Positions 1 through 53,736 of a stretch of DNA of 53,736 bases are shown in pieces. Below the pieces are notes generated by a model. It had not been told where the DNA came from. It did not search any database and saw nothing but the letters and a program-made list of their open reading frames with translations. The position numbers were made by a program, and so were the translations under genes. The DNA is from a virus: IMG/VR virus record IMGVR_UViG_3300045005_000056, positions 1 to 53,736 of that record; one strand, given 5' to 3'. Numbering within the stretch: position 1 is the first letter of the stretch; each line of letters starts with the position of its first letter.

Positions 1-247
1 CTTCGCATTCCAATACTGGCGCTCGCGCAGACGAACGACGACGGCGAGATTCGGGAGAGTCGCGCGATTCTTCACGAGGCAACGTCATGGTGGCACCTCG
101 AAATCGCGAAGTCGCACGCCGGCTCACGCGCGGCGACTGTCGAGATAAAAAAACAACGTCACGGCCCGGTGCCGGCCGAAGCGAGATTTTGGTTTCATCC
201 GTCGTTCGTGTGGTTCGACGACGAAGACTCGCTCTTGATCGATTGGC
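1..247. repeat. Left copy of 247-bp terminal direct repeat
   Basis: These bases repeat at 53490-53736 with one difference: c at 120 and t at 53609. Both fall at the third position of an alanine codon of the helicase gene. The repeat means the contig closes into a circle of about 53,489 bp. It may be an assembly overlap carrying a strain variant rather than a physical terminal repeat. Confidence 0.95.
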
Positions 248-288
248 AGCAAAGGTACGAACGAAATGACCTCGATGATCCACAATGA
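1..288 (+). CDS. DnaB-like replicative helicase, C-terminal end (continues from right edge)
   Basis: Frame 1 is open from the first base and ends at TGA 286-288. It is the C-terminal 95 residues of the helicase that starts at 52380. Visible are the end of motif H3 (ILALAQTN) and motif H4 (VEIKKQRHGP), the arginine-containing segment that binds DNA in DnaB/RecA-fold helicases. Joined as 52380-53489 plus 1-288 the protein is about 465 residues, a normal DnaB length. The last 23 bases overlap the start of the next gene, as in a tightly packed operon. Confidence 0.9.
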   Translation, partial: LRIPILALAQTNDDGEIRESRAILHEATSWWHLEIAKSHAGSRAATVEIKKQRHGPVPAEARFWFHPSFVWFDDEDSLLIDWQQRYERNDLDDPQ

Positions 289-565
289 CAACGATCCGCG
301 GCACCTCGCGTGCCGCATGTGCCTCGAGCTGGTCCTCGGCACGAAGGGAGCATTCGCGGCGCTGCGTCACGATCTCGTGCACGCGACGACGGTGCACGAT
401 CCGGTGAAGTGCTGCGCCTGCAACAAGCCGCGCACCGAGCTCTACCAACTGCGATGCGAAGATCGGCACGTCATCTGCGCCGGCGCGCGAAGCGCTGACG
501 AATGTTCGCGCGTCACGCATGCGCGCGCGTTGCGAGGCGATCGCCGGACGGAGGCGACACCATGA
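266..565 (+). CDS. Small cysteine-rich protein, putative zinc finger
   Basis: A 99-residue protein of unknown function. It has paired cysteines near residues 17-20 (CRMC), a second cluster around 50 (CCAC) and more Cys/His further on (CEDRHVIC), so a zinc-binding fold is likely. The ATG at 266 follows an AAAGG Shine-Dalgarno-like stretch and overlaps the end of the helicase gene. The stop overlaps the next start as ATGA. Context is the replication operon, and several neighbours are also small Cys-rich proteins. No family is recognised. Confidence 0.65.
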   Translation: MTSMIHNDNDPRHLACRMCLELVLGTKGAFAALRHDLVHATTVHDPVKCCACNKPRTELYQLRCEDRHVICAGARSADECSRVTHARALRGDRRTEATP

Positions 566-882
566 TCGGCATCGGCGACATCGCTGGGCTCGGTCCGAGC
601 TTGAAGGTCGACCTCGACCAGCTGCTCGCCGAAAACGCGACGCTGCGCGAAGAGCTGCGGTGCGCTCGCGAGCTGAACGAGGAGCGCATTCAGCATGTCG
701 AGCACGTCGTCGCGTGCATCTTGAAGTTTCTCGCTCAACCAGCGGTGACGAATCCGTCACAATTCGAGCGCAGCCTCGAACAGCTGGTGTTCGCGATTCA
801 AAACAATCGCCGCGTGCGGCTGAAGCTCGACGCGAAGCCACCGCGTCACTTTGCGCTCGACGTGGAGGTCGCCGATGGCTGA
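562..882 (+). CDS. Hypothetical protein with coiled-coil segment
   Basis: 106 residues, unknown function. The start at 562 is chosen because it forms an ATGA overlap with the preceding gene and follows a GGAGG box. Residues about 15-50 are rich in Glu, Leu and Arg with heptad-like spacing (LLAENATLREEL), suggesting a coiled coil. The C-terminal part contains basic residues. It belongs to the replication-side operon. An upstream in-frame start at 502 exists but has no ribosome-binding site. Confidence 0.65.
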   Translation: MIGIGDIAGLGPSLKVDLDQLLAENATLREELRCARELNEERIQHVEHVVACILKFLAQPAVTNPSQFERSLEQLVFAIQNNRRVRLKLDAKPPRHFALDVEVADG

Positions 883-1234
883 CGCGCAATGCATCGAAGT
901 GCCGATGGCAGTGCCGACGCCCAACGTGCGCGAACAACACTTCGTGCGCGCGAAGCGCGTGAAGCAGCAACGCGAGGTCGTCACGCTGGCGCTGCGCACG
1001 ATGGCGCGCAGGCCGACATTGCCGGTGACCGTGACGCTTCAGCGCATCGCCGAACGACCGCTCGATGACGACAATCTCGCCTTCGCCTGCAAGGCCATCC
1101 GCGACGCGATCGCGGAATGGCTCGGCTGCAAAGACGGGCCGCGCGATCCGGTGCGGTGGAGCTACGGGCAGCTGCGCTGCAAGCACGGATTTCAAGCCAT
1201 TCGCATCACCATCAGACCAGGATTGGCGGCATGA
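875..1234 (+). CDS. RusA-like Holliday junction resolvase family protein
   Basis: 119 residues from the ATG at 875, which overlaps the upstream stop (ATGGCTGA) and follows a GGAGG box. The signature is the acidic block DDDNLAFACKAIRDAIAEWL (about residues 63-82), matching the D-x-D-N-L motif of RusA-type resolvases, where the aspartates bind metal. The following segment with DGPRDPVRWSY also fits the family. RusA proteins cut four-way junctions and may clear branches before packaging. The family is inferred from the motif; some phage relatives have no tested activity. The next gene is a nuclease too. Confidence 0.65.
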   Translation: MADAQCIEVPMAVPTPNVREQHFVRAKRVKQQREVVTLALRTMARRPTLPVTVTLQRIAERPLDDDNLAFACKAIRDAIAEWLGCKDGPRDPVRWSYGQLRCKHGFQAIRITIRPGLAA

Positions 1235-1884
1235 ACTGGCGCACGGCGAACCTTTTGGCAATCGACACCGAGACGACCGGCCCCGATCCGTTCACTGCCG
1301 ACGTCGTCGAGCTTGGTGCTTGCTCTCGTGACGTCGCCGGCCGCTTCGTGCGACTTGGTCAACTTGTCAGACCGCCGTGTGCGATTCCACCGGAAGCGAC
1401 AGCCATTCACGGAATCCGTGATGCCGATGTCGCCGACAAGCCGATGCTTCATGATGTTGCCGTGCGCTTCCTCGAACATGTCAATCGCGCCGACGTGCTC
1501 ATTGGCTACAACTGGCCCTATGACCACCGCGTCTTTCAGCGCGCGCTAGGCGACTCGTGGGACCGCGCAATCGCCGGCAAGCCTGTCATTGACTCGGTCG
1601 TCATCGTTCGGCTCGATGACGTCGGGCGCTACTGGAAGGGGACGGGAAGACACAAGCTCGACGCGGTAGCAACGCGACTCGGCATCAGCGTGCGAGGCAG
1701 CGCACATCGCGCGTCGCGTGATGCGGAGTTGGCGATACGAATCGCGCTCTACTTCGCGCGCAACATCCCGGAAGACGCGACGACGGCTCACGAGTATCTG
1801 ATTGAGCAGCGAAAGCGGCAGGACGCGAATCATGCTGCCTACCGTGCGGCACAAGCTTCGGCAGGCAATGCGCCTGCCCGATGA
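1231..1884 (+). CDS. DnaQ-like DEDD 3'-5' exonuclease
   Basis: 217 residues with all exonuclease motifs of the DnaQ/epsilon superfamily. ExoI is AIDTETTG near residue 10 with catalytic Asp and Glu. ExoII is in GYNWPYDHRVF near 94. ExoIII is HRASRDAELA near 157, with the H-x4-D spacing of DEDDh enzymes. The ATG at 1231 overlaps the RusA-like stop as ATGA. The likely role is proofreading or end-trimming during phage replication or recombination; no phage DNA polymerase was found, so it may work with the host enzyme. The C-terminal 40 residues are charged and probably extended. Confidence 0.85.
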   Translation: MNWRTANLLAIDTETTGPDPFTADVVELGACSRDVAGRFVRLGQLVRPPCAIPPEATAIHGIRDADVADKPMLHDVAVRFLEHVNRADVLIGYNWPYDHRVFQRALGDSWDRAIAGKPVIDSVVIVRLDDVGRYWKGTGRHKLDAVATRLGISVRGSAHRASRDAELAIRIALYFARNIPEDATTAHEYLIEQRKRQDANHAAYRAAQASAGNAPAR

Positions 1885-1905
1885 ATCGACAAGAGGTGAA
1901 CCGAC

Positions 1906-2259
1906 ATGATCATTCGAACGCTGAAGTGTCAACTGACGAAGGCCGAGCGCGAAACGAAGAAGGAGGAGCTTGCGCGGCTACTCGACGAACGCGACGCGCT
2001 GCAATCGAGCTTCGATCTTTTGAAGTCGAAGCACAAGGCATCGGTCGCGGAGTTCGACTCTGCGATCAAGACGATGCGCGACAGTGTGCGAACGAACTCG
2101 GAAGATCGCCCGATCGAATGCGAAGAGCGGCACGACGAGCGCCGCGGGCAAATCGACATCGTACGCACAGACACGCTCGAAACCATCGAATCGCGACCGA
2201 TGACCGTAGAGGAGCGGCAAGGAACGCTCTTTGATGACCCCAAGGGCGAGAGGAACTAA
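1906..2259 (+). CDS. Hypothetical coiled-coil protein
   Basis: 117 residues of unknown function. The start follows a strong extended Shine-Dalgarno sequence (AAGAGGTGAAC), a box reused upstream of several genes in this genome. The sequence is very rich in Glu, Lys, Arg and Asp, and residues about 10-60 read as a long amphipathic helix (KAERETKKEELARLLDERDA). The C-terminal end has a TLFDD patch. The stop codon shares bases with the next start (TAATG), so it is translationally coupled to the ParB-like gene. Confidence 0.75.
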   Translation: MIIRTLKCQLTKAERETKKEELARLLDERDALQSSFDLLKSKHKASVAEFDSAIKTMRDSVRTNSEDRPIECEERHDERRGQIDIVRTDTLETIESRPMTVEERQGTLFDDPKGERN

Positions 2260-2762
2260 TGAGCACCACGGACCCGAACGCCGTCATGGTGCCGCTCAGC
2301 GCGCTTAAGCCATGGCTGAAGAATCCGCGCAAGAACGCGGCGGCCGTCGAGCCAGTGGCCCGCTCGATTGAGCGCTTCGGATTCGGCGCGCCCATACTAG
2401 TGCGTCGCGAGAATCATGAGATCATCGCCGGCCACACGCGAGCTCTTGCCGCAAAGAAGCTCGGGTTGAAGGAAGTCCCGGTGCGCTATCTCGACCTCTC
2501 CGAGGAAGACGCGCACCGGCTCGCGCGCGCAGACAACAAGCTCGGCGAGGTTGCCGAATGGGATGTCGAGTTGCTTCTCGCGCAACTTCAGAAGGAAGAC
2601 GCTACCGACCTGCTCGCGCAAGGATGGGACGAGGCGACGCTGCAAGACCTGCTAAATCAGCAAGTCGACTTTCAGCCCGTCGAAGAAACCAACACGAGAC
2701 TCGATGTGCTTACGACAGTGCGGTGTCCGCATTGCGATAAGGAGTTCGAGTTGAAGCGATGA
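2259..2762 (+). CDS. ParB-like N-terminal domain protein with C-terminal zinc ribbon half
   Basis: 167 residues. Residues about 10-90 are a ParB/Sulfiredoxin-type domain: VPLSALKPWLKNPRKN, then a GAPILVRRENHEIIAGHTR segment holding the conserved G-H-x-R box, then ADNKL. Phage members are often DNA-binding or nuclease-like proteins or are coupled to DNA methylation, rather than true partition proteins; no parA gene is present. The C-terminus has CPHC, half of a possible zinc site. It starts on the overlapping TAATG and its stop at 2760-2762 precedes a small gene and a structured stretch. Confidence 0.8.
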   Translation: MSTTDPNAVMVPLSALKPWLKNPRKNAAAVEPVARSIERFGFGAPILVRRENHEIIAGHTRALAAKKLGLKEVPVRYLDLSEEDAHRLARADNKLGEVAEWDVELLLAQLQKEDATDLLAQGWDEATLQDLLNQQVDFQPVEETNTRLDVLTTVRCPHCDKEFELKR

Positions 2763-2780
2763 CGCTTTACGAAATCCGGA

Positions 2781-2984
2781 ATGCGACGCGTCGTGCCGGG
2801 CAAGCATCGCCACGCGCTCGCGCTCGACAGCGAGATGGCCGCCGCCATCGAAGCGAAGCGACTGCCCTACCCGAAACGTTCTGCGCCGGAAAGTAGCTCC
2901 TGCGATGGCGCCCCCATCGCGGAGGGTGGTGCGACTCCAACCCCGGCGCTCCAATCGACAGCAACGAAAGAGGTGAATCGATGA
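2781..2984 (+). CDS. Small hypothetical protein
   Basis: 67 residues, no family recognised. Support comes from GC-rich third positions in the first half, a plausible helix (LDSEMAAAIEAKRL) and a stop that overlaps the next ATG (ATGATG). The ribosome-binding site is weak. The second half overlaps a GC-rich structured stretch (2883-2953) that could instead be an RNA element, so the gene call is uncertain. An alternative 45-codon frame starting at 2759 overlaps the ParB-like stop. Confidence 0.4.
   Translation: MRRVVPGKHRHALALDSEMAAAIEAKRLPYPKRSAPESSSCDGAPIAEGGATPTPALQSTATKEVNR
2883..2953 (+). ncRNA. Possible tRNA-like structured RNA ending in CCA
   Basis: A 7-bp outer stem pairs 2883-2889 with 2943-2949 and is followed directly by TCCA. 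Inside is an 11-bp hairpin with one bulged base (2897-2908 pairing with 2914-2924, loop CGCCC) and then a stretch (GGTGCGACTCC) resembling a T-arm. A D-arm and the conserved U33 are missing, so it is not an ordinary tRNA. It overlaps a weak small ORF. A GC-rich chance fold is possible. Confidence 0.25.
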
Positions 2985-3238
2985 TGACGTGGCTTGAGTT
3001 CGACCGTTGGATCGTCGGCGCCGGTGAAGCGCTCGGCTGCCCGGGCATCGCCGACTACTTCAGCGCGGTGTTCCTGCGCGGCGGGCCGGAAGCCGTGCTC
3101 TACGCTCACGCGCGCAACGCGACGTGGTTCCGGCGATGGGGAACGCCTGCTGCGCGGCAGCTGCGGTTGTTTGCGCGGATGATCGCGCGCGAGGCCCATC
3201 GTGAGCAGTTGGCGACTTGGGATTCCGTTCTGCCGTGA
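2981..3238 (+). CDS. Hypothetical protein
   Basis: 85 residues, unknown function. The start follows AAAGAGGTGAA with good spacing and overlaps the preceding stop. The sequence is aromatic-rich and basic, with a C-terminal helix (QLRLFARMIAREAHREQL). No transmembrane segment or signal peptide is apparent. It lies in the run of small accessory genes between the replication proteins and the packaging genes. Confidence 0.7.
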   Translation: MMTWLEFDRWIVGAGEALGCPGIADYFSAVFLRGGPEAVLYAHARNATWFRRWGTPAARQLRLFARMIAREAHREQLATWDSVLP

Positions 3239-3263
3239 ACGACTGACGAACAAGAGGTGAACG

Positions 3264-3536
3264 ATGCTAGCGAAAAACCGAAGACTGCTCGCCCAACTAT
3301 CCTACGTCGCGCTGTTCGATGCGGACGCGATTGAGGACGCCTATGCGTGGCCACCGAAGACACTGACCGCTGACGAGCTGGACGAGATCGAGCACCTGCG
3401 GCGCATCAGCGACACATGGCACGAACGCGCGAAAGCGGCTGGGTTCAACGGCGGTACCGACGCGGCGTTCGACCCAGCATTCGCGTTTCGCGAATCAGCA
3501 GCAGCGCAGTTCGCGCGATCGGCGGTGCCGCGATGA
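3264..3536 (+). CDS. Hypothetical protein
   Basis: 90 residues starting at ATG 3264 after an ideal AAGAGGTGAAC box. The middle is acidic and helical (TADELDEIEHLRRISDTW), followed by a Gly/Ala-rich tail. No family is recognised. The stop overlaps the next start as ATGA, so it is probably co-translated with the ASCH protein gene. Confidence 0.7.
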   Translation: MLAKNRRLLAQLSYVALFDADAIEDAYAWPPKTLTADELDEIEHLRRISDTWHERAKAAGFNGGTDAAFDPAFAFRESAAAQFARSAVPR

Positions 3537-4381
3537 ACATCGCGTCGTATCAAGCGCGGCTGTCGCGCTTTCGCGACACAACCGGCGCGCTGTCCTTTCG
3601 CGGACAGCCCGCAGAAAGTCACCCAGACGCGTGCGGCTGCAACGACGGCGACGCGACGCCACATGTTCATTACGCCGAAGCGCCGTACAAGTGCGCGCGT
3701 TGCTGCTGCGCCAGTTACCATCCGCGCGGGCCATTCGCTGACGCGTTCCGTAAAGCAGACCTGACCGACTGGAACGAAAGGCTAGGTATCGTGAAGGAAC
3801 ATCCGATCATCTTCAGCGCGCCGATGGTGCGCGCCATCCTCGAAGGTCGCAAGACGCAGACGCGGCGTGCGGTCGGGCGCGGCAACAGCGCGACTGGCGT
3901 GCCACGGAAGGCGCTCGATTGGAACAAGTTGGCCATCAACGGGGCGCGGCCCGACAAGCTTTCGGTCGGCAACATCAGCGGCACGTTCAACGCGATCGAT
4001 GCGCGCTGGAAGGTCGGCGATCGACTTTGGGTGCGCGAAACGTGGACCATCGTCGACAGCTCGGGGACCATCGCTTACCGGTCGACCGATGAGGCGCGGC
4101 TTCCGCCGTGTCGGTGGCGGTCGCCGCTGCACATGCTGCGCAGCGCGTCGCGGCTGACGCTGCAAGTCGTCGCCGTGCGCCCGGAACGGCTGCAAAGCAT
4201 CAGCGAATCCGATGCGCGCGCCGAAGGTGCCACGCCGACGCCCGAACACATCAGCGGGCATCCGCTGACGCCGCACCGGCAAGCGTTCTACTGCCTTTGG
4301 CAACAGCTGAATGAGAAACGCGCGTCGTGGATGGCGAACCCGGTTGTCTGGGTCATCACGTTCCAAAAGGTCGATCCGTGA
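3533..4381 (+). CDS. Cys-rich N-terminus fused to ASCH-like domain
   Basis: 282 residues from ATG 3533 (ATGA overlap). Residues 1-86 are Cys/His-rich (DACGCNDGDATPHVHY, CARCCCASYH) and look like a zinc-binding module. From about residue 87 the sequence becomes a phage ASCH-type domain: HPIIFSAPMVRAILEGRKTQ, WKVGDRLWVRETW, then SDARAEG and a closing FYCLWQQLNEKRA...WVITFQKV. ASCH domains bind RNA or modified nucleotides; many phage copies are labelled morphogenetic on weak grounds. Free-standing relatives usually begin at the 'KEHPI' point, and a GTG there (3791) could be an internal start, but no stop separates the halves. Confidence 0.7.
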   Translation: MNIASYQARLSRFRDTTGALSFRGQPAESHPDACGCNDGDATPHVHYAEAPYKCARCCCASYHPRGPFADAFRKADLTDWNERLGIVKEHPIIFSAPMVRAILEGRKTQTRRAVGRGNSATGVPRKALDWNKLAINGARPDKLSVGNISGTFNAIDARWKVGDRLWVRETWTIVDSSGTIAYRSTDEARLPPCRWRSPLHMLRSASRLTLQVVAVRPERLQSISESDARAEGATPTPEHISGHPLTPHRQAFYCLWQQLNEKRASWMANPVVWVITFQKVDP

Positions 4382-4383
4382 AG

Positions 4384-4389
4384 TAGGAT
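4384..4389 (+). promoter_or_regulatory. TAGGAT -10 box, leaderless promoter of terS
   Basis: TAGGAT lies 6 nt before the ATG at 4396, and there is no Shine-Dalgarno sequence between. The predicted transcription start falls on or next to the start codon. No clear -35 box is visible. It is one of 13 such arrangements in this genome. Confidence 0.6.
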
Positions 4390-4395
4390 TGCGAG

Positions 4396-4926
4396 ATGAG
4401 CGACGAGAAACCCGAAGAGCCGTCACGCCCGCGCCGCAGGCTGAAGCGCAAGGGTCCGGGCGGATTCCGCAAGGACGGCAAGCCGAAGCGGGCCCTGGGT
4501 CGGTTGCCGCGCTACCTCGAGGTCGACGTCAGGCGGCGCATCGTCGCTGCCGTGCAAGCGGGCTGCACGTACGACGTCGCTTGTGGGGCAGCGGGCATCG
4601 AGCGCACGACGTTCTTCAAATGGAAGCAACGAATCGAAGACGGCACGGCTGACGAGCATCTCGTCAACCTCTTCGACGAACTCGACCGCGCGCGCGATTC
4701 TGGCGAAGCCATGCTCGCCGCGCTCCTGCGCAAACACAGCGAAACCGAGTGGAAGGCCGCCGCGCATATCCTCTCGGTTCGCCACCCCGAGAAGTGGGCC
4801 AAGCGCGAGCGCTTCGAGGTCAGCGGCGCGGCCGGCGCGCCCATCGGTGTGCAAATCTTCCTGCCTGCGCTCGACGGCGAAGAACCTTCGGATCCAGGAT
4901 CAACCCCGCCTCCCTCAGAAGGCTAA
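4396..4926 (+). CDS. Terminase small subunit
   Basis: 176 residues. A basic N-terminus (PRRRLKRKGPGGFRKDGKPK) precedes a helix-turn-helix (DVACGAAGIERTTFFKWK, about residues 56-73), as expected for TerS, which binds the packaging initiation site and passes DNA to TerL. A later HPEKWAKRERFEV segment is typical of this family, where the host-like small subunit ends with a short tail; here the last 30 residues are Pro/Ser-rich. TerL follows about 1 kb downstream after four small genes. The start is set by the -10 box 6 nt upstream. Confidence 0.75.
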   Translation: MSDEKPEEPSRPRRRLKRKGPGGFRKDGKPKRALGRLPRYLEVDVRRRIVAAVQAGCTYDVACGAAGIERTTFFKWKQRIEDGTADEHLVNLFDELDRARDSGEAMLAALLRKHSETEWKAAAHILSVRHPEKWAKRERFEVSGAAGAPIGVQIFLPALDGEEPSDPGSTPPPSEG

Positions 4927-5079
4927 AGACCTGTGTTCTCCCTGCCTCACTGCCGTTCGTCTGGTCTACAGCGAAGCGCTTCCGACCACCGGTCGAACGA
5001 TTATGGCAAGGTTCGACGATCGGCGTCAACCACCCCCACCCAAGTGGCCGGAAGCAGCGCCGAGAATTGAGCGCAGGTG

Positions 5080-5085
5080 TAGGAT
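5080..5085 (+). promoter_or_regulatory. TAGGAT -10 box, leaderless promoter
   Basis: TAGGAT is followed by 7 nt (AACGAGC) and the ATG at 5093, with no Shine-Dalgarno sequence. The 166-bp gap before it (4927-5092) otherwise holds only a weak 5-bp hairpin near 4983, and no gene was seen there. Confidence 0.6.
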
Positions 5086-5092
5086 AACGAGC

Positions 5093-5464
5093 ATGGGCCG
5101 GCTGATGCGCGAATTGATGGCCGTCATTCCGCTCGAAGGCGGGCGCGTGAATCTTCGCGCGCCGCGCAAGGTCAAGCACCCGCTCGGGCGGCCCGACGGC
5201 AGCAAGACGATCGCGCTGCGCTGGGCGAGCGTGTGCTGCCGGTGCGGCGGAGGCATTCGCGCCGGCGTCATCGCCGTGTGGTGGCCGAATGGCAACATGC
5301 AGGCGGGCATCGCCCCGCGCTCGGTCGCGCACCAGCACTGCGCCGCCGAACTGACGTGCTCGCGACCAGCGACAGAGCCGATGTCGATGCGCGAACCAGC
5401 GCGCGGGAACTTCGAGCCGTGCCCCGATTGTGGCTACACATCCACGGCGTGTCGATGCGGGTAA
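5093..5464 (+). CDS. Zinc-ribbon-like hypothetical protein
   Basis: 123 residues of unknown function. It has two likely zinc-binding clusters: CCRCGGG around residue 50 with HQHC near 84, and the C-terminal CPDCGYTSTACRCG. The start at 5093 is placed by the TAGGAT box 7 nt upstream. Earlier in-frame starts (5003) exist but have weaker context. It lies between the terminase genes, a common site for accessory packaging or nuclease genes, but nothing in the sequence shows which. Confidence 0.7.
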   Translation: MGRLMRELMAVIPLEGGRVNLRAPRKVKHPLGRPDGSKTIALRWASVCCRCGGGIRAGVIAVWWPNGNMQAGIAPRSVAHQHCAAELTCSRPATEPMSMREPARGNFEPCPDCGYTSTACRCG

Positions 5465-5479
5465 CGAAACGAGGTGAAC

Positions 5480-5830
5480 ATGGGCGACGAGAAGATTTGC
5501 AAGACTTCGCTTCGACGACCAGCAACGCTTGACGAGTGGTGCGCCGCTGTCGCCGAAGCATGGGGCCGGCTCTGCAACGGGCACGGCTGCAACGTCGAGC
5601 TCGGCGAGCGGTGGCATCAGGCGATCGTGCGCGTCGCTAGCGTGCTGCTCGCCGAGCACGCACTAGGACGTCCGCGCGGGCCGGTAAGCGACGAATGGGC
5701 GCGCGCCGTCGAAGCCGTCGAGGCTCGATCACCATGTTCGCGCGACGGACTCGTCGCCGGGCCCGGTGGCCTCCGAATCTCGCTCGCCACGATTCGCGAG
5801 CAATCACGACGCGTACACTTGCCTGCATGA
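5480..5830 (+). CDS. Hypothetical protein
   Basis: 116 residues starting at ATG 5480 after CGAGGTGAAC. It has several cysteines (CAAV, CNGHGCNVELG) and a mostly helical appearance. The segment DEWCAAVAEAWGRLCNGHGC and the later WHQAIVRVASVLLAEHALG resemble small accessory proteins seen near phage terminases, but no named family is recognised. The stop overlaps the next start as ATGA. Confidence 0.65.
   Translation: MGDEKICKTSLRRPATLDEWCAAVAEAWGRLCNGHGCNVELGERWHQAIVRVASVLLAEHALGRPRGPVSDEWARAVEAVEARSPCSRDGLVAGPGGLRISLATIREQSRRVHLPA
5814..5819 (+). promoter_or_regulatory. TACACT -10 box, possible leaderless promoter
   Basis: TACACT sits 7 nt before the ATG at 5827, inside the end of the preceding gene. 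The spacing matches the other leaderless boxes, but the third base is C instead of the usual G, so this is the weakest of the set. It could drive the 38-residue gene plus terL. Confidence 0.4.
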
Positions 5831-5943
5831 TCACGCGCCGCATCTTTTTCGTTGACCCCGCGAGCAGCGGCATTCGGCGCTCGTATCTTCACTACTGCCC
5901 GACGTGCGCGGTGGCGTTCCGCAAGGCGCGCCGCAAGCCATGA
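5827..5943 (+). CDS. 38-residue protein with CPTC motif
   Basis: A very small gene held between two ATGA overlaps: its start overlaps the stop at 5830 and its stop at 5941-5943 overlaps the terL start. The product begins MITRRIFFVDPAS and contains CPTC, followed by a basic tail. It may be a half zinc ribbon. The double overlap and TACACT box upstream are the evidence that it is translated; function is unknown. Confidence 0.55.
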   Translation: MITRRIFFVDPASSGIRRSYLHYCPTCAVAFRKARRKP

Positions 5944-7334
5944 CGCTTCCGGCATGGAGGCCGAACGTCGGGCCGCAACTTCGGTTCCTCTCGACGAACG
6001 CGTTCGAGGTGCTGTTCGGCGGCGCGGCCGGAGGCGGGAAGTCGGACGCGTTGATCGCAGGCGCTGCGCGATTCGTCGATCGCAAGCACTACAAGGCGCT
6101 GCTCTTGCGGCGCACCGTGCCAGAGCTCGAAGGCGCCGACGGGCTCGTCGAGCGGTCGATGGAATTCTACGCTCCACTCGGCGGCATCTACAACTCGACG
6201 CGCAAGACATGGCGCTTTCCGAGCGGCGCGCGCATCGACTTCCGCAGCTGCGAGCACGAGCGCGACGTGCGCGCGTTCAGCGGGTGGCAGTTGCAATACC
6301 TAGGCTTCGACGAGCTGACGACGTTCACCGAGGGAATCTACACGTTCCTGCTATCGCGCCTACGCTCGACCAAGGGAATCCCTTGCTTCGTGCGCTCAAC
6401 GTCGAACCCCGGCGGCGAGGGGCATGACTGGGTGTTGCGCCGCTGGCGCTGGTGGCTCTATCGCGAAGGCGTGCGCGTCGACGAGTTCGAAGGACCGTAT
6501 GCGCGACCGGGCGAGACGCTGCTCGTTCGCCGCGACTCGGAGAGCGGGCGCGACGAGCTTGTCCTCGACCCGATCCTCGGCGCCCAGACCAGGACATTCA
6601 TCCCCGCGCGCCTCGCCGACAACCCCGCGCTCGCAGCGACCGACTACGGCGATCGGCTGAAGCAACTCGACCCGCTCACGCGCCGGCAGCTCGAGGAAGG
6701 CGACTGGATGGCGCGCGCCGAGCCGGGCATGTTCTTCCGGCGCGCCGACTTCCGCACGTTGCCTGTTGCGCCAGTGAAGCCAGCCGTCAGCGCGCGCGTT
6801 CGCTATTGGGACCGAGCGGCGACCGAGGCGCGTCCAGGCGCTGACCCCGATTGGACGGTGGGCGTGCTGATGTCGCGCACTGTCGACGGGCTCTTCGTCA
6901 TCGAGCACGTCATCCGCGCGCGCGAAGAGCCAGCCGGCGTCTATCGGCTTATCAAGTCGACTGCGGCTGCCGACCACGCCGCAGACGCCGATACGTGGCA
7001 GGTGCTCGAACAAGAGCCGGGCTCAAGCGGCAAGGCTGACGCGCAAGCGATTGCGCGCGAGCTCGCCGGCTGCAACGTGCGGATCGTCGCGCCCAGCGGC
7101 GACAAGGTGACGCGCGCAAAACCGCTGAGCGCGCAAGCCGCGGTCGGCAACTGTGCGATCGTTGGCGCGGTGTGGAACCTGTCTTTCCTAGATGAGCTGG
7201 AAAGCTTTCCGAAGGGCCACGACGACCAGGTCGACGCGGCGAGCGGAGCTTTCAATCAGCTGGCGCCGATGAACGGCATGAAGCCGCGTACGGGAGGCGT
7301 TCGTCCGCTAGCGCGCGCACAAGGCGGCTTCTAA
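5940..7334 (+). CDS. Terminase large subunit (ATPase-nuclease)
   Basis: 464 residues. It powers DNA packaging through the portal and cuts the concatemer. The N-terminal ATPase has Walker A GGAAGGGKSDAL (about residues 28-39) and Walker B in LQYLGFDELTTF (about 118-129). A coupling motif region follows (FVRSTSNPGG). The C-terminal RNase H-like nuclease has the first Asp in RYWDRAAT (about 290) and the last in HDDQVDAASGA near the end. The start at 5940 overlaps the upstream small gene, and an upstream in-frame start at 5904 is less likely. The length is normal for the family. Confidence 0.95.
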   Translation: MTLPAWRPNVGPQLRFLSTNAFEVLFGGAAGGGKSDALIAGAARFVDRKHYKALLLRRTVPELEGADGLVERSMEFYAPLGGIYNSTRKTWRFPSGARIDFRSCEHERDVRAFSGWQLQYLGFDELTTFTEGIYTFLLSRLRSTKGIPCFVRSTSNPGGEGHDWVLRRWRWWLYREGVRVDEFEGPYARPGETLLVRRDSESGRDELVLDPILGAQTRTFIPARLADNPALAATDYGDRLKQLDPLTRRQLEEGDWMARAEPGMFFRRADFRTLPVAPVKPAVSARVRYWDRAATEARPGADPDWTVGVLMSRTVDGLFVIEHVIRAREEPAGVYRLIKSTAAADHAADADTWQVLEQEPGSSGKADAQAIARELAGCNVRIVAPSGDKVTRAKPLSAQAAVGNCAIVGAVWNLSFLDELESFPKGHDDQVDAASGAFNQLAPMNGMKPRTGGVRPLARAQGGF

Positions 7335-7337
7335 TGG

Positions 7338-7343
7338 TAGGCT
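7338..7343 (+). promoter_or_regulatory. TAGGCT -10 box, leaderless promoter of head operon
   Basis: TAGGCT follows the terL stop and is 7 nt before the ATG at 7351. A TG one base upstream (TGGTAGGCT) gives an extended -10. No Shine-Dalgarno sequence is present. Confidence 0.6.
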
Positions 7344-7350
7344 CCCGCTC

Positions 7351-7644
7351 ATGGCGTTTCACACCGTGATCATGGATGCCCCGGACTCCGTCGCCATAGG
7401 CGCAGGGATCGGCGCTCGCAACCTGCGAGACAAGGCCATCATCATCAGCGGCACGTTCACCGCGACCGTCGTCGTCGAGGCGAGCTTCGACGGCACAACC
7501 TTCGTACGCGTCGGCCAAACGACAGACTTGGCGGCGATCATTCAGGTGCCATTCGCATGCCGCTCGCTGCGGATCAACACGACCGCCTACACCGCCGGCG
7601 CGATCAATGCGAACTTGGTCGCCGACAATCCCCGGACCAGCTGA
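7351..7644 (+). CDS. Small beta-rich virion-like protein
   Basis: 97 residues with no named family. The pattern is strongly beta (AIIISGTFTATVVVEASFDG, then VPFACRSLRINTTAYTAGAI), resembling small decoration or fibre-type proteins encoded around phage portals. It lies between terL and the portal gene and its stop overlaps the portal start (TGATG), so it is coupled to it. Two later genes (11175, 16636) have a similar size and beta-rich character, which may mean related roles in the capsid. Confidence 0.65.
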   Translation: MAFHTVIMDAPDSVAIGAGIGARNLRDKAIIISGTFTATVVVEASFDGTTFVRVGQTTDLAAIIQVPFACRSLRINTTAYTAGAINANLVADNPRTS

Positions 7645-10600
7645 TGGCCTCGAGCGTCATCGACCTAACCGGGCTCGACTCGGCCGCGCTGCGCAAGACG
7701 TTCTTCTCGCAGAAGCTCCCGCGCGCCGAGCAGTACCGCACGTACTTCGGTCGCATGCTCGACCAGGGTCGCATCGAGAACGCGTTGCGGCAAGCCGACC
7801 TCGGTCTGATGGTCGACCTGTGCGACCTCGAAAGCGAAGCGCTGTCACTCGACCCGCATCTCTCGGGCGTGCTGGGCAAACGCATCGGCAGCATCAAGAC
7901 GCTCGACTGGTCGATCGTGCCAGCGAGCGGGCCGGGCATCGACAAGCGACTCGCGGCTGAGATCGCGAACGAGCAGACCAACGCCTATAAGGCGATTCCG
8001 AATTTCATGGAGCGGCTCTACGACCTGGAGTGGGCCATCTACGACGGGCGCGCCGCGCAAGAGATTCACTGGGCGGTCTTCGCCGGTCGCGTCCGGTGGC
8101 GCCCCGTCGCGCTGTCGTGGCTTCATCCGCGCCGGCTGTCCTTCGGCAGCGAGCGCGAGCTGCGCGTCATCGACACCTTCAAGCGAATCGGCAACTTTCA
8201 AGACCTGGGATTCCCGATCCGCGACTACCCCGGAAAGTTCCTATGGTGGCAGCCGCGCATGTGGCGCGAGTATCCCGAGCGCGAAGGCATCGCGCCGCGC
8301 ACGCTCTACTGGACGTTCTTCAAACGCTTCGACTGGCGCATGCGGATGGCGCTGACGGAAATCTTTGGCTTGCCGTGGCGCATCGTCGAAACCGACAAAG
8401 ACGCGCCGATTAACAGCGAGCAACTCGACGCCGCGGAGATCGCGGCCGAGAAGCTCGGACAGGAATCGACGGCGGCGTTCGGCCCCGGGCAGAGCGTGAA
8501 GATCGTCACGGGCGGAGAGCACGGCGGCGACCTGATGAAGATGACGTCGGACGACGTCGACCTGCAGATGTCGAAGCTCGTGCTCGGCCAGACCGGCACG
8601 ACCGACGCGACCGGCAATCGCGCCGAGTCGATCGTGATGAAGAGCGAGCAAGACATCCTCTTGCAAAGCGACGCCGCTGGCATCAGCTGTCGAATACATC
8701 ACCAGCTCGACATACCGTTCGTCGCGCTGAACTGGGGCGAAAGCGCGCTCGACCACGCTGGGACATTCACGCTGAATGCGCAGCCGCAGCGCGACCGCAA
8801 GACCGAGTTGGAGCGCGTCGAGAAGGTGTTGAGCTTCGGCGTGCCCGTGCCGCTCGTCGAGGTGCGCGAGATAGCCGGCTTCCGCGCGCCCGAGCCGGAC
8901 GAACCCTATCTCGTCAGCAAGCCCGGCGGAACGGATGCGCTCGGCAACCCATTGCCGCAGAGCGTGTCGATCGTCGATCCGGAGGCTGGCGAGCTCGAAG
9001 CGGAAGGACTCGACGGTCAAGCCGACCGCGCCGCCGAAGAGTTAGCCGCGCTCGCACGCATGCCGCTCGTGCTCGAACACTACGGCCGAGCGCGCGCAGC
9101 ACACGACAAGATCATCGAGGCGTCCGGCATCACGCTGCCGTTCGGCAAGTGGGAGGACTTCGACTCATGCGTCGCCGATCATGTGAGCCGCGGTCATAGC
9201 GAAGACTCCGCGCGCCGAATTTGCGGCGCTATCCAAGAGAAGGTCGAAGGCATCGTGCGCCGCGCCGAAGAGCTGTCGCGCACCGAGCGCGCATTGCCAA
9301 TGACGCTCGCGGCAGCGCCGCCAATGCGCGCGCCCGGCAGCATCCACGGTGCGCCATCAGCGATCTTGGAGCGCGAGCTCGGCGCAGCCGAAGAAGCGAT
9401 ACGCAAGCTCGCCGACCGATTCGTCGACGCCGTGCCTACCGGCGAATCGAGCGCACCACGCATCCGCCGCGCAATCGATCGCGCGTTCGACAAGCTGCCG
9501 CTCGACGAGCTGGTCGACTCGCTCGAACGAACGGTCATGCGATCAGCGATGCTCGGCGCGCTCGATAGCGAATGGGAGGCGCGCGCAGACGACGAAGACG
9601 AGAAGGACAAGGCGATCGCGCCCGCGACATACTCGCGCGTCGAGCGCCGCTTCACACTCGCCGTTGATCCGCTGATCGACAGCTTCGTCACGAAGCCGTT
9701 CTCGGCTGCGGTCGACACTTTCATCGAGAAGAAGATCGTGACCCCGGACGTGTTCGAGCGCCTGTCGGCAGCGGCACGTCGGCGAGCGTTTACCGTCGCC
9801 GGCATGACGTCGCAGTCGATGCTCGAACAGGTCCACTTCGAGCTGGCGAAGTCGATCGGCACCGGCGGCGACCTACGCGACTTCCGCGCGACGCTGAGCG
9901 AGCGCTTGCGCGACAGCGGGTGGCTGCGGCCCGGCCCGCGTGAGGAAGCGCCGACACGCACCGGCTCGCCGTGGCATGTCGAGACGATCTTCCGAAACGC
10001 GACAGCCGGCTCCTACGCAAGCGGTCGTGATGCGCACATGCGACAGCCGGCAGTGATCGCGAAGCGGCCTTACTGGCAAGTGCTCACCGTGTCGGACGAT
10101 CGCCGACGACCCACGCACGGGCGAGCGCACGGCAAGGTGTTGCGGCACGACGATCCGTTCTGGACGCGGGCGCCGCTTCCGTGGGGTCACAACTGCTTCC
10201 TGCCAACCGAACGAATCGAAGGCAGGATCATCGGCGCGTCACGCGCGCTCTACTCGGGGAAGGCCATCGAGATAACGACGCGCAAAGGTCGTCGACTTTC
10301 CGTCACGGCCAAGCACCCCGTATTGACCGCGCAAGGGTTCGCCATTGCGCAATCGCTCCGCGAAGGCATGCAGCTCGTCTGCGATGCCTTCGAGTCCAGG
10401 GGTTCGTCGCTGCGGCTTGGTGCGCAGCACAACGAATACCAACAGCCAACCGTCGCGCAAGATGTATTCGGTGCGTTCGTGAAGTCGGAGCCAATTGCGT
10501 CGACCCAACCCGGTAGCGACGACTTCCACGGCGAGGCGGAGTGCTTTCACGGACACGTCGAGATTGTAGGGTCCTACCGGCAGCTGTTGTTGAACGACGT

Positions 10601-11141
10601 GGCCGCGCGCGCGCAGCAAGCAGGCGACCTCATCCTCGAAGACGCCACGTTTGGTCATCCGCTCGTAGTTGGTGCGAGCAGCACGAAGCCGCTCGTCGAG
10701 CGACTTCACGCGGCCTCGAGCGGCAACCCAAGCGGCTCCGCACTGGCGCTCGACGCGACCACGATCAAGGCGCAGCGCGGACCACTTCACGTGCTCCGCC
10801 TCGGAGCGGCCGCGCAGATGAACGCCGTGTGCGCGGAGACGATCGGTCATGGTTGGTCGCGAGACGTCGAGTTCATCCGCGAGCTGTTTGATCGAGATGC
10901 CGGCCTCGTATCGCTGGACGAGATCGTCGATGTTCGGGAGTTCGATTTTCTTGGGCATGTGTTCGACTTTGAGTCGGAAACCGGCCTCATTGTCGCATCC
11001 GGCATCGTGACGAGCAACTGTCGGTGCAGAAAAGTTAGCCGTTCCGACCGAGACGTCGAGCGGCTCGGCCTCACCATCAGTGATGGCTCAAGCTTGACGG
11101 GCCTACCTGATCCGGGATGGGATGGCGGCGCGCTCGGTTGA
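7644..11141 (+). CDS. Portal-MuF fusion precursor interrupted by an intein
   Basis: 1165 residues, about 890 after intein removal. Residues about 1-480 are a Mu gp29/DUF935-type portal (LSGVLGKRIGSIKTLDW, later GTTDATGNRAE). Residues about 485-560 hold a linker with a small module (FDSCVADHVSRGHSEDSARR). Residues about 600-850 plus the end are the MuF/SPP1 gp7 head morphogenesis domain (IFRNATAGSYASGRDAHM, then DDRRRPTHGRAHGKVL). The intein (851-1125) splits the conserved closing motif into WGHN and CRCRKV. The start at 7644 overlaps the upstream stop. In Mu the portal and F proteins are separate genes; fusion is less usual. The portal ring is the DNA channel and MuF is injected or lines the vertex. 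Confidence 0.9.
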   Translation: MASSVIDLTGLDSAALRKTFFSQKLPRAEQYRTYFGRMLDQGRIENALRQADLGLMVDLCDLESEALSLDPHLSGVLGKRIGSIKTLDWSIVPASGPGIDKRLAAEIANEQTNAYKAIPNFMERLYDLEWAIYDGRAAQEIHWAVFAGRVRWRPVALSWLHPRRLSFGSERELRVIDTFKRIGNFQDLGFPIRDYPGKFLWWQPRMWREYPEREGIAPRTLYWTFFKRFDWRMRMALTEIFGLPWRIVETDKDAPINSEQLDAAEIAAEKLGQESTAAFGPGQSVKIVTGGEHGGDLMKMTSDDVDLQMSKLVLGQTGTTDATGNRAESIVMKSEQDILLQSDAAGISCRIHHQLDIPFVALNWGESALDHAGTFTLNAQPQRDRKTELERVEKVLSFGVPVPLVEVREIAGFRAPEPDEPYLVSKPGGTDALGNPLPQSVSIVDPEAGELEAEGLDGQADRAAEELAALARMPLVLEHYGRARAAHDKIIEASGITLPFGKWEDFDSCVADHVSRGHSEDSARRICGAIQEKVEGIVRRAEELSRTERALPMTLAAAPPMRAPGSIHGAPSAILERELGAAEEAIRKLADRFVDAVPTGESSAPRIRRAIDRAFDKLPLDELVDSLERTVMRSAMLGALDSEWEARADDEDEKDKAIAPATYSRVERRFTLAVDPLIDSFVTKPFSAAVDTFIEKKIVTPDVFERLSAAARRRAFTVAGMTSQSMLEQVHFELAKSIGTGGDLRDFRATLSERLRDSGWLRPGPREEAPTRTGSPWHVETIFRNATAGSYASGRDAHMRQPAVIAKRPYWQVLTVSDDRRRPTHGRAHGKVLRHDDPFWTRAPLPWGHNCFLPTERIEGRIIGASRALYSGKAIEITTRKGRRLSVTAKHPVLTAQGFAIAQSLREGMQLVCDAFESRGSSLRLGAQHNEYQQPTVAQDVFGAFVKSEPIASTQPGSDDFHGEAECFHGHVEIVGSYRQLLLNDVAARAQQAGDLILEDATFGHPLVVGASSTKPLVERLHAASSGNPSGSALALDATTIKAQRGPLHVLRLGAAAQMNAVCAETIGHGWSRDVEFIRELFDRDAGLVSLDEIVDVREFDFLGHVFDFESETGLIVASGIVTSNCRCRKVSRSDRDVERLGLTISDGSSLTGLPDPGWDGGALG
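10194..11018 (+). other. Intein (Hint domain) inside the MuF motif
   Basis: 275 residues. Cys1 (10194-10196) begins block A (CFLPTERIEG). Block B is LSVTAKHPVLT with Thr38 and His41. The middle contains an FHG-rich stretch (DDFHGEAECFHGHV). Block F is GHVFDFESETGLIVASGIV, ending Ser-Asn275 before Cys+1. The penultimate His usual in inteins is Ser here, which is tolerated in some Hint domains. Excision would restore WGHNCRCRKV, the intact MuF motif. No LAGLIDADG or HNH motif is seen on this strand; the size above a mini-intein is explained by the antisense gene. Confidence 0.88.
10239..10958 (-). CDS. Antisense HTH + Vsr-like nuclease, putative homing endonuclease inside intein
   Basis: 239 residues read opposite to the intein, wholly inside it (45 bp and 60 bp from its ends). 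Residues about 8-45 form a helix-turn-helix (SIKQLADELDVSRPTMTDRL), then RGRSEAEHVKWS. Residues about 105-180 look like a PD-(D/E)XK/Vsr-type nuclease: FEDE (E108, E110), VVQQQLPVGPYNLDV (D134), LAVEV (E145), then ILRDGWLLVFVVL. This order matches free-standing Vsr-like (EDxHD-type) homing endonucleases known next to split inteins. No Shine-Dalgarno sequence or obvious promoter precedes the ATG at 10958. A long chance shadow is the alternative, but the domain order argues against it. Confidence 0.75.
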   Translation of the reverse strand: MPKKIELPNIDDLVQRYEAGISIKQLADELDVSRPTMTDRLRAHGVHLRGRSEAEHVKWSALRLDRGRVERQCGAAWVAARGRVKSLDERLRAARTNYERMTKRGVFEDEVACLLRARGHVVQQQLPVGPYNLDVSVKALRLAVEVVATGLGRRNWLRLHERTEYILRDGWLLVFVVLRTKPQRRTPGLEGIADELHAFAERLRNGEPLRGQYGVLGRDGKSTTFARRYLDGLPRVERA

Positions 11142-11174
11142 CGAGTAACATCCGAGCGAAGGAGCACAAGCCGC

Positions 11175-11468
11175 ATGCCACTGCCATCGATCGCCCATTC
11201 GTCAACGTCGGGTCAACGCCAATCGCTTCGAGGTCTTGCCGGCGCGTTTCAGTCCGGCATTGCCACGCTCGCCGGCGGCACGATCACGGTTACCGGCGTG
11301 CGGCTCACAACTTCGAGTCGCATCATGTTCGGTCGCAACACGCCCGGCGGCATGCTCGGCGAGTTGAGCGCGCCGGCAGCTTCGCGCAATGCTGGCGCCG
11401 GCTCGTTCGTGATCAACAGCGCGAACGCCGGCGACACGAGCACGGTCGACTGGCTCATCGTGGGCTGA
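11175..11468 (+). CDS. Small beta-rich head-associated protein
   Basis: 97 residues, unknown family. It starts after GAAGGAG with 11-nt spacing. The sequence is Gly/Ser/Thr-rich with beta-like stretches (GTITVTGVRLTTSSRIMFGR, SFVINSANAGDTSTVDWL), as in decoration or accessory capsid proteins that end in a Trp-containing strand. It lies between the portal-MuF fusion and the protease-scaffold gene, so a virion role is likely by position only. A TAACAT box 23 nt upstream of its start may serve as a conventional -10. Confidence 0.65.
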   Translation: MPLPSIAHSSTSGQRQSLRGLAGAFQSGIATLAGGTITVTGVRLTTSSRIMFGRNTPGGMLGELSAPAASRNAGAGSFVINSANAGDTSTVDWLIVG

Positions 11469-11470
11469 CG

Positions 11471-12838
11471 ATGGGCACCGCCTTCTCGCAACAGACCATT
11501 CGTCTCGCCGGCATCAAGCTCGGCGTCGAAAGCGCGACCGACGCGCCGACGTGGATTCAAGTCGCCGAAGAGGGACGCTTCGACGGACACCCTGCCGGAC
11601 CTTTCGAGTTCAATGCGGATGTCTTCGACAAGCTCATCGAGAACTTCCGCAAGCATCCGGCGTACGGCGTAGGCGCAGACGGGCGCGGCAATCAACGCGT
11701 CATCGCGTTCGATTTCCACCACGCGAGCGAGAGCGAGCCGACGTCTGTCGCCGTGATGGGCGCGCCGGCCGCAGCATGGGCGCTAGAGCTGGAGAAGCGG
11801 CAAGGCGCCGACGGCAAATGGCAGTTGTGGGCGCTGACCGACTACCTCGAACCAGCGCGCACGTACATCCGCGAGGGAAAGTATCGCTGGACGTCCGTGG
11901 CCGTTTGGCCCGACGCTGTCGATCCGAAGACAGGCCAGTCAATTGGCTGGTATATGTCCAGCATCGCCTTCACGAACGACCCGTTTATTCAGGGCATGTG
12001 CCCGATCGCAGCAAACCGAACATCCGCCGCACAGCCGGCGACAAAGGAAAACGACATGGGTGCAGACGAGAAGAAGATTCACAAGCTCGTCGTGCTTCTC
12101 GCCGGCCGGTTCGGGATTCCGGCGGATGACGAAGCCGTCGAAAAACGATTGCTCGCCGAGATGGCGGGCGCTGATCAAGCGGTCGCGACGCTCAAAGCGA
12201 TCTTGGGCGCGATCGGCGTGCAAGACGCCGAAGCCGCAGTGAAGCGCGTCGCCGACATGATGCGCGCATCGAAGCAGCTCGAAGAAGCGATGCCGCAGCT
12301 CGCAGCGCTCGCCGAGATGCAGGTCGGCGAGGAAGAGAAGAAAGCCGAAGAGGAAGTGCAGGCGGCGATGCAAGCGCATCGCATGCCCGACGTCGCGAAA
12401 GCAGCGCTCCTGCACTTGCGTCGTGGCGGCGTCGCCCTCGACCACAAGCTCGCGGCGAGCAACCCCGAAGCGTTCCGCTCGGCGTGGCAAGCGCGGCAGA
12501 AGGCACGCGAGACGTTCGCGAAAGAGTATCCGACGATCGACGCGAGCAAGGTCTACTTGACGCGCTCGCTCGCGACGACACCCGATGACGGCGTCGTGTC
12601 GCCAGTGTTGCGGTCGATTCGCGGCGGCGCCGATGGCGGCGTGTCGCTGTCTCGCGAGAGCAAGCCGGGCGCAGCGAAGACCAGCGCGATCACCGAGCTC
12701 GACCAGTACGCTGGCCGAAACACCATCGAGAAAGCCATGTCGTTCATCCGCGCCGAGCGCGGCGGTGACCGCATGAGCCTCGAACAGCTGCACGAACAAG
12801 CTTGCAAGCTCGTGCGCGGCATGAAGACCGCCGGCTGA
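11471..12838 (+). CDS. Mu gpI-like head maturation protease with C-terminal scaffold
   Basis: 455 residues. The N-terminal about 190 residues match the Mu gpI protease type: WIQVAEEGRFDGHPAGPFEF, then FDFHHASE with the likely catalytic His, and KYRWTSVAVWPDAVDPKTG with a Ser in the strand. After NDPFIQG the chain becomes helical and charged, as a scaffold does (EEEKKAEEEVQAAMQA). In Mu, gpI and the shorter in-frame gpZ guide capsid assembly and are then cleaved out. The ATG at 11471 follows the previous stop closely. An internal start at 12056 would give the scaffold alone. Confidence 0.85.
   Translation: MGTAFSQQTIRLAGIKLGVESATDAPTWIQVAEEGRFDGHPAGPFEFNADVFDKLIENFRKHPAYGVGADGRGNQRVIAFDFHHASESEPTSVAVMGAPAAAWALELEKRQGADGKWQLWALTDYLEPARTYIREGKYRWTSVAVWPDAVDPKTGQSIGWYMSSIAFTNDPFIQGMCPIAANRTSAAQPATKENDMGADEKKIHKLVVLLAGRFGIPADDEAVEKRLLAEMAGADQAVATLKAILGAIGVQDAEAAVKRVADMMRASKQLEEAMPQLAALAEMQVGEEEKKAEEEVQAAMQAHRMPDVAKAALLHLRRGGVALDHKLAASNPEAFRSAWQARQKARETFAKEYPTIDASKVYLTRSLATTPDDGVVSPVLRSIRGGADGGVSLSRESKPGAAKTSAITELDQYAGRNTIEKAMSFIRAERGGDRMSLEQLHEQACKLVRGMKTAG
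12056..12838 (+). CDS. Nested in-frame scaffold protein (Z-like)
   Basis: 260 residues sharing the frame and stop of the protease gene. The ATG at 12056 is preceded by ACAAAGGAAAACGAC, a good ribosome-binding site that would have no purpose inside a coding region otherwise, and lies exactly at the protease-scaffold junction. The product starts MGADEKKIHKL and is almost entirely helical and charged. Mu gpZ and lambda Nu3 are made this way. Translation from this start is inferred, not shown. Confidence 0.6.
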   Translation: MGADEKKIHKLVVLLAGRFGIPADDEAVEKRLLAEMAGADQAVATLKAILGAIGVQDAEAAVKRVADMMRASKQLEEAMPQLAALAEMQVGEEEKKAEEEVQAAMQAHRMPDVAKAALLHLRRGGVALDHKLAASNPEAFRSAWQARQKARETFAKEYPTIDASKVYLTRSLATTPDDGVVSPVLRSIRGGADGGVSLSRESKPGAAKTSAITELDQYAGRNTIEKAMSFIRAERGGDRMSLEQLHEQACKLVRGMKTAG

Positions 12839-12879
12839 TCGGCGAACCACCGACCAAAGGACGATAAGGAGAACCGAAG

Positions 12880-13275
12880 ATGCCAGGCGAACCGATTGCA
12901 ATCAGCTCCGAGTCACCGCTTCGGAGCAAGCGAAACAGCACGGGCGCGACGCTCATCCGCGGACGAGCAGTCATGCCCGCGGCGACCGAAGACGACGTGC
13001 AGCTGCCCACCGCCTCGACGGATCTGCTGATGGGTGTCGTGAAGGATGGCGACATCCTGAATGGTGCATTCGGCACCATTCAGATCCGCGGCGTGGCGCT
13101 CTGCCGAGCCGCCGGCGCGCTCGCAACGCCGGGCATCGCCGTGATGGCCAACGCTGCCGGTCGCGTGGTAGCACACGCGAACGGGAACGCCCTGCTCGGC
13201 TTCCTGCTCAACACCGCAACCGCGCTCGACGATCTTGTCGAAGTCGAGTTGGCCGGACCAGGAAGCTTCCGCTGA
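12880..13275 (+). CDS. Capsid decoration-like protein
   Basis: 131 residues, preceded by AAGGAGAACCG. Position between the scaffold and major capsid genes and a beta-rich Gly/Ala composition (GVALCRAAGALATPGIAVMA, then VVAHANGNALLGFLLNTA, ending LVEVELAGPGSFR) fit the DUF2190-type head decoration or fibre proteins found at this location in many Mu-like and other phages. It would bind the outside of the mature capsid. The assignment rests on pattern and order; no catalytic residues are expected. Confidence 0.75.
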   Translation: MPGEPIAISSESPLRSKRNSTGATLIRGRAVMPAATEDDVQLPTASTDLLMGVVKDGDILNGAFGTIQIRGVALCRAAGALATPGIAVMANAAGRVVAHANGNALLGFLLNTATALDDLVEVELAGPGSFR

Positions 13276-13291
13276 TCGAGGAGGAATGAAA

Positions 13292-14341
13292 ATGGAACAG
13301 CTTCAAGTCAAGCTCGCAGAAAACAGCCCCCTCGGTCGGCAGGGTCAGCTCGTGACGTTGTCGCTCACGCCAACGGACGTGAACATCCCGGAGGAGTTGC
13401 CGAGCTACCTCGCCGGCTACAAGCCAAACGGCTTCCGCGCCGACGAGGTGTCGAACGTCGTGCTCGTCGACAAGGACTCCGGGTTCCGCCGCGACTTCTC
13501 GTCGAACGATGCGTTTCGGCGCGTCGACGTGAAGGGCTCGATCGACGGCGCAATCCCCGAGGTCGATCCGCAGAGCGCGACGACTCAATACACAGTCGTC
13601 GACCGCTTCATCGGATCGTTCATCAACGACATCACGCAGGGCAACGCCGTCTACGACGTGCAGCAACGCGCGATGCGGCGATGCTCATGGGCCGTGGCGC
13701 TCGATCGCGAGATCGACGTCTGGACGCTCATGACGACGCTCGGCAACTGGGCAGCGGCGAATCGCGTCACGCTGGGCGCGAGCTTCCAGTGGGGCGGGCC
13801 TTCCGGTGCCGGCGCGAACAGCGATCCGATCGCCGACCTGCACGCGCGCATCGAAGCGAGCTTGCAGGAGGTTACCGATATCTGGATGAACCAGGCTGTC
13901 GCCAACGCGTTCTTGCGACACCCGCTCGTGCGCGACCACATGCGGCAGATGAACGGCGACCAAGCAGCCGACGCTGCCGTCGGCATGGTGAAGGAGGCGA
14001 GCTCGAAGAACGTCGACTTCAAGATCATTGGTTTGCCGCCGATCCACGTGTCGGCCGCGAAGGTCCGCAATGAGGCGACTGCCGCGCATGACTACGTTCT
14101 GAACGATACGTGCGTGCTCGTCACGGTGCCGCCAGGCGGCGCGCCTCGCGACGGAGAAGAGATCGCGACGACCTACACGTTCCGCCGGCGCGGCGGCGCT
14201 GGCGTCGGCTTCGAGACGCGCGAATACCGCGTCGATAACCGCGGCCCGAAAGGCGGCACGATGGTCGTCGTGTCGATGGCCGACATCGCACAGATGGTCG
14301 CGAACAACGTCGGCGGCGCGATCTTCGACGTGCTCCAGTGA
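13292..14341 (+). CDS. Major capsid protein
   Basis: 349 residues. Location after protease-scaffold and decoration genes, length, and sequence style support an HK97-fold capsid subunit: an N-terminal extended arm, a P-domain-like helix (DPIADLHARIEASLQEV), then VSAAKVRNEA and a late beta-rich part (REYRVDNRGPKGGTMVVVS). GAGGAGG lies 7 nt upstream of ATG 13292; an ATG at 13286 is too close to it. No separate N-terminal delta domain is seen, in keeping with the separate scaffold. The last codons form half of a 10-bp inverted repeat spanning the stop. Confidence 0.85.
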   Translation: MEQLQVKLAENSPLGRQGQLVTLSLTPTDVNIPEELPSYLAGYKPNGFRADEVSNVVLVDKDSGFRRDFSSNDAFRRVDVKGSIDGAIPEVDPQSATTQYTVVDRFIGSFINDITQGNAVYDVQQRAMRRCSWAVALDREIDVWTLMTTLGNWAAANRVTLGASFQWGGPSGAGANSDPIADLHARIEASLQEVTDIWMNQAVANAFLRHPLVRDHMRQMNGDQAADAAVGMVKEASSKNVDFKIIGLPPIHVSAAKVRNEATAAHDYVLNDTCVLVTVPPGGAPRDGEEIATTYTFRRRGGAGVGFETREYRVDNRGPKGGTMVVVSMADIAQMVANNVGGAIFDVLQ

Positions 14342-14359
14342 CACGTGCGCTGGAGCACG
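14329..14359 (+). terminator. 10-bp inverted repeat over the capsid stop codon
   Basis: CGTGCTCCAG (14329-14338) pairs perfectly with CTGGAGCACG (14350-14359), with an 11-nt loop containing the TGA. There is no T-run, so it may slow polymerase, protect the capsid mRNA 3' end, or act as a partial terminator. The following 64 bp up to the next gene hold a TTGACATCTTGACG stretch but no clear -10 box. Confidence 0.4.
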
Positions 14360-14423
14360 CAGTCAGGCCGCGTCGTTAATTGGTGGCGCCGCGGCTTGAC
14401 ATCTTGACGAGAGGCGGATCGAC

Positions 14424-14684
14424 ATGGCGAAGGCAAGACGAATGAACGAGTCGGAGCGCGGCGAGGCAGAGGCGGCCGCTTCTACCGACGCCGATATGCC
14501 GGCGCGCGTAGGTGCTAGCTACGTCCACACCGGCGGCTGGCGCGTCGTGTCGCCGATCCAATACCTGTCGACGAGTACTGGCGCCGGACGACGTGCCGAG
14601 CTTGGCGAGGTCATCAGCGACATCCACGAAGACGACGCGAAGAAACTCTTCGCGCGCGGAGACGTCGAGCCTGAGCTAGCCTAG
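14424..14684 (+). CDS. Small hypothetical head-region protein
   Basis: 86 residues, unknown function. The N-terminus is highly charged (RMNESERGEAEAAA) and the rest contains short beta-like stretches (GWRVVSPIQYLSTS) and a closing helix (DIHEDDAKKLFARGDVE). GAGAGGCGG upstream serves as ribosome-binding site. It is immediately before the head-tail connector gene, a place where small head proteins often lie in Mu-like phages. Its C-terminal codons carry the -10 box of the next gene. Confidence 0.65.
   Translation: MAKARRMNESERGEAEAAASTDADMPARVGASYVHTGGWRVVSPIQYLSTSTGAGRRAELGEVISDIHEDDAKKLFARGDVEPELA
14677..14682 (+). promoter_or_regulatory. TAGCCT -10 box, leaderless promoter
   Basis: TAGCCT overlaps the last codons of the previous gene and is 7 nt (AGAGCGC) before the ATG at 14690. 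No Shine-Dalgarno sequence is present. Confidence 0.6.
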
Positions 14685-14689
14685 AGCGC

Positions 14690-15163
14690 ATGACGGCGCT
14701 CTTCACGCAGGTCGACCTCGAGCGGCGCATCGGCCCGCAAACGCTCGCGCAGTACACAGACGACAACCGCGACAAGATCGCCGATGCGTCGATCGTGACG
14801 GAGATCCTCGAAGAGGCCTCCGACATCTGCCGCGGCATCTTGCGCGGCTCGTTCAGCGATGCGCAGATCGCGACGCTTGCTGCAAACGACTTCGCCGTGC
14901 GCGGCGCGCTCTGTGATATCGGCGCCGACTTGAGCGCGCGTCGCCGGCCGGCACTGCTGAGCGCAGACGGCTCGACGCCGTACACGACGTGGCGCCGAAA
15001 CGCTGAGCAGACGCTCGAACGGATCGCCAAGCTGCAACGCCGCGCAGCCGGTGAGACGCTGGCCGGCGTCAACCGCAATATCCGCGCGCGCCCAAACCGC
15101 GATCCGTATCCGGCAATCTTCGTCGGCACGAAGGCGAACCCTCGTGGGCCAGGCGGCTTCTAG
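14690..15163 (+). CDS. Head-tail connector, Mu gp36/DUF1320-like
   Basis: 157 residues. The helical opening (FTQVDLERRIGPQTLAQYTD, then IVTEILEEASDICRGILRG) matches the DUF1320 family typified by Mu gp36, an adaptor that sits below the portal. The family usually runs about 140-160 residues, as here. The C-terminus (DPYPAIFVGTKANPRGPGGF) is Gly/Pro-rich and probably extended. The gene order with the gpG-like and gp37-like genes after it supports the call. Confidence 0.75.
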   Translation: MTALFTQVDLERRIGPQTLAQYTDDNRDKIADASIVTEILEEASDICRGILRGSFSDAQIATLAANDFAVRGALCDIGADLSARRRPALLSADGSTPYTTWRRNAEQTLERIAKLQRRAAGETLAGVNRNIRARPNRDPYPAIFVGTKANPRGPGGF

Positions 15164-15166
15164 GCC

Positions 15167-15586
15167 ATGTCGATCGCCGTCACGGTCGACACGCGCGACG
15201 TCGAGCGGCTGCTAGCGGACTTCCACGAGCGCGGCGAAGACCTGTCACCAATCATGGCCGAGGTCGCCGAGATGCTCGTCGCTGGCATCGAAGACGAGTT
15301 CCAGACGCAAGGCCGCGGGAACTGGGCTCCGCTCGCCGCGTCGACGCTTCGTTCGCGCCGAGGGTCCAGCGCGATGATTTTGCAGGACACCGGCCGGCTT
15401 GCCGGTTCGATTCAGCCGCGTAGCGGACCAGACTTTGCCGAAGCCGGCAGCGATGTCGCGTATGGGAAGTTTCACATTACTGGCACGCGACATATGCCGG
15501 CGCGAAACTTCCTCGACATCGACGAGCAGGTGTTCGATGAGGCCGAGATGGCTATCCTCGACTACATGACGGAGGCGCTGAAGTGA
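15167..15586 (+). CDS. Mu gpG-like virion morphogenesis (tail completion) protein
   Basis: 139 residues. The pattern VDTRDVERLLADFHERGEDL, GIEDEFQTQGRGNWAPLAAS and the end HMPARNFLDIDEQVFDEAEM is characteristic of the phage virion morphogenesis family (Mu gpG, P2 gpS), which completes the tail tip facing the head. The family signature R-x-F-L near the end is present (ARNFLDI). It starts 3 nt after the connector stop, and its own stop overlaps the next GTG start. Confidence 0.85.
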   Translation: MSIAVTVDTRDVERLLADFHERGEDLSPIMAEVAEMLVAGIEDEFQTQGRGNWAPLAASTLRSRRGSSAMILQDTGRLAGSIQPRSGPDFAEAGSDVAYGKFHITGTRHMPARNFLDIDEQVFDEAEMAILDYMTEALK

Positions 15587-16548
15587 TCGGGCAGACGACG
15601 CGCGTGGCAAGGGCCATTCTTGAGGCGCTACGGCCCCTACTAGGCTCCGCTGCGACCGGGCGCCTAACGGTCAAGGCCACGGGCGCCGACGTCACGCTGC
15701 GCTGCGGAAGCTTCGCAAACATCGTCGCGGAGAGCCCCGCCACCGGGCTGCTCGAAGTACGGCGCGACGTAATCCTGCGCACGCGGCGCGACGTCATCGC
15801 GAACACGGTCGGCGTGCCGGTCGACGTGATCAGCCTCGGCGGCGGGCAGTTGATGAACCAGGCTGCGGCGACCGCGGTCATTTGGGATCCGCCGCTGACT
15901 GGCATCGAGACGACGAGCGTCGTGGCGGCAGGCGGGCTCACCGGGGGCGCGGACTCCGTCGGGCTCGGCAGCGTGAAGCAAGTAGTGTGGTACGAGACGA
16001 TCGGCGGCGCCAGCGTCGCACGCGACCTGTTTGCGGCTTCCGTTGCCGGAGATACGCCAGCCGTCGTGCTCGGATGGGACAGTTCGCAGGAGGTCGAGCG
16101 CATGGGACGCGGGCGCGGCGCGTACGTCGACTCGTGGACGGTCTACGTCGTCACGAGCCGCGGCGAAGGCTCGCACGACCGCCGCGACGAAGGCCTTGCG
16201 ATCGTCGACGCCGTGCGCAGCTACCTCGTCGACCTGGGTGCGGTCGGCGGCTTCAACCTGTCGGACCCGCCGATCAAAGTTGGCGTCGCCACGCGCCTGG
16301 CGATTGCACCGACGAGCTACGTGTACGCGCTGAAGATCCAGACGTTCGTCGGCCTCGAGAAGGCACCGCGCTTCGTCGACCCGGCAGCGCTCGTGTTCGG
16401 CGACGAAGGCATCGCGTTCGCCGAATGGGTGCGCACGCGCATCGACCTCGACACCGCCACCATCCCGCCCTTCCCCGTGGTGGACGGAAACGTGGTAGGG
16501 ATGTTTCTCGACGGCTTCGACGACGGCTTCGACGAAGGGTTCGCATGA
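15583..16548 (+). CDS. Putative Mu gp37-like tail terminator region protein
   Basis: 321 residues from GTG 15583 (GTGA overlap). The position after the gpG-like gene and before the sheath is where Mu gp37/DUF1834 lies, and parts such as GEGSHDRRDEGLAIVDAVRSY fit a terminator-type protein. It is longer than usual: residues about 60-150 form a Gly-rich beta region (GGQLMNQAAATAVIW) that may be an extra domain. The C-terminus ends with an FDDGFDEGFA acidic-aromatic repeat. The family call is tentative. Confidence 0.5.
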   Translation: MIGQTTRVARAILEALRPLLGSAATGRLTVKATGADVTLRCGSFANIVAESPATGLLEVRRDVILRTRRDVIANTVGVPVDVISLGGGQLMNQAAATAVIWDPPLTGIETTSVVAAGGLTGGADSVGLGSVKQVVWYETIGGASVARDLFAASVAGDTPAVVLGWDSSQEVERMGRGRGAYVDSWTVYVVTSRGEGSHDRRDEGLAIVDAVRSYLVDLGAVGGFNLSDPPIKVGVATRLAIAPTSYVYALKIQTFVGLEKAPRFVDPAALVFGDEGIAFAEWVRTRIDLDTATIPPFPVVDGNVVGMFLDGFDDGFDEGFA

Positions 16549-16643
16549 TTCAGCGGCGACGATTGCTCGGCGATTGGGTCCACTTGTGGATGGGCACGTG
16601 GCATCGCGGCGTCATTCAGTTGTGGCAGGTGACAGATGGCTGA
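16545..16643 (+). CDS. 32-residue Trp-rich protein
   Basis: A tiny gene fixed by overlaps on both sides: ATGA with the previous stop and ATGGCTGA with the next start. The product begins MIQRRRLLGDWVHLWMG and has four Trp in 32 residues with a basic start. It may be an amphipathic helix that contacts membrane or partner proteins. No family known. Confidence 0.5.
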   Translation: MIQRRRLLGDWVHLWMGTWHRGVIQLWQVTDG

Positions 16644-17157
16644 GACAGAGCGCGACTTCGCGACGCTGCAAGCGCAGCTTGCCGACAACACGACGAAGGC
16701 GATCACGCCGTTGCGGCTACGCGACCTGATGGTCAGCGCGCTCGGCGGATTCTCGTCCCTGTACGTCGACGGCGGCTCGGCCGCACAAGCACTGACCGGC
16801 ACGTTTTCGAAGCTCACACCGTTCGACACCGGCGGTCCAAGCCGCGGCGCGACCGCCGACACGACGAACGACGAGCTGACGATCAACACGGCCGGTCAGT
16901 ATTTCGTGACGCTCGACCTGGCGCTCGATGCAACCGTGCAGACCGACATCGATGTCGAGCTGCGCGCCGACGCAGTCAAGATCGTCGGCAGCGGCACGAA
17001 GCGCACCATCGCAATGGCGCCGGCCATCAGTGCCTTGAGCATCGCCGGCATCTTCACGCTCGCCGCAGGGCAGAAAATAAGCGTGTACGGCAAGGTCAAT
17101 CCGAATGCGTCCGTGACGATCCGGCATGGTCGATTCGTCGCGAAGCGCGTAGGCTGA
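16636..17157 (+). CDS. Beta-rich structural protein of unknown family
   Basis: 173 residues. The N-terminal part is helical (ATLQAQLADNTTKAITPLRL), and residues about 60-170 are a beta sandwich-like sequence (NTAGQYFVTLDLALDAT, DIDVELRADAVKIVGS, FTLAAGQKISVYGKVNP), which resembles C1q/TNF-type or fibre trimer domains seen in phage tail and capsid fibres. Between head-completion genes and the sheath it could be a head fibre or collar protein. No Shine-Dalgarno sequence is obvious; the start overlaps the upstream small gene. Confidence 0.6.
   Translation: MAETERDFATLQAQLADNTTKAITPLRLRDLMVSALGGFSSLYVDGGSAAQALTGTFSKLTPFDTGGPSRGATADTTNDELTINTAGQYFVTLDLALDATVQTDIDVELRADAVKIVGSGTKRTIAMAPAISALSIAGIFTLAAGQKISVYGKVNPNASVTIRHGRFVAKRVG
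17150..17155 (+). promoter_or_regulatory. TAGGCT -10 box, leaderless promoter
   Basis: TAGGCT overlaps the end of the preceding gene and is 7 nt (GAACGCG) before the ATG at 17163. No Shine-Dalgarno sequence is seen. Confidence 0.6.
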
Positions 17158-17162
17158 ACGCG

Positions 17163-17492
17163 ATGAGCATCGACACGAGCAACTTCGGCCGCTATCTGTC
17201 GCCAACCGGCAACGGCTATGCGACGCGGTTCGGCGCTGGCTGGGAAATCATCGGCGCGATCCGCGACCCGAAGACGGGACGCATCGCGCGTGTCGATACG
17301 AGCATGGTCGTCGCGCTGACGCACGACGAGACGCGCACGTTCCGGCGTGAGTACGATCGGCAACTGCGCGACGGCGCGCTCATCGAGCGCACGCTCGAGG
17401 ACTACCTGGCCTACGTAGCGTCGCAATCGCAGCCGGCCCCGCCGGCACCGGCATCGGACGAGAAGAAGGACCGGCCGCGCAAGTCGGCCTGA
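17163..17492 (+). CDS. Hypothetical pre-sheath protein
   Basis: 109 residues. It opens MSIDTSNFGRYLSPTGNGYA, has a Tyr/Arg-rich central helix (TRTFRREYDRQLRDGALIER) and a Pro/Ala plus Lys/Arg tail. Position directly before the tail sheath suggests a small tail or connector role like Mu gp38 (which lies before the sheath in Mu), but sequence alone does not show this. A leaderless -10 box sets the start. Confidence 0.6.
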   Translation: MSIDTSNFGRYLSPTGNGYATRFGAGWEIIGAIRDPKTGRIARVDTSMVVALTHDETRTFRREYDRQLRDGALIERTLEDYLAYVASQSQPAPPAPASDEKKDRPRKSA

Positions 17493-17508
17493 AAGCAGGA
17501 GCTAGGAC

Positions 17509-19029
17509 ATGGCACTACCCGTAGCAGTCGCACCGTCGGTCAAGTCACCGGGCCTTGCGCTCGTCGTCAATCTGCGCGCAGGCGCCGCGAGCCCTGGCAC
17601 GACCGGAAAAAAAGCGCTGATCATCGCCGTCCGGTCGGCGGCCGGCACGATCACGCCGAACACGCAGATCGTCGAAGGCGTCGCTGGGGAAGCCGACGTC
17701 GCCACGTTCCTCGGTGCTGGCAGCCCAGGCCACCTTGCAGCGAAGCGGCTGTTCGAGGAGTACGGCATCGCCGCTGTCGACCTCGTTAGTCCTGCCGATC
17801 CCGCAGGCGCTTCCGCCGTCGGCACCATCACATTCGCTGGCGGCCCGCCAACATCCGACCGAACCGCGAACGCGTTCATCTGCGGCCGGCAGATCAGCGT
17901 GATCTGGAAAGCCGGCGAAACCGACACCGCCGGCGCGCTGAAGATGCAGCAAGCGATCGCAGCGCAGACGAACGACCTGCCCGTCACCGCCACCGTGATG
18001 GCCGGCGTGATCACGTTGACATTCAAGACGACCGGAACGATCGGCAACGACGTCCGTCTGCGAACGACCGTAATCGGCGGCGCAGGCGGCACCGTCACGG
18101 CTTCAGGCTCAACGCTCGCCGGCGGCATGGGCGAAGAGAGCTACACGACTGCAATCACGACGATCGTTGGAAAGGAGTACGACATCATCGTTCCGTGCGT
18201 CGGAAACACGGCAGCAACTGTCGCATCGACTACGCAACAAGTCGGCAGCATTCGCTCAGACATCAACACGCGCGCGAGCGGCTTCACGGCGAAGCTCCAG
18301 CAAGCCGTCGTTGGAGTCACCGGCAGCTTGACCGCGGCGAAGGTCGGCACTGACACGCACAACTTCGAGCGTATGCAATACGCTCACTGCCTGAACGGCG
18401 AATCGCTGCCGTGCGAATTCGGCGGCGCCGAAGCCGGCGCTCGTTTGCGCGAAGAAACGAAGGACCCGGCCGCGAACCGGATCGAGCTCGAATACAAGGC
18501 GCAGCTTTTCGGCTCGTCGGACATCTCGGCTGATGAGCCGACCGAAGCCGAGGTCGAGGACGCGCTCACTCACGGCGTGACGATCCTGAAGTACAACGCG
18601 TCCAAACAGCTCATGCCGAGCCGACCGATCACGACGTACTGGAAGGACGCCGCCGGCAACCCCGACGACCGCGTGCTCGACACGTCGCGCGTCACCGGCA
18701 CGGATGCCGTCGCTAAGGATCTGCGCGTCAACCTGCCGCGCGAGTTCAAGGGCGCGAAGCTGTCGAAAGATCTTCTACCCGGCCAAGACGAGCCGCCGGA
18801 AGGGGTCGTGCAAGAGAAGGACGTCAAGGCGTTCGTCGACACGCGCGTCCGCTTCTTCATCTCGCGCGGCGTCGTGCGCGCCGACAAGTATGCCGATGCG
18901 CTCGCGAACGGCACGTTCATCGTCAAGGTCGATCCGACCGACTCGGCGCAGCTCGACATCGTGTTGCCGGTGACCATCTTTCCGCCGCTTGCCAAGATCT
19001 CACTGGTCGTGCAACACAAAGCTGCATGA
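17509..19029 (+). CDS. Contractile tail sheath protein
   Basis: 506 residues. Typical sheath features: N-terminal VAVAPSVKSPGLALVV, a mid region beginning ESYTTAITTIVGKEYDIIVP, and the conserved C-terminal part with RVTGTDAVAKDLRVNLPREF, VKAFVDTRVRFFISRG and DIVLPVTIFPPLAKISL, matching Mu gpL-type sheaths. It polymerises around the tube and contracts to inject DNA, so it establishes a myovirus. CAGGAG 8 nt before ATG 17509 is the ribosome-binding site. A hairpin and a decayed HNH gene separate it from the tube gene. Confidence 0.92.
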   Translation: MALPVAVAPSVKSPGLALVVNLRAGAASPGTTGKKALIIAVRSAAGTITPNTQIVEGVAGEADVATFLGAGSPGHLAAKRLFEEYGIAAVDLVSPADPAGASAVGTITFAGGPPTSDRTANAFICGRQISVIWKAGETDTAGALKMQQAIAAQTNDLPVTATVMAGVITLTFKTTGTIGNDVRLRTTVIGGAGGTVTASGSTLAGGMGEESYTTAITTIVGKEYDIIVPCVGNTAATVASTTQQVGSIRSDINTRASGFTAKLQQAVVGVTGSLTAAKVGTDTHNFERMQYAHCLNGESLPCEFGGAEAGARLREETKDPAANRIELEYKAQLFGSSDISADEPTEAEVEDALTHGVTILKYNASKQLMPSRPITTYWKDAAGNPDDRVLDTSRVTGTDAVAKDLRVNLPREFKGAKLSKDLLPGQDEPPEGVVQEKDVKAFVDTRVRFFISRGVVRADKYADALANGTFIVKVDPTDSAQLDIVLPVTIFPPLAKISLVVQHKAA

Positions 19030-19039
19030 TGAAACAACC

Positions 19040-19070
19040 GCGCCCCGCGACGCGTCAACGTCCGGGGCGC
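19040..19070 (+). terminator. 8-bp GC inverted repeat after sheath gene
   Basis: GCGCCCCG (19040-19047) pairs with CGGGGCGC (19063-19070) over a 15-nt loop, 11 nt after the sheath stop. No T-run follows, so it is at best a weak or Rho-assisted terminator, or it marks the edge of the inserted HNH element. Confidence 0.4.
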
Positions 19071-19097
19071 ATGGTCAGCCTGCAAAGGAGGCTAACG

Positions 19098-19548
19098 ATG
19101 CGAAGGATACCATCCGAGAGATTTTGGTCGAAGATTCAAAAAAAGACGGCATGCTTGGAATGGCAAGGTTCGCGCGACAAGGAAGGGTACGGAGGCTTTT
19201 GGAACGGCATCACACAGCGCGCGCATCGATACTCGTGGGAGCTGCATCACGGCCCGATCCCTCACGGGATGAGTGTCCTTCACACATGCGACAATCCGTC
19301 ATGCGTGCGACCCGATCATCTCTATCTCGGCACCCAACTCGACAACATGCGATCGATCGGCACGCGACCGTCATCCGCGCGGAATGCGCTCTCGCGCTGC
19401 GAAACTTTCCGACGAAGACATTCAGCAAATTCGATCCGAAGCGGCCACTGGAGCCAGAGGTACGCAGAGGAGACTCGCCCGATAGTTTGGTGTGACGGAA
19501 ACGCTCATCGGGCTTATCGTGAAGCGACGAATCTGGAAGCACATCTGA
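19098..19548 (+). pseudogene. HNH homing endonuclease, frameshifted with internal stop
   Basis: ATG 19098 follows AAAGGAGG. Residues 1-83 are an HNH fold of the homing type: FWSKIQKKTACLEWQG, GYGGFWNG, RYSWELHHGPIP, HTCDNPSCVRPDHLYLGT. Around 19345-19360 the homologous frame moves by +1 (continuing RHPRG, AAKLSDEDIQQIRSEA), then hits TAG at 19483-19485 inside RRLAR-FGV, after which LIGLIVKRRIWKHI and TGA 19546-19548 follow. So the nuclease core is intact but the C-terminal DNA-binding part is lost; the zero frame runs on to 19568. It lies between the sheath and tube genes. Sequence error cannot be excluded for the frameshift. Confidence 0.8.
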
Positions 19549-19560
19549 AGGAGTCATCTC

Positions 19561-19935
19561 ATGGCTGAAGGAGAATTGCGGCGTTACCCTCGAGGTCAAC
19601 TCAGCTTCGGGCCAGGCGATCTGACGCAGGCCGAGACGGTGCGCGTCACGTCGACGAACAACGGCAAGCTGAAGCACACGCTGAAGCGCTCGCCGAGCGG
19701 TCGCGTTCTCGGCACACGCGAGCTGACGTTCACATTCGACGTCATCGTCGACGAAGATGGCCCCGAGCGCGAATACTTCGACCGTGTCCGCAACGGTTCC
19801 GAGGTGTCGATGCGCCTGAAAATCCCGACCATCACGCGCAACATCATCGGCATGCTCACTTCGATCGATGTCGAAGTGCCGCTCGACGATGCCGTCAAGC
19901 TCACCGTGTCTGGCATCGGGAAGTGGTCGGAGTAG
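19561..19935 (+). CDS. Tail tube protein
   Basis: 124 residues, size and order as Mu gpM. The sequence is beta-rich: RVTSTNNGKLKHTLKRSP, then ELTFTFDVIVDEDGPEREYF, and a closing DVEVPLDDAVKLTVSGIGK. It forms the inner tube inside the sheath. GAAGGAG at 8 nt upstream of the ATG is its ribosome-binding site and overlaps the HNH remnant end. A strong terminator follows, which would keep tube and sheath transcription above that of the chaperone and tape measure genes. Confidence 0.85.
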   Translation: MAEGELRRYPRGQLSFGPGDLTQAETVRVTSTNNGKLKHTLKRSPSGRVLGTRELTFTFDVIVDEDGPEREYFDRVRNGSEVSMRLKIPTITRNIIGMLTSIDVEVPLDDAVKLTVSGIGKWSE

Positions 19936-19970
19936 GATTTCTGGGAGCTAGTTGGTTTCACGGATCCACC

Positions 19971-20009
19971 AAGCGGCGCCGGATGCCACCATTCGGCGCC
20001 GCTTCTTTT
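19971..20009 (+). terminator. Strong intrinsic terminator
   Basis: An 11-bp perfect GC-rich stem pairs 19971-19981 with 19994-20004, with a 12-nt loop, followed by CTTTTC. It lies 35 nt after the tube stop and immediately before the TAGGCT box at 20014. It is the clearest terminator in the window. Confidence 0.85.
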
Positions 20010-20013
20010 CGTG

Positions 20014-20019
20014 TAGGCT
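20014..20019 (+). promoter_or_regulatory. TAGGCT -10 box, leaderless promoter after terminator
   Basis: TAGGCT is 6 nt (CGCAGC) before the ATG at 20026 and 4 nt after the T-run of the terminator. The T-rich CTTCTTTTCG stretch lies at the usual upstream position. It would restart transcription for the chaperone and tape measure operon. Confidence 0.65.
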
Positions 20020-20025
20020 CGCAGC

Positions 20026-20682
20026 ATGCACGACGACGAAAGAGGTGAACCGAAGCGCCGCGAGGCGCCACCGGAGTGGAAGCCGATCAGCGCAGCGGGC
20101 CGATGGTTCGCTAACAAGGACGCTGCCGCGCTCGACATGCTCGAACGCGACGGGCGCTTCTACTATGACGACTGCGTCGAGCGCGTCGAGCCTGGCACCG
20201 GCGAGCGCAAGGAAATCCGTGTTCGCGTAGGCGCGCCTACGCATCACGAGAAGATGAAGGCGCGCATCGACGCTCTCGACATCGTGAAGCGGCTCGCGAA
20301 GCTGTCGTCGCGACCGACGATGGAGGAAGCCGAGAAATTGATCGGCTCGGGCTACTTCGACCAAGTCGACACCATCTGCCTGCTCGCACGCTGCATCCGC
20401 GACCACGACGACCCGGCGCATCAGTACATGACGCCGGAGGACCTCGACCACTACCACTCGGCAGGCAGCCTTAGCGCGCTTTGGGAGCGGCTGAACTGGT
20501 ACGCGAACCGCGAAGATCCGCAGCTCGAAGAGGTCGACGAGACGACGTTCTGGGACATGCTGCGCGCGATCGACAAGAGGCGCGACTGCTCCCCTTTACT
20601 CGTTATCGCTGGGCGCGCGCGGGACACCTTCATAGTTTCTATGGCGTCCCGGCTTCTCAGCTCAGCGATGCCCAAGTCATGA
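20026..20682 (+). CDS. Tail assembly chaperone, short (G-type) product
   Basis: 218 residues. Its position directly before the tape measure gene and its helical acidic makeup are typical of tail assembly chaperones that coat the tape measure protein while the tail forms. The domain includes HHEKMKARIDALDIVKRLAK and TFWDMLRAIDKRRD. The zero-frame end beyond residue 191 is poor in family character, since the natural continuation is in the -1 frame. A leaderless -10 box sets the start. An AAAGAGGTGAAC string lies just inside the coding region but no start follows it. Confidence 0.75.
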   Translation: MHDDERGEPKRREAPPEWKPISAAGRWFANKDAAALDMLERDGRFYYDDCVERVEPGTGERKEIRVRVGAPTHHEKMKARIDALDIVKRLAKLSSRPTMEEAEKLIGSGYFDQVDTICLLARCIRDHDDPAHQYMTPEDLDHYHSAGSLSALWERLNWYANREDPQLEEVDETTFWDMLRAIDKRRDCSPLLVIAGRARDTFIVSMASRLLSSAMPKS

Positions 20683-20798
20683 TGGCGCTGCACCGCGACG
20701 TCGATGCCGGAACGTTCCCGCAAGAGGTCTACGATCACATGTTCGGCGAACGTTGGTCGAAGAAGGTCGAGCGTGCCAACCGCGCGGCCAGCCGGTAA
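20026..20798 (+). CDS. Tail assembly chaperone, -1 frameshift (GT-type) product
   Basis: Read as 20026-20598 joined to 20598-20798, giving 257 residues. After the CCCTTTA heptamer the -1 frame continues TRYRWARAGHLHSFYG, then VMMALHRDVDAGTFPQEVYD and SKKVERANRAASR, ending at TAA just 12 nt before the tape measure start. The T-part has GC-rich third positions, and no start of its own with a ribosome-binding site is seen. Many tailed phages make G and GT proteins this way from genes in exactly this place. Confidence 0.75.
20592..20598 (+). other. Programmed -1 frameshift site CCCTTTA
   Basis: In the zero frame the codons read tcC CCT TTA, the X-XXY-YYZ form required for simultaneous -1 slippage to CCC and TTT. 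The -1 frame is open from here to 20798. A GC-rich stretch (GGGCGCGCGCGGG) starts about 13 nt downstream and could form a stimulatory structure. Confidence 0.75.
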
Positions 20799-20801
20799 GC
20801 T
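20796..20801 (+). promoter_or_regulatory. TAAGCT, possible -10 box for tape measure gene
   Basis: TAAGCT overlaps the GT stop and is 9 nt before the ATG at 20811. Spacing is longer than the 6-7 nt of the main set, so the mRNA would have a 2-3 nt leader or this is a chance match. No good Shine-Dalgarno sequence precedes the ATG. Confidence 0.35.
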
Positions 20802-20810
20802 CGCCGTGAG

Positions 20811-22880
20811 ATGGCCGAGAGACAAGCCACCGTACGGCTCGACGTAAAAGGTGACGGCTTCCGCCGCGGCATTAAGCAGGCCGAAGGCGAAGTCGCGAAG
20901 AGCGCCAAGACGATGGGCTCTGCGCTCAGCTCGGCGCTATCCGACGGCGTCAAGGGCGGCCTCAGCGCCGTACAAGGCATGCTCTCGAAGATCAAGAGCG
21001 GCCTCGCTTCGCTGTCTGGCATCGCCGGCGGTATCGGCTTCGCCGGGCTCGTAAAGACCGCCATCGATGCCGAGACGCAATTCCGCCGCCTCGGCTACAC
21101 GCTGAAGGCTGTCGCCGGCGCGGAGGGCGCAGCATCGATCGACAAGGTCAAGATCAAGATCAAGGAGATGGCGAACGCGTCCGGCAAGTCGACCGAGGAG
21201 GTCACGGCAGCCTTCGAGAATCTTCTCGGCAAATCCGGCGATCTCGACTTCACCTCGAAGGCCATGCAGGCGGTCGCCGACGCATCCGACTACACCGGGT
21301 CGAGCATGGATTCGCTGGTCGACATCGCTGATGGCCTCAACGGAGCATTCGGAATGACGGGCGACCAAGCGGCGAACGCGCTCGCACACGTGGCCAGGAT
21401 GAGCAAGGGCAGCGGCGTCAGCGTCGAGGAGTTCGGGCAAAAACTGGAGATGGTCGGCGCGACCGCAGTTCAAGCAGGCATGGCCGGAGAACAAGGCTTC
21501 AAAAACACGACCGCGCTGCTCGCGATGGCGGCCGACAAGGCCGGTGGAATGAAGAAGGGCTTCACTGGCCTACAGGGCATGCTCGACGCGCTCGCGACGC
21601 AGGCTGGGCGAAAGGGCGTGCTAGGCAAGGTCGGCATCACAGCGGAGTCGAAAGACGCGCTCGAAGCGATTCGTGCGCTGATCAAAAAGACCGGCGGGGA
21701 TCGGCAGAAGCTCGAAGCTGCGCTCGGTGAGAAAGAAGGCAAGCTGTTGTCAGCGATGGCGCAAGGCGGATTGACCGAGTTCAACGCTGCGCTCGACGCA
21801 GCCGCGAAGAAGACGATGACTGCTGCCGAGTTGCGCGCAGCCGTCAACGTCGATGACCCGGCGAAGAACATCAATCGCGCGCTGAACATGCTCAAGGACG
21901 CGTTCCAGAAACCGGAGATGATGTCGGCTGTCGCCAAGCTCGCTGAGGCGTTGCCGCCGCTTGCCGATGCCGTCGGCAAAGCGCTGGAGTTCATCACGAA
22001 GAACCCACTCACCGCCGGCGCGGGCTTGCTCGCGACGACGTTCGCGAAAGGCGGACTCGAAGCGATGCTCTTGTCAGCGTTCAGCAAAGGTGGCGATGAC
22101 GCAGCTGGCAAGATCGCCGGCGGCATGAGCAAGGGCGCAGGCGTATTCTCGGGAAGTTTTGGTATCGCCGCCGCGCTCGCTGCCGCATCGATCGGCGCAG
22201 CTATCGAACAAGGCTCAAAGCTGTGGAAGGAATGGAAGGAGCACGGAGAGGAGCAGAAGGGTCGACAGAAGGACTTGCTCGAAAACGCCGAGAAACAGGG
22301 CAAGAAACGCGTTGTGCTCGAACAGCATGAGCGCGACAAGGCGAGCGCGACGACGGCGCAAGACCTCTTCCCGAAGCTATTCGGCCTGACCGGACGCGAG
22401 ATCATCGAGCGCGATCGCGAAGGCAACGTGCGCTCGCGTCGCGAGACGATTGCCGAGCGCGAGCTTGCCGAAGCTGGGCCGATGACCGTCGCGATGTCGA
22501 GCAGCGACCAAGAAGCGATGCGGCTGCAAGGCGCCGTCGCCGATCAGCTAGAAGCCATAAAGAATCGGTTCGGCTTTGCGCATCAAGAGTCTCTGGGCGT
22601 GGAAACGGCCGGTGCTCAGCGCGCGATCATGCGTGCGGAGTCCGATCTCGGTCGACCGCTCACGAAGGAAGAAGGCGCGATGGTCGGCAAGGGCATGACG
22701 CCCGATGCGCTCGCCCAACTCGGCAAGTCGATCGACACGAGTCCGCTGAAGGTTGGCAAGGAGGTCGCGGCGTCGATTCAGAACGCGCAGCTGAAGGTGC
22801 GCATTGAGAACCTTTCAGAATTGGCGCCGCTTATCAACGCGGGCCCAGCGCCAGGCAACATCCCGCGTCCACCCATGTAG
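20811..22880 (+). CDS. Tail tape measure protein
   Basis: 689 residues. N-terminal ATVRLDVKGDGFRRGIKQAE is typical of tape measure proteins. There are Gly/Ala-rich hydrophobic stretches (ASLSGIAGGIGFAGLVKTAI; later GIAAALAAASIGAAIEQ), then a charged coiled-coil end (EEQKGRQKDLLENAEKQG). It sets tail length and is ejected into the host; the size suggests a tail of roughly 100 nm by the usual 1.5 angstrom per residue rule. It follows the chaperone pair. It is rich in Gly, Ala, Lys and has few aromatic residues. Confidence 0.9.
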   Translation: MAERQATVRLDVKGDGFRRGIKQAEGEVAKSAKTMGSALSSALSDGVKGGLSAVQGMLSKIKSGLASLSGIAGGIGFAGLVKTAIDAETQFRRLGYTLKAVAGAEGAASIDKVKIKIKEMANASGKSTEEVTAAFENLLGKSGDLDFTSKAMQAVADASDYTGSSMDSLVDIADGLNGAFGMTGDQAANALAHVARMSKGSGVSVEEFGQKLEMVGATAVQAGMAGEQGFKNTTALLAMAADKAGGMKKGFTGLQGMLDALATQAGRKGVLGKVGITAESKDALEAIRALIKKTGGDRQKLEAALGEKEGKLLSAMAQGGLTEFNAALDAAAKKTMTAAELRAAVNVDDPAKNINRALNMLKDAFQKPEMMSAVAKLAEALPPLADAVGKALEFITKNPLTAGAGLLATTFAKGGLEAMLLSAFSKGGDDAAGKIAGGMSKGAGVFSGSFGIAAALAAASIGAAIEQGSKLWKEWKEHGEEQKGRQKDLLENAEKQGKKRVVLEQHERDKASATTAQDLFPKLFGLTGREIIERDREGNVRSRRETIAERELAEAGPMTVAMSSSDQEAMRLQGAVADQLEAIKNRFGFAHQESLGVETAGAQRAIMRAESDLGRPLTKEEGAMVGKGMTPDALAQLGKSIDTSPLKVGKEVAASIQNAQLKVRIENLSELAPLINAGPAPGNIPRPPM

Positions 22881-22894
22881 GTCAGGAGCATTCG

Positions 22895-23848
22895 ATGGCC
22901 GAGGAAATCTTCGAGCTGTATCCCACGGCGAAGTGGGAGGTGCCTGGCAAGCCGGCGATCACGTTTCCAGTCGTCGCGCTCCGCGAGAACTTTGCTAACC
23001 GCATCGTGCCGCACAAGCGCGTTTATCGCGACGGCGCGCGGCTTGATGACACTGGTAGCGAGGCTACCGAGTGGAGCATCACGGCGGACTTCTACAACTC
23101 GGCCGACCACGAACAAGATGTCGACGGCCCGAACCTCTACCCGACCGTGCTCAACAAGCTCTGCGACTCGTTCACCGTTCACGAAACCGGAACGCTGACG
23201 GTGCCGACGCGCGGGCCGCGCCGCTGCCGCGCGCAGCGCTATGCACGCACCGAAGACGCTGAGAACCGCGACTTCGCTCGCGTCGAGTTCTCGTGGCTCG
23301 AAGACAACGAAGACGACGCATCGCAAGCGGCGTTCGCGGCGCCGAACGCGAGCGCGATCGTGAAGAAGCTCGGCGCCGACATGGTGAAAGCAGCGCAGCT
23401 TGACGGCGCGTCGTCACTGAACATGGCGCAGATCAACGAGTTCGTCGCTTCGCTCGAAGCGCTGGCGAACGCGCCTGGTGAGTTCGTCGCCGATCTAGAA
23501 AGTGTCGGCGACCTGGTCGTCGGCGCCATCATCCGGCTCGAGCGCGCGTTCGCGAACACAACCGACCCAGAGCAGAACGAAACGGCTCGCCTGCTTGCCG
23601 AGCCACCGGCGTCGCGTGCGCTCGAGCTCATGTATGAACTCGCCGACGCGTCGAAGCGCATCGCCGGCGAGCGCGTGAAGTCGAATGGCCCTAAGCTCAT
23701 CACACGCACATTCAACCGCGACCTGTCGCTGTTCGATATCGCGACCGAAGTCGGCCAATCAGCGTCCGATCTAATGGCGCTGAACCCGTCGCTTGACGCG
23801 TTTCATGTCCCGGCCGGAACGTCGGTCGTGATGCACGAAAGCTCGTGA
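22895..23848 (+). CDS. Mu gpN-like baseplate/DNA circularisation protein with LysM-like end
   Basis: 317 residues, started after CAGGAG. Residues about 1-95 match the DNA circulation N-terminal family (AITFPVVALRENFANRIVPH, RLDDTGSEATEWSITADFYN). The C-terminal 50 residues (SLFDIATEVGQSASDLMALN, FHVPAGTSVVMHE) look like a LysM motif, which binds peptidoglycan or baseplate partners in tail hub proteins. In Mu the N protein belongs to the baseplate hub. The stop overlaps the next start. Confidence 0.82.
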   Translation: MAEEIFELYPTAKWEVPGKPAITFPVVALRENFANRIVPHKRVYRDGARLDDTGSEATEWSITADFYNSADHEQDVDGPNLYPTVLNKLCDSFTVHETGTLTVPTRGPRRCRAQRYARTEDAENRDFARVEFSWLEDNEDDASQAAFAAPNASAIVKKLGADMVKAAQLDGASSLNMAQINEFVASLEALANAPGEFVADLESVGDLVVGAIIRLERAFANTTDPEQNETARLLAEPPASRALELMYELADASKRIAGERVKSNGPKLITRTFNRDLSLFDIATEVGQSASDLMALNPSLDAFHVPAGTSVVMHESS

Positions 23849-24978
23849 TGGCCACGCGTCGACCAGACAAGATCGAAGTGAGCCTCGACGACGCGCTGTT
23901 CGACGGATTCGAGTCGCTTCAGATTACGAACGGCATCTCGGACCCTACCGAAGCGACGATGACGATCGGCGATGACGGCTCGTATGAAGACCTTCGCGAC
24001 CTGATCGCTCCTGGCGAAACCGTCACGGTACGGCTGAACGGTAAGCCGCGCCTCAAGGGTCGCGCGGAGGTGAACGAGATTCCTGTCGAAGCAGGCGGCA
24101 CGGTGATCCAGCTGACGGTTCGGACGCGCATGGCGGACGCGCGGTACAGCTCCGCGCCGCTTGGCGTGAAGGTCGAGAATACGACGCTGAAGCAGTTCGT
24201 GCTCGATTGCTATGCGCCGCTCGGTTACAAGGCCACGGACTTCGATTTCTCGCCAGCGACTGCGCGCGACATGCTCACCGGCAAAGGCGGTCCTGCTGGC
24301 GACACGTTTCTGCTCGACGCGATCAAGCCAGACCAGGCGAAGGTCAACCCCGGCGACACGATATTCGACGCCGTCGATCGTCACCTGCGCCGGCACTCGA
24401 TGTCGCACTGGGAACGCGCCGACGGCTCAATCGTCGTCGGCGCACCGAATGACGCGCAAGATCCGACGTTCCGGCTTCAGAGCCGACGCGGCCCCGACAG
24501 CAAAGGGAACAACGTCTTGATGCTGCGGCGTGTGATCGATTGGTCGGAGATCACTGCGAAGGTCGTTGTGTTCGGCCAGACGACCGGCAAAGACGTCGCA
24601 AAGAGCTCGATTCAGGGCGTGGCGCTCGACACGGAGATCGCCGCCATCTCGAACCTGAACAATCAGTTCACACGCGTTGCTGTGATCCAAGACCAGCAGA
24701 TCAAGAACCTCGATCAAGCGAACCGCAAGGCTCAGCGCGAGTTATCGATGCGGCACCGGCGAAAGGATGCGTGGGAAGCGACGGTAGATGGCTGGACGTA
24801 CTGGAACGGCAGCGAACAAATCCCGTGGGCACCAGACGCGACCGCTGACATTCACAGCGACGTGCATGGCGGCGCACTTGGCCGACATCTCATTCATCGC
24901 GTGCGACTATCGCTCAGCTCGGGCGGCGCCGTCACGACGCAGCTAGCGCTCGTCGCGCCCGGCATCTGGAAGCTGTAG
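23848..24978 (+). CDS. Baseplate hub protein, Mu gpP/P2 gpD-like
   Basis: 376 residues. It starts on the TGATG overlap with the N-like gene. Features of the gpD/gp27 hub family: an early GDDGSYEDLRDLIAPGETVT with RLNGKPRLKGRAEVNEIPVE, a middle DAVDRHLRRHSMSHWERADG, and a C-terminal MRHRRKDAWEATVDGWTYWN. The hub trimer caps the tube and holds the spike encoded next. The length agrees with Mu gp44. Confidence 0.8.
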   Translation: MATRRPDKIEVSLDDALFDGFESLQITNGISDPTEATMTIGDDGSYEDLRDLIAPGETVTVRLNGKPRLKGRAEVNEIPVEAGGTVIQLTVRTRMADARYSSAPLGVKVENTTLKQFVLDCYAPLGYKATDFDFSPATARDMLTGKGGPAGDTFLLDAIKPDQAKVNPGDTIFDAVDRHLRRHSMSHWERADGSIVVGAPNDAQDPTFRLQSRRGPDSKGNNVLMLRRVIDWSEITAKVVVFGQTTGKDVAKSSIQGVALDTEIAAISNLNNQFTRVAVIQDQQIKNLDQANRKAQRELSMRHRRKDAWEATVDGWTYWNGSEQIPWAPDATADIHSDVHGGALGRHLIHRVRLSLSSGGAVTTQLALVAPGIWKL

Positions 24979-24981
24979 AAT
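24976..24981 (+). promoter_or_regulatory. TAGAAT -10 box, leaderless promoter
   Basis: TAGAAT starts on the TAG stop of the hub gene and is 7 nt (CGTCGGC) before the ATG at 24989. No Shine-Dalgarno sequence is present. Confidence 0.6.
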
Positions 24982-24988
24982 CGTCGGC

Positions 24989-25828
24989 ATGGGTTGGCTA
25001 ACAGACGTTGCGTTCGCTTTCGGCCGCGTCGTCGCAACAGCTGTCAGCGGAAGCCAACGCGCAGTTCTCGGAACGCTCCGACTGTTCGAGTCCAGCGAAA
25101 CGGACGCGAGCGCCGAAGAGTCGGCCGAGCCGCTATACGGCACGCCGGGCGTGTACTTCCGTCCGCGCGCAAGCGTCGCGGCAAGCGCTGCGACCGGCAA
25201 CAACCCCGCCGGCTACACGGAGGTCATCGGCTTCCGGCTCGATGATCGCGTCTACCCGCTCAGCTATCGCGACCTGCGGCTGAACGCGAAGGTCAACCCG
25301 GCTGAAGGCGAGCTCGGGCTCGTGCAATACCTCGGCGGCTTCGTCTCGATGCGCACGAATGCGACGGGCGACGGAACCGATGTCGTCATCTACACACCGC
25401 GCAACAACGCGAGCGGTGTCGCGACACGCGCGCATGCCATAAGCCTCGACACGAGCTCGGCGAACGAATCGATCGCGATCGTGCATGCGAACGGACACTC
25501 GATCACGATGAACAAGACCGGCTCGATCGTGTTGATGAACAAGGCCGGCAACGCGTTAGTCGAGGTGAAGGAGGACGGTTCCGTGCTCATCAACGCATCC
25601 GCGACGGTGTTCCCCGGTCAAGCGCAGTTCGGCACGCAGAACCCGGCCGACCCGGCGCTCGAGTTCGTCGCGCTCGCCACGAAAGTGCTGACCGAGCTGA
25701 ACAAGGTCAAGACCGCATTCGACGCACACGTGCACACGGCGCCGATGGGCGGCGGCGCGACAACGCCGCCGGCAGCACCAATGCCGTCGTTTGCTCCGGT
25801 CGCATCGACGACCGTAAAGGCGAAGTGA
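24989..25828 (+). CDS. Baseplate spike, Mu gp45-like
   Basis: 279 residues. Position after the hub and the domain order fit a gp45/gpV spike: an N-terminal helix, an OB-fold-like region (LNAKVNPAEGELGLVQYLGG), then a triple-stranded beta part with short repeats (SIAIVHANGHSITMNKTGSI, EVKEDGSVLINAS), then a tail ending with TKVLTELNKVKTAFDAHVHT. The DAHVHTAPMGG motif is common at spike C-termini. The spike pierces the outer layer of the host. The last codons overlap the Pro-rich gene (GTGA). Confidence 0.8.
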   Translation: MGWLTDVAFAFGRVVATAVSGSQRAVLGTLRLFESSETDASAEESAEPLYGTPGVYFRPRASVAASAATGNNPAGYTEVIGFRLDDRVYPLSYRDLRLNAKVNPAEGELGLVQYLGGFVSMRTNATGDGTDVVIYTPRNNASGVATRAHAISLDTSSANESIAIVHANGHSITMNKTGSIVLMNKAGNALVEVKEDGSVLINASATVFPGQAQFGTQNPADPALEFVALATKVLTELNKVKTAFDAHVHTAPMGGGATTPPAAPMPSFAPVASTTVKAK

Positions 25829-26127
25829 GCAACTGCGCCTTCCCGCCGTTCGCGATACCCGGCTTCGCCTTACCGGCGTTGCCTAGTTTGCCATCGTTGC
25901 CGGCGATCCCCGCGCTGCCCGGAACGCCGCTTCCAGGGCTTCCCGCTTTGCCCGTTCCCGCGTTCGCCTTGCCATCGATTCCAGCGCTGCCGTCGCTGCC
26001 GTCGTTGCCAGGATTGCCCGGACTGCCAGCAATTCCAGCGTTGCCCATCCCAGCATTCGCGCTTCCCGCGCTACCATCGTTGCCAGCTCTTCCAGCATTG
26101 CCGTCGATCTCCTGCCCGCTCGACTAG
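25825..26127 (+). CDS. Proline-rich PxLP repeat protein
   Basis: 100 residues from GTG 25825 (GTGA overlap). After MSNCAFPPFAIPG almost the whole chain is a 3-residue pattern of Leu/Ile-Pro-Ala/Ser/Gly, e.g. LPSLPAIPALPGTPLPGLPA, with a larger repeat: FALPALPSLP occurs near both ends and PAFALPSIPALPSLPSLPG in the middle. It ends SISCPLD, so one Cys lies near each end. Similar small Pro-rich proteins occur after spike genes in other GC-rich phages; they may form a polyproline helix or cap the spike tip. The stop is shared with the opposite gene on a CTAG. Confidence 0.65.
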   Translation: MSNCAFPPFAIPGFALPALPSLPSLPAIPALPGTPLPGLPALPVPAFALPSIPALPSLPSLPGLPGLPAIPALPIPAFALPALPSLPALPALPSISCPLD

Positions 26128-26486
26128 CCCTTCGTTGTGCCGCGGCGCGCGTGACCCGAGTCGATCATCGCAGCGTTCAGCTCCGCGCGGTCCTCGGCAA
26201 CGATCACCCCGAGGTAGCGGCCGTACTTCTCGCGCTTGTCGCCGCCGGACATCAGCTTTTCGGTGTGCAGCAACGCGCGCGGGTGCGCGTCGAGCCATTG
26301 CTGAGCGAACACGCGGGCAGCCTCGCCCTCGACGCGCTTATCGCCGCTGAACAGCTCGGGCGCAGCCACGCCGAGCAGCCGCACCGTCGTCGAGAGCTGC
26401 ACACCGAAGCCGAGGTCGACGACGCACTTGACCGTATCGCCGTCGATGGCCTGAGCGCTGATGAGCCGATACCAATGCAGTTCCAC
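26124..26486 (-). CDS. Staphylococcal-nuclease-like protein, reversed within tail operon
   Basis: 120 residues from a GTG start at 26486. SNase features: AIDGDTVKCVVDLGF, VRLLGVAAPEL with the arginine-bearing strand, then GEAARVFAQQWL and EKYGRYLGVI, and N-A-A-M near the end. The family cleaves phosphodiester bonds with calcium. There is no signal peptide, so it acts in the cell or virion. It is the only leftward gene in the structural region. It has its own -10 box (TAGCCT, 6 nt upstream) and no Shine-Dalgarno sequence, and its stop shares a CTAG with the stop of the facing gene. It looks like an added gene (a moron). Confidence 0.8.
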   Translation of the reverse strand: MELHWYRLISAQAIDGDTVKCVVDLGFGVQLSTTVRLLGVAAPELFSGDKRVEGEAARVFAQQWLDAHPRALLHTEKLMSGGDKREKYGRYLGVIVAEDRAELNAAMIDSGHARRGTTKG

Positions 26487-26492
26487 GCGTCA

Positions 26493-26526
26493 AGGCTACA
26501 CCAGCCGCGCCACGCTGGTGTAGGCT
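26493..26526. promoter_or_regulatory. Palindromic divergent leaderless promoter pair
   Basis: Leftward TAGCCT (26498-26493) is 6 nt from GTG 26486, and rightward TAGGCT (26521-26526) is 7 nt from GTG 26534. They form the outer parts of a 10-bp inverted repeat, CTACACCAGC (26496-26505) and GCTGGTGTAG (26514-26523), with an 8-nt centre. The two -10 boxes are 22 nt apart, so each lies where the other's -35 contact would fall; simultaneous use seems hard. Confidence 0.65.
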
Positions 26527-26533
26527 CGTGCTC

Positions 26534-26971
26534 GTGCCTGACTACGTGATCCCTCCGGCTGGCGTCACCGCTGCGAGCTTCTTCGCGCCCGCCGCGTTCG
26601 CCGACCCAGCGCGCCCGCCCGTCTTGCTCGCAGACGATGTCGACGAGAAGACCGGCGACTGGCGCTCGCTGTTCTCGCGCGTGCATCCAGTTGACGCTGC
26701 GATCCGCGAGGCGTTCCGTCTCGAACGCGGCACCGGCGCTGCCGTTCAGAACGATGGGCACAAGTTTCGCGACATCAAAAAAGTCGGCCCCGACACCAGC
26801 CGGCAGCTCGAAGATGAAGTGCGCCGCATCCTCGCGCCGTTCGTCACGCGCAAAGACATCGAGATCACCACGATCTTGTCCGAAGCCGGCGTGACGAGCT
26901 ACGACCTTGGCGCCGTGTTCGTCGAATACACGAACCTCCACACGCGCAAGCAACAGAAGGTGGGAGGCTAA
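26534..26971 (+). CDS. Baseplate wedge protein, Mu gp46-like
   Basis: 145 residues. The GTG at 26534 is preferred over an in-frame GTG at 26528 because it is 7 nt after TAGGCT. Features of the gp46 (gp25-like) family: DDVDEKTGDWRSLFSRVHPV, DAAIREAFRLERGTGAAVQN, then SRQLEDEVRRILAPFVTRKD and a C-terminal strand (AVFVEYTNLHTRKQQKV). It joins the sheath to the baseplate. The order gp45-gp46-gp47-gp48 is kept as in Mu apart from the two inserted genes. Confidence 0.78.
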   Translation: MPDYVIPPAGVTAASFFAPAAFADPARPPVLLADDVDEKTGDWRSLFSRVHPVDAAIREAFRLERGTGAAVQNDGHKFRDIKKVGPDTSRQLEDEVRRILAPFVTRKDIEITTILSEAGVTSYDLGAVFVEYTNLHTRKQQKVGG

Positions 26972-26976
26972 CGCCG

Positions 26977-28551
26977 GTGGCAACCGCACAAGCCGCCGAG
27001 CGGCACTTCAAGACGTTCGCGCGCGGTGAAGTCCGCGACCGCATCCTTGCGAGCTTCCGCGTTCATCTGCGTCAGCTGATCAATCCCGACACCGGCAGCG
27101 CGTTCACCGAGACGGAGATCGCGACGTCGACAGCGGAGCACTCGCGATTCTGGATCGAAGCTGACGCACTCGACTTGACGCTGCTCGCCGCGCAGAACCG
27201 TGGGCTCTTCTTCGCCGATCAAGTTCGCATCGACCGCGCGGCGACCAGCTTCCTCGAAAGCTACCACGGCGCCTTGTGGGGCGAGACGCGTCTACCCGCA
27301 TCCGGCGGATCCGGCAGCGTCAACGCGCCAGCCGTTCCAGGCACGATCTTCGTCGGTTCAACGATCATCCCCGATCCAGCTGCTAACTTCGCCACGGATC
27401 CAGCGGGACTGCGCTATCAAGTGCTGTTCACGACGACGACGCCCGGGAGCGGGACCGCGGCGCTGACGCTGAAAGGTGTCGATACTGGCATCGCGACAAA
27501 TATACCGCTCGGAACGCTGCTGACGTGGTCGAATGGCCCGGCCGGTGCGCCGGCACCAGCAACGGTAGGCACTCAGTTCACCGGCGGGTCACCGCAGGAG
27601 TCCGATGCCGACTACGCGAAGCGCATCCTCGACCGCATCCGACACAAGCCAGCGGCGGGCAATAGCGCACACTTCCGCGCGTGGGCGCGCGAGTCTACGA
27701 CCGCCGTAGAAGACGCGTTCATCTACGCGTGCGCCTTGCACGCCGGCACTGTCATCGTGTGCCCGACACAAAAGCGCTCGACCGTGCTCGGGCCGAACGC
27801 GCGCATCCCATCGATCGGCACGCTGACCGAGGTCACGACCTACCTGACGCCTCCCGGCAGCCCCGTCGTTCCGACGCCGCCGCTCGTGCTCGTCGTGCCG
27901 CCGGTCGCGCTGCCGAGCAACGTCGTGTTGTCGCTTGCGCTACCGCTCGGACAAGCTTCTGGGTGGGCAGCGCTGCAACCATGGCCGGACGCAGTCGGCG
28001 GCTTGCCGACGACCATCACGAGCGTCACGGATCAAACGCACTTCCGCATGACGCTTGGCGCCGGTGCTCCAGCGCTGCCGGTCGGCATAACGGCGCCGCC
28101 GCTGATGGTCTGGAACGCCGCCACGAGCCGCTTCGTTCAGCTCGCCGTATCGTCTGTCACGTTGTTTGCCGGCCTCACGTATGACGTCGTGTTGTCGACT
28201 GCGCCGGCCGTAACGCTCACCGTAGGCCAGTACCTCTCGCCCGACTCCGCGCGCCGCGACTTGATCGCGCAAACGATCGAGTCGTACTTCGACAGCCTCG
28301 GCCCCGGTGAAGTGCTGAACCTAGCGATCGACACGCGCGGCCATCGAGCTTTCCGATTCCCGTTGCCGAATGAAGAATTTCCGCAGCGCGCCGGTGCCGG
28401 CTTGTTGAGCCAACTTCAAGACGGGCTCGGCGCTGCGCTTGCCGACAGCTCGCTCGATTCCATCAGCGTGTCGTTGCCGACCGTCCCAACCGATCCAGTC
28501 CTCGGCCCGCGATTGATCACCATCGGCAACATCGCGATCTATCCACTGTGA
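26977..28551 (+). CDS. Baseplate J-like wedge protein, Mu gp47-like
   Basis: 524 residues from GTG 26977 after GTGGGAGG. Baseplate_J features: LDLTLLAAQNRGLFFADQVR, GTRLPASGGSG-like start of the J fold, then GTQFTGGSPQESDADYAKRI and SAHFRAWARESTTAVEDAFI. Residues about 300-420 form an extra Pro/Val-rich region (TYLTPPGSPVVPTPPLVLVV) not usual in the family, perhaps an inserted domain. The C-terminal part resumes with a wedge-like FDSLGPGEVLNLAID. Confidence 0.85.
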   Translation: MATAQAAERHFKTFARGEVRDRILASFRVHLRQLINPDTGSAFTETEIATSTAEHSRFWIEADALDLTLLAAQNRGLFFADQVRIDRAATSFLESYHGALWGETRLPASGGSGSVNAPAVPGTIFVGSTIIPDPAANFATDPAGLRYQVLFTTTTPGSGTAALTLKGVDTGIATNIPLGTLLTWSNGPAGAPAPATVGTQFTGGSPQESDADYAKRILDRIRHKPAAGNSAHFRAWARESTTAVEDAFIYACALHAGTVIVCPTQKRSTVLGPNARIPSIGTLTEVTTYLTPPGSPVVPTPPLVLVVPPVALPSNVVLSLALPLGQASGWAALQPWPDAVGGLPTTITSVTDQTHFRMTLGAGAPALPVGITAPPLMVWNAATSRFVQLAVSSVTLFAGLTYDVVLSTAPAVTLTVGQYLSPDSARRDLIAQTIESYFDSLGPGEVLNLAIDTRGHRAFRFPLPNEEFPQRAGAGLLSQLQDGLGAALADSSLDSISVSLPTVPTDPVLGPRLITIGNIAIYPL

Positions 28552-28562
28552 GGTGACGACCC

Positions 28563-29054
28563 GTGGCAGGATTCCCAATTCGACCAACACGCAATGCGTT
28601 CGGACCGAAGCCGGTGAACCGCTTTCCGGTGCGGAACCCGCAGCATGAGCTCGACGGGCCGACCATCGGCGACCTCATCATGTGGCAGATCGCCGGCATG
28701 GGCGTCGTGTCTCCCGTCACGTTCGCGCTCTTGACGATCGCGGCTGGCCCGAGCTTGACGCTGACAGCGAGCGGCGAGGCATGGGACCCAGACGCAGGGT
28801 CTATCCCGACGATCGCGTACGTCGGCGTCGGCACCTACACCGTTCAATATGCGACGACGTACCCAGACAAGGACGCCATCACGCAGACGACCAACCTGCT
28901 GTTTGCGACGGCATTGCTTCAGACGCTAAGCGACTTCCGGGCTACGGCGAAGGTGCAGGCCGACAAGCGCACGATCGATGTGCGCGTGCGAAACGCAGCC
29001 GGCGCGCTCGCCGACATGGCGATCGGTGACGCAATCGCCGTAATGGCATGGTGA
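28563..29054 (+). CDS. Baseplate-associated hypothetical protein
   Basis: 163 residues from GTG 28563 after GAGGTGAC. The sequence is beta-rich (VTFALLTIAAGPSLTLTASG, GTYTVQYATTYPDKDAI, then VQADKRTIDVRVRNAAGALA). It sits between gp47-like and gp48-like genes, where Mu has nothing. It could decorate the J protein or carry receptor binding. The stop is 4 nt before the next start. No family recognised. Confidence 0.65.
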   Translation: MAGFPIRPTRNAFGPKPVNRFPVRNPQHELDGPTIGDLIMWQIAGMGVVSPVTFALLTIAAGPSLTLTASGEAWDPDAGSIPTIAYVGVGTYTVQYATTYPDKDAITQTTNLLFATALLQTLSDFRATAKVQADKRTIDVRVRNAAGALADMAIGDAIAVMAW

Positions 29055-29058
29055 CGCG

Positions 29059-29745
29059 ATGGGCGGATGGGGAAGACAGAACCCTTGGCCGATTCAATGG
29101 GGCGGCGGCGAAAGCAGCTTCGAGCAGCTGTGGCAGGCGCTACGCAAGGCGCTCGGCACACGCGGCCCTGGTCCCATCGGCGGCATCGAGGACGCATGGC
29201 GCGAGAGCAAGGTCGTCGGTCTACTGACTGCAACGACCGCGATGGAGCGAGCGGCCACGCAGGCGCTGCCCGATCGCGCAACGGATCACCTCGAGGTCTA
29301 CGAGAACCTGCTCGGCCTACCGCCCGAAGGACCCGCGCAGCAACGCCGCAGTGCCGCGGCTAGCGCGTGGACGTCGAAGATCGACGCAACAATCCCAGCG
29401 CTGCGTTCAGCGCTGCAAGCGATCGACGCCGGGCTCGACATCGTCACGGTGATTCAGGGCTCGGCGGCGATCTGGCAGATGGGCCGCTCGTACGCCGACC
29501 GCACAAGTGGTGTCGGCGGCACGCGCAACACGCAGTTTCCGAATTTCTCGCAGCACTTCATCGTGCATGTGATCTGGCTGGGTCTGCCGATGGGCTTGCC
29601 GGATCCGGCGAAACGGCTGCGTGTCGAGGCGCTGCTGAACACCGCGCTGCCGTCGTGGGTCGACTGGACGATCTTCAACGGCGCCGGATTCTTCCTCGAC
29701 GGATTCAACAGCAGCTATCTCGACCTCACGGCCTTTAGCCCGTAG
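29059..29745 (+). CDS. Tail protein, Mu gp48/P2 gpI-like
   Basis: 228 residues. The middle contains DRATDHLEVYENLLGLPPEG and AQQRRSAAASAWTSK, which match the DUF2313/tail I family that links the baseplate wedge to tail fibres. The N-terminal part is Gly/Trp-rich (GGWGRQNPWPIQWGGGES). The C-terminal region (RLRVEALLNTALPSWVDWTI) is also family-like. The fibre genes follow directly, in keeping with this role. Confidence 0.75.
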   Translation: MGGWGRQNPWPIQWGGGESSFEQLWQALRKALGTRGPGPIGGIEDAWRESKVVGLLTATTAMERAATQALPDRATDHLEVYENLLGLPPEGPAQQRRSAAASAWTSKIDATIPALRSALQAIDAGLDIVTVIQGSAAIWQMGRSYADRTSGVGGTRNTQFPNFSQHFIVHVIWLGLPMGLPDPAKRLRVEALLNTALPSWVDWTIFNGAGFFLDGFNSSYLDLTAFSP

Positions 29746-29761
29746 CGTAGGAGCGTAACTC

Positions 29762-30574
29762 GTGCCGAACTTCCCAAGAGTCAAGCCCCCAGGCTGGGCG
29801 CTGAACGAGATCCTGACGTCAGCGCAGATGAACGCGCTCGACATCGATCACACGAAGGCGCCGAACTTCGCGGAGGGAAGCTCGCATGCGCCGACCGGAA
29901 ACATCGACGTCAGCGACTCGAATGGCTTCGGTTTCGGCAACATCGTCGTGAAGGGCACGACGCAGCAGAAGGGCGCGCTCGACATCACGGGGCCAACGCT
30001 CGACATCGCGGCCGGAACCGTGATGACGCTGAAGGGCGGAAACCTTCCGATCCTTCAGCCGGTCGGTCGCACCTACCCGCAGCCGATAGAGTGTGCGCGC
30101 GACGGAAACGACGGGCCGGATCCTCACTCGTGGAAGTTCGTCGGCACGGGCTCGACGTATGGGAGGCATTGGCGCTGTGGCTTCGCGTCGGCGTTCTCGC
30201 TCTTCATCCCGTTGACGAAGATGCCTCGCGGCGCTGACATCACGCTCGTTCACGTCTGGGTTGACGGGAACGGAGCGGGATTTTCCCACGCAGCGCTACC
30301 AGCCTTCATGCCAAGCTTCGCACTTCAAAAGCTCGTCCTCGATACAGGCGTTGTTTCGACGGTTGGCACGGCGACAGATACGTCTGTCAACCTTGCGAAC
30401 TATGAGCTGTATCATTCGATCAACCTATCGGTGGCGGATGGCGTTGCGCCAGTGAACGACAACACCGCCTATTGGCTGAGGTTCACGCCCGAGTCAGGAG
30501 CGAATGCCGTCGCCGAGTCGCTCGCCGTCATCGCGTGTGACATCCTGTTCACGACGAAGCTCCTCTCCCCGTGA
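29762..30574 (+). CDS. Tail fibre-associated protein
   Basis: 270 residues, GTG start after GTAGGAG. The N-terminal PPGWALNEILTSAQMNALDI is a recurring opening of phage tail fibre and collar proteins, followed by a Gly/Thr-rich beta part (KGTTQQKGALDITGPTLDIA) and a globular end (YWLRFTPESGANAVAES). It probably attaches to the gp48-like protein or forms part of the receptor-binding set. Confidence 0.65.
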   Translation: MPNFPRVKPPGWALNEILTSAQMNALDIDHTKAPNFAEGSSHAPTGNIDVSDSNGFGFGNIVVKGTTQQKGALDITGPTLDIAAGTVMTLKGGNLPILQPVGRTYPQPIECARDGNDGPDPHSWKFVGTGSTYGRHWRCGFASAFSLFIPLTKMPRGADITLVHVWVDGNGAGFSHAALPAFMPSFALQKLVLDTGVVSTVGTATDTSVNLANYELYHSINLSVADGVAPVNDNTAYWLRFTPESGANAVAESLAVIACDILFTTKLLSP

Positions 30575-30578
30575 GATC

Positions 30579-30983
30579 ATGGCCGACTTCGAGCTTGTCC
30601 CCACGATCGGCCTGGACCTTCAGGTCTGGATCGATCCGGCATTCGGCAGTACACCGACGCGCATCAACCCACTCGCGTCGCAGCCGCATCGATACTGGCG
30701 CGCGCTCGACACGAACGTAACGATCGAAGTGCGTGCCGTCATTGGCGGCGTAGCCGGCCCGGCTGACGCAACGCTGGGCGGTAGGCTGTTTCTTTGGCAT
30801 TTCGCCGAAGGCGGCACCAAGATGGGGTTTCCCGTGCCGATCATCAATCCGCCAGGCTTCACGTCGATCGCCCAGTTGATCTTGACGCCGTTCGGCGGAT
30901 CGCCGGGTCAGCAAGTGCTAGTCGCGTCGCGATCGCTTGGCGGCAACGTGGGCCTCCCGTTCATTGTGGAGATGTTCGCATGA
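30579..30983 (+). CDS. Structural protein, unknown
   Basis: 134 residues starting 5 nt after the previous stop, with little ribosome-binding signal, so translation is probably coupled. The sequence is beta-rich with Pro and Gly (LVPTIGLDLQVWIDPAFGST, TNVTIEVRAVIGGVAGPADA). It may be part of the fibre or receptor-binding complex. The stop overlaps the next start as ATGA. Confidence 0.6.
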   Translation: MADFELVPTIGLDLQVWIDPAFGSTPTRINPLASQPHRYWRALDTNVTIEVRAVIGGVAGPADATLGGRLFLWHFAEGGTKMGFPVPIINPPGFTSIAQLILTPFGGSPGQQVLVASRSLGGNVGLPFIVEMFA

Positions 30984-31342
30984 GCATTCTCGACGAAATC
31001 TGCCCGCTGACCGTGAAGGCCGAGGCAATATCGCTTCAGCTAGCGAACCCGCTCGTGCCGGCGCGCGCATTCCGCGCGATCGACATCGCAGCCAGCTACA
31101 CGAAGACGTCGCCCGAAGGTGTGCGCTTGCCGCTCGAGCTGCTGATCACCGGGCCGAGCCCGAAGAGCTTTCAGCGGCACTTCTTCCGGCGTTCCGTTCC
31201 GTCGATCGTCACCTTCACGCCCAAGGAGGGCGGATTGTTCAACGTCGTGTTGCGCGAGGTCGGGCACAACCTTTGGACAGGCTCACTATCGATCACCGTC
31301 GCGGGCGAGCAGCTAAGCGCGGTATCGTCGGGTGGGACATGA
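30980..31342 (+). CDS. Structural protein, unknown
   Basis: 120 residues bounded by ATGA overlaps on both sides. It has one Cys and a beta pattern ending LWTGSLSITVAGEQLSAVSS. The segment SPKSFQRHFFRRSVPSIVTF is basic and aromatic. Function is unknown; its place in a coupled chain of five small genes between baseplate and fibres suggests a tail-tip part. Confidence 0.6.
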   Translation: MSILDEICPLTVKAEAISLQLANPLVPARAFRAIDIAASYTKTSPEGVRLPLELLITGPSPKSFQRHFFRRSVPSIVTFTPKEGGLFNVVLREVGHNLWTGSLSITVAGEQLSAVSSGGT

Positions 31343-32163
31343 GCGACGCGAAGTTTCGCATCAACAGCTCGGCATCGAGCGCTGGCGGTTTCGACGCCAC
31401 CAACGGGCAGGTGCTGACGCTCCAACTCGAAGCGTCTCCGGGGCTCGACATCGAAACCGTGCTCTATTCGGTCAGCCAGTTCACGAAGAATGCGCCGTCG
31501 CTGACATTTTCGAATCCGAGCCCGCAGCCGCCGACGACGGCAATCACCGTCGCGATGCCTGCCGCGGGGAATCACACGTACATCCTCCGATCCGTGATCA
31601 ACGGCGGCGTCGACAAGCTGAACAAGAAGGTTGCCGCGTTCACGCACGAGCGCATCGTCGCGATTCGGAACTCGCTCGGCAAGCGCAAGATCCCGCCAGC
31701 CGAAACGCAGCAGTACGACGCGACGTTCGGCTGGACCGAGGCGTTCAACGAAACGATCGACGGCGCCGCTGAAAGCCCGACGCAGGTCTTGAAGTTCACG
31801 ACGACTACTGCCGTGCAAGCAGAGTTGACGAAGGACGGCGCCGCGCCGGGCGCGAGCAACCGCATCTTCGTGCCGACTGACAGCTCGAAGCTTTACGTCG
31901 TCGAACTGTTGGCCCGTCGGACGGATGCCGACAACGAGGCCGCGGCGTGGGAGTTCAAGGGCGGCATCTCGAACAATGCTGGCACGACCGCGCTCGATGG
32001 CCTCGTCATCAAGACGACGATCCACAACTCGAACCCGGCCGCTTGGGACGCAGACATCGCGGCCGATAACACGAACGACTCGCTGCGCGTGCTCGTCACC
32101 GGGCAGGCCGGCAAGACCATCAGCTGGCGCGCGAACGTGCGGCTGGTAGAGATCACGGGGTGA
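31339..32163 (+). CDS. Tail structural protein, unknown
   Basis: 274 residues. The first half has paired beta stretches (NGQVLTLQLEASPGLDIETV) and a Lys-rich helix (DKLNKKVAAFTHERIVAIRN). The second half is a beta-sandwich-like region closing with SWRANVRLVEITG, a style often found in phage receptor-binding or fibre proteins. The gene is coupled to the upstream gene by ATGA and is 3 nt from the next start. Confidence 0.6.
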   Translation: MSDAKFRINSSASSAGGFDATNGQVLTLQLEASPGLDIETVLYSVSQFTKNAPSLTFSNPSPQPPTTAITVAMPAAGNHTYILRSVINGGVDKLNKKVAAFTHERIVAIRNSLGKRKIPPAETQQYDATFGWTEAFNETIDGAAESPTQVLKFTTTTAVQAELTKDGAAPGASNRIFVPTDSSKLYVVELLARRTDADNEAAAWEFKGGISNNAGTTALDGLVIKTTIHNSNPAAWDADIAADNTNDSLRVLVTGQAGKTISWRANVRLVEITG

Positions 32164-32166
32164 CGC

Positions 32167-32592
32167 ATGGCGATCGGGCTGCATTTCGACAACATCCTCG
32201 GCACCGTCACGTGGCAGGGCATGCCGGTCGGCGCGCCCGGCGGCATCATCTCTGGTTCGTGGACGACACCCTCCGGCGCGGTCGCCGTGCGCGATGCCGT
32301 CTACGTGTCGGCGCCGGGTGAAGTGTCGCGCGCGGACGCAGACGACCCGCTGAAGGCGCCGGCCGTCGGCTTCGTCGTGCAGGTGTCGAGTCCGACGGCG
32401 TGCGTCGTGCAGTACTATGGCGAGATCGCTGGCTTCGTCGGGCTCACGCCCGGCGCGACCTATTTCCTGTCGACGACCCCCGGTGGCATCACGACATCCG
32501 CCCCCGCGCTTCCTGGAATCGTGCAGGAGCTCGGATTTGCGAAGAGCGCGACGACGCTGGTTGCCACGCTCGATCGCGACGTGTTGGAGTAG
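32167..32592 (+). CDS. Structural/fibre tip-like protein
   Basis: 141 residues. It has a pattern seen in C-terminal domains of phage fibres: a first strand (GLHFDNILGTVTWQGMPVGA), then AVRDAVYVSAPGEVSRADAD, VGFVVQVSSPTACVVQYYGE, and GLTPGATYFLSTTPGGITTS. The TPGATYFLS... phrase is common in tail-tip carbohydrate- or fibre-type domains. Its TAG stop is the first half of the next gene's -10 box. Confidence 0.62.
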   Translation: MAIGLHFDNILGTVTWQGMPVGAPGGIISGSWTTPSGAVAVRDAVYVSAPGEVSRADADDPLKAPAVGFVVQVSSPTACVVQYYGEIAGFVGLTPGATYFLSTTPGGITTSAPALPGIVQELGFAKSATTLVATLDRDVLE

Positions 32593-32595
32593 AGT
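32590..32595 (+). promoter_or_regulatory. TAGAGT -10 box, leaderless promoter
   Basis: TAGAGT begins on the stop codon of the preceding gene and is 6 nt (AGAGCC) before the ATG at 32602. No Shine-Dalgarno sequence is seen. Confidence 0.55.
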
Positions 32596-32601
32596 AGAGC
32601 C

Positions 32602-32832
32602 ATGGCGCAGTTTCGATTCAAGGGCGTTTCGATCAACAACATCAAGGTTGGCGGCCAGCCGCTCGGCAACGTTCCGATGCGTAAGCAGCGCCTGTGCGCG
32701 TGCGACGGGCACGTCCACGAGCTGTTGCCGGCCAACGGCGACACGTTTCAGATCGACGAGGTCGTCTCGGTCGGCGACGATCGGTGCGTCCGACACATGC
32801 AAGCGCTCCCACATTGGGAAGAAGTCACGTAG
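32602..32832 (+). CDS. Small Cys/His-containing protein
   Basis: 76 residues. It contains CACDGHVHELL and a further Cys-Val-Arg-His, so metal binding is possible. It opens MAQFRFKGVSINNIKVGGQP, a beta-type start. It lies between the tip-like protein and the large fibre, with a leaderless promoter. No family is recognised. Confidence 0.6.
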   Translation: MAQFRFKGVSINNIKVGGQPLGNVPMRKQRLCACDGHVHELLPANGDTFQIDEVVSVGDDRCVRHMQALPHWEEVT

Positions 32833-32840
32833 ATTCCACG

Positions 32841-32862
32841 CGCGCCGGGCCCTCCTGGCGCG
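32841..32862 (+). other. Hairpin in leader of large fibre gene
   Basis: CGCGCC (32841-32846) pairs with GGCGCG (32857-32862) over a 10-nt loop. It lies in the 80-bp gap before the fibre gene, which also holds an AAAGAGGTGAAC box. No T-run follows. Confidence 0.35.
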
Positions 32863-32912
32863 AACTCAGGTTTCGCAAAACAACAAAGAGGTGAACATGA
32901 GGAGCAGGGTAC

Positions 32913-35297
32913 ATGACCGCGTTTCAAGCCGTTCACTTCTCGCCGACCTCGGGGCAACCGAAGCGTGTCGCAGCGACCGATAGCCTGATCATCGGCACGG
33001 GCGCTGAATCGGCGTCTGGGCAAAGCCTGTCGTTCACCAGCTCGCTCGGCGCCTTCAGCGTCGTGGCGACCACGCTGACCATGGGCAGCGTGGGCGCGAC
33101 GGCTAACTACCGCGGCTCCGACGTCACGATCGGCGACAACGCGTCGGCCGTGAAGATCGGCGGCACGAGCGGGACCGCCACCCTGACCTTGCAGGGCAAC
33201 GCTACCGTGACGGGCAATCTCACCGTCACGGGAACTGAGATCGTCAGCTCGACCGTGAACCTTAACCAGGACGTCATCCTGGGCGATGCTGCCAACGACA
33301 CGATCTCGATGAAGGGATCTTGGGGCTCGGTCGCAGACCCAGATTTCAATCTGCGGCGCGGCAGTGCGCACTCGTTCGTGGGACGCGCGGCCGGCTCGAG
33401 TGATGGCTCGACCGGCGACGCTATCAGCTACAAGGGCAGCGCCGGCGGCAACGGTGCCGCAGGCGCTAGCCCGACGCACGGCGGCATCGGCGGAGCCCTG
33501 GCGCTCACCGGCGCGAAGGGTGGCACGGGGCAAGGGTCGTCGACGAGCGGTCAGCAGGCAAACGGCGGCGCTGGCGGCACGTTGACCATCAAGGGCGGCG
33601 ACGGCGGCGACGGCACGACCGGCGCGATGTTCAACGGCGCGGCTGGCAACGCAGGCGCGCTCGTGCTCCTCGGTGGCGACGGCGGCGCGAACGGCAACGG
33701 CAATGGATCAAACGTCGACATCGCTGGCGGCGCGCTGACCGGCTCGGGCACAAACGGACTCGTTCGCATCGGATTCCAGACGACCAGCTCGATGGAGTTC
33801 GGCAACGTGACGACGAACCCGACGATCGTGATCCGCGGCACCGGCACGATCACGCAGCTGTCGACCGGGCAGGTCACGTTCAACGGCAACGTCGACACGA
33901 CGGCCGGCTTGGACGTGACGGGCGGCTCGGGCCTGTCGATCGACGGCATCGGCATCGACAGCTCGGGCAGCGCGCTGTTACTCGGTACCGGCACGACTGC
34001 CGCGCCCCGCGTGCCGCAGCTGACGACCGCACAGCGCGACGCGCTCACGGCGCAGAACGGCATGATCATCTACAACACGACGACTGCGCAGTTCGAGGGA
34101 TACGACGTGTCGTGGCAAGCGCTCGGAAGCGGCGGCGCCGTCGCCGGTACGGATTCCGAGACGTTCACGATCAATCAGGACGCGGCTGCGGCCGACTCGC
34201 AAGACGTCTCGCTGATCACGAAAGCGGGTCGCGGTGCCGGCGGAACCACGAAACAGGCGTGGCGACTGCTGCACGACCATGATTCACACGGCGCGGCAGG
34301 AAGCTATCAGGGTCAGCTGCTCATCCAGAGCTCAACCGACCATGACGGTGGCGTCTACACGACTCGCATCACGATTGCGCCAGGCGCAGCGACGCCGACG
34401 ATCACGCTCGGCATCAATGTCGACGCCACCGCCGGGCTCGACGTGTCCGGCGGCGACTTCACGTCGACCGGCGGCCAGATCGTCTTCAACGGCACGAACG
34501 TCGACCTTAACCCAACGGGCGACTACACGCTCGACCTCGCCGCGACGAAGAAGGCGACGATCACGATCGCCGACAACCTCGCGAGCGCGTGGCTCGTGCG
34601 CGAGGGAACGAACAACTACATCGACGTGTCGACGACCGACGCCGGTCCCGAGATCAAGCTCGGAAACACTACCGTGAACCCCAAGTTGACGAAGGTCGGC
34701 AACGGCCTGGTCGACATGCGCGGCACCGGCGGATCGCTCGACGTACCGGCTGGAACGTCCTTCCTGATCGGTGGCGTTGCGGTCGGTACGGCGAACTTCA
34801 CTGCTGCGAACGTGACGGCGCTGCTCGATGGCACGACCATCGAGGACTTCGGAACCGCGCTGCACAAGCACGAGATCGTCCAGGGCAACACGCCGCAAAC
34901 GAAGCTCACCGGCCAGACCGAGGCCGCTGGCTCGGCCTTCGCGAACAACATGGCCGGCCGCATCACGCGCGCTGGCGAGTGGAACAAGACCGATGCGCAG
35001 ATCGATGCCGGATCGCGCTTCGCTGGCATCCGAACGGCGTCGGGCGAGTTCGTGCTGAGCGGCGTCGTAACCGCCGCGTTCACGACCGATGGCGGTTCGC
35101 CGGCCGAAGGCGCGCCGATCTATCTCGCGCGCGCAGCGGCCGACGCGAACGCTGGCGCCGGCAAGCTGACGGCCGGCGTCAACAACACGAATGGCGAGTT
35201 CAACCAAGAGGTCGGGATCTGCCTCGACAACGCGAACTATGCCGGTTCGAAGACATGCGTGATCGTTCTTCAGCCAAAGGTGCGCGTTGACCTGTAA
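32913..35297 (+). CDS. Large tail fibre protein, Gly-rich
   Basis: 794 residues. It opens MTAFQAVHFSPTSGQPKRV, related to the start of the second fibre (35790). Residues about 155-290 are Gly-rich (GSAGGNGAAGASPTHGGIGG, GGDGGDGTTGAMFNGAAGNA), like collagen-like or polyglycine sandwich domains of phage fibres. Later parts repeat a motif: VDTTAGLDVTGGSGLSIDG and VDATAGLDVSGGDFTSTGG, suggesting a beta-helix. AGGAGCAGGG before ATG 32913 serves as ribosome-binding site; an alternative ATG at 32897 after GAGGTGAAC opens only a 28-codon frame. Likely receptor-binding. Confidence 0.78.
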   Translation: MTAFQAVHFSPTSGQPKRVAATDSLIIGTGAESASGQSLSFTSSLGAFSVVATTLTMGSVGATANYRGSDVTIGDNASAVKIGGTSGTATLTLQGNATVTGNLTVTGTEIVSSTVNLNQDVILGDAANDTISMKGSWGSVADPDFNLRRGSAHSFVGRAAGSSDGSTGDAISYKGSAGGNGAAGASPTHGGIGGALALTGAKGGTGQGSSTSGQQANGGAGGTLTIKGGDGGDGTTGAMFNGAAGNAGALVLLGGDGGANGNGNGSNVDIAGGALTGSGTNGLVRIGFQTTSSMEFGNVTTNPTIVIRGTGTITQLSTGQVTFNGNVDTTAGLDVTGGSGLSIDGIGIDSSGSALLLGTGTTAAPRVPQLTTAQRDALTAQNGMIIYNTTTAQFEGYDVSWQALGSGGAVAGTDSETFTINQDAAAADSQDVSLITKAGRGAGGTTKQAWRLLHDHDSHGAAGSYQGQLLIQSSTDHDGGVYTTRITIAPGAATPTITLGINVDATAGLDVSGGDFTSTGGQIVFNGTNVDLNPTGDYTLDLAATKKATITIADNLASAWLVREGTNNYIDVSTTDAGPEIKLGNTTVNPKLTKVGNGLVDMRGTGGSLDVPAGTSFLIGGVAVGTANFTAANVTALLDGTTIEDFGTALHKHEIVQGNTPQTKLTGQTEAAGSAFANNMAGRITRAGEWNKTDAQIDAGSRFAGIRTASGEFVLSGVVTAAFTTDGGSPAEGAPIYLARAAADANAGAGKLTAGVNNTNGEFNQEVGICLDNANYAGSKTCVIVLQPKVRVDL

Positions 35298-35331
35298 GAT
35301 GGCGGTCGGCTGACCGGGTCCCGCGGCGTTT

Positions 35332-35384
35332 GTTCACCTCTTTCGTCGCGGGCCTGGAAGGCCGCTAACCCTGAAGAGGTGAAC
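35332..35384 (+). promoter_or_regulatory. 11-bp inverted repeat that would mask a ribosome-binding site
   Basis: GTTCACCTCTT (35332-35342) is the exact complement of AAGAGGTGAAC (35374-35384), the Shine-Dalgarno box of the gene at 35389. The 31-nt loop contains a smaller hairpin (GGGCCT/AGGCC). Pairing would block translation; opening would allow it. Confidence 0.6.
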
Positions 35385-35388
35385 CAAC

Positions 35389-35778
35389 ATGAAGGCACGA
35401 AAGCGCAAGGCCACGTTGACCGAGCCGACCAATAGCAACGGATCGCCGAAGCCGACGGCAACGCCGTCCGTCGCTGACCTCGTCGTGAAGGAGATGACGA
35501 ACCCGTCACAGCTGCCGCCCGAACTGAAGCTGAACGCGAGCGAACGCGAGCAATGGTCGAAGCAACTCGGGCTCGTCGACCAACTGCGACTAGCGCAGTC
35601 GGACGCAGTCGACCACGCGCTGAACCAGATCACGTTGATCCACAACGAGCTGAACAACCAGCGCGCGAAGCTGCGCCAGCTCGGCGAAAGCTTCGGCATG
35701 AGCCGTGGCCTTGACTTCAAGTCGTACAGCTTCGACATCGACAAGCTCGAATTTGTGGAGCGCCAACCCACGGCGTGA
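35389..35778 (+). CDS. Hypothetical helical protein between fibre genes
   Basis: 129 residues. The N-terminal 35 are Lys/Thr/Pro-rich and extended. The rest is helical, with DAVDHALNQITLIHNELNNQ and RAKLRQLGESFGM forming a probable coiled coil. Its place between two fibre genes fits a fibre assembly chaperone or a connector, but no sequence family supports that. Its ribosome-binding site is complementary to an upstream repeat, so its translation may be controlled. Confidence 0.65.
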   Translation: MKARKRKATLTEPTNSNGSPKPTATPSVADLVVKEMTNPSQLPPELKLNASEREQWSKQLGLVDQLRLAQSDAVDHALNQITLIHNELNNQRAKLRQLGESFGMSRGLDFKSYSFDIDKLEFVERQPTA

Positions 35779-35789
35779 GGTCGTAGGCG

Positions 35790-37760
35790 ATGGCGACGCA
35801 AGATCAGCTCCTCTTCTTCTCGTCGGGCGGCCAACCGAAGCGCCACAACGAGACGACGCTTGGTCTTCGCGTCGCCTCGCTCGGTGTCGGCGTCGCTGCG
35901 TCAACAACGGATGGCGACATGCTCGGCACGCGCGCAGCGCTCGGCGCCACGTCGTTCTTCAGCACCGAGCGCTTGCGCGTGTCGGGCGCCGCGCTAGCAG
36001 TCGACTTCACAAGCACGAACGCGATCTGGGCGTCGGCGACCGGCAGCGGTAACATCCTGTTCGCCGTCGATACTCAGAACGGCCGACTATCGATCGGCAC
36101 CTCAAATCCGCTGGCGCCGATTGACGCGACCGTGAACGACGCCGTAAACGGCGACGTTACCAATCTGCTGCGGCTGAATCACAACACGACCGGGACGGCA
36201 GCAAACGGAATCGGCTCTGGCATTCTGTTCACCGCAGAGAACGCCGGTGGCACGACCAACGTGAATTCTGCGCGCATCGCAGGCAGCTTGATCACGGCGA
36301 CGGCTGGAAGCGAGGCGGGGGCACTCTTATTCAGCGCGCTATCAAGCGGTTCCCTCGTAAGCCGGATGCGAATTACCGGGGCAGGTACGCAGCTCGGTAA
36401 CATAGGCGGCTTGACCGCGGCGCTGCTCGAAATGATCCAGCCGGCGCAGACGAGTGGCAACCCGAAGGCGCTGAAGATCACTGGCGGCGCGCATACGACG
36501 CTGACGCCAGCTGGCGCCGACTTCTTCGACGTCGACCTCGTCATCAACCGCACGGTCAACTTCACTGCGGGCGCGGCGATCAACTGGGCCGGCGGCATGC
36601 GCATTGGTGCCGGCCCAACGTTCACGGCGTCGGCGTCGCAGACGGTCAACAACCTCTCGACGTTGCGGGTCGAGGGAGAACCCACTGCGGGCACGAACCT
36701 CGTCGGTGATCTGGATACGTCCGCGCTCTCGGTGAGTGGCCGAACCATCTTCTTCGCCGACAAGCCGACCGGCAGCGCGACCGACTACCAGGGGCTCACG
36801 CTCCAGGTCGAACTGGGCGGTGGCACGCAGAGCGCTGACTTCATGGGAGGCGCCGCGGTCGTCGCCCTGTTGGGAAGCTCGGTGCTTAGTGGAACGGCCG
36901 TCGCAGTTGGATGGGGCGGCGTCGGCTTGCACAAATCGACCGGAACTGCCACCCGTGTCGACGGATTGTTCGGCACGTTCCGCGGCAGTGGCCCGGGCGT
37001 CGCGCTAGGCACCGTCACCCATGGCGCAGGTGTCACCGGAGAGTTTGGCTACGACGACGACGACGGCCTACCAACGAGCGGCTCGATCACGAACGGCTAC
37101 TGCTTTCGCGGGCTGCCGCCCATCAACATTTCGGCTGCGCGCGCCGTGCCGACTGCACGGTGCTTCTATGCCCCGAACATGGGCGCGACTGGCGTCACCA
37201 ACGCCTACGGCATCGACATCGAGGCGCAGTCGGGCGCTAGTTCAGTGAGCCTCGGCGCGCGAATAGCGAGCGGCGTCAGGATCACGAGCGGCGGGTTGAT
37301 GATCGGACTCGACTCCTCGCCTAGTTCCGGCGTATCGCTTCACGTTGACGGCGGAGACGCACTACTCAAGAGTCACTCGGCCTTCGCGTCGAGCGGTGCT
37401 ATTCGCACGACGTCTGCGGTGCAGACGACAAATGCGACTGTTACTGCCCTCAAGACGATCGCACTTGCTGACAACACCGTCTACACGATCCTCGTCTTCG
37501 TCGAGGCTCGGCGAACTGACGTGGCGGGTCGCTCTGGGTTCTACCGGCGGGCGGTTGTGTTCCGCGAAGCTGCTGGCGCGGCAACCCTGGTCGGCACGGT
37601 CGACACCATCGGGGCCGACAAGACGTCGGGCACCATCACCGCGTCGGTCGACGTCGTCGTGACCGGCGACAACCTGGTCGTTCAGGTCACGGGTGCCGCG
37701 GCGCAGACGATCAACTGGGCGTGCGGCGTCGACTATCAAGGCGTGAGCGGAAATGCTTGA
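35790..37760 (+). CDS. Second tail fibre/tail spike-like protein
   Basis: 656 residues, started after GTGAGGTCG. The opening MATQDQLLFFSSGGQPKRHN parallels the first fibre, so both may use the same attachment. The body is Gly/Ala/Thr-rich beta sequence typical of trimeric fibres (RLSIGTSNPLAPIDATVNDA; GGAHTTLTPAGADFFDVDLV). The C-terminal 100 residues (TIALADNTVYTILVFVEARR, NWACGVDYQGVSG) look like a compact receptor-binding domain. The stop overlaps the next start (ATGCTTGA). Confidence 0.75.
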   Translation: MATQDQLLFFSSGGQPKRHNETTLGLRVASLGVGVAASTTDGDMLGTRAALGATSFFSTERLRVSGAALAVDFTSTNAIWASATGSGNILFAVDTQNGRLSIGTSNPLAPIDATVNDAVNGDVTNLLRLNHNTTGTAANGIGSGILFTAENAGGTTNVNSARIAGSLITATAGSEAGALLFSALSSGSLVSRMRITGAGTQLGNIGGLTAALLEMIQPAQTSGNPKALKITGGAHTTLTPAGADFFDVDLVINRTVNFTAGAAINWAGGMRIGAGPTFTASASQTVNNLSTLRVEGEPTAGTNLVGDLDTSALSVSGRTIFFADKPTGSATDYQGLTLQVELGGGTQSADFMGGAAVVALLGSSVLSGTAVAVGWGGVGLHKSTGTATRVDGLFGTFRGSGPGVALGTVTHGAGVTGEFGYDDDDGLPTSGSITNGYCFRGLPPINISAARAVPTARCFYAPNMGATGVTNAYGIDIEAQSGASSVSLGARIASGVRITSGGLMIGLDSSPSSGVSLHVDGGDALLKSHSAFASSGAIRTTSAVQTTNATVTALKTIALADNTVYTILVFVEARRTDVAGRSGFYRRAVVFREAAGAATLVGTVDTIGADKTSGTITASVDVVVTGDNLVVQVTGAAAQTINWACGVDYQGVSGNA

Positions 37761-38202
37761 TGGGATGCCGATGATGACGCCAGAATTTCAGCGATTGTTA
37801 CTTCAACGACTCGACGCCAGCGATGCAGGCGCCCAGCGAATCGAACGCGCCATCGAGCGCCAAGCCGAGCGGTTCGATTCGTTTGCGGAAGAGAATGCCC
37901 GCGAACATGCGGCGCTGAACCGCATGGTCGCCAGCCACGGAGCGCAACTCCAGCTACACGAACACCGTATCGGCGCGGCCGAAACTTCGCTCGGCAAGGT
38001 CGGCGAAGGGCTTGGCGATCTGAGCGAAACGACCGGCAAGCACGAGATTTCGAAGATCGAATCGGATGCGAAGCGCGCCGTCGAGCGCGCGCGCGAATTA
38101 GAAGATGGCGCGCGCTACTGGAAGCGCTGGGCCGTCGCCGTGCTCGTCGGGCTCGCGGCCTCGATCGCAACGAGCTTGGTGACGCGCGTGTTTTGGCGAT
38201 AG
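37753..38202 (+). CDS. Coiled-coil protein with C-terminal membrane segment
   Basis: 149 residues. Residues about 10-115 are charged and helical (QRIERAIERQAERFDSFAEE, EISKIESDAKRAVERARELE). Residues about 124-145 form one transmembrane helix (WAVAVLVGLAASIATSLVTR) with a basic-aromatic end. This layout is like XhlA-type and other holin-associated proteins, so it opens the lysis cassette. The TAG stop begins the holin gene's -10 box. Confidence 0.65.
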   Translation: MLDGMPMMTPEFQRLLLQRLDASDAGAQRIERAIERQAERFDSFAEENAREHAALNRMVASHGAQLQLHEHRIGAAETSLGKVGEGLGDLSETTGKHEISKIESDAKRAVERARELEDGARYWKRWAVAVLVGLAASIATSLVTRVFWR

Positions 38203-38205
38203 TCT
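38200..38205 (+). promoter_or_regulatory. TAGTCT -10 box, leaderless promoter of holin gene
   Basis: TAGTCT begins on the previous stop codon and is 6 nt (GCCGGC) before the ATG at 38212. A TTGGTG lies 18 bp upstream as a possible -35. No Shine-Dalgarno sequence is seen. Confidence 0.6.
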
Positions 38206-38211
38206 GCCGGC

Positions 38212-38511
38212 ATGATCGTCGCGAAGATCGTGCAATGGCTGTCGACCGGCACCGGCCGAATTGTGTCCGCTCTGATGCTCTTCGGCGCCGTGTGGCTTTT
38301 GGAAAACAGCCCTATCGTGAAGGACTGGCTCGACGGCAAGCCGGCCGCGAAGCGCGCGTCGGCGATCGCGCTCGCGATCTTGCCGGCGGCAGCAGCCGGG
38401 CTGTGGGCGGGCGTGCCGCTTGATGACGTATGGCAAACGGCCGTGACGGCTTTCCTCGCGGCCACTGGCTTGAACCAGCTCACTCACAAGATGAAGGCGG
38501 CCGACAAGTGA
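38212..38511 (+). CDS. Putative holin
   Basis: 99 residues with two hydrophobic segments: about 15-30 (RIVSALMLFGAVWLLE) and about 50-67 (AIALAILPAAAAGLWAG), with a third weaker helix (QTAVTAFLAATGLNQL), and a basic tail (HKMKAADK). Size, charge pattern and position between a membrane coiled-coil protein and a lipoprotein suggest a holin that permits endolysin release. The call rests on topology and context only. The stop overlaps the next GTG. Confidence 0.65.
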   Translation: MIVAKIVQWLSTGTGRIVSALMLFGAVWLLENSPIVKDWLDGKPAAKRASAIALAILPAAAAGLWAGVPLDDVWQTAVTAFLAATGLNQLTHKMKAADK

Positions 38512-38963
38512 GGCGCTGCCTTGGAATCCTCGCGCTTGCGCTGGTGCTCGGATCGCCGCTCGGTCCCCTCGGCTGCGCTGGACTTCTGCCCGCGCTCGCG
38601 CAGCTCGCGAGCGGTGCGTCGTGGCTCGGATCGCTCGTGTCGGTCGCAGACGCCGGGCAGCAAGCATATTTTTTGCGACACCCAAACATCGAGAGACAGG
38701 CGAAGGTCGACGCGGCACTTCGTCGCGCACGCGGCGCGCTAGCCGATCTCACTGGGGCAATCGCCGCCGGCGAGTCCCTCGGCAAGGGAGACCGCGACAA
38801 GGCCAAGGCGGATGCGCTAGCCGCCTACGCTGACCTGCGCGGCACGCTCGATGATCTGGGCGTTCTCTCCGCAGAGCCGCCTCTCGGCGGCGCGGAAACT
38901 GAGGCGCCGAAACCCGTACCTTTTGCGCTTCCGTCGCCGAACGATATCGCCGACCGGCTGTAG
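38508..38963 (+). CDS. Putative lysis lipoprotein
   Basis: 151 residues from GTG 38508 (GTGA overlap). The N-terminus MRRCLGILALALVLGS is a signal sequence, with LGPLGCAG as lipobox; the Cys near residue 23 would be lipidated. The rest is helical (DAALRRARGALADLTGAIAA) with a Pro-rich end. An outer-membrane spanin-like role is possible if the host is diderm, but spanins are usually shorter. It closes the first lysis transcription unit, just before a hairpin. Confidence 0.6.
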   Translation: MRRCLGILALALVLGSPLGPLGCAGLLPALAQLASGASWLGSLVSVADAGQQAYFLRHPNIERQAKVDAALRRARGALADLTGAIAAGESLGKGDRDKAKADALAAYADLRGTLDDLGVLSAEPPLGGAETEAPKPVPFALPSPNDIADRL

Positions 38964-38968
38964 CTTAC

Positions 38969-38987
38969 TGACACTGGATTAGTGTCA
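38969..38987 (+). terminator. Terminator-like hairpin
   Basis: TGACACT (38969-38975) pairs perfectly with AGTGTCA (38981-38987), 5-nt loop, followed by TTATTTC. It lies 5 nt after the lipoprotein stop. The stem is short and AT-containing but the T-rich tail supports termination. The rest of the 175-bp gap up to 39138 holds GC-rich short palindromes (GCGCGCCGCGCGC) and the promoter below. Confidence 0.6.
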
Positions 38988-39097
38988 TTATTTCCCGCTG
39001 CCGCGCCAGGAGGGCCTATAGCGCGCCGCGCGCTTCGCGGTCGGCATCGATAGCCAGTCGGCACACGACGTGTTCTATGGCTGTTTATGTGCCGCGG

Positions 39098-39126
39098 TTG
39101 ACGGTTCCCCTCGCGGCGGGTAGGGT
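39098..39126 (+). promoter_or_regulatory. Sigma-70-type promoter for muralytic genes
   Basis: TTGACG (39098-39103), exactly 17 bp, then TAGGGT (39121-39126). Transcription would start near 39133, 6 nt before the GTG at 39139. This is the best -35/-10 pair in the window and shows the TAGnnT box in a full promoter. Confidence 0.7.
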
Positions 39127-39138
39127 TTCCGTTCGTCG

Positions 39139-39693
39139 GTGGACCACGCGACCATGATCCGCACACTTGCGACTATTGCGCTGGCGATCGCGACCGCGAA
39201 CCCCCGGCTACCGGCGGCGGCGACGCGTTCGCACGCTGCGGTGCTCAGGGCTCACGTGTCGGGCACCGGGCTCGACCCGCTCGACGTCGTCGCAATCATC
39301 TGGGAGGAGAGCGGGTGGCGCTCAGGCGCGATCTCGCCGGATGGCGAGGACGTCGGGCTCGGGCAGATTCGGGTGCGGCATCTTCCGGGCTGCCGCCGCG
39401 ACCCGGACCCGGTTCGGAACCCCGGCCCGGACTGTCGAGCGGCGCGCGCGTCGTTGCTCGACCCAGCGAACAACATGCGCTTGACGGTGCAGGCGCTCAC
39501 ACGGTGGAGGTCGATATGTCGCAAGAAAGTGGGACGAACGGATCTGGCGAGCTTTCTGGCGGGTTACGGCGGCCTGAATTCCCCGGCGCACAACCATTGG
39601 TGCGGCTGGAAGAAGTCGCGGGGCAAGTGGGTGCGCCAGCCGCATCCGGGCGTACGGCGAGCGCTGGAATACCGGCGTCGTCTTCGGGCGTAG
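39139..39693 (+). CDS. Lytic transglycosylase-like (SLT/lysozyme fold) protein
   Basis: 184 residues from GTG 39139, or 179 from ATG 39154. A hydrophobic start (MIRTLATIALAIATANPRLP) looks like a signal peptide. DVVAIIWEESGWRSGAISPD contains the catalytic-type Glu of SLT enzymes, followed by EDVGLGQIRVRHLPGC, the usual G-L-x-Q-I strand, and an AGYGGLN near the end. It would cut peptidoglycan. The C-terminal 60 codons are overlapped out of frame by the next gene. Confidence 0.78.
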   Translation: MDHATMIRTLATIALAIATANPRLPAAATRSHAAVLRAHVSGTGLDPLDVVAIIWEESGWRSGAISPDGEDVGLGQIRVRHLPGCRRDPDPVRNPGPDCRAARASLLDPANNMRLTVQALTRWRSICRKKVGRTDLASFLAGYGGLNSPAHNHWCGWKKSRGKWVRQPHPGVRRALEYRRRLRA

Positions 39694-39863
39694 ACTTCGG
39701 CGTCACGTTCTCGCCCGCCGAGCTCGACGAGCTAGTGAAGCGCGATGCTTATCTGAAGCTGCGCGCGAAGGGCCTCGAGATGGCCGAGGGCCGCTTCTTC
39801 GAGCGCGCGAGGGTTCAGCGCTTCCTCGACGGCGGCGTGCGCGTCGGCGTGGTGGACCCGTGA
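39516..39863 (+). CDS. Hypothetical protein overlapping the transglycosylase gene out of frame
   Basis: 115 residues. The ATG at 39516 follows GTGGAGGTCGAT, an excellent ribosome-binding site within the preceding gene, and the first 59 codons overlap it in another frame. That part is Gly/Ser/Ala-rich and probably disordered; from about residue 60 the sequence reads as a folded helix (FSPAELDELVKRDAYLKLRA, RFFERARVQRFLDG). No other start precedes the folded part. The stop overlaps the next GTG. Confidence 0.6.
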   Translation: MSQESGTNGSGELSGGLRRPEFPGAQPLVRLEEVAGQVGAPAASGRTASAGIPASSSGVDFGVTFSPAELDELVKRDAYLKLRAKGLEMAEGRFFERARVQRFLDGGVRVGVVDP

Positions 39864-40330
39864 GTTGGTGGCTGCCGCTCGTCTACGGTGCGGCCGGCTA
39901 CGTCGTCGCGACCGTCGTTCACACGATCCTGATGCACCGGAGCGCCCCGCGGTCGCACCAGCGATACCGCGAGACGATCTTGATGGCGCTTCACCGGCGG
40001 CTGAATCTAGAAGCCGAGATCGCCGACATCGACCAAGAGCTGTGCGAGCTGTGGCAGAAAGCCCCGGACCAGCAAGCCCGCCTCATCGTGACGAACGTCG
40101 AGCGAGCGCGCACGGTTGCTCCGGCGCTTCTGCGCCTAGCGAAACGCTTCGGCTTCGACGTGCCTGATGAGGCGATCGTGAATCGCGACATCAAGCCGGC
40201 GAACGTGATCGTTCACGAAGCTGCCTCGGTCGTTCACGAAACGCCGCCCGACGTTCAGGAAAGCGACCGCCCGTTCAACGCGTGGGGAGCGCCAGCTGAG
40301 CGCAATTCGAACGGCACGTCGGCGAACTAG
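39860..40330 (+). CDS. Membrane-anchored lysis-region protein
   Basis: 156 residues from GTG 39860 (GTGA overlap). One N-terminal transmembrane helix (LPLVYGAAGYVVATVVHTIL) is followed by a charged helical part (LNLEAEIADIDQELCELWQK) and a polar tail. The topology is like an inner-membrane spanin or regulator of lysis, but no family is recognised. It lies just before the endolysin gene. Confidence 0.6.
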   Translation: MSWWLPLVYGAAGYVVATVVHTILMHRSAPRSHQRYRETILMALHRRLNLEAEIADIDQELCELWQKAPDQQARLIVTNVERARTVAPALLRLAKRFGFDVPDEAIVNRDIKPANVIVHEAASVVHETPPDVQESDRPFNAWGAPAERNSNGTSAN

Positions 40331-40338
40331 TGGCGTGG

Positions 40339-40344
40339 TAGCCT
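40339..40344 (+). promoter_or_regulatory. TAGCCT -10 box, leaderless promoter of endolysin
   Basis: TAGCCT is 6 nt (CGGCGC) before the ATG at 40351. A TG two bases upstream (TGGTAGCCT) gives an extended -10. No Shine-Dalgarno sequence is present. Confidence 0.65.
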
Positions 40345-40350
40345 CGGCGC

Positions 40351-41829
40351 ATGTCGACTCCCTTCATCACGCGCGCTGAGGACCTATGGATCCATCCGTC
40401 TGGGTGGGTTGAGATCGCTCCGAAACGCTGGCTGACGAGGCGTCCACTTTGGGATCGCGTCAACGACTGCGTCGCGCGTCCTGGTCATGGTCCAGCCGGG
40501 GCATGGCTTCGGGCGAATAGGTGCCGTCTTCCTGCCGCGGCTGAGTACGAGCTGTTACATCAAGTGGCGCTTTGGATCGCGCCCGTCACGTTGCCGACGC
40601 ACGACATGCTGCGCGCCGATGGTGTTCCTGCGCCGTTCTCTGATTCCAAGGGGCGCGACCTGCCGCACATGCGCGACTACCGGGCGCGGAACATGCGCTC
40701 GCAAGCGTGGTGCAAAATCCACGACGAGCGCGTCGCGGCGCTTCTCGTGGCTGCCGGATATGACGGCACGCAACCCGTTGCGAACGACGGCAAGCACTTC
40801 GATTGCGACGGCGACATCATCGGCTGGTGGAAGTTCGCGGCACCAAGAAACGAGAAGATTCAGAACGAGAGCCCAGCGCACAGAGCCGAACCGACATTCA
40901 CCGATTACGCGACCAATGTTCATGGTGCATTCGATGGCGAAACGCCGCCGTCGCTGGTCGCTGGTGGAGCCCTCCCAGCGCCCACGCCCGCGCCGTCGAA
41001 GCCGCGCGCCGTCGCCACGCCGCCATCAGAGCTAATGCGCGCCGACAAGGGGCCAGCCGTGAAGACGGTCCAGCAGCAACTCATCGTGCTCGGCTACGAT
41101 CTTGGAAAGTGGGGCGCAGACGGATCGTTTGGCGCAGTGACAGAAGCCGCGGTGAAGTCGTTCCAGCGCGATTACGGTCTGCCCGTCGATGGCATCGTCG
41201 ACGCCGACGTGATGGCCGCGCTGCGCGACGCGAAGCCACCAGACACGCAGCCGACGCCGGGCTCGATGCCGAGCTGGGCCGTCGAGCCCATACCATTCGT
41301 TGCCGCGGCGAACTTCACGAAGGCTGGCCGAACGAAGGTCACGCTCATCGTGATCCACACGATGGAAGCGCCCGAGAAGCCGACGACCGCTGAAAGCGTC
41401 GCCGCGTGGTTCGCCGGGCAGCGCGGCAAAGCTCCGATGGCCAGCGCGCACTACTGCTGTGATTCTGATTCCGTGGTACAGGGCGTCGACGAAGCAGACG
41501 TCGCGTATGCCGCGCCGGGCGCGAACGCTCAAGGCATCCAGTTCGAGCTCGCCGGCTACGCAAAGCAGAGCGCCTCCGACTGGTCCGACGACGATTCGCA
41601 GAAGATGCTCGACCGTGTGGCGCGCATCGCCGCTAAGGCGTGCAAGCGCTGGAGTATCCCGGTCGTGAAGCTCGGGCCGGAGGATTTGCTTGCCGGACGC
41701 GCGGGGTTCTGCGGCCACGTCGATGCCTCGAAGGCGTTCAAGCGGTCAAACCACTACGATCCTGGACAAAACTATCCATGGGATGCGTTCCTCGAATGCG
41801 TGCGCGGCTATTTGAAGCAGATCGGCTGA
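40351..41829 (+). CDS. Endolysin: N-terminal domain + PGBD + amidase_2
   Basis: 492 residues. Residues about 1-180 are a separate domain with AWCKIHDERVAALLVAAGYD and several Trp, not recognised. A Pro/Ala linker follows (PAPTPAPSKP). Residues about 228-290 are a peptidoglycan-binding domain (KTVQQQLIVLGYDLGKWG, VKSFQRDYGLPVDGIVDADV). Residues about 315-490 are an N-acetylmuramoyl-L-alanine amidase: LIVIHTMEAPE (zinc His), AHYCCDSD (His) and FCGHVDASKAF (His, Lys). Three-domain endolysins of this kind are large. It needs the holin for release. Confidence 0.88.
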   Translation: MSTPFITRAEDLWIHPSGWVEIAPKRWLTRRPLWDRVNDCVARPGHGPAGAWLRANRCRLPAAAEYELLHQVALWIAPVTLPTHDMLRADGVPAPFSDSKGRDLPHMRDYRARNMRSQAWCKIHDERVAALLVAAGYDGTQPVANDGKHFDCDGDIIGWWKFAAPRNEKIQNESPAHRAEPTFTDYATNVHGAFDGETPPSLVAGGALPAPTPAPSKPRAVATPPSELMRADKGPAVKTVQQQLIVLGYDLGKWGADGSFGAVTEAAVKSFQRDYGLPVDGIVDADVMAALRDAKPPDTQPTPGSMPSWAVEPIPFVAAANFTKAGRTKVTLIVIHTMEAPEKPTTAESVAAWFAGQRGKAPMASAHYCCDSDSVVQGVDEADVAYAAPGANAQGIQFELAGYAKQSASDWSDDDSQKMLDRVARIAAKACKRWSIPVVKLGPEDLLAGRAGFCGHVDASKAFKRSNHYDPGQNYPWDAFLECVRGYLKQIG

Positions 41830-41835
41830 TTGGCC

Positions 41836-41851
41836 GTGCAACCGCTTGCAC
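41836..41851. terminator. Small hairpin between converging genes
   Basis: GTGCAA (41836-41841) pairs with TTGCAC (41846-41851), 4-nt loop, between the ends of the endolysin gene and the leftward gene at 41922. No T-run on either strand, so termination is uncertain. Nothing else was seen in the 92-bp gap. Confidence 0.3.
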
Positions 41852-41921
41852 TTGTGACCGTCTGGAACACGCGGCAGCCAGTGCGCAGCGTCAAAGTCGA
41901 ACATCTTGGCAATTCGGATCA

Positions 41922-42560
41922 TCAGCTCACTCCACCCTTGAATAGCGCCATCTGCCTGCGCGCCGCGTCTAGCGGTCCAACAGTCTTGGCGAACCTCGAC
42001 GCGCTCGTACCATCAAAGCTCGTGACGCCCTCGGACGTGCAGATCGCGATCCTGCGCGCAGTGTTGACGCGCCCGACATGAACCCAGCATCCCACCTCGC
42101 GACCGAGCTTTGCCCAAGTGCCCATCGTTTTCTCCTTCCACTCGGTCGATCCGCCGACGAAAAGCCCGACACGCGATCCCAGGAAGCCGCGCACGTCGCC
42201 AGCCACCATGCCGTCCTGCACCGCGAGCAGCGCCCGCGGCGACTCATCGAGCACGACGCGCATCCAGCGCAGGGAGGTGTCGAGCGACGCCATCCCGCCA
42301 CACACCACGTCCGGCAGCACCGTCCAGTCGGCGTCACGACCGAGCTTGCGAAGTGCTACTACGAATGCCCGATCGTCGAATGCCTTGCCCTGCCGATAGG
42401 CAGTCCACGCGCCATTGTCGAGCGCGTAGCGAAATCCCTCCGCGCGCAAGCAGCCGGTAGCTGACACAAGCAGGCGCCAGCCGTGCTCGTGTAGTGACGC
42501 CAGGTTCCGCCGCGTCCCCGTGCGCGATGCATACGCGAGAACTTTAGGCGATTCACTCAT
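41922..42560 (-). CDS. TIM-barrel transglycosylase-like (TGT/DpdA-type) protein
   Basis: 212 residues. Conserved blocks LVSATGCLRAEGFRYALDNG, DADWTVLPDVVCGGMASLD, ALLAVQDGM, GLFVGGSTEWKEKTM, HVGRVNTARRI and SFDGTSASRF match a phage family related to tRNA-guanine transglycosylases, some of which (DpdA) swap guanine for 7-deazaguanine in phage DNA. Candidate catalytic Asp residues lie in VLPD and AVQD. No preQ0 pathway genes are present. The family assignment is from recalled sequence pattern, so moderate. The start follows GGGGGAG, and the gene is last in the leftward operon. Confidence 0.55.
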   Translation of the reverse strand: MSESPKVLAYASRTGTRRNLASLHEHGWRLLVSATGCLRAEGFRYALDNGAWTAYRQGKAFDDRAFVVALRKLGRDADWTVLPDVVCGGMASLDTSLRWMRVVLDESPRALLAVQDGMVAGDVRGFLGSRVGLFVGGSTEWKEKTMGTWAKLGREVGCWVHVGRVNTARRIAICTSEGVTSFDGTSASRFAKTVGPLDAARRQMALFKGGVS

Positions 42561-42843
42561 GCGCTCCCCCTTTCGGCACGCTCATCAGTTCGAGCGGCGC
42601 GTCCTTCGCCGCGCGGTCGAGCGGCACGAGCACCGTCGAATCATCGTCGACCACGACGTGCGCGTTGTTGATCCGTTGCTCGACGCGCGCGACTTCGTGC
42701 CCGCACTTGCAGACGATGCGTACGCCGCCGCAAGCGATCGGTCCCTTGTCGTTCTGCTGAATGATGATCGCCGGCCGATGCTGAAGCTCGGCGCCGCACT
42801 TGCGCAGCAACTCGGGGTCAACGTGGATGAGGCGCTCAGCCAT
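42553..42843 (-). CDS. Hypothetical protein with CKCG motif
   Basis: 96 residues from ATG 42843, where ATGGCTGA overlaps the upstream stop. It contains LRKCGAELQHRPAIIIQQND and RIVCKCGHEVARVEQ; three cysteines and nearby His could bind zinc. The C-terminus is acidic then Pro/Gly-rich. Its stop overlaps the next start by 8 nt. Function is unknown. Confidence 0.65.
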   Translation of the reverse strand: MAERLIHVDPELLRKCGAELQHRPAIIIQQNDKGPIACGGVRIVCKCGHEVARVEQRINNAHVVVDDDSTVLVPLDRAAKDAPLELMSVPKGGAHE

Positions 42844-43069
42844 CGCACACGCCCTCGACGAACCGAATCGCCATGGCTGCGATCTGAATCGCTTCTGCGC
42901 GCATCCGCTCCTTGGGTCCGTTGGCGCGAACCTCATCCCAAAGCTCGTCGAGCTCTTCGAGAATTACTGCGTAACCCTCATGGGCCGAGTGAAAGTGCGG
43001 GAACTTCCGGCGCGCGGCTGCGAGTTCCTCGATGATCTCGAGAATGATTTCTGGCTGCAACGGCGTCAT
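42836..43069 (-). CDS. MazG-like small protein
   Basis: 77 residues. HEGYAVILEELDELWDEV carries the E-E-x-x-E helix of MazG/dUTPase-like all-alpha NTP pyrophosphohydrolases, and RMRAEAIQIAAMAIRFVEG is the matching second helix. Such small phage versions are common and may lower NTP or ppGpp pools or clear modified nucleotides. Half-size proteins act as dimers or tetramers. Start overlaps the methyltransferase stop as ATGA. Confidence 0.7.
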   Translation of the reverse strand: MTPLQPEIILEIIEELAAARRKFPHFHSAHEGYAVILEELDELWDEVRANGPKERMRAEAIQIAAMAIRFVEGVCDG

Positions 43070-43944
43070 TGTGCGATCGCGAATAGGTCCTGTTGCCTGG
43101 CTGCCGATGCAATGTTGCGAGACGCCTGCTCGTAGTACGAGCGTTTGAGCTCAATCCCGATGAAGCGCCTGCCCATCTCGCGGGCGACGTGGCCCTCGCT
43201 GCCGATTCCCATAAATGGCGAAAATACCACGTCACCGGGGTTCGTCCACAATTCAATGCATCGCCTAATGACGCCGAGCTGCAACGGGCAGATATGGCGC
43301 TCGTCCTCATGCTCGCGCGCGGAACGATACTGGATCGTGTCGCTCGGATTGATGTCATGCCACACCGGCGAGGCATATCGCTGCCACAGGCTCACCGGGA
43401 AGGTTTCATTCGTGTGCGTCACGCGCTCGGGGTTGTCGCCCGGCTTGCGCATCGTCACCACGTAGTCCGGTATCCCTTGGCGCGACATGCACGAATCCTT
43501 CTTGATCTGTTTGTGGAGCAATCCGAGCGCCTTGGTCCTCTGCATGGCAGTCACCGGATCCTTCCAGATGACGACCTCGGAGTGGTAGATCCATCCCGCC
43601 TCGATGAACATGGCGATGAGTCGACCGCGGAAGTCGGATAGTCCGATGTACCCGTCACGTGCCTTCGATGTCGGTAAATTCATGCAGTGGAAGCTGCACA
43701 GCCGCCCCGCCATCGTGACGCGAAGCAGTTCCGAAATGAGGAACGCGAAGTGCTTCGCGAACGTATCGTGATCGGCGCAATTTCCCATGTCCCGCTCGCT
43801 ATTCGAGTAGGTGTACAGCGACGCGAATGGCGGGCTGAATATAGAGTAGTGGACAGATGCATCAGGGATCCCTCCGATCACCTCCACCGCGTCGCCGTGG
43901 TACAGGGCCGCGTCATCTCCGATTTTCTGCGTTATCACCTTCAT
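43066..43944 (-). CDS. DNA methyltransferase (N4-cytosine/N6-adenine type)
   Basis: 292 residues from ATG 43944 after GGAGGTGACAAC. Catalytic motif IV is SPPF in VHYSIFSPPFASLY (about residue 38), and the SAM-binding motif is FSPFMGIGSEGHVAREMG near 250, so the order is the beta-like one (catalytic motif first). It also has HSEVVIWKDPVTAMQRTKAL and a CPLQLGVIRRCIELWTNPGD segment. It is coupled to the helicase gene by ATGA, a frequent phage pairing. It may protect phage DNA from host restriction; there is no cognate nuclease in the window. Confidence 0.88.
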   Translation of the reverse strand: MKVITQKIGDDAALYHGDAVEVIGGIPDASVHYSIFSPPFASLYTYSNSERDMGNCADHDTFAKHFAFLISELLRVTMAGRLCSFHCMNLPTSKARDGYIGLSDFRGRLIAMFIEAGWIYHSEVVIWKDPVTAMQRTKALGLLHKQIKKDSCMSRQGIPDYVVTMRKPGDNPERVTHTNETFPVSLWQRYASPVWHDINPSDTIQYRSAREHEDERHICPLQLGVIRRCIELWTNPGDVVFSPFMGIGSEGHVAREMGRRFIGIELKRSYYEQASRNIASAARQQDLFAIAQ

Positions 43945-45368
43945 GTTGTCACCTCCTCCGTTCTCAGCCATCGCGGGATCATCATGTCGACCATCGGCGC
44001 GTAGGTCGTTTCAGTCCGCACCATCATACCGAGCGAAGCGCGCGTCACCGGAGCCATGTGTGCGCCCATCTCGGCCGTGAGCCGCTCGGCGTCTGCCTCC
44101 TTGCGTTTCAGGTTCTCAAGGACCGCGATCTCCTGCTCGCTTAGCACTACGTGGACGTCGACCGGTCTGGTTTGGCCGAAGCGCCAGCACCGACGAATTG
44201 CCTGATACATGCTCTCGAAGCTGTGATCGATGCCGGCGAAGCACATGCGGGCGCAATGCTGCCAGTTGAGCCCCCACCCAGCGATCGACGCCTTGCTGAC
44301 CAGCACGCGATATTTTCCAGTGGCGAACCCGTTCAACCGCTCCTCCTTTTCATCCAGGGACATCGCGCCCGATACTTCAACAGCGTCGTGGATCGATTCA
44401 GATAGAGCGACGCTCTCATCGTTGAGCTGGCACCACACGACCCATGGTTCTCGCGAGCCATTGACCATGTCGGCCACCAGCGCGACGCGCTCGTTTAACG
44501 ACGCGCGCTTGGCGGCCCGCTGGTCGTTCAGCGTTCGAGCATCGGCGGCCCACAGAAGTCCCTGTTCATGGGCTATGGTTGCCGTATCGACGGATACGAC
44601 ATGCTGCCGTATTGTGAGGGGCGGCAGGTCGTAGTTGCGATCATCGTACCCGAGGGCGCTCGGATGGTTCACATTGACAGCCCATGATGCGAGCCACGTC
44701 CAAAAGTCTCTAGCCGCGTGACCCTTGAGCCGCCACTTCTGAGTCTCGCCACCATCGTGGACGAAAAACATCGCCAACATCTCCGCGCGCGTCATTGCAC
44801 CGATAAACTCGGCGTGGTTGCCGAGCTCCATGTAGTCGTTTGGCGCAGGTGTCGCGGAGCAGCAGAGACGAAACTGGGTTCTGCCGAACAACTCGATTAG
44901 CTGGTTACGGGTCTTGCTCGTGTAGTCACGCAAACAACTGCTCTCGTCGAGTACCACGCCGCCGAACTTGGTCGCATCGAACTTGTGCAGGCGCTCATAA
45001 TTGGTGACCGTCAGCATGGCTGCATCGCCAAGCTCACGCGCATGCACCAGCTCGATATTCAGCTTGGCAGCCTCGGCCACAAACTGATCGGCCACGGCTA
45101 GCGGAGTCAGGATGAGCACTGGCATGCCGGTGTGGTCGGCCACCACACGGGACCACTCGATCGCCATTGCGCTCTTTCCGAGTCCCGTACCGGCCCAGAG
45201 CGCGGCCTTCCCTCTCCGAAGAGCCCACCGTGTCAGGTCGCGCTGGAACGGGAATAGCCGCGGATGCAGAGTCGGCGGGTCATCGATTCCTGTTGGATTG
45301 ACCACAATCCGTTTCGACTGCAAGAACTGATCGTATTGAGTTAACAGTGCCTCAGGCTTTCCGTGCAT
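43941..45368 (-). CDS. SNF2-family DEAD-like helicase
   Basis: 475 residues. Motif I is ALWAGTGLGKSAMAIEW (about 56), motif II LDESS (about 139), motif III CCSATPAPNDY (about 168). The second RecA domain has VLVSKASIAGWGLNWQ and the arginine-finger motif QAIRRCWRFGQTRPV. It opens or translocates on DNA. The adjacent methyltransferase suggests the two work together in DNA modification or replication. The start overlaps the sigma-like gene's end by 17 bp. Confidence 0.88.
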   Translation of the reverse strand: MHGKPEALLTQYDQFLQSKRIVVNPTGIDDPPTLHPRLFPFQRDLTRWALRRGKAALWAGTGLGKSAMAIEWSRVVADHTGMPVLILTPLAVADQFVAEAAKLNIELVHARELGDAAMLTVTNYERLHKFDATKFGGVVLDESSCLRDYTSKTRNQLIELFGRTQFRLCCSATPAPNDYMELGNHAEFIGAMTRAEMLAMFFVHDGGETQKWRLKGHAARDFWTWLASWAVNVNHPSALGYDDRNYDLPPLTIRQHVVSVDTATIAHEQGLLWAADARTLNDQRAAKRASLNERVALVADMVNGSREPWVVWCQLNDESVALSESIHDAVEVSGAMSLDEKEERLNGFATGKYRVLVSKASIAGWGLNWQHCARMCFAGIDHSFESMYQAIRRCWRFGQTRPVDVHVVLSEQEIAVLENLKRKEADAERLTAEMGAHMAPVTRASLGMMVRTETTYAPMVDMMIPRWLRTEEVTT

Positions 45369-45564
45369 GCCACCCTGCCTTTTCTTCGTTGCCTAGCGGC
45401 GCCGGCTCCCACGAGTCTGGAGACTCAAAGCCGCCTTCGCGCCACGACCTCTTGAGCTCCGCGTTTCGTCGGAGTTTCTTGATCGCGCGTTGTTCGTAGT
45501 ACTGGACTGTCTGACGCGATAAACCGAGAGCTTCGGCGATCTCGTCGAGCGTCATGCCTGCCAT
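45352..45564 (-). CDS. Sigma-70 region 4-like HTH protein
   Basis: 70 residues from ATG 45564. MTLDEIAEALGLSRQTVQYY then EQRAIKKLRRNAEL is a clear region-4 type helix-turn-helix: it ends in the usual 'xxAxxKLR' helix that binds the -35 box in sigma factors. No regions 2 or 3 are present, so it cannot be a full sigma factor; it may be an anti- or co-sigma protein or a late gene regulator. The tail (SPDSWEPAPLGNEE) is Pro/Trp-rich. It overlaps genes on both sides. Confidence 0.75.
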   Translation of the reverse strand: MAGMTLDEIAEALGLSRQTVQYYEQRAIKKLRRNAELKRSWREGGFESPDSWEPAPLGNEEKAGWHARKA

Positions 45565-45725
45565 GTTTTCGGCGCTCCTCGCGCATCGATGATCACTGGC
45601 CGTAGCTCTTTGGTGAGTGGATCGAAGATCAACGCTTGCTCGCCGCCGAACCACATCGGACGAAGCAGCGACTCAAGCTCGCTCACCGAACAGCGCGCGC
45701 TCGCGATAATGATGCTCGGTTTCAT
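45552..45725 (-). CDS. 57-residue hypothetical protein
   Basis: Start ATG 45725 follows GGAGGAGCG. The product begins MKPSIIIASARCSVSELESL and continues with RPMWFGGEQALIFDP. No family recognised. It overlaps the sigma-like gene by 13 bp. The stop and starts on both sides overlap, giving a chain of four coupled genes. Confidence 0.6.
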   Translation of the reverse strand: MKPSIIIASARCSVSELESLLRPMWFGGEQALIFDPLTKELRPVIIDARGAPKTWQA

Positions 45726-45898
45726 CGCTCCTCCGTGCAGCGCGCAATTGTTTCGATCGCGGCGGCGATGCGTTGCTGGGTCGTGTTCACCTCGATAAGC
45801 GCTTCGCCGAGCCATTCGAGTCGATCGTAAATATCGTTGATCGTTGAACTGATATTCGACAACTCGTTCGCGAGTGTATCTACGTGGTCGTCTCTCAT
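45722..45898 (-). CDS. 58-residue coiled-coil protein
   Basis: A small gene from ATG 45898 after GCGGAGGAGCG. The product (MRDDHVDTLANELSNISSTI, then NDIYDRLEWLGEALIEVNTT) is a single amphipathic coiled coil with regular leucine and isoleucine spacing. The start overlaps the upstream stop as ATGA and its stop overlaps the next ATG. Function is unknown. Confidence 0.62.
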   Translation of the reverse strand: MRDDHVDTLANELSNISSTINDIYDRLEWLGEALIEVNTTQQRIAAAIETIARCTEER

Positions 45899-46893
45899 CG
45901 CTCCTCCGCGTCGGGCACATAGTCGTTTTCCGGCGCGCTCGGCTTCGGCGCAGCCGGCTTGCCCTTGCTACCCTTGCGCTGCGCTGCCGCGCGATTCGCG
46001 ATCTTCTCGCGTAGCGCAGCGTTCGGATCGTCCTTCCGGTCGCCCTCGACTCCGGTCTTCGTCGCGAGGCAGTCGCGCCACGTCGCTTCGCCTTCGCGCA
46101 CCGTCGCATAGATTGCGCGCAGCTCTGCAATCTCCGATGGGCTTGCTCCATCGAGGTCGTGGCCGAGGTAATCGCGCAGGTCAGCGCCCTTGACGCCGAG
46201 TTCACCGAACGCGCGCACGAGCTGCTTGCGTGCGGCGTCCGGGTCTTGCGCGATATCCTGCTCATTAGTTGCTCGGATCTGTTGCTCGCATTCCTCGAGC
46301 ACATCGGCCGGCACGAGCGACAGCACGCACCGGCGCTTCGCCTTGCGGCATTCGGCGCGAACTGTCGTTACGAGCGCGCCTTGATCAGCGCGAACGCGAT
46401 AGACGATGTCGCCGCGCGAGTTCGTGCGGCGCCCGACGACCTCGTCTCCGTCCTTGATCTGACGGCGTTCGACGAACTTAGGCACGTGAACGTCTTCCGA
46501 CTCGATCGCGTTCGTCTCAAGGTCGACCGAGCCGACGCGCCAGATTTGCTGATCATCACCGTCTTGCACGAGCAGCGTCGACACGATCATGTTGCCCATC
46601 GTGCGGTGCGCTGCTTCGGCGAAGCGGATCGACAGCCCCTCGGCATACTTACCGCCGCCGACCGGGCGGCGATAGAGGGCGCGCTCAGCGAAGCGCGACC
46701 GCTTGCACTCGCGGATGAGCCGCTCGCGCACGTCATCGATACTCCGCTGGCGCTTCAGCGCCATTAGATACTGCGCCTCGATTTCGGCGCGCGCCTTCGC
46801 GACCGCGCCGGCAGTCGTCGCGTCGATGTTCGCGAGCTGCGCTTCGTCGTGGCGCTCGGCGAGTGTCTTCGTTTGTGGATGTTCGTGATTCAT
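45895..46893 (-). CDS. Putative recombination-associated (ssDNA-annealing-like) protein
   Basis: 332 residues from ATG 46893 after GGAGTAAGGACC. The conserved-looking core is RRPVGGGKYAEGLSIRFAEA, GNMIVSTLLVQDGDDQQIWR, VGSVDLETNAIESEDVHVPK, and AECRKAKRRCVLSLVPADVL, a pattern found in phage proteins located next to exonucleases. The C-terminal tail is Lys/Pro/Ala-rich. By context with the YqaJ exonuclease gene two places upstream it could be the annealing partner. The family name is not certain. Confidence 0.55.
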   Translation of the reverse strand: MNHEHPQTKTLAERHDEAQLANIDATTAGAVAKARAEIEAQYLMALKRQRSIDDVRERLIRECKRSRFAERALYRRPVGGGKYAEGLSIRFAEAAHRTMGNMIVSTLLVQDGDDQQIWRVGSVDLETNAIESEDVHVPKFVERRQIKDGDEVVGRRTNSRGDIVYRVRADQGALVTTVRAECRKAKRRCVLSLVPADVLEECEQQIRATNEQDIAQDPDAARKQLVRAFGELGVKGADLRDYLGHDLDGASPSEIAELRAIYATVREGEATWRDCLATKTGVEGDRKDDPNAALREKIANRAAAQRKGSKGKPAAPKPSAPENDYVPDAEER

Positions 46894-46898
46894 GGTCC

Positions 46899-47576
46899 TT
46901 ACTCCGCTGCCTTGTGTGACTGCCATTCGATCGCTGCTTCGATATCGGCGGCGGCAAACACCTTATGCAAGAATGTCATCGCCATCTCGCGGTCGCCGCT
47001 CGTGTGGCCGATGTATTCGGCCAACGTGGCGCTGACACGCTCGAGGCGATCGGACTTGTCGCGGCATGCGTGCCAATCGCCCCACATGCCTTCGAGCGCC
47101 TTGCGCTGTTTCTCGACGGCCTCCTTGTGCGCGGCCTTGCGCTCCCCATTCTTCTTTCGCGCTGTCAGCGCCTTCTCCAACTCCAAGCGGCACTGCTCCA
47201 CGCGCGATGGGCTATAGAGCTTCACTTCTTTGGCAAGGAGCTGCTCGGACGGGATCGGTTTGAGCACACGCACGCTTGGCCCGGCGTAGTCGGAACCGTT
47301 GCCGATTCGCTCGTCATCGATTTGGCCGATCTGATCACGGCAGCTCGCGATGGCATCTTCCGGTGTCTCGAAGCACAAGTCGCGCGTGTTCCAACTGGTA
47401 TGCTGAAGCTGATAGACCGTGACATCTGGTTCAGGCAACGGCGGTTCATCGTCTAGCACCAGATCGCGAACACGAATCACCCCCTCCCTCATCAGCTCGA
47501 TGTCGATGAAATCCTCGACCTGCGCAGCCGTCAACGCCGCGCGCTGTTGTTCGGACAAGTCCCAGTATGATTTCAC
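46899..47576 (-). CDS. Hypothetical coiled-coil protein of recombination operon
   Basis: 225 residues from GTG 47576 (GTGA overlap, GAGGTGACGAC ribosome-binding site). Residues about 55-115 form a mixed domain (VYQLQHTSWNTRDLCFETPE), and residues about 125-190 are long charged helix (RVEQCRLELEKALTARKKNG, HKEAVEKQRKALEGMW). It lies between the YqaJ nuclease and the annealing-like protein; a host-nuclease inhibitor or recombination mediator role is possible by place only. Confidence 0.6.
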   Translation of the reverse strand: MKSYWDLSEQQRAALTAAQVEDFIDIELMREGVIRVRDLVLDDEPPLPEPDVTVYQLQHTSWNTRDLCFETPEDAIASCRDQIGQIDDERIGNGSDYAGPSVRVLKPIPSEQLLAKEVKLYSPSRVEQCRLELEKALTARKKNGERKAAHKEAVEKQRKALEGMWGDWHACRDKSDRLERVSATLAEYIGHTSGDREMAMTFLHKVFAAADIEAAIEWQSHKAAE

Positions 47577-48595
47577 GTCGTCACCTCTTGCGTTGATTCG
47601 ATCAATCGTCTTTTCCACTCACGGTGCGGGTAGATTTTCGCCGCACGAAACCCATCGCCGCGATGTCGCTCGACGACCGCAGCCGGAACGACGCCGCCGG
47701 CCAACTCTTCAGCGATTTCTTTCCAGCGCGGCGTACCTTGATGGCTGGGCCAGTCGAAGCGCCCCCACGGTCCGGCAAGGCTGCGCGCCGAGCCGGTCAT
47801 GCCGCACAAGATCGCCTTCATCGTCGCGACCTCTGTCTTGGCGTCGCGCTCGCGTTCTTGGGCTAGAACAAGGCGACGAACGACTTCGGATGCCTCCGCT
47901 TTCGCGGTCGCAGTCGTGCCGTCGTCTTGCCGCCAGCGAGCTTGCAGAATGCGCAGTGCCGCATCCGGCCGATCGATCGGCGGCATCAAGTCGCCGAGCA
48001 CGTGGTCGCGCCAGAAGTCCGTTGCCATGTCGTCGATGTCGACGATCAGCTCTTCGTCGCGCTCGACGCGAAAGATGCGCAGGTCGGTGCCGTCGACGAG
48101 CGCGGCCACGTCCCACGCTTCAGCGCCCGTGACGTGCATCGACCACTGGCATTGCAGCGACACGTATTCCGGGATGCCGTCACTGGGCCAGTCCTTGCGC
48201 ATCCACGCGCCGACGAGCTTGCATTCGAGCCCGCCGTCGACGATTAGCCGATCCGGCGTGCAGGTCGCCCACGACTTCGCAGCGTGCTCGACGGTTCCCG
48301 GAGACGGCGCCACGAGGTTTCCGGTGCGATGCTCGTACGCGCGCGCGATTGCATCCTCGAATAGGTTGCCGAGCTGCCGCGGGTCCGTGTCGATGCGACC
48401 GGCGACCGCGAGCGGCTCATCAGGCTCGGGCTCGACGTCGTTCGCGATGATGGGCGCGTGCTCCAGCAGCTGTCCGCGCCGCTTCGTCGCCCAGATGTCG
48501 ACAACTGTCTTGCGCGGGTCGAGCCCGACCACCGCGGCGATCTCGCTCGCGCCCAGCGAGCGTTGCCTTCGTTCCAATTGTTCATCCGTTAGCAT
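47573..48595 (-). CDS. YqaJ-like viral exonuclease/recombinase
   Basis: 340 residues from ATG 48595 after AAGGAGACTGCG. It has the YqaJ opening RRQRSLGASEIAAVVGLDPR with VVDIWATKRRG, then NLFEDAIARAYEHRTG (metal Glu), and TPDRLIVDGGLECKLVGAW, the D-x(n)-E-x-K catalytic core. SLQCQWSMHVTGAEAWDVAA is a further family motif. It is a 5'-3' exonuclease that makes single-strand tails for annealing. The C-terminal 100 residues hold a charged helix, then a WPSHQGTPRWKEIAEEL part. Confidence 0.85.
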   Translation of the reverse strand: MLTDEQLERRQRSLGASEIAAVVGLDPRKTVVDIWATKRRGQLLEHAPIIANDVEPEPDEPLAVAGRIDTDPRQLGNLFEDAIARAYEHRTGNLVAPSPGTVEHAAKSWATCTPDRLIVDGGLECKLVGAWMRKDWPSDGIPEYVSLQCQWSMHVTGAEAWDVAALVDGTDLRIFRVERDEELIVDIDDMATDFWRDHVLGDLMPPIDRPDAALRILQARWRQDDGTTATAKAEASEVVRRLVLAQERERDAKTEVATMKAILCGMTGSARSLAGPWGRFDWPSHQGTPRWKEIAEELAGGVVPAAVVERHRGDGFRAAKIYPHREWKRRLIESTQEVTT

Positions 48596-48620
48596 TCGCA
48601 GTCTCCTTCGTTCAGCTCTC

Positions 48621-48704
48621 CTAACGCGTCGCGGTCTTGCCACAGCGCGCGCATTCCAGCGCGTTGCCTTGACGTAGTGGTCGATGGCCGCGTCGACACG
48701 TCAT
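48621..48704 (-). CDS. 27-residue zinc-ribbon-like peptide
   Basis: The ATG at 48704 overlaps the preceding stop as ATGA. The product opens MTCRRGHRPLRQGNALE and goes on to CARCGKT, so it has one Cys, one His and a CxxC: a minimal zinc ribbon. Its size makes the call uncertain, but the overlap and Cys spacing support it. Confidence 0.45.
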   Translation of the reverse strand: MTCRRGHRPLRQGNALECARCGKTATR

Positions 48705-48934
48705 GACGACGCCCTCTTGGTGCCCTCGCCCTGGCAATGGTGGCACATGACCTTCCCGAATCCGGGGGCATGCACCACGCCTTCTCCGCCGCAGTTCGGA
48801 CATGTCGATGGCGACCGGGCGCCCATAACCCGAAGCTGCGTCGCCAACCACGCCTCGATGATCGCGGCGGCGCGCAAGTCGCGGCGTTCCCCTTCGAGCC
48901 CGAGAATGATCCGCGCGAGTTCAAGCGCGGTCAT
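48701..48934 (-). CDS. Small protein with DnaJ-type zinc finger
   Basis: 77 residues. The N-terminal half is a helix (LELARIILGLEGERRDLRAA). The C-terminal half holds STCPNCGGEGVV and VMCHHCQGEGTK, two C-x2-C-x-G-x-G repeats that form the zinc-binding module of DnaJ. Such phage proteins are of unknown role. Start and stop overlap neighbours as ATGA. Confidence 0.75.
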   Translation of the reverse strand: MTALELARIILGLEGERRDLRAAAIIEAWLATQLRVMGARSPSTCPNCGGEGVVHAPGFGKVMCHHCQGEGTKRASS

Positions 48935-49275
48935 AGCTCTTCCTCACGCGCAGCCCGGTGCGCCCAATCGATGCCGCGCCGAATCGCGCCGCGCACGTCA
49001 TCGAACGTACGGCCCGGTGCATCGTTGAACTTAGCGATGCCGTCGACGCGGTTTGCGATCAGCTCGGGATTCGCAGCGCGTAGCACGGATTCCGCCAGCG
49101 ACACGCTATTAGCCGGCCAGCAGGTATCGAGAAACACTTCGTCGACTATGGCGCGCAGAAGGCATCGCTCGCCGTTCGGACCCGAGGATTTGCCGTGCGA
49201 CCAGCCATCTCGATCGAGCCGCGCGAGCGCTGTTTCGAGCAACCGCGCGGCATCGGCATGTGTTGCGAGCTTCAT
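48931..49275 (-). CDS. DUF6197-like hypothetical protein
   Basis: 114 residues. The phrase ANRVDGIAKFNDAPGRTFDD followed by VRGAIRRGIDWA, together with HGKSSGPNGERCLLRAIVDE earlier, matches a small family common in phages of GC-rich hosts. Function is unknown. It is coupled to both neighbours by ATGA overlaps. Confidence 0.7.
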   Translation of the reverse strand: MKLATHADAARLLETALARLDRDGWSHGKSSGPNGERCLLRAIVDEVFLDTCWPANSVSLAESVLRAANPELIANRVDGIAKFNDAPGRTFDDVRGAIRRGIDWAHRAAREEEL

Positions 49276-49508
49276 GGCGCGTCCTCGCTCAGCGCCTCTT
49301 GCAGCCCGTCATGAGCTTCTTTCAGTCCAGCGTGTCGGCCGTTCGCGTACGCCGCGGCAAGAACGGCTCTTAGTTGCTCTCGCAACATGCAGATGCCGAT
49401 TATCGTTGCCTTGCCGTCAGCAGCGGTGATTGCGTTGCCACCGGCTAGCGCAGCTTTCAGGATCTTGTCGGCCGTTTCCTCGGCATATGTTGTGGCGCTC
49501 GTGTTCAT
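49272..49508 (-). CDS. Hypothetical protein
   Basis: 78 residues from ATG 49508 after GAAGGACGACC. Helical and Ala-rich (EETADKILKAALAGGNAITA, ICMLREQLRAVLAAAYANGR). No family recognised. Its stop overlaps the next start. An earlier in-frame ATG at 49553 lacks a ribosome-binding site. Confidence 0.6.
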   Translation of the reverse strand: MNTSATTYAEETADKILKAALAGGNAITAADGKATIIGICMLREQLRAVLAAAYANGRHAGLKEAHDGLQEALSEDAP

Positions 49509-49562
49509 TGGTCGTCCTTCTCGTGCCGCGCTCGTGGGCACGCGGCGCGGCACGACGCGAGG

Positions 49563-50054
49563 TCATGCCGCGATAGTGTGCGCGCGAGCTAACCCGAGCG
49601 CGCGCAGCGCGGGGTTTGGGCTACCGACCAGCTCGCGGAGGTACTTCACCGGGACACCGGCGCGGCCGGCGAGCTGACCGAACGCATGCGGGTGAATGCG
49701 CTGCTCGGTCTGCTCAGCGACTTGGAGCACGAGTGACGGAATCGGTGCGTCGTTCTGCGGAGCGCGATCGCCGTCGAGCATCGCCGCGAGGTTCACGGGG
49801 ATGCCCTCGTCGTTCTCGACGCCGATCGCGTCCTCGGTCAACGCGTCGACGAGCACCGTCGGCGCAGCGTACCCGAAGCGCATCACGCGACCGCGTGCGA
49901 TTACATCGTCTGGACGATGGCTGTTGACGTGCTCGAATACGCGCATGGCGCTGGCGCGCCCGCCATCGATGATGCGGTGCATTTTGTCGCGCGCCTCGCG
50001 TGCGGCTTCGGATGCGGCGTGTGCGTAGGAACGAGAATCGTGGTGATACAGCAT
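49563..50054 (-). CDS. DUF932-like protein, possibly shortened
   Basis: 163 residues from ATG 50054 after AAGGGAAAACACC. The C-terminal part (RIHPHAFGQLAGRAGVPVKY, then LRELVGSPNPALRALGLARA) resembles the early section of DUF932 phage/plasmid proteins, which normally run to about 270-300 residues; here the chain stops at this point. It may be a short form or a truncated gene. The 92-bp leader (50055-50146) has no further gene. Confidence 0.5.
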   Translation of the reverse strand: MLYHHDSRSYAHAASEAAREARDKMHRIIDGGRASAMRVFEHVNSHRPDDVIARGRVMRFGYAAPTVLVDALTEDAIGVENDEGIPVNLAAMLDGDRAPQNDAPIPSLVLQVAEQTEQRIHPHAFGQLAGRAGVPVKYLRELVGSPNPALRALGLARAHTIAA

Positions 50055-50146
50055 GGTGTTTTCCCTTATTGGGTTCGTGCTGCGAGCGACGCAGCGTTGA
50101 CTCGTCAGTGCGGGAGCGACCCGCAGACGCGCCGCAGCGCGTTTCG

Positions 50147-50368
50147 TCAGCGACTCCACGCGAGCGCCACGGCCCGCAGCGCCTCGGCAGAGTCGAGGTG
50201 AAGGCGTGCGCCCGCCCACTCGATGCCGGCGAGCCGCGCAAGCTCGGGGCGCGCACCCGTCGCTTTGCGCGCCCATCGCGCGGCGGCAGCGGCGCATCGC
50301 TGGGCCTTGCGCTCGTGCCACACGATTTCGCCAATCAGCTCGTTCAGGCGGCGGCGAGCGTAGGTCAT
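50147..50368 (-). CDS. Hypothetical protein
   Basis: 73 residues, almost entirely helical and rich in Arg and Ala (RLNELIGEIVWHERKAQRCA, AAARWARKATGARPELARLA). The ATGA overlap with the upstream gene supports translation. No family recognised. The 92-bp stretch downstream of it is the leader of the DUF932-like gene. Confidence 0.55.
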   Translation of the reverse strand: MTYARRRLNELIGEIVWHERKAQRCAAAAARWARKATGARPELARLAGIEWAGARLHLDSAEALRAVALAWSR

Positions 50369-50637
50369 GGGGCGGGTGGGGCACGTCGAAGAGCTTTCGC
50401 GGCCTGTGACTCGACCGCGCGCGCGGATCGATCAGTGGCCCACCCCTCCCAACCTCCTGCGGCCATGGTGGCCACGATCTCGTCAGGCGAGATACCACGC
50501 GCCTTCAGGAGCCGGTACATGGTCTCTAGTATTTCGCTGTCGGGCACATGCGCCCGAGCCACACGCTCTACGCGTCGGCAGAGCGCTCGACGTTCGTGTG
50601 CCACGGCCAGCGCTGGCAATATTTCCGCAATATTCAT
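50365..50637 (-). CDS. Hypothetical protein
   Basis: 90 residues. The first 50 are helical (ILPALAVAHERRALCRRVER) with a possible HTH-like DSEILETMYRLLKARGISPD; the end is Ala/Arg-rich. The ribosome-binding site is GAGGGAG close to the start. ATGA overlap with the upstream gene. Function unknown. Confidence 0.6.
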   Translation of the reverse strand: MNIAEILPALAVAHERRALCRRVERVARAHVPDSEILETMYRLLKARGISPDEIVATMAAGGWEGWATDRSARAVESQAAKALRRAPPAP

Positions 50638-50948
50638 TTACTCCCTCGGCGCGCCGCGTACCGGCGGCGCGCTAGCTGGTTACGCCTCAGCCGACGGCGC
50701 TCAGTGGCGATGGCATCATCGTCAGGCTCGCCATCCTCGTAGCGGAGCTCGTCACACTCACCGCGGCCGTGGCGCGTCTCGATCTCGCGGACGCCGCAGT
50801 ATACGCAGCGCCGCTCGAAGCGGTAGGTGGTACCGCCGAGCGACCACACGCCAGGGTTACGGTCGCACCCGCCGCATCCCTCATTGGTCCAGCAGTGAGA
50901 CAATCCCTCCGCGCAGTCAGGCATCGACTCGTATCCGTCAATCATCAT
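50634..50948 (-). CDS. First gene of leftward arm: Cys-rich zinc-binding-like protein
   Basis: 104 residues. Cysteine groups CAEGLSHCWTNEGCGGCD and RRCVYCGVREIETRHGRGEC suggest one or two zinc sites. The C-terminal end is strongly basic (ERRRLRRNQLARRRYAARRG), so nucleic acid binding is likely. GAAGGGAGAACACGGCG precedes the ATG. It is the first gene after the divergent control region, thus probably early. Confidence 0.65.
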   Translation of the reverse strand: MMIDGYESMPDCAEGLSHCWTNEGCGGCDRNPGVWSLGGTTYRFERRCVYCGVREIETRHGRGECDELRYEDGEPDDDAIATERRRLRRNQLARRRYAARRGSK

Positions 50949-51135
50949 CGCCGTGTTCTCCCTTCGGGTTCGTTTGGCGCGTCACGCTATTTGCGCGACG
51001 TGTGACCAGTATAATCAGCGCTACGAAAAGCGCAACTATAATTCGTACGATTGTTGTTATTCTTTTTGCTCACAATCGTTACGCGCGGTTACATGATCCT
51101 TTACTTTCTGTGCACGTTCTGATAGTCGCTCGGAC
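50949..51135. promoter_or_regulatory. AT-rich divergent control region
   Basis: The most AT-rich stretch of the window, between the two arms. Leftward: TATACT at 51013-51008 with TTGCGC 16 bp upstream. Rightward: TATAAT at 51010-51015 and 51037-51042. Two inverted repeats lie here: GCGCT/AGCGC (51018-51033) and ACGATTGT (51047-51054) with ACAATCGT (51072-51079), extendable with one bulge. They are candidate operators for the product of the gene at 51136. No gene was found inside. Confidence 0.6.
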
Positions 51136-51351
51136 ATGGCGAACGAATCAATTCCTCGCGACCGGGAACTGGCGTCGATGGTGTACGCCATCTCGGCCGA
51201 GATCCACTGTCATCCAGTAACTATTCGCAAATGGCTGGATAATCGCTCTAACAATCCGATCACCAACTACGCGATCTGCGCGGCGGCAAAACGCCTCGGA
51301 TTCGCTGACGCGCTGGCACGATATCGCCAACAACTCGCGCCGACGGGCTGA
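51136..51351 (+). CDS. Small HTH DNA-binding regulator
   Basis: 71 residues. AEIHCHPVTIRKWLDNRSNN followed by AICAAAKRLGFADALARYR reads as a helix-turn-helix with flanking helices, similar in size to phage Cro-type regulators. It is the first gene of the rightward arm and lies beside inverted repeats, so it may repress or switch the divergent promoters. No Shine-Dalgarno sequence is obvious. No cI-like partner or integrase is seen. Confidence 0.6.
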   Translation: MANESIPRDRELASMVYAISAEIHCHPVTIRKWLDNRSNNPITNYAICAAAKRLGFADALARYRQQLAPTG

Positions 51352-51354
51352 TCG

Positions 51355-52383
51355 ATGGCCGGCCGAATCCGAACAATCAAGCCCGAGCTGCTCGAGGACG
51401 ACAAGACGGCGTCGCTCGGGCACGTCGAGTTCCGACTCTTCGTGGCGCTCTTGCTGCTCGCTGATGATCATGGCGGTTTCCGCGCGCAACCGAACCAGCT
51501 GACCGGGGCCGTATTTTGGGGCTGCGTGGAGCAGGTCGACACGTCCTCGGCTCTCGAAACCCTCGCGAGGGTCGGACTAATCTCGCTGTTCACGTCGGGC
51601 GGGCAGCCGTACGGCCACATTACGAACTGGAACCGACATCAGCGCGTCGACCATCCGAGCAAGCCGCGCGTGCCGAGTCCTCGCGACGAAGGATCTTCGT
51701 CATTCTCGCGATTTGCCGATATATTTGCCGATTCACTCGCGAATGTGTCGCGCGGATCTCGCGACAGTCTCGCGCCTGACCTCCGACCTCCGACCTCCGA
51801 CCTCCGACCAACGACCAACGCTGCTGACGCAGCGCCTCAATTCGATTTGAAAATCCAAGAACCAGTCGTGAACCAGAGGAAGTCAAGGATGGCCAAAGAA
51901 ACAACAACCGAAACCGACCTGCAAGCTGGCTGGCGAATTTGGCGCGACGAATACGAATGGGTCGAGGGTCACGCCTACATTGCCGGCGGGGCTTGCGGAC
52001 GCGCGATGAAGGGCATCGTCATGCTCGCTCACCGCAGCGCCAAGGAGCGAGGCGGGTCACCCGAGAAGCAGCGCGCCAGCCTCGAGCTGTGCTTGAGACA
52101 CTGGTTTCGGTGCTATCTCCAAGATCGGGACAAGTGGCTGGAAGCCGCTGGGCACGTCCTACGGCACCTCGACGCTAGGATCCCTAGGTACTGCGTTCCG
52201 TGGGCCAAAAACGCGCCAGCGACGCCACAGCGGCCCGGCAAACGGCATTCTGAGAGCACACCGAGGAGCGCGGACCAGCCATCGCCGGACGGCGAGCCCG
52301 CAAGTGCCCGATATTTCGATCCGGTCGCGCATGGTCTGCCGAGCATCGCTGAGGTCGTCTCCGGCATCGGCAGGGACCCATGA
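51355..52383 (+). CDS. Replisome organiser / replication initiator-like protein
   Basis: 342 residues. RIRTIKPELLEDDKTASLGH then VEFRLFVALLLLADDHGGFR and AVFWGC is the N-terminal winged-helix type typical of phage replication proteins that load DnaB. A repeat-coded linker (DLRPPTSDLRPTT) leads to a second domain with Trp-rich helices (LQAGWRIWRDEYEWVEGHAY; LCLRHWFRCYLQDRDKW). The DnaB gene follows with ATGA overlap, supporting a helicase-loader role. Iteron-like repeats lie inside the gene, as in lambda O. Confidence 0.72.
   Translation: MAGRIRTIKPELLEDDKTASLGHVEFRLFVALLLLADDHGGFRAQPNQLTGAVFWGCVEQVDTSSALETLARVGLISLFTSGGQPYGHITNWNRHQRVDHPSKPRVPSPRDEGSSSFSRFADIFADSLANVSRGSRDSLAPDLRPPTSDLRPTTNAADAAPQFDLKIQEPVVNQRKSRMAKETTTETDLQAGWRIWRDEYEWVEGHAYIAGGACGRAMKGIVMLAHRSAKERGGSPEKQRASLELCLRHWFRCYLQDRDKWLEAAGHVLRHLDARIPRYCVPWAKNAPATPQRPGKRHSESTPRSADQPSPDGEPASARYFDPVAHGLPSIAEVVSGIGRDP
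51680..51808 (+). other. Iteron-like repeats, candidate replication origin
   Basis: CTCGCGA occurs at 51680, 51705, 51736 and 51758, with a near copy at 51769. ATTTGCCGAT is repeated at 51711-51720 and 51723-51732 around a short AT tract. CTCCGAC is tandemly repeated four times at 51781-51808. The cluster lies inside the initiator gene, the usual site of iterons in lambdoid phages. The 7-bp unit also codes the linker, so simple repeat expansion is an alternative. Confidence 0.45.
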
Positions 52384-53736
52384 GCCGAGCTCCGGAAGCG
52401 CAACGGCCCGCGCCGACGAAACTGAGGTCAGTCGCCGGACGAGAGCCGGCGCACGACCAGCGAGCCGAGGAGGTGTGCCTGCTGATGGCTCTCGACCCGC
52501 GCGCCCGGCCGCGGCTGCGAGCTGTGCTAACACCGGAGGACTTCCACTCCGCGGCGAACCGGACTATCTGGGAGGCGGTCGTTGCGCTCGATGCGGCAGG
52601 CGAACCCGTTGATGTCGTAACGATTGCCCACTGGCTGCGCGCGCATGATCAGTGGCAGCGGATCGGCGGCATCGAGACGATCGCGCGCATTACGGAGGAC
52701 ACGCCGGTCCAGATCGATTACCTCGAGCATGCGCGCCGCGTCGTCGCGCTCGCCGGCCAACGGGCCATCGTCGCGCGATGTCAGCGCGCAGTGGCTGACG
52801 GCTACGGTGACATCGGAGCACTCAGCGAGTGGTCTGCTGCCCTCGTGCGCGACGTGCAGCAAATCGCGCGTCGCAGCTCGCCGGGCTCTGCTGTGTGGCT
52901 CGCAGAATCCGCTATCGCTGCGAGCGCGAAGGTCTTCGACACGATGAACCGGCGTGGACAGATCACGGGCGTATCGACCGGGCTTCATGCCCTCGATGCT
53001 GCGACCGCGGGCATGCACACCGGAGATTTTATTGTGCTGACCGCTCCTAGCGGTGGCGGAAAGACGGCGCTCGCCACCACGATCGCCATTAACGTCGCGT
53101 TGCGCGGCGATGGCGTCGGTTTCGTCGAGCTCGAGATGCCGCATGAACAGATCACGCAGCGCATGTGCTGCGCGATCGGCCGGGTAAACTTTCACGCTGT
53201 GCGTCTTGGTAAGCACGTCGATCGCGACTACGGCGCATTCGTCGACGCAGCTGCGAAAGTACGCACCGCACCGCTTCGCATCGACGACGGCAAGCCGAAG
53301 ACCTTCGATCAGCTCCGCGCCAGCGCGCAAGCGATGGCCGACGCGCTCGACAAGCGCGGCTTGCCGATGCGGCTGCTCGTCGTCGATTACGTGCAGAAGG
53401 TCGACGGCTCAGCGCTCGTTCCGCCGCGGTCAACGCGAGAGCGAGAGCTAGCGAAGGTCGCCGAGCATCACGTGAGGCTATCCGAGGAGCTTCGCATTCC
53501 AATACTGGCGCTCGCGCAGACGAACGACGACGGCGAGATTCGGGAGAGTCGCGCGATTCTTCACGAGGCAACGTCATGGTGGCACCTCGAAATCGCGAAG
53601 TCGCACGCTGGCTCACGCGCGGCGACTGTCGAGATAAAAAAACAACGTCACGGCCCGGTGCCGGCCGAAGCGAGATTTTGGTTTCATCCGTCGTTCGTGT
53701 GGTTCGACGACGAAGACTCGCTCTTGATCGATTGGC
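52380..53736 (+). CDS. DnaB-like replicative helicase (runs off right edge)
   Basis: The first 452 residues of a 465-residue protein that ends at 288 on the left side. The N-terminal domain (AEEVCLLMALDPRARPRLRA; IWEAVVALDAAGEPVDVVTI) fits DnaB. The RecA core has Walker A APSGGGKTALA, H1a VELEM, Walker B LLVVDYVQKV, H3 ILALAQTN and H4 IKKQRHGP. It unwinds the fork as a hexamer. Start ATG 52380 overlaps the upstream stop (ATGA). No primase or polymerase gene is seen, so these would be host functions. Confidence 0.92.
   Translation, partial: MSRAPEAQRPAPTKLRSVAGREPAHDQRAEEVCLLMALDPRARPRLRAVLTPEDFHSAANRTIWEAVVALDAAGEPVDVVTIAHWLRAHDQWQRIGGIETIARITEDTPVQIDYLEHARRVVALAGQRAIVARCQRAVADGYGDIGALSEWSAALVRDVQQIARRSSPGSAVWLAESAIAASAKVFDTMNRRGQITGVSTGLHALDAATAGMHTGDFIVLTAPSGGGKTALATTIAINVALRGDGVGFVELEMPHEQITQRMCCAIGRVNFHAVRLGKHVDRDYGAFVDAAAKVRTAPLRIDDGKPKTFDQLRASAQAMADALDKRGLPMRLLVVDYVQKVDGSALVPPRSTRERELAKVAEHHVRLSEELRIPILALAQTNDDGEIRESRAILHEATSWWHLEIAKSHAGSRAATVEIKKQRHGPVPAEARFWFHPSFVWFDDEDSLLIDW
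53490..53736. repeat. Right copy of 247-bp terminal direct repeat
   Basis: Matches 1-247 with a single synonymous difference at 53609. See the left copy. Confidence 0.95.

Follow-up and report, generated by a model that had tools for sequence, protein, structure and literature searches.

The 53,736-nt stretch of viral DNA analysed here (the window) very probably carries a mobile intein with its homing-endonuclease gene overprinted in antisense on its own splicing domain. The intein interrupts a phage capsid gene within its MuF part, and a 239-codon frame lies on the opposite strand wholly inside the 825-bp element, with margins of 45 bp and 60 bp, a placement that was verified on the sequence. 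The original prediction of a homing-endonuclease-like gene at this position is supported at the level of the family, by homologues, substitution patterns and predicted fold, and this double use of DNA recurs in well over a hundred phages. If true, this is a conserved natural case in which the same codons encode two unrelated folds, one on each strand, and it is available for testing in many isolated phages. It would also explain the possible mobility of capsid-gene inteins without any in-frame endonuclease, and would add a widespread endonuclease family that annotation has missed.

The intein and the frame on its opposite strand

The sense strand was originally read as a real intein, and this reading holds. 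The window contains the nucleophile C1, the block B residues T38 and H41, and N275 followed by Cys, all in frame with the host gene, and the insertion point lies between LPWGHN and CRCRK of MuF. Just before N275 the window has Ser where most relatives have His, and an Intein_splicing domain is found in 34 of 36 relatives (best E 9.9e-13). Solved inteins are both the profile matches and the best fold matches of the sense product, whose ends are modelled as a HINT fold at pLDDT ~90-98; residues 148-223 are disordered in the model, and this disordered middle holds down the TM-scores. The intein is predicted to excise itself from the capsid protein by protein splicing.

Table 1. Positions of the sense and antisense features in the window
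Feature	Position	Strand	Remarks
Host gene	7557..11141	+	One ORF: Portal_Mu (PF06074, E 1.5e-53) and C-terminal Phage_Mu_F/MuF (PF04233, E 5.7e-7)
Intein, 275 aa, 825 bp	10194..11018	+	Cys1 to Asn275; PF14890 E 1.7e-4, TIGR01445 E 1.7e-4
Sense block B (TAKHPVLT)	10305..10328	+	T38, H41: no variation among 102 sequences
Sense DDFHGE (family motif DFHGD)	10518..10535	+	Exactly opposite antisense putative catalytic VAVEV
Sense C-terminal splicing region (GHVFDFES...IVTSN)	10953..11018	+	Complement carries the ribosome-binding region and start codon of the antisense gene
Putative homing-endonuclease gene, 239 aa	10239..10958	-	ATG start; wholly inside intein
Antisense start codon ATG	10956..10958	-	Complement of sense His255 codon CAT
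Antisense Shine-Dalgarno position	10967..10970	-	Weak AAAG here; most relatives have GGAGG/GAGG/AAGG
Helix-turn-helix, residues 10-43	10830..10931	-	HTH_7 E 1e-6; predicted helices 10-18, 23-29, 34-43
Vsr/EDxHD-like nuclease core, residues 106-178	10425..10643	-	Profile and fold matches
Glu108	10635..10637	-	Helix before beta-sheet; at least 90% conserved
Asp134 (GPYNLD), putative catalytic	10557..10559	-	Invariant in 102 sequences
Glu145 (LAVEV)	10524..10526	-	Invariant in 102 sequences

The two frames are in exact codon-on-codon register, so that antisense position 3 lies opposite sense position 1, as had been noticed at the outset together with a weaker GC bias at sense third positions (GC3 0.74 in the overlap vs 0.82 in the N-extein). 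The length of the frame alone is not significant here: extein codon usage gives a probability of ~0.06 for 239 antisense codons free of stops, and further antisense ORFs, 255-547 aa long, occur in the GC-rich window. The significance of the frame comes from its homologues, and it is this comparison that marks it as a real gene. In 97 of 102 sequences the antisense frame terminates within the intein, at a median of 24 bp from the intein's first base.

Homologous loci and selection on both strands

A tblastn search with the antisense protein matched 61 phage records, 45 of them with at least 80% coverage; another member of the family as query gave 99 matches, and one scan of IMG/VR yielded, as a lower bound, >590 candidate intein loci, a rich source of data on how double coding constrains and co-shapes proteins. 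All 57 loci collected by antisense homology show the same register opposite an open MuF-type intein frame without a sense stop, at GC contents of 43-70%. A search by the sense splicing domain only added 80 loci. The antisense family is present in 79 of them (HMM E 3e-9 to 4e-79), and in 77 the antisense frame is free of stops; the exceptions resemble endonucleases in decay. The expectation that the frame is conserved in MuF-intein homologues is thus confirmed in a sense-only collection, in which antisense stops are not frequent.

Scanning IMG/VR with the window's antisense protein as a single sequence found no relative, and selection was consequently measured on relatives of the window copy. 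A broad initial alignment proved too heterogeneous for scanning patterns, and closer subsets were used instead. In close pairs, substitutions in the overlap peak at sense position 1 (for example 58, 11 and 28 at p1, p2 and p3), whereas those in the exteins peak at p3 (97, 66 and 200). In each of the pairs listed, the antisense proteins are at least as identical in amino-acid sequence as the sense proteins. Along the element, the intein ends are sense-dominated and residues 67-240 antisense-dominated. Pairs picked for sense similarity have p1 equal to p3, a pattern that points to dual constraint rather than antisense dominance. These patterns show that the antisense protein is under purifying selection and, together with the decayed loci, bear out the claim that both strands are constrained.

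It is hardly credible that the conserved sense intein merely casts a non-coding shadow on its antisense strand, a frame kept open and conserved-looking by GC-rich codons and register. The register does favour open antisense frames at high GC, as the probability and the longer ORFs of the window illustrate, and sense blocks force some antisense similarity (block B vs VIRG). However, the frame also stays open at GC 43-50%, while the exteins of the same phages hold 93 antisense stops in 15 loci, and in the loci counted, where the sense amino acids combined with extein codon usage predict 487.5 antisense stops, none was found. Substitutions concentrate at the antisense wobble position, the ribosome-binding site shows a Shine-Dalgarno/CTC bias, and matches to an HTH and a nuclease fold are not expected of a shadow. 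This reading was rejected on the codon-position substitutions, the amino-acid-conditioned stop expectation and the low-GC genomes.

A more serious possibility, though still held to be the less probable one, is that only the antisense gene matters in mid-element, sense residues 67-240 forming a passive open linker and true dual coding being confined to the ends. These sense positions do evolve fastest at p1, and part of them falls in the disordered stretch of the sense model. Yet block B, whose antisense counterpart is the C-terminal QYxVIRG segment, changes slowly at each of the three codon positions, as does the DFHGD/VAVEV stretch, and the parts of the antisense gene for the HTH and the C-terminal segment run across sequence of the splicing domain. 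In loci L085 and L105, moreover, the antisense Glu has become Lys by a sense-silent change from TTC to TTT, and the sense FHGDG is intact. Since decayed loci keep the motif after loss of the antisense Glu, the idea that sense DFHGD is a mere shadow of antisense VAVEV was rejected, and DFHGD is probably sense-selected as well.

The antisense product and its probable role in homing

Translation signals accompany the antisense frame across the family. The start-codon column of 102 homologues holds M in 67% and V (GTG) in 20%, a Shine-Dalgarno-like core precedes the start in 79 of 93 relatives, and the sense Leu codon at this site is CTC in 72 of 89 against a background of 31.5% (nominal p 1e-21). 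No sigma-70 promoter-like site was found near the window's antisense start. The start had been described as complementary to the block-F His codon; it is the complement of the conserved His255 (GHVF), the conserved GH preceding the V-Y-N/D-L motif, which is not taken as the classical catalytic block-F His.

The protein itself gives a Pfam HTH_7 match above the gathering score and an MTES_1575 nuclease match below it (E 1.2e-4). Searched singly with phmmer against the PDB it returned only chance matches, and nothing beyond weak HTH matches came from PHROGs and NCBIfam; alignment profiles were needed to detect its PDB relatives, with nuclease-core matches to 3hrl (E 5.6e-8) and to 3r3p, the homing endonuclease I-Bth0305I (E 7.3e-6 / 1.3e-4). 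The AlphaFold model (mean pLDDT 89.7) contains an HTH and an alpha-beta-beta-beta-alpha-beta nuclease core. Its best PDB fold matches are Vsr (1cw0, 1vsr) and I-Bth0305I (Foldseek rank 2, probability 0.99), with modest E-values (0.035-0.1) and probabilities of 0.96-0.99. Structure prediction, which had been set beforehand as a refutation test for an HTH plus Vsr/PD-(D/E)XK-like protein, thus finds both parts. From the E108/E110 pair first proposed, E108 alone is conserved. The downstream GGxWH histidine found in most relatives is absent from the window copy; a His stands 3-8 residues after VAVEV in 92 of 100 relatives but not in the window. Because of this missing GGxWH histidine and the weak Shine-Dalgarno site, nuclease activity appears less certain for the window copy than for the family.

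Evidence on mobility comes from the distribution and divergence of the element. An intein-free allele of the same site, in Salmonella phage FSL SP-101, has a contiguous MuF that is 98% identical, and the antisense nuclease gene lies within the self-splicing element and is absent from intein-free alleles. In some pairs the intein is more conserved than its host gene; antisense wobble divergence between L004 and L056 is 0.05, against 0.45 at extein p3. The antisense gene seems to be the means by which the intein spreads. The sense strand would be translated within the capsid protein, and its HINT splicing domain would fold and excise itself. On the other strand, a gene with its ribosome-binding site and start in the complement of the block-F region, ending just inside the intein's N-terminal end, would be transcribed and yield an HTH DNA-binding domain joined to a Vsr/EDxHD-like PD-(D/E)XK nuclease. 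This nuclease would cut intein-free MuF alleles at the site of insertion, and the break would be repaired with the intein-bearing copy as template, which would install the insert. Since the whole nuclease gene is inside the intein, one unit of 0.8-1.1 kb holds both functions, and since a sense-silent change can kill the nuclease, decayed copies reveal the homing cycle codon by codon.

A real, DNA-cutting antisense product with another role, for example as a free nuclease in phage exclusion or attack on host DNA, or in control of the capsid operon through DNA binding, is improbable. PADLOC matches in this direction are few and weak (mad1 4/46, HEase 2/46), and Vsr/DUF559 relatives do include non-homing proteins (3hrl, DUF559-like chromosomal matches). 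Against this, every full-length copy seen lies within an intein, and nearly all of them both start and stop there. A search of 369 genomes of G001's class for free-standing full-length copies returned nothing beyond the prophage copy and partial matches that were HTH-only or nuclease-only. The presence/absence polymorphism at one site and the mismatches between intein and extein divergence also speak for homing, and decayed copies keep their splicing motifs, as a homing cycle predicts. With somewhat less confidence than homing itself, the loci can be viewed as an ancient, large clade of phage inteins in which sense and antisense genes are obligately paired, codon against codon in exact register. 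Here GHVYNL would double as the ribosome-binding site and start of the endonuclease, and VAVEV lies exactly opposite DFHGD, so that each strand's protein would have shaped the other's.

Relation to known mobile elements

Vsr-like endonucleases beside the split inteins of 'fractured genes' were reportedly described by Dassa et al. in 2009. These enzymes and I-Bth0305I (3r3p) share HTH-type DNA binding and a Vsr-like nuclease core with the antisense protein, but they are separate intron or intergenic genes, whereas the present gene is overprinted on a splicing domain. In the literature searched, no account of an intein with an antisense-coded endonuclease turned up; a prior description could stand in Gosselin et al. 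('Actinobacteriophage Inteins ... Non-Canonical Architecture', bioRxiv 10.1101/2025.01.02.630785) or in Gorbalenya 1998 ('Non-canonical inteins').

Large inteins such as PI-TliVMA contain an in-frame homing endonuclease domain (PMC8966425). As in those, a HINT domain and a homing endonuclease would here form one mobile unit, sporadic at a conserved site and with decayed endonucleases, but the endonuclease is a separate antisense gene with its own start and stop rather than an in-frame insertion. The ShiLan domain of a phage methylase conceals an HNH endonuclease that is out of frame (PMC11855218). It resembles the present case in that a phage-gene insertion hides a homing endonuclease in another reading frame. 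It is described as forward and lacking an intein splicing domain; the antisense strand, the Vsr-like nuclease and the splicing domain of a true intein rule out an insertion of that type here. The DUF559/MTES_1575 nuclease families (NGO0050, 3hrl) have the same 'GxYxxD ... VE' nuclease core, but their proteins are free-standing and single-domain, with neither HTH nor intein. Nuclear rDNA group I introns also carry homing endonuclease genes antisense to their host gene within a self-splicing element (PMC9548176); their host is a non-coding rRNA intron, whereas the present overlap would be protein-protein double coding.

Register and content of the antisense frame

In the window, an IMG/VR virus record, the minus-strand frame of 239 codons was originally noted as lying wholly inside the intein, and its coordinates confirm this. 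Each of its codons stands exactly opposite one sense codon, antisense residue n being paired with intein residue 256−n. The portal and MuF domains are fused here in a 1194-aa ORF; in most relatives seen they are encoded by two adjacent genes.

Features of the MuF intein locus in the window
Feature	Positions	Strand	Basis
Host ORF, Mu-type portal domain and MuF domain in one frame	7557-11141	+	Domain matches
Intein, 275 aa	10194-11018	+	Cys1, block B TAKH, C-terminal ...IVTSN then Cys; Intein_splicing E 1.7e-4
Antisense ORF, 239 codons	10239-10958	-	Wholly within intein, 45 and 60 bp from intein ends
Sense motif DFHGD(G), mid-intein	10518-10535	+	Same columns in 102 relatives

By length the antisense ORF is not beyond chance: given the codon usage of the host ORF, a frame free of antisense stops has a probability of about 0.06, and further long antisense ORFs are present in the window. 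Its content stands out instead. The encoded protein matches HTH_7 (E 1e-6) and the MTES_1575 nuclease family (E 1.2e-4), and tblastn with it retrieved 61 phage records, mostly covering at least 80% of its length; the gene on the facing strand is in nearly every case labelled head morphogenesis, MuF or hypothetical.

Profiles built from 12 and from 46 antisense proteins matched PDB entries 3hrl (NGO0050; E 3e-6 and 5.6e-8, respectively) and 3r3p (the I-Bth0305I catalytic domain; E 7e-6 and 1.3e-4), as well as HTH structures. The predicted HTH and PD-(D/E)XK-like fold was recovered by AlphaFold (mean pLDDT 89.7) as an N-terminal HTH followed by a helix-three strands-helix-strand nuclease core, for which the top three Foldseek hits were Vsr, I-Bth0305I and Vsr (E 0.035-0.1, probability 0.96-0.99). 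Among the proposed catalytic residues, D134 and E145 are invariant in 102 sequences, with Y131 and N132 nearly so; the His found within 3-8 residues after the E145 region in 92 of 100 relatives is missing from the window copy. On the sense strand, the intein ends are modelled as a HINT fold matching solved inteins (pLDDT ~90-98), and residues 148-223 are disordered in the model.

Many antisense endonucleases carry a tandem pair of HTH domains (280-300 aa; loci L003, L006, L007 and L008, for example) and others a single one, and HTH number may track target-site recognition. Long tandem arrays of HTH units resembling this DNA-binding domain also occur on two bacterial contigs of genome G047 (C218 and C224; loci L140 and L148-L152), with open frames of 338 and 576 aa.

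Conservation and selection on both strands

Similarity to the antisense protein yielded a first set of 57 loci including the window (GC 43-70%), all with identical register and an open sense frame, which is an intein wherever motifs are readable. In 11 of 11 annotated regions inspected closely (from Pseudomonas, Gordonia, Salmonella, Cronobacter, Vibrio, Haemophilus Aaphi23, Mycobacterium and Pantoea), the antisense frame is open and unannotated; Salmonella phage PK2 is an exception, the ORF being annotated there as 'hypothetical protein'. Because the 57 loci were selected on the antisense side, a second set was gathered from the sense intein only, using its first 67 residues as query. At least 600 stretches matched; among the matches listed, 592 were confirmed and 80 kept. 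Among these 80, the antisense family lies on the opposite strand in 79 (HMM E 3e-9 to 4e-79), and frequent antisense stops were not found, the core being stop-free in 77, loci of 44-50% GC included. The host genes checked belong to the MuF, Phage_min_cap2 or VG15 minor capsid families where assignable. Matches to the antisense family were also seen in two plasmid records, NZ_LN890657.1 (26911-27543, Candidatus Promineifilum breve), where the match underlies an annotated phage minor head protein gene, and NZ_CP108975.1 (56975-57589, Streptomyces platensis); both are perhaps plasmid-like phages.

In this exact register, the wobble position of each strand's codons pairs with position 1 of the other's. 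Between loci L005 and L014, raw counts that ignore relatedness give 97, 66 and 200 changes at sense positions 1, 2 and 3 of the exteins, the normal sense pattern, versus an inverted 58, 11 and 28 in the overlap, where antisense identity is 0.88 and sense identity 0.73. In none of the close pairs listed is antisense identity below sense identity. Across 51 pairs picked for sense similarity, positions 1 and 3 of the overlap are about equal (0.38 and 0.37); in their exteins position 3 exceeds position 1 in 51 of 51. Intein residues 1-15 and 263-275, beyond the antisense ORF, are purely sense-like (position 3 four- to five-fold above position 1), residues 67-240 show an antisense-like pattern, and block B (residues 36-48) and residues 109-118 are slow at every position. 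From block B to block F, motif-defined loci contain 0 antisense stops versus 487.5 expected from sense amino acids and extein codon usage, and the 11 loci below 50% GC contain 0 versus 121.7, relatedness being ignored in both.

Translation signals, decay and probable mobility

The antisense start codon is complementary to a His codon of the block-F region, in the sense motif GHVYNL (CAT giving ATG in 67%, CAC giving GTG in 20%). The segment upstream of it, across from V-Y-N/D-L-Q/E, holds a Shine-Dalgarno-like sequence, usually GGAGGTTGTAGACATG, whose core occurs in 79 of 93 loci; the Leu codon supplying GAGG is CTC in 72 of 89, compared with 31.5% in the background (nominal p 1e-21). The window's own version, AAAG, is weak, and a search for a sigma-70 promoter-like site for its antisense gene found none. 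The antisense stop falls within the intein in 97 of 102 loci, a median of 24 bp from its first base. With start and stop both inside, the antisense gene is thus fully contained in the mobile unit at nearly all loci.

The exceptions in the sense set resemble decayed copies. In L085, a mini-intein faces a stop-riddled remnant of the antisense gene, its catalytic Glu changed to Lys; L105 combines 6 stops with the same change; L123 has a single stop close to the antisense C-terminus; and L118, a 183-aa intein without stops, lacks the antisense region between HTH and nuclease core. All four retain splicing motifs despite a broken or shortened endonuclease. Sense F-H-G-D lies directly opposite antisense A-V-E-V, and in decayed loci a sense-silent TTC to TTT change costs the antisense Glu. 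Since FHGDG is kept after this loss, the sense motif is probably under selection of its own. No counterpart of DFHGD(G) was matched in solved intein sequences; the motif may be the signature of a small sense subdomain.

The MuF site is joined, without intein, in many close relatives, such as Salmonella phage FSL SP-101 (98% identity over 200 aa; UPWr_S4 bears the intein), and many relatives also have an empty ES2 site. Intein and host-gene divergence are mismatched in both directions (locus pairs L004/L056 and L003/L041). These observations, along with the persistence of splicing motifs in decayed copies, fit the signature expected of a putative homing cycle.

Comparison with known systems

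A literature search, the 2025 actinobacteriophage intein preprint left aside, found no report of an intein with an endonuclease antisense over its splicing domain. The main risk to novelty is that preprint ('non-canonical architecture'), whose scope is the actinophage database. Hidden out-of-frame HNH endonucleases occur in phage methylases (PMC11855218), but these are described as forward out-of-frame and are not in inteins; rDNA group I introns with antisense endonuclease genes are also known (PMC9548176). Both components, the intein and the Vsr-like homing endonuclease, are known; as far as checked, their arrangement is new.
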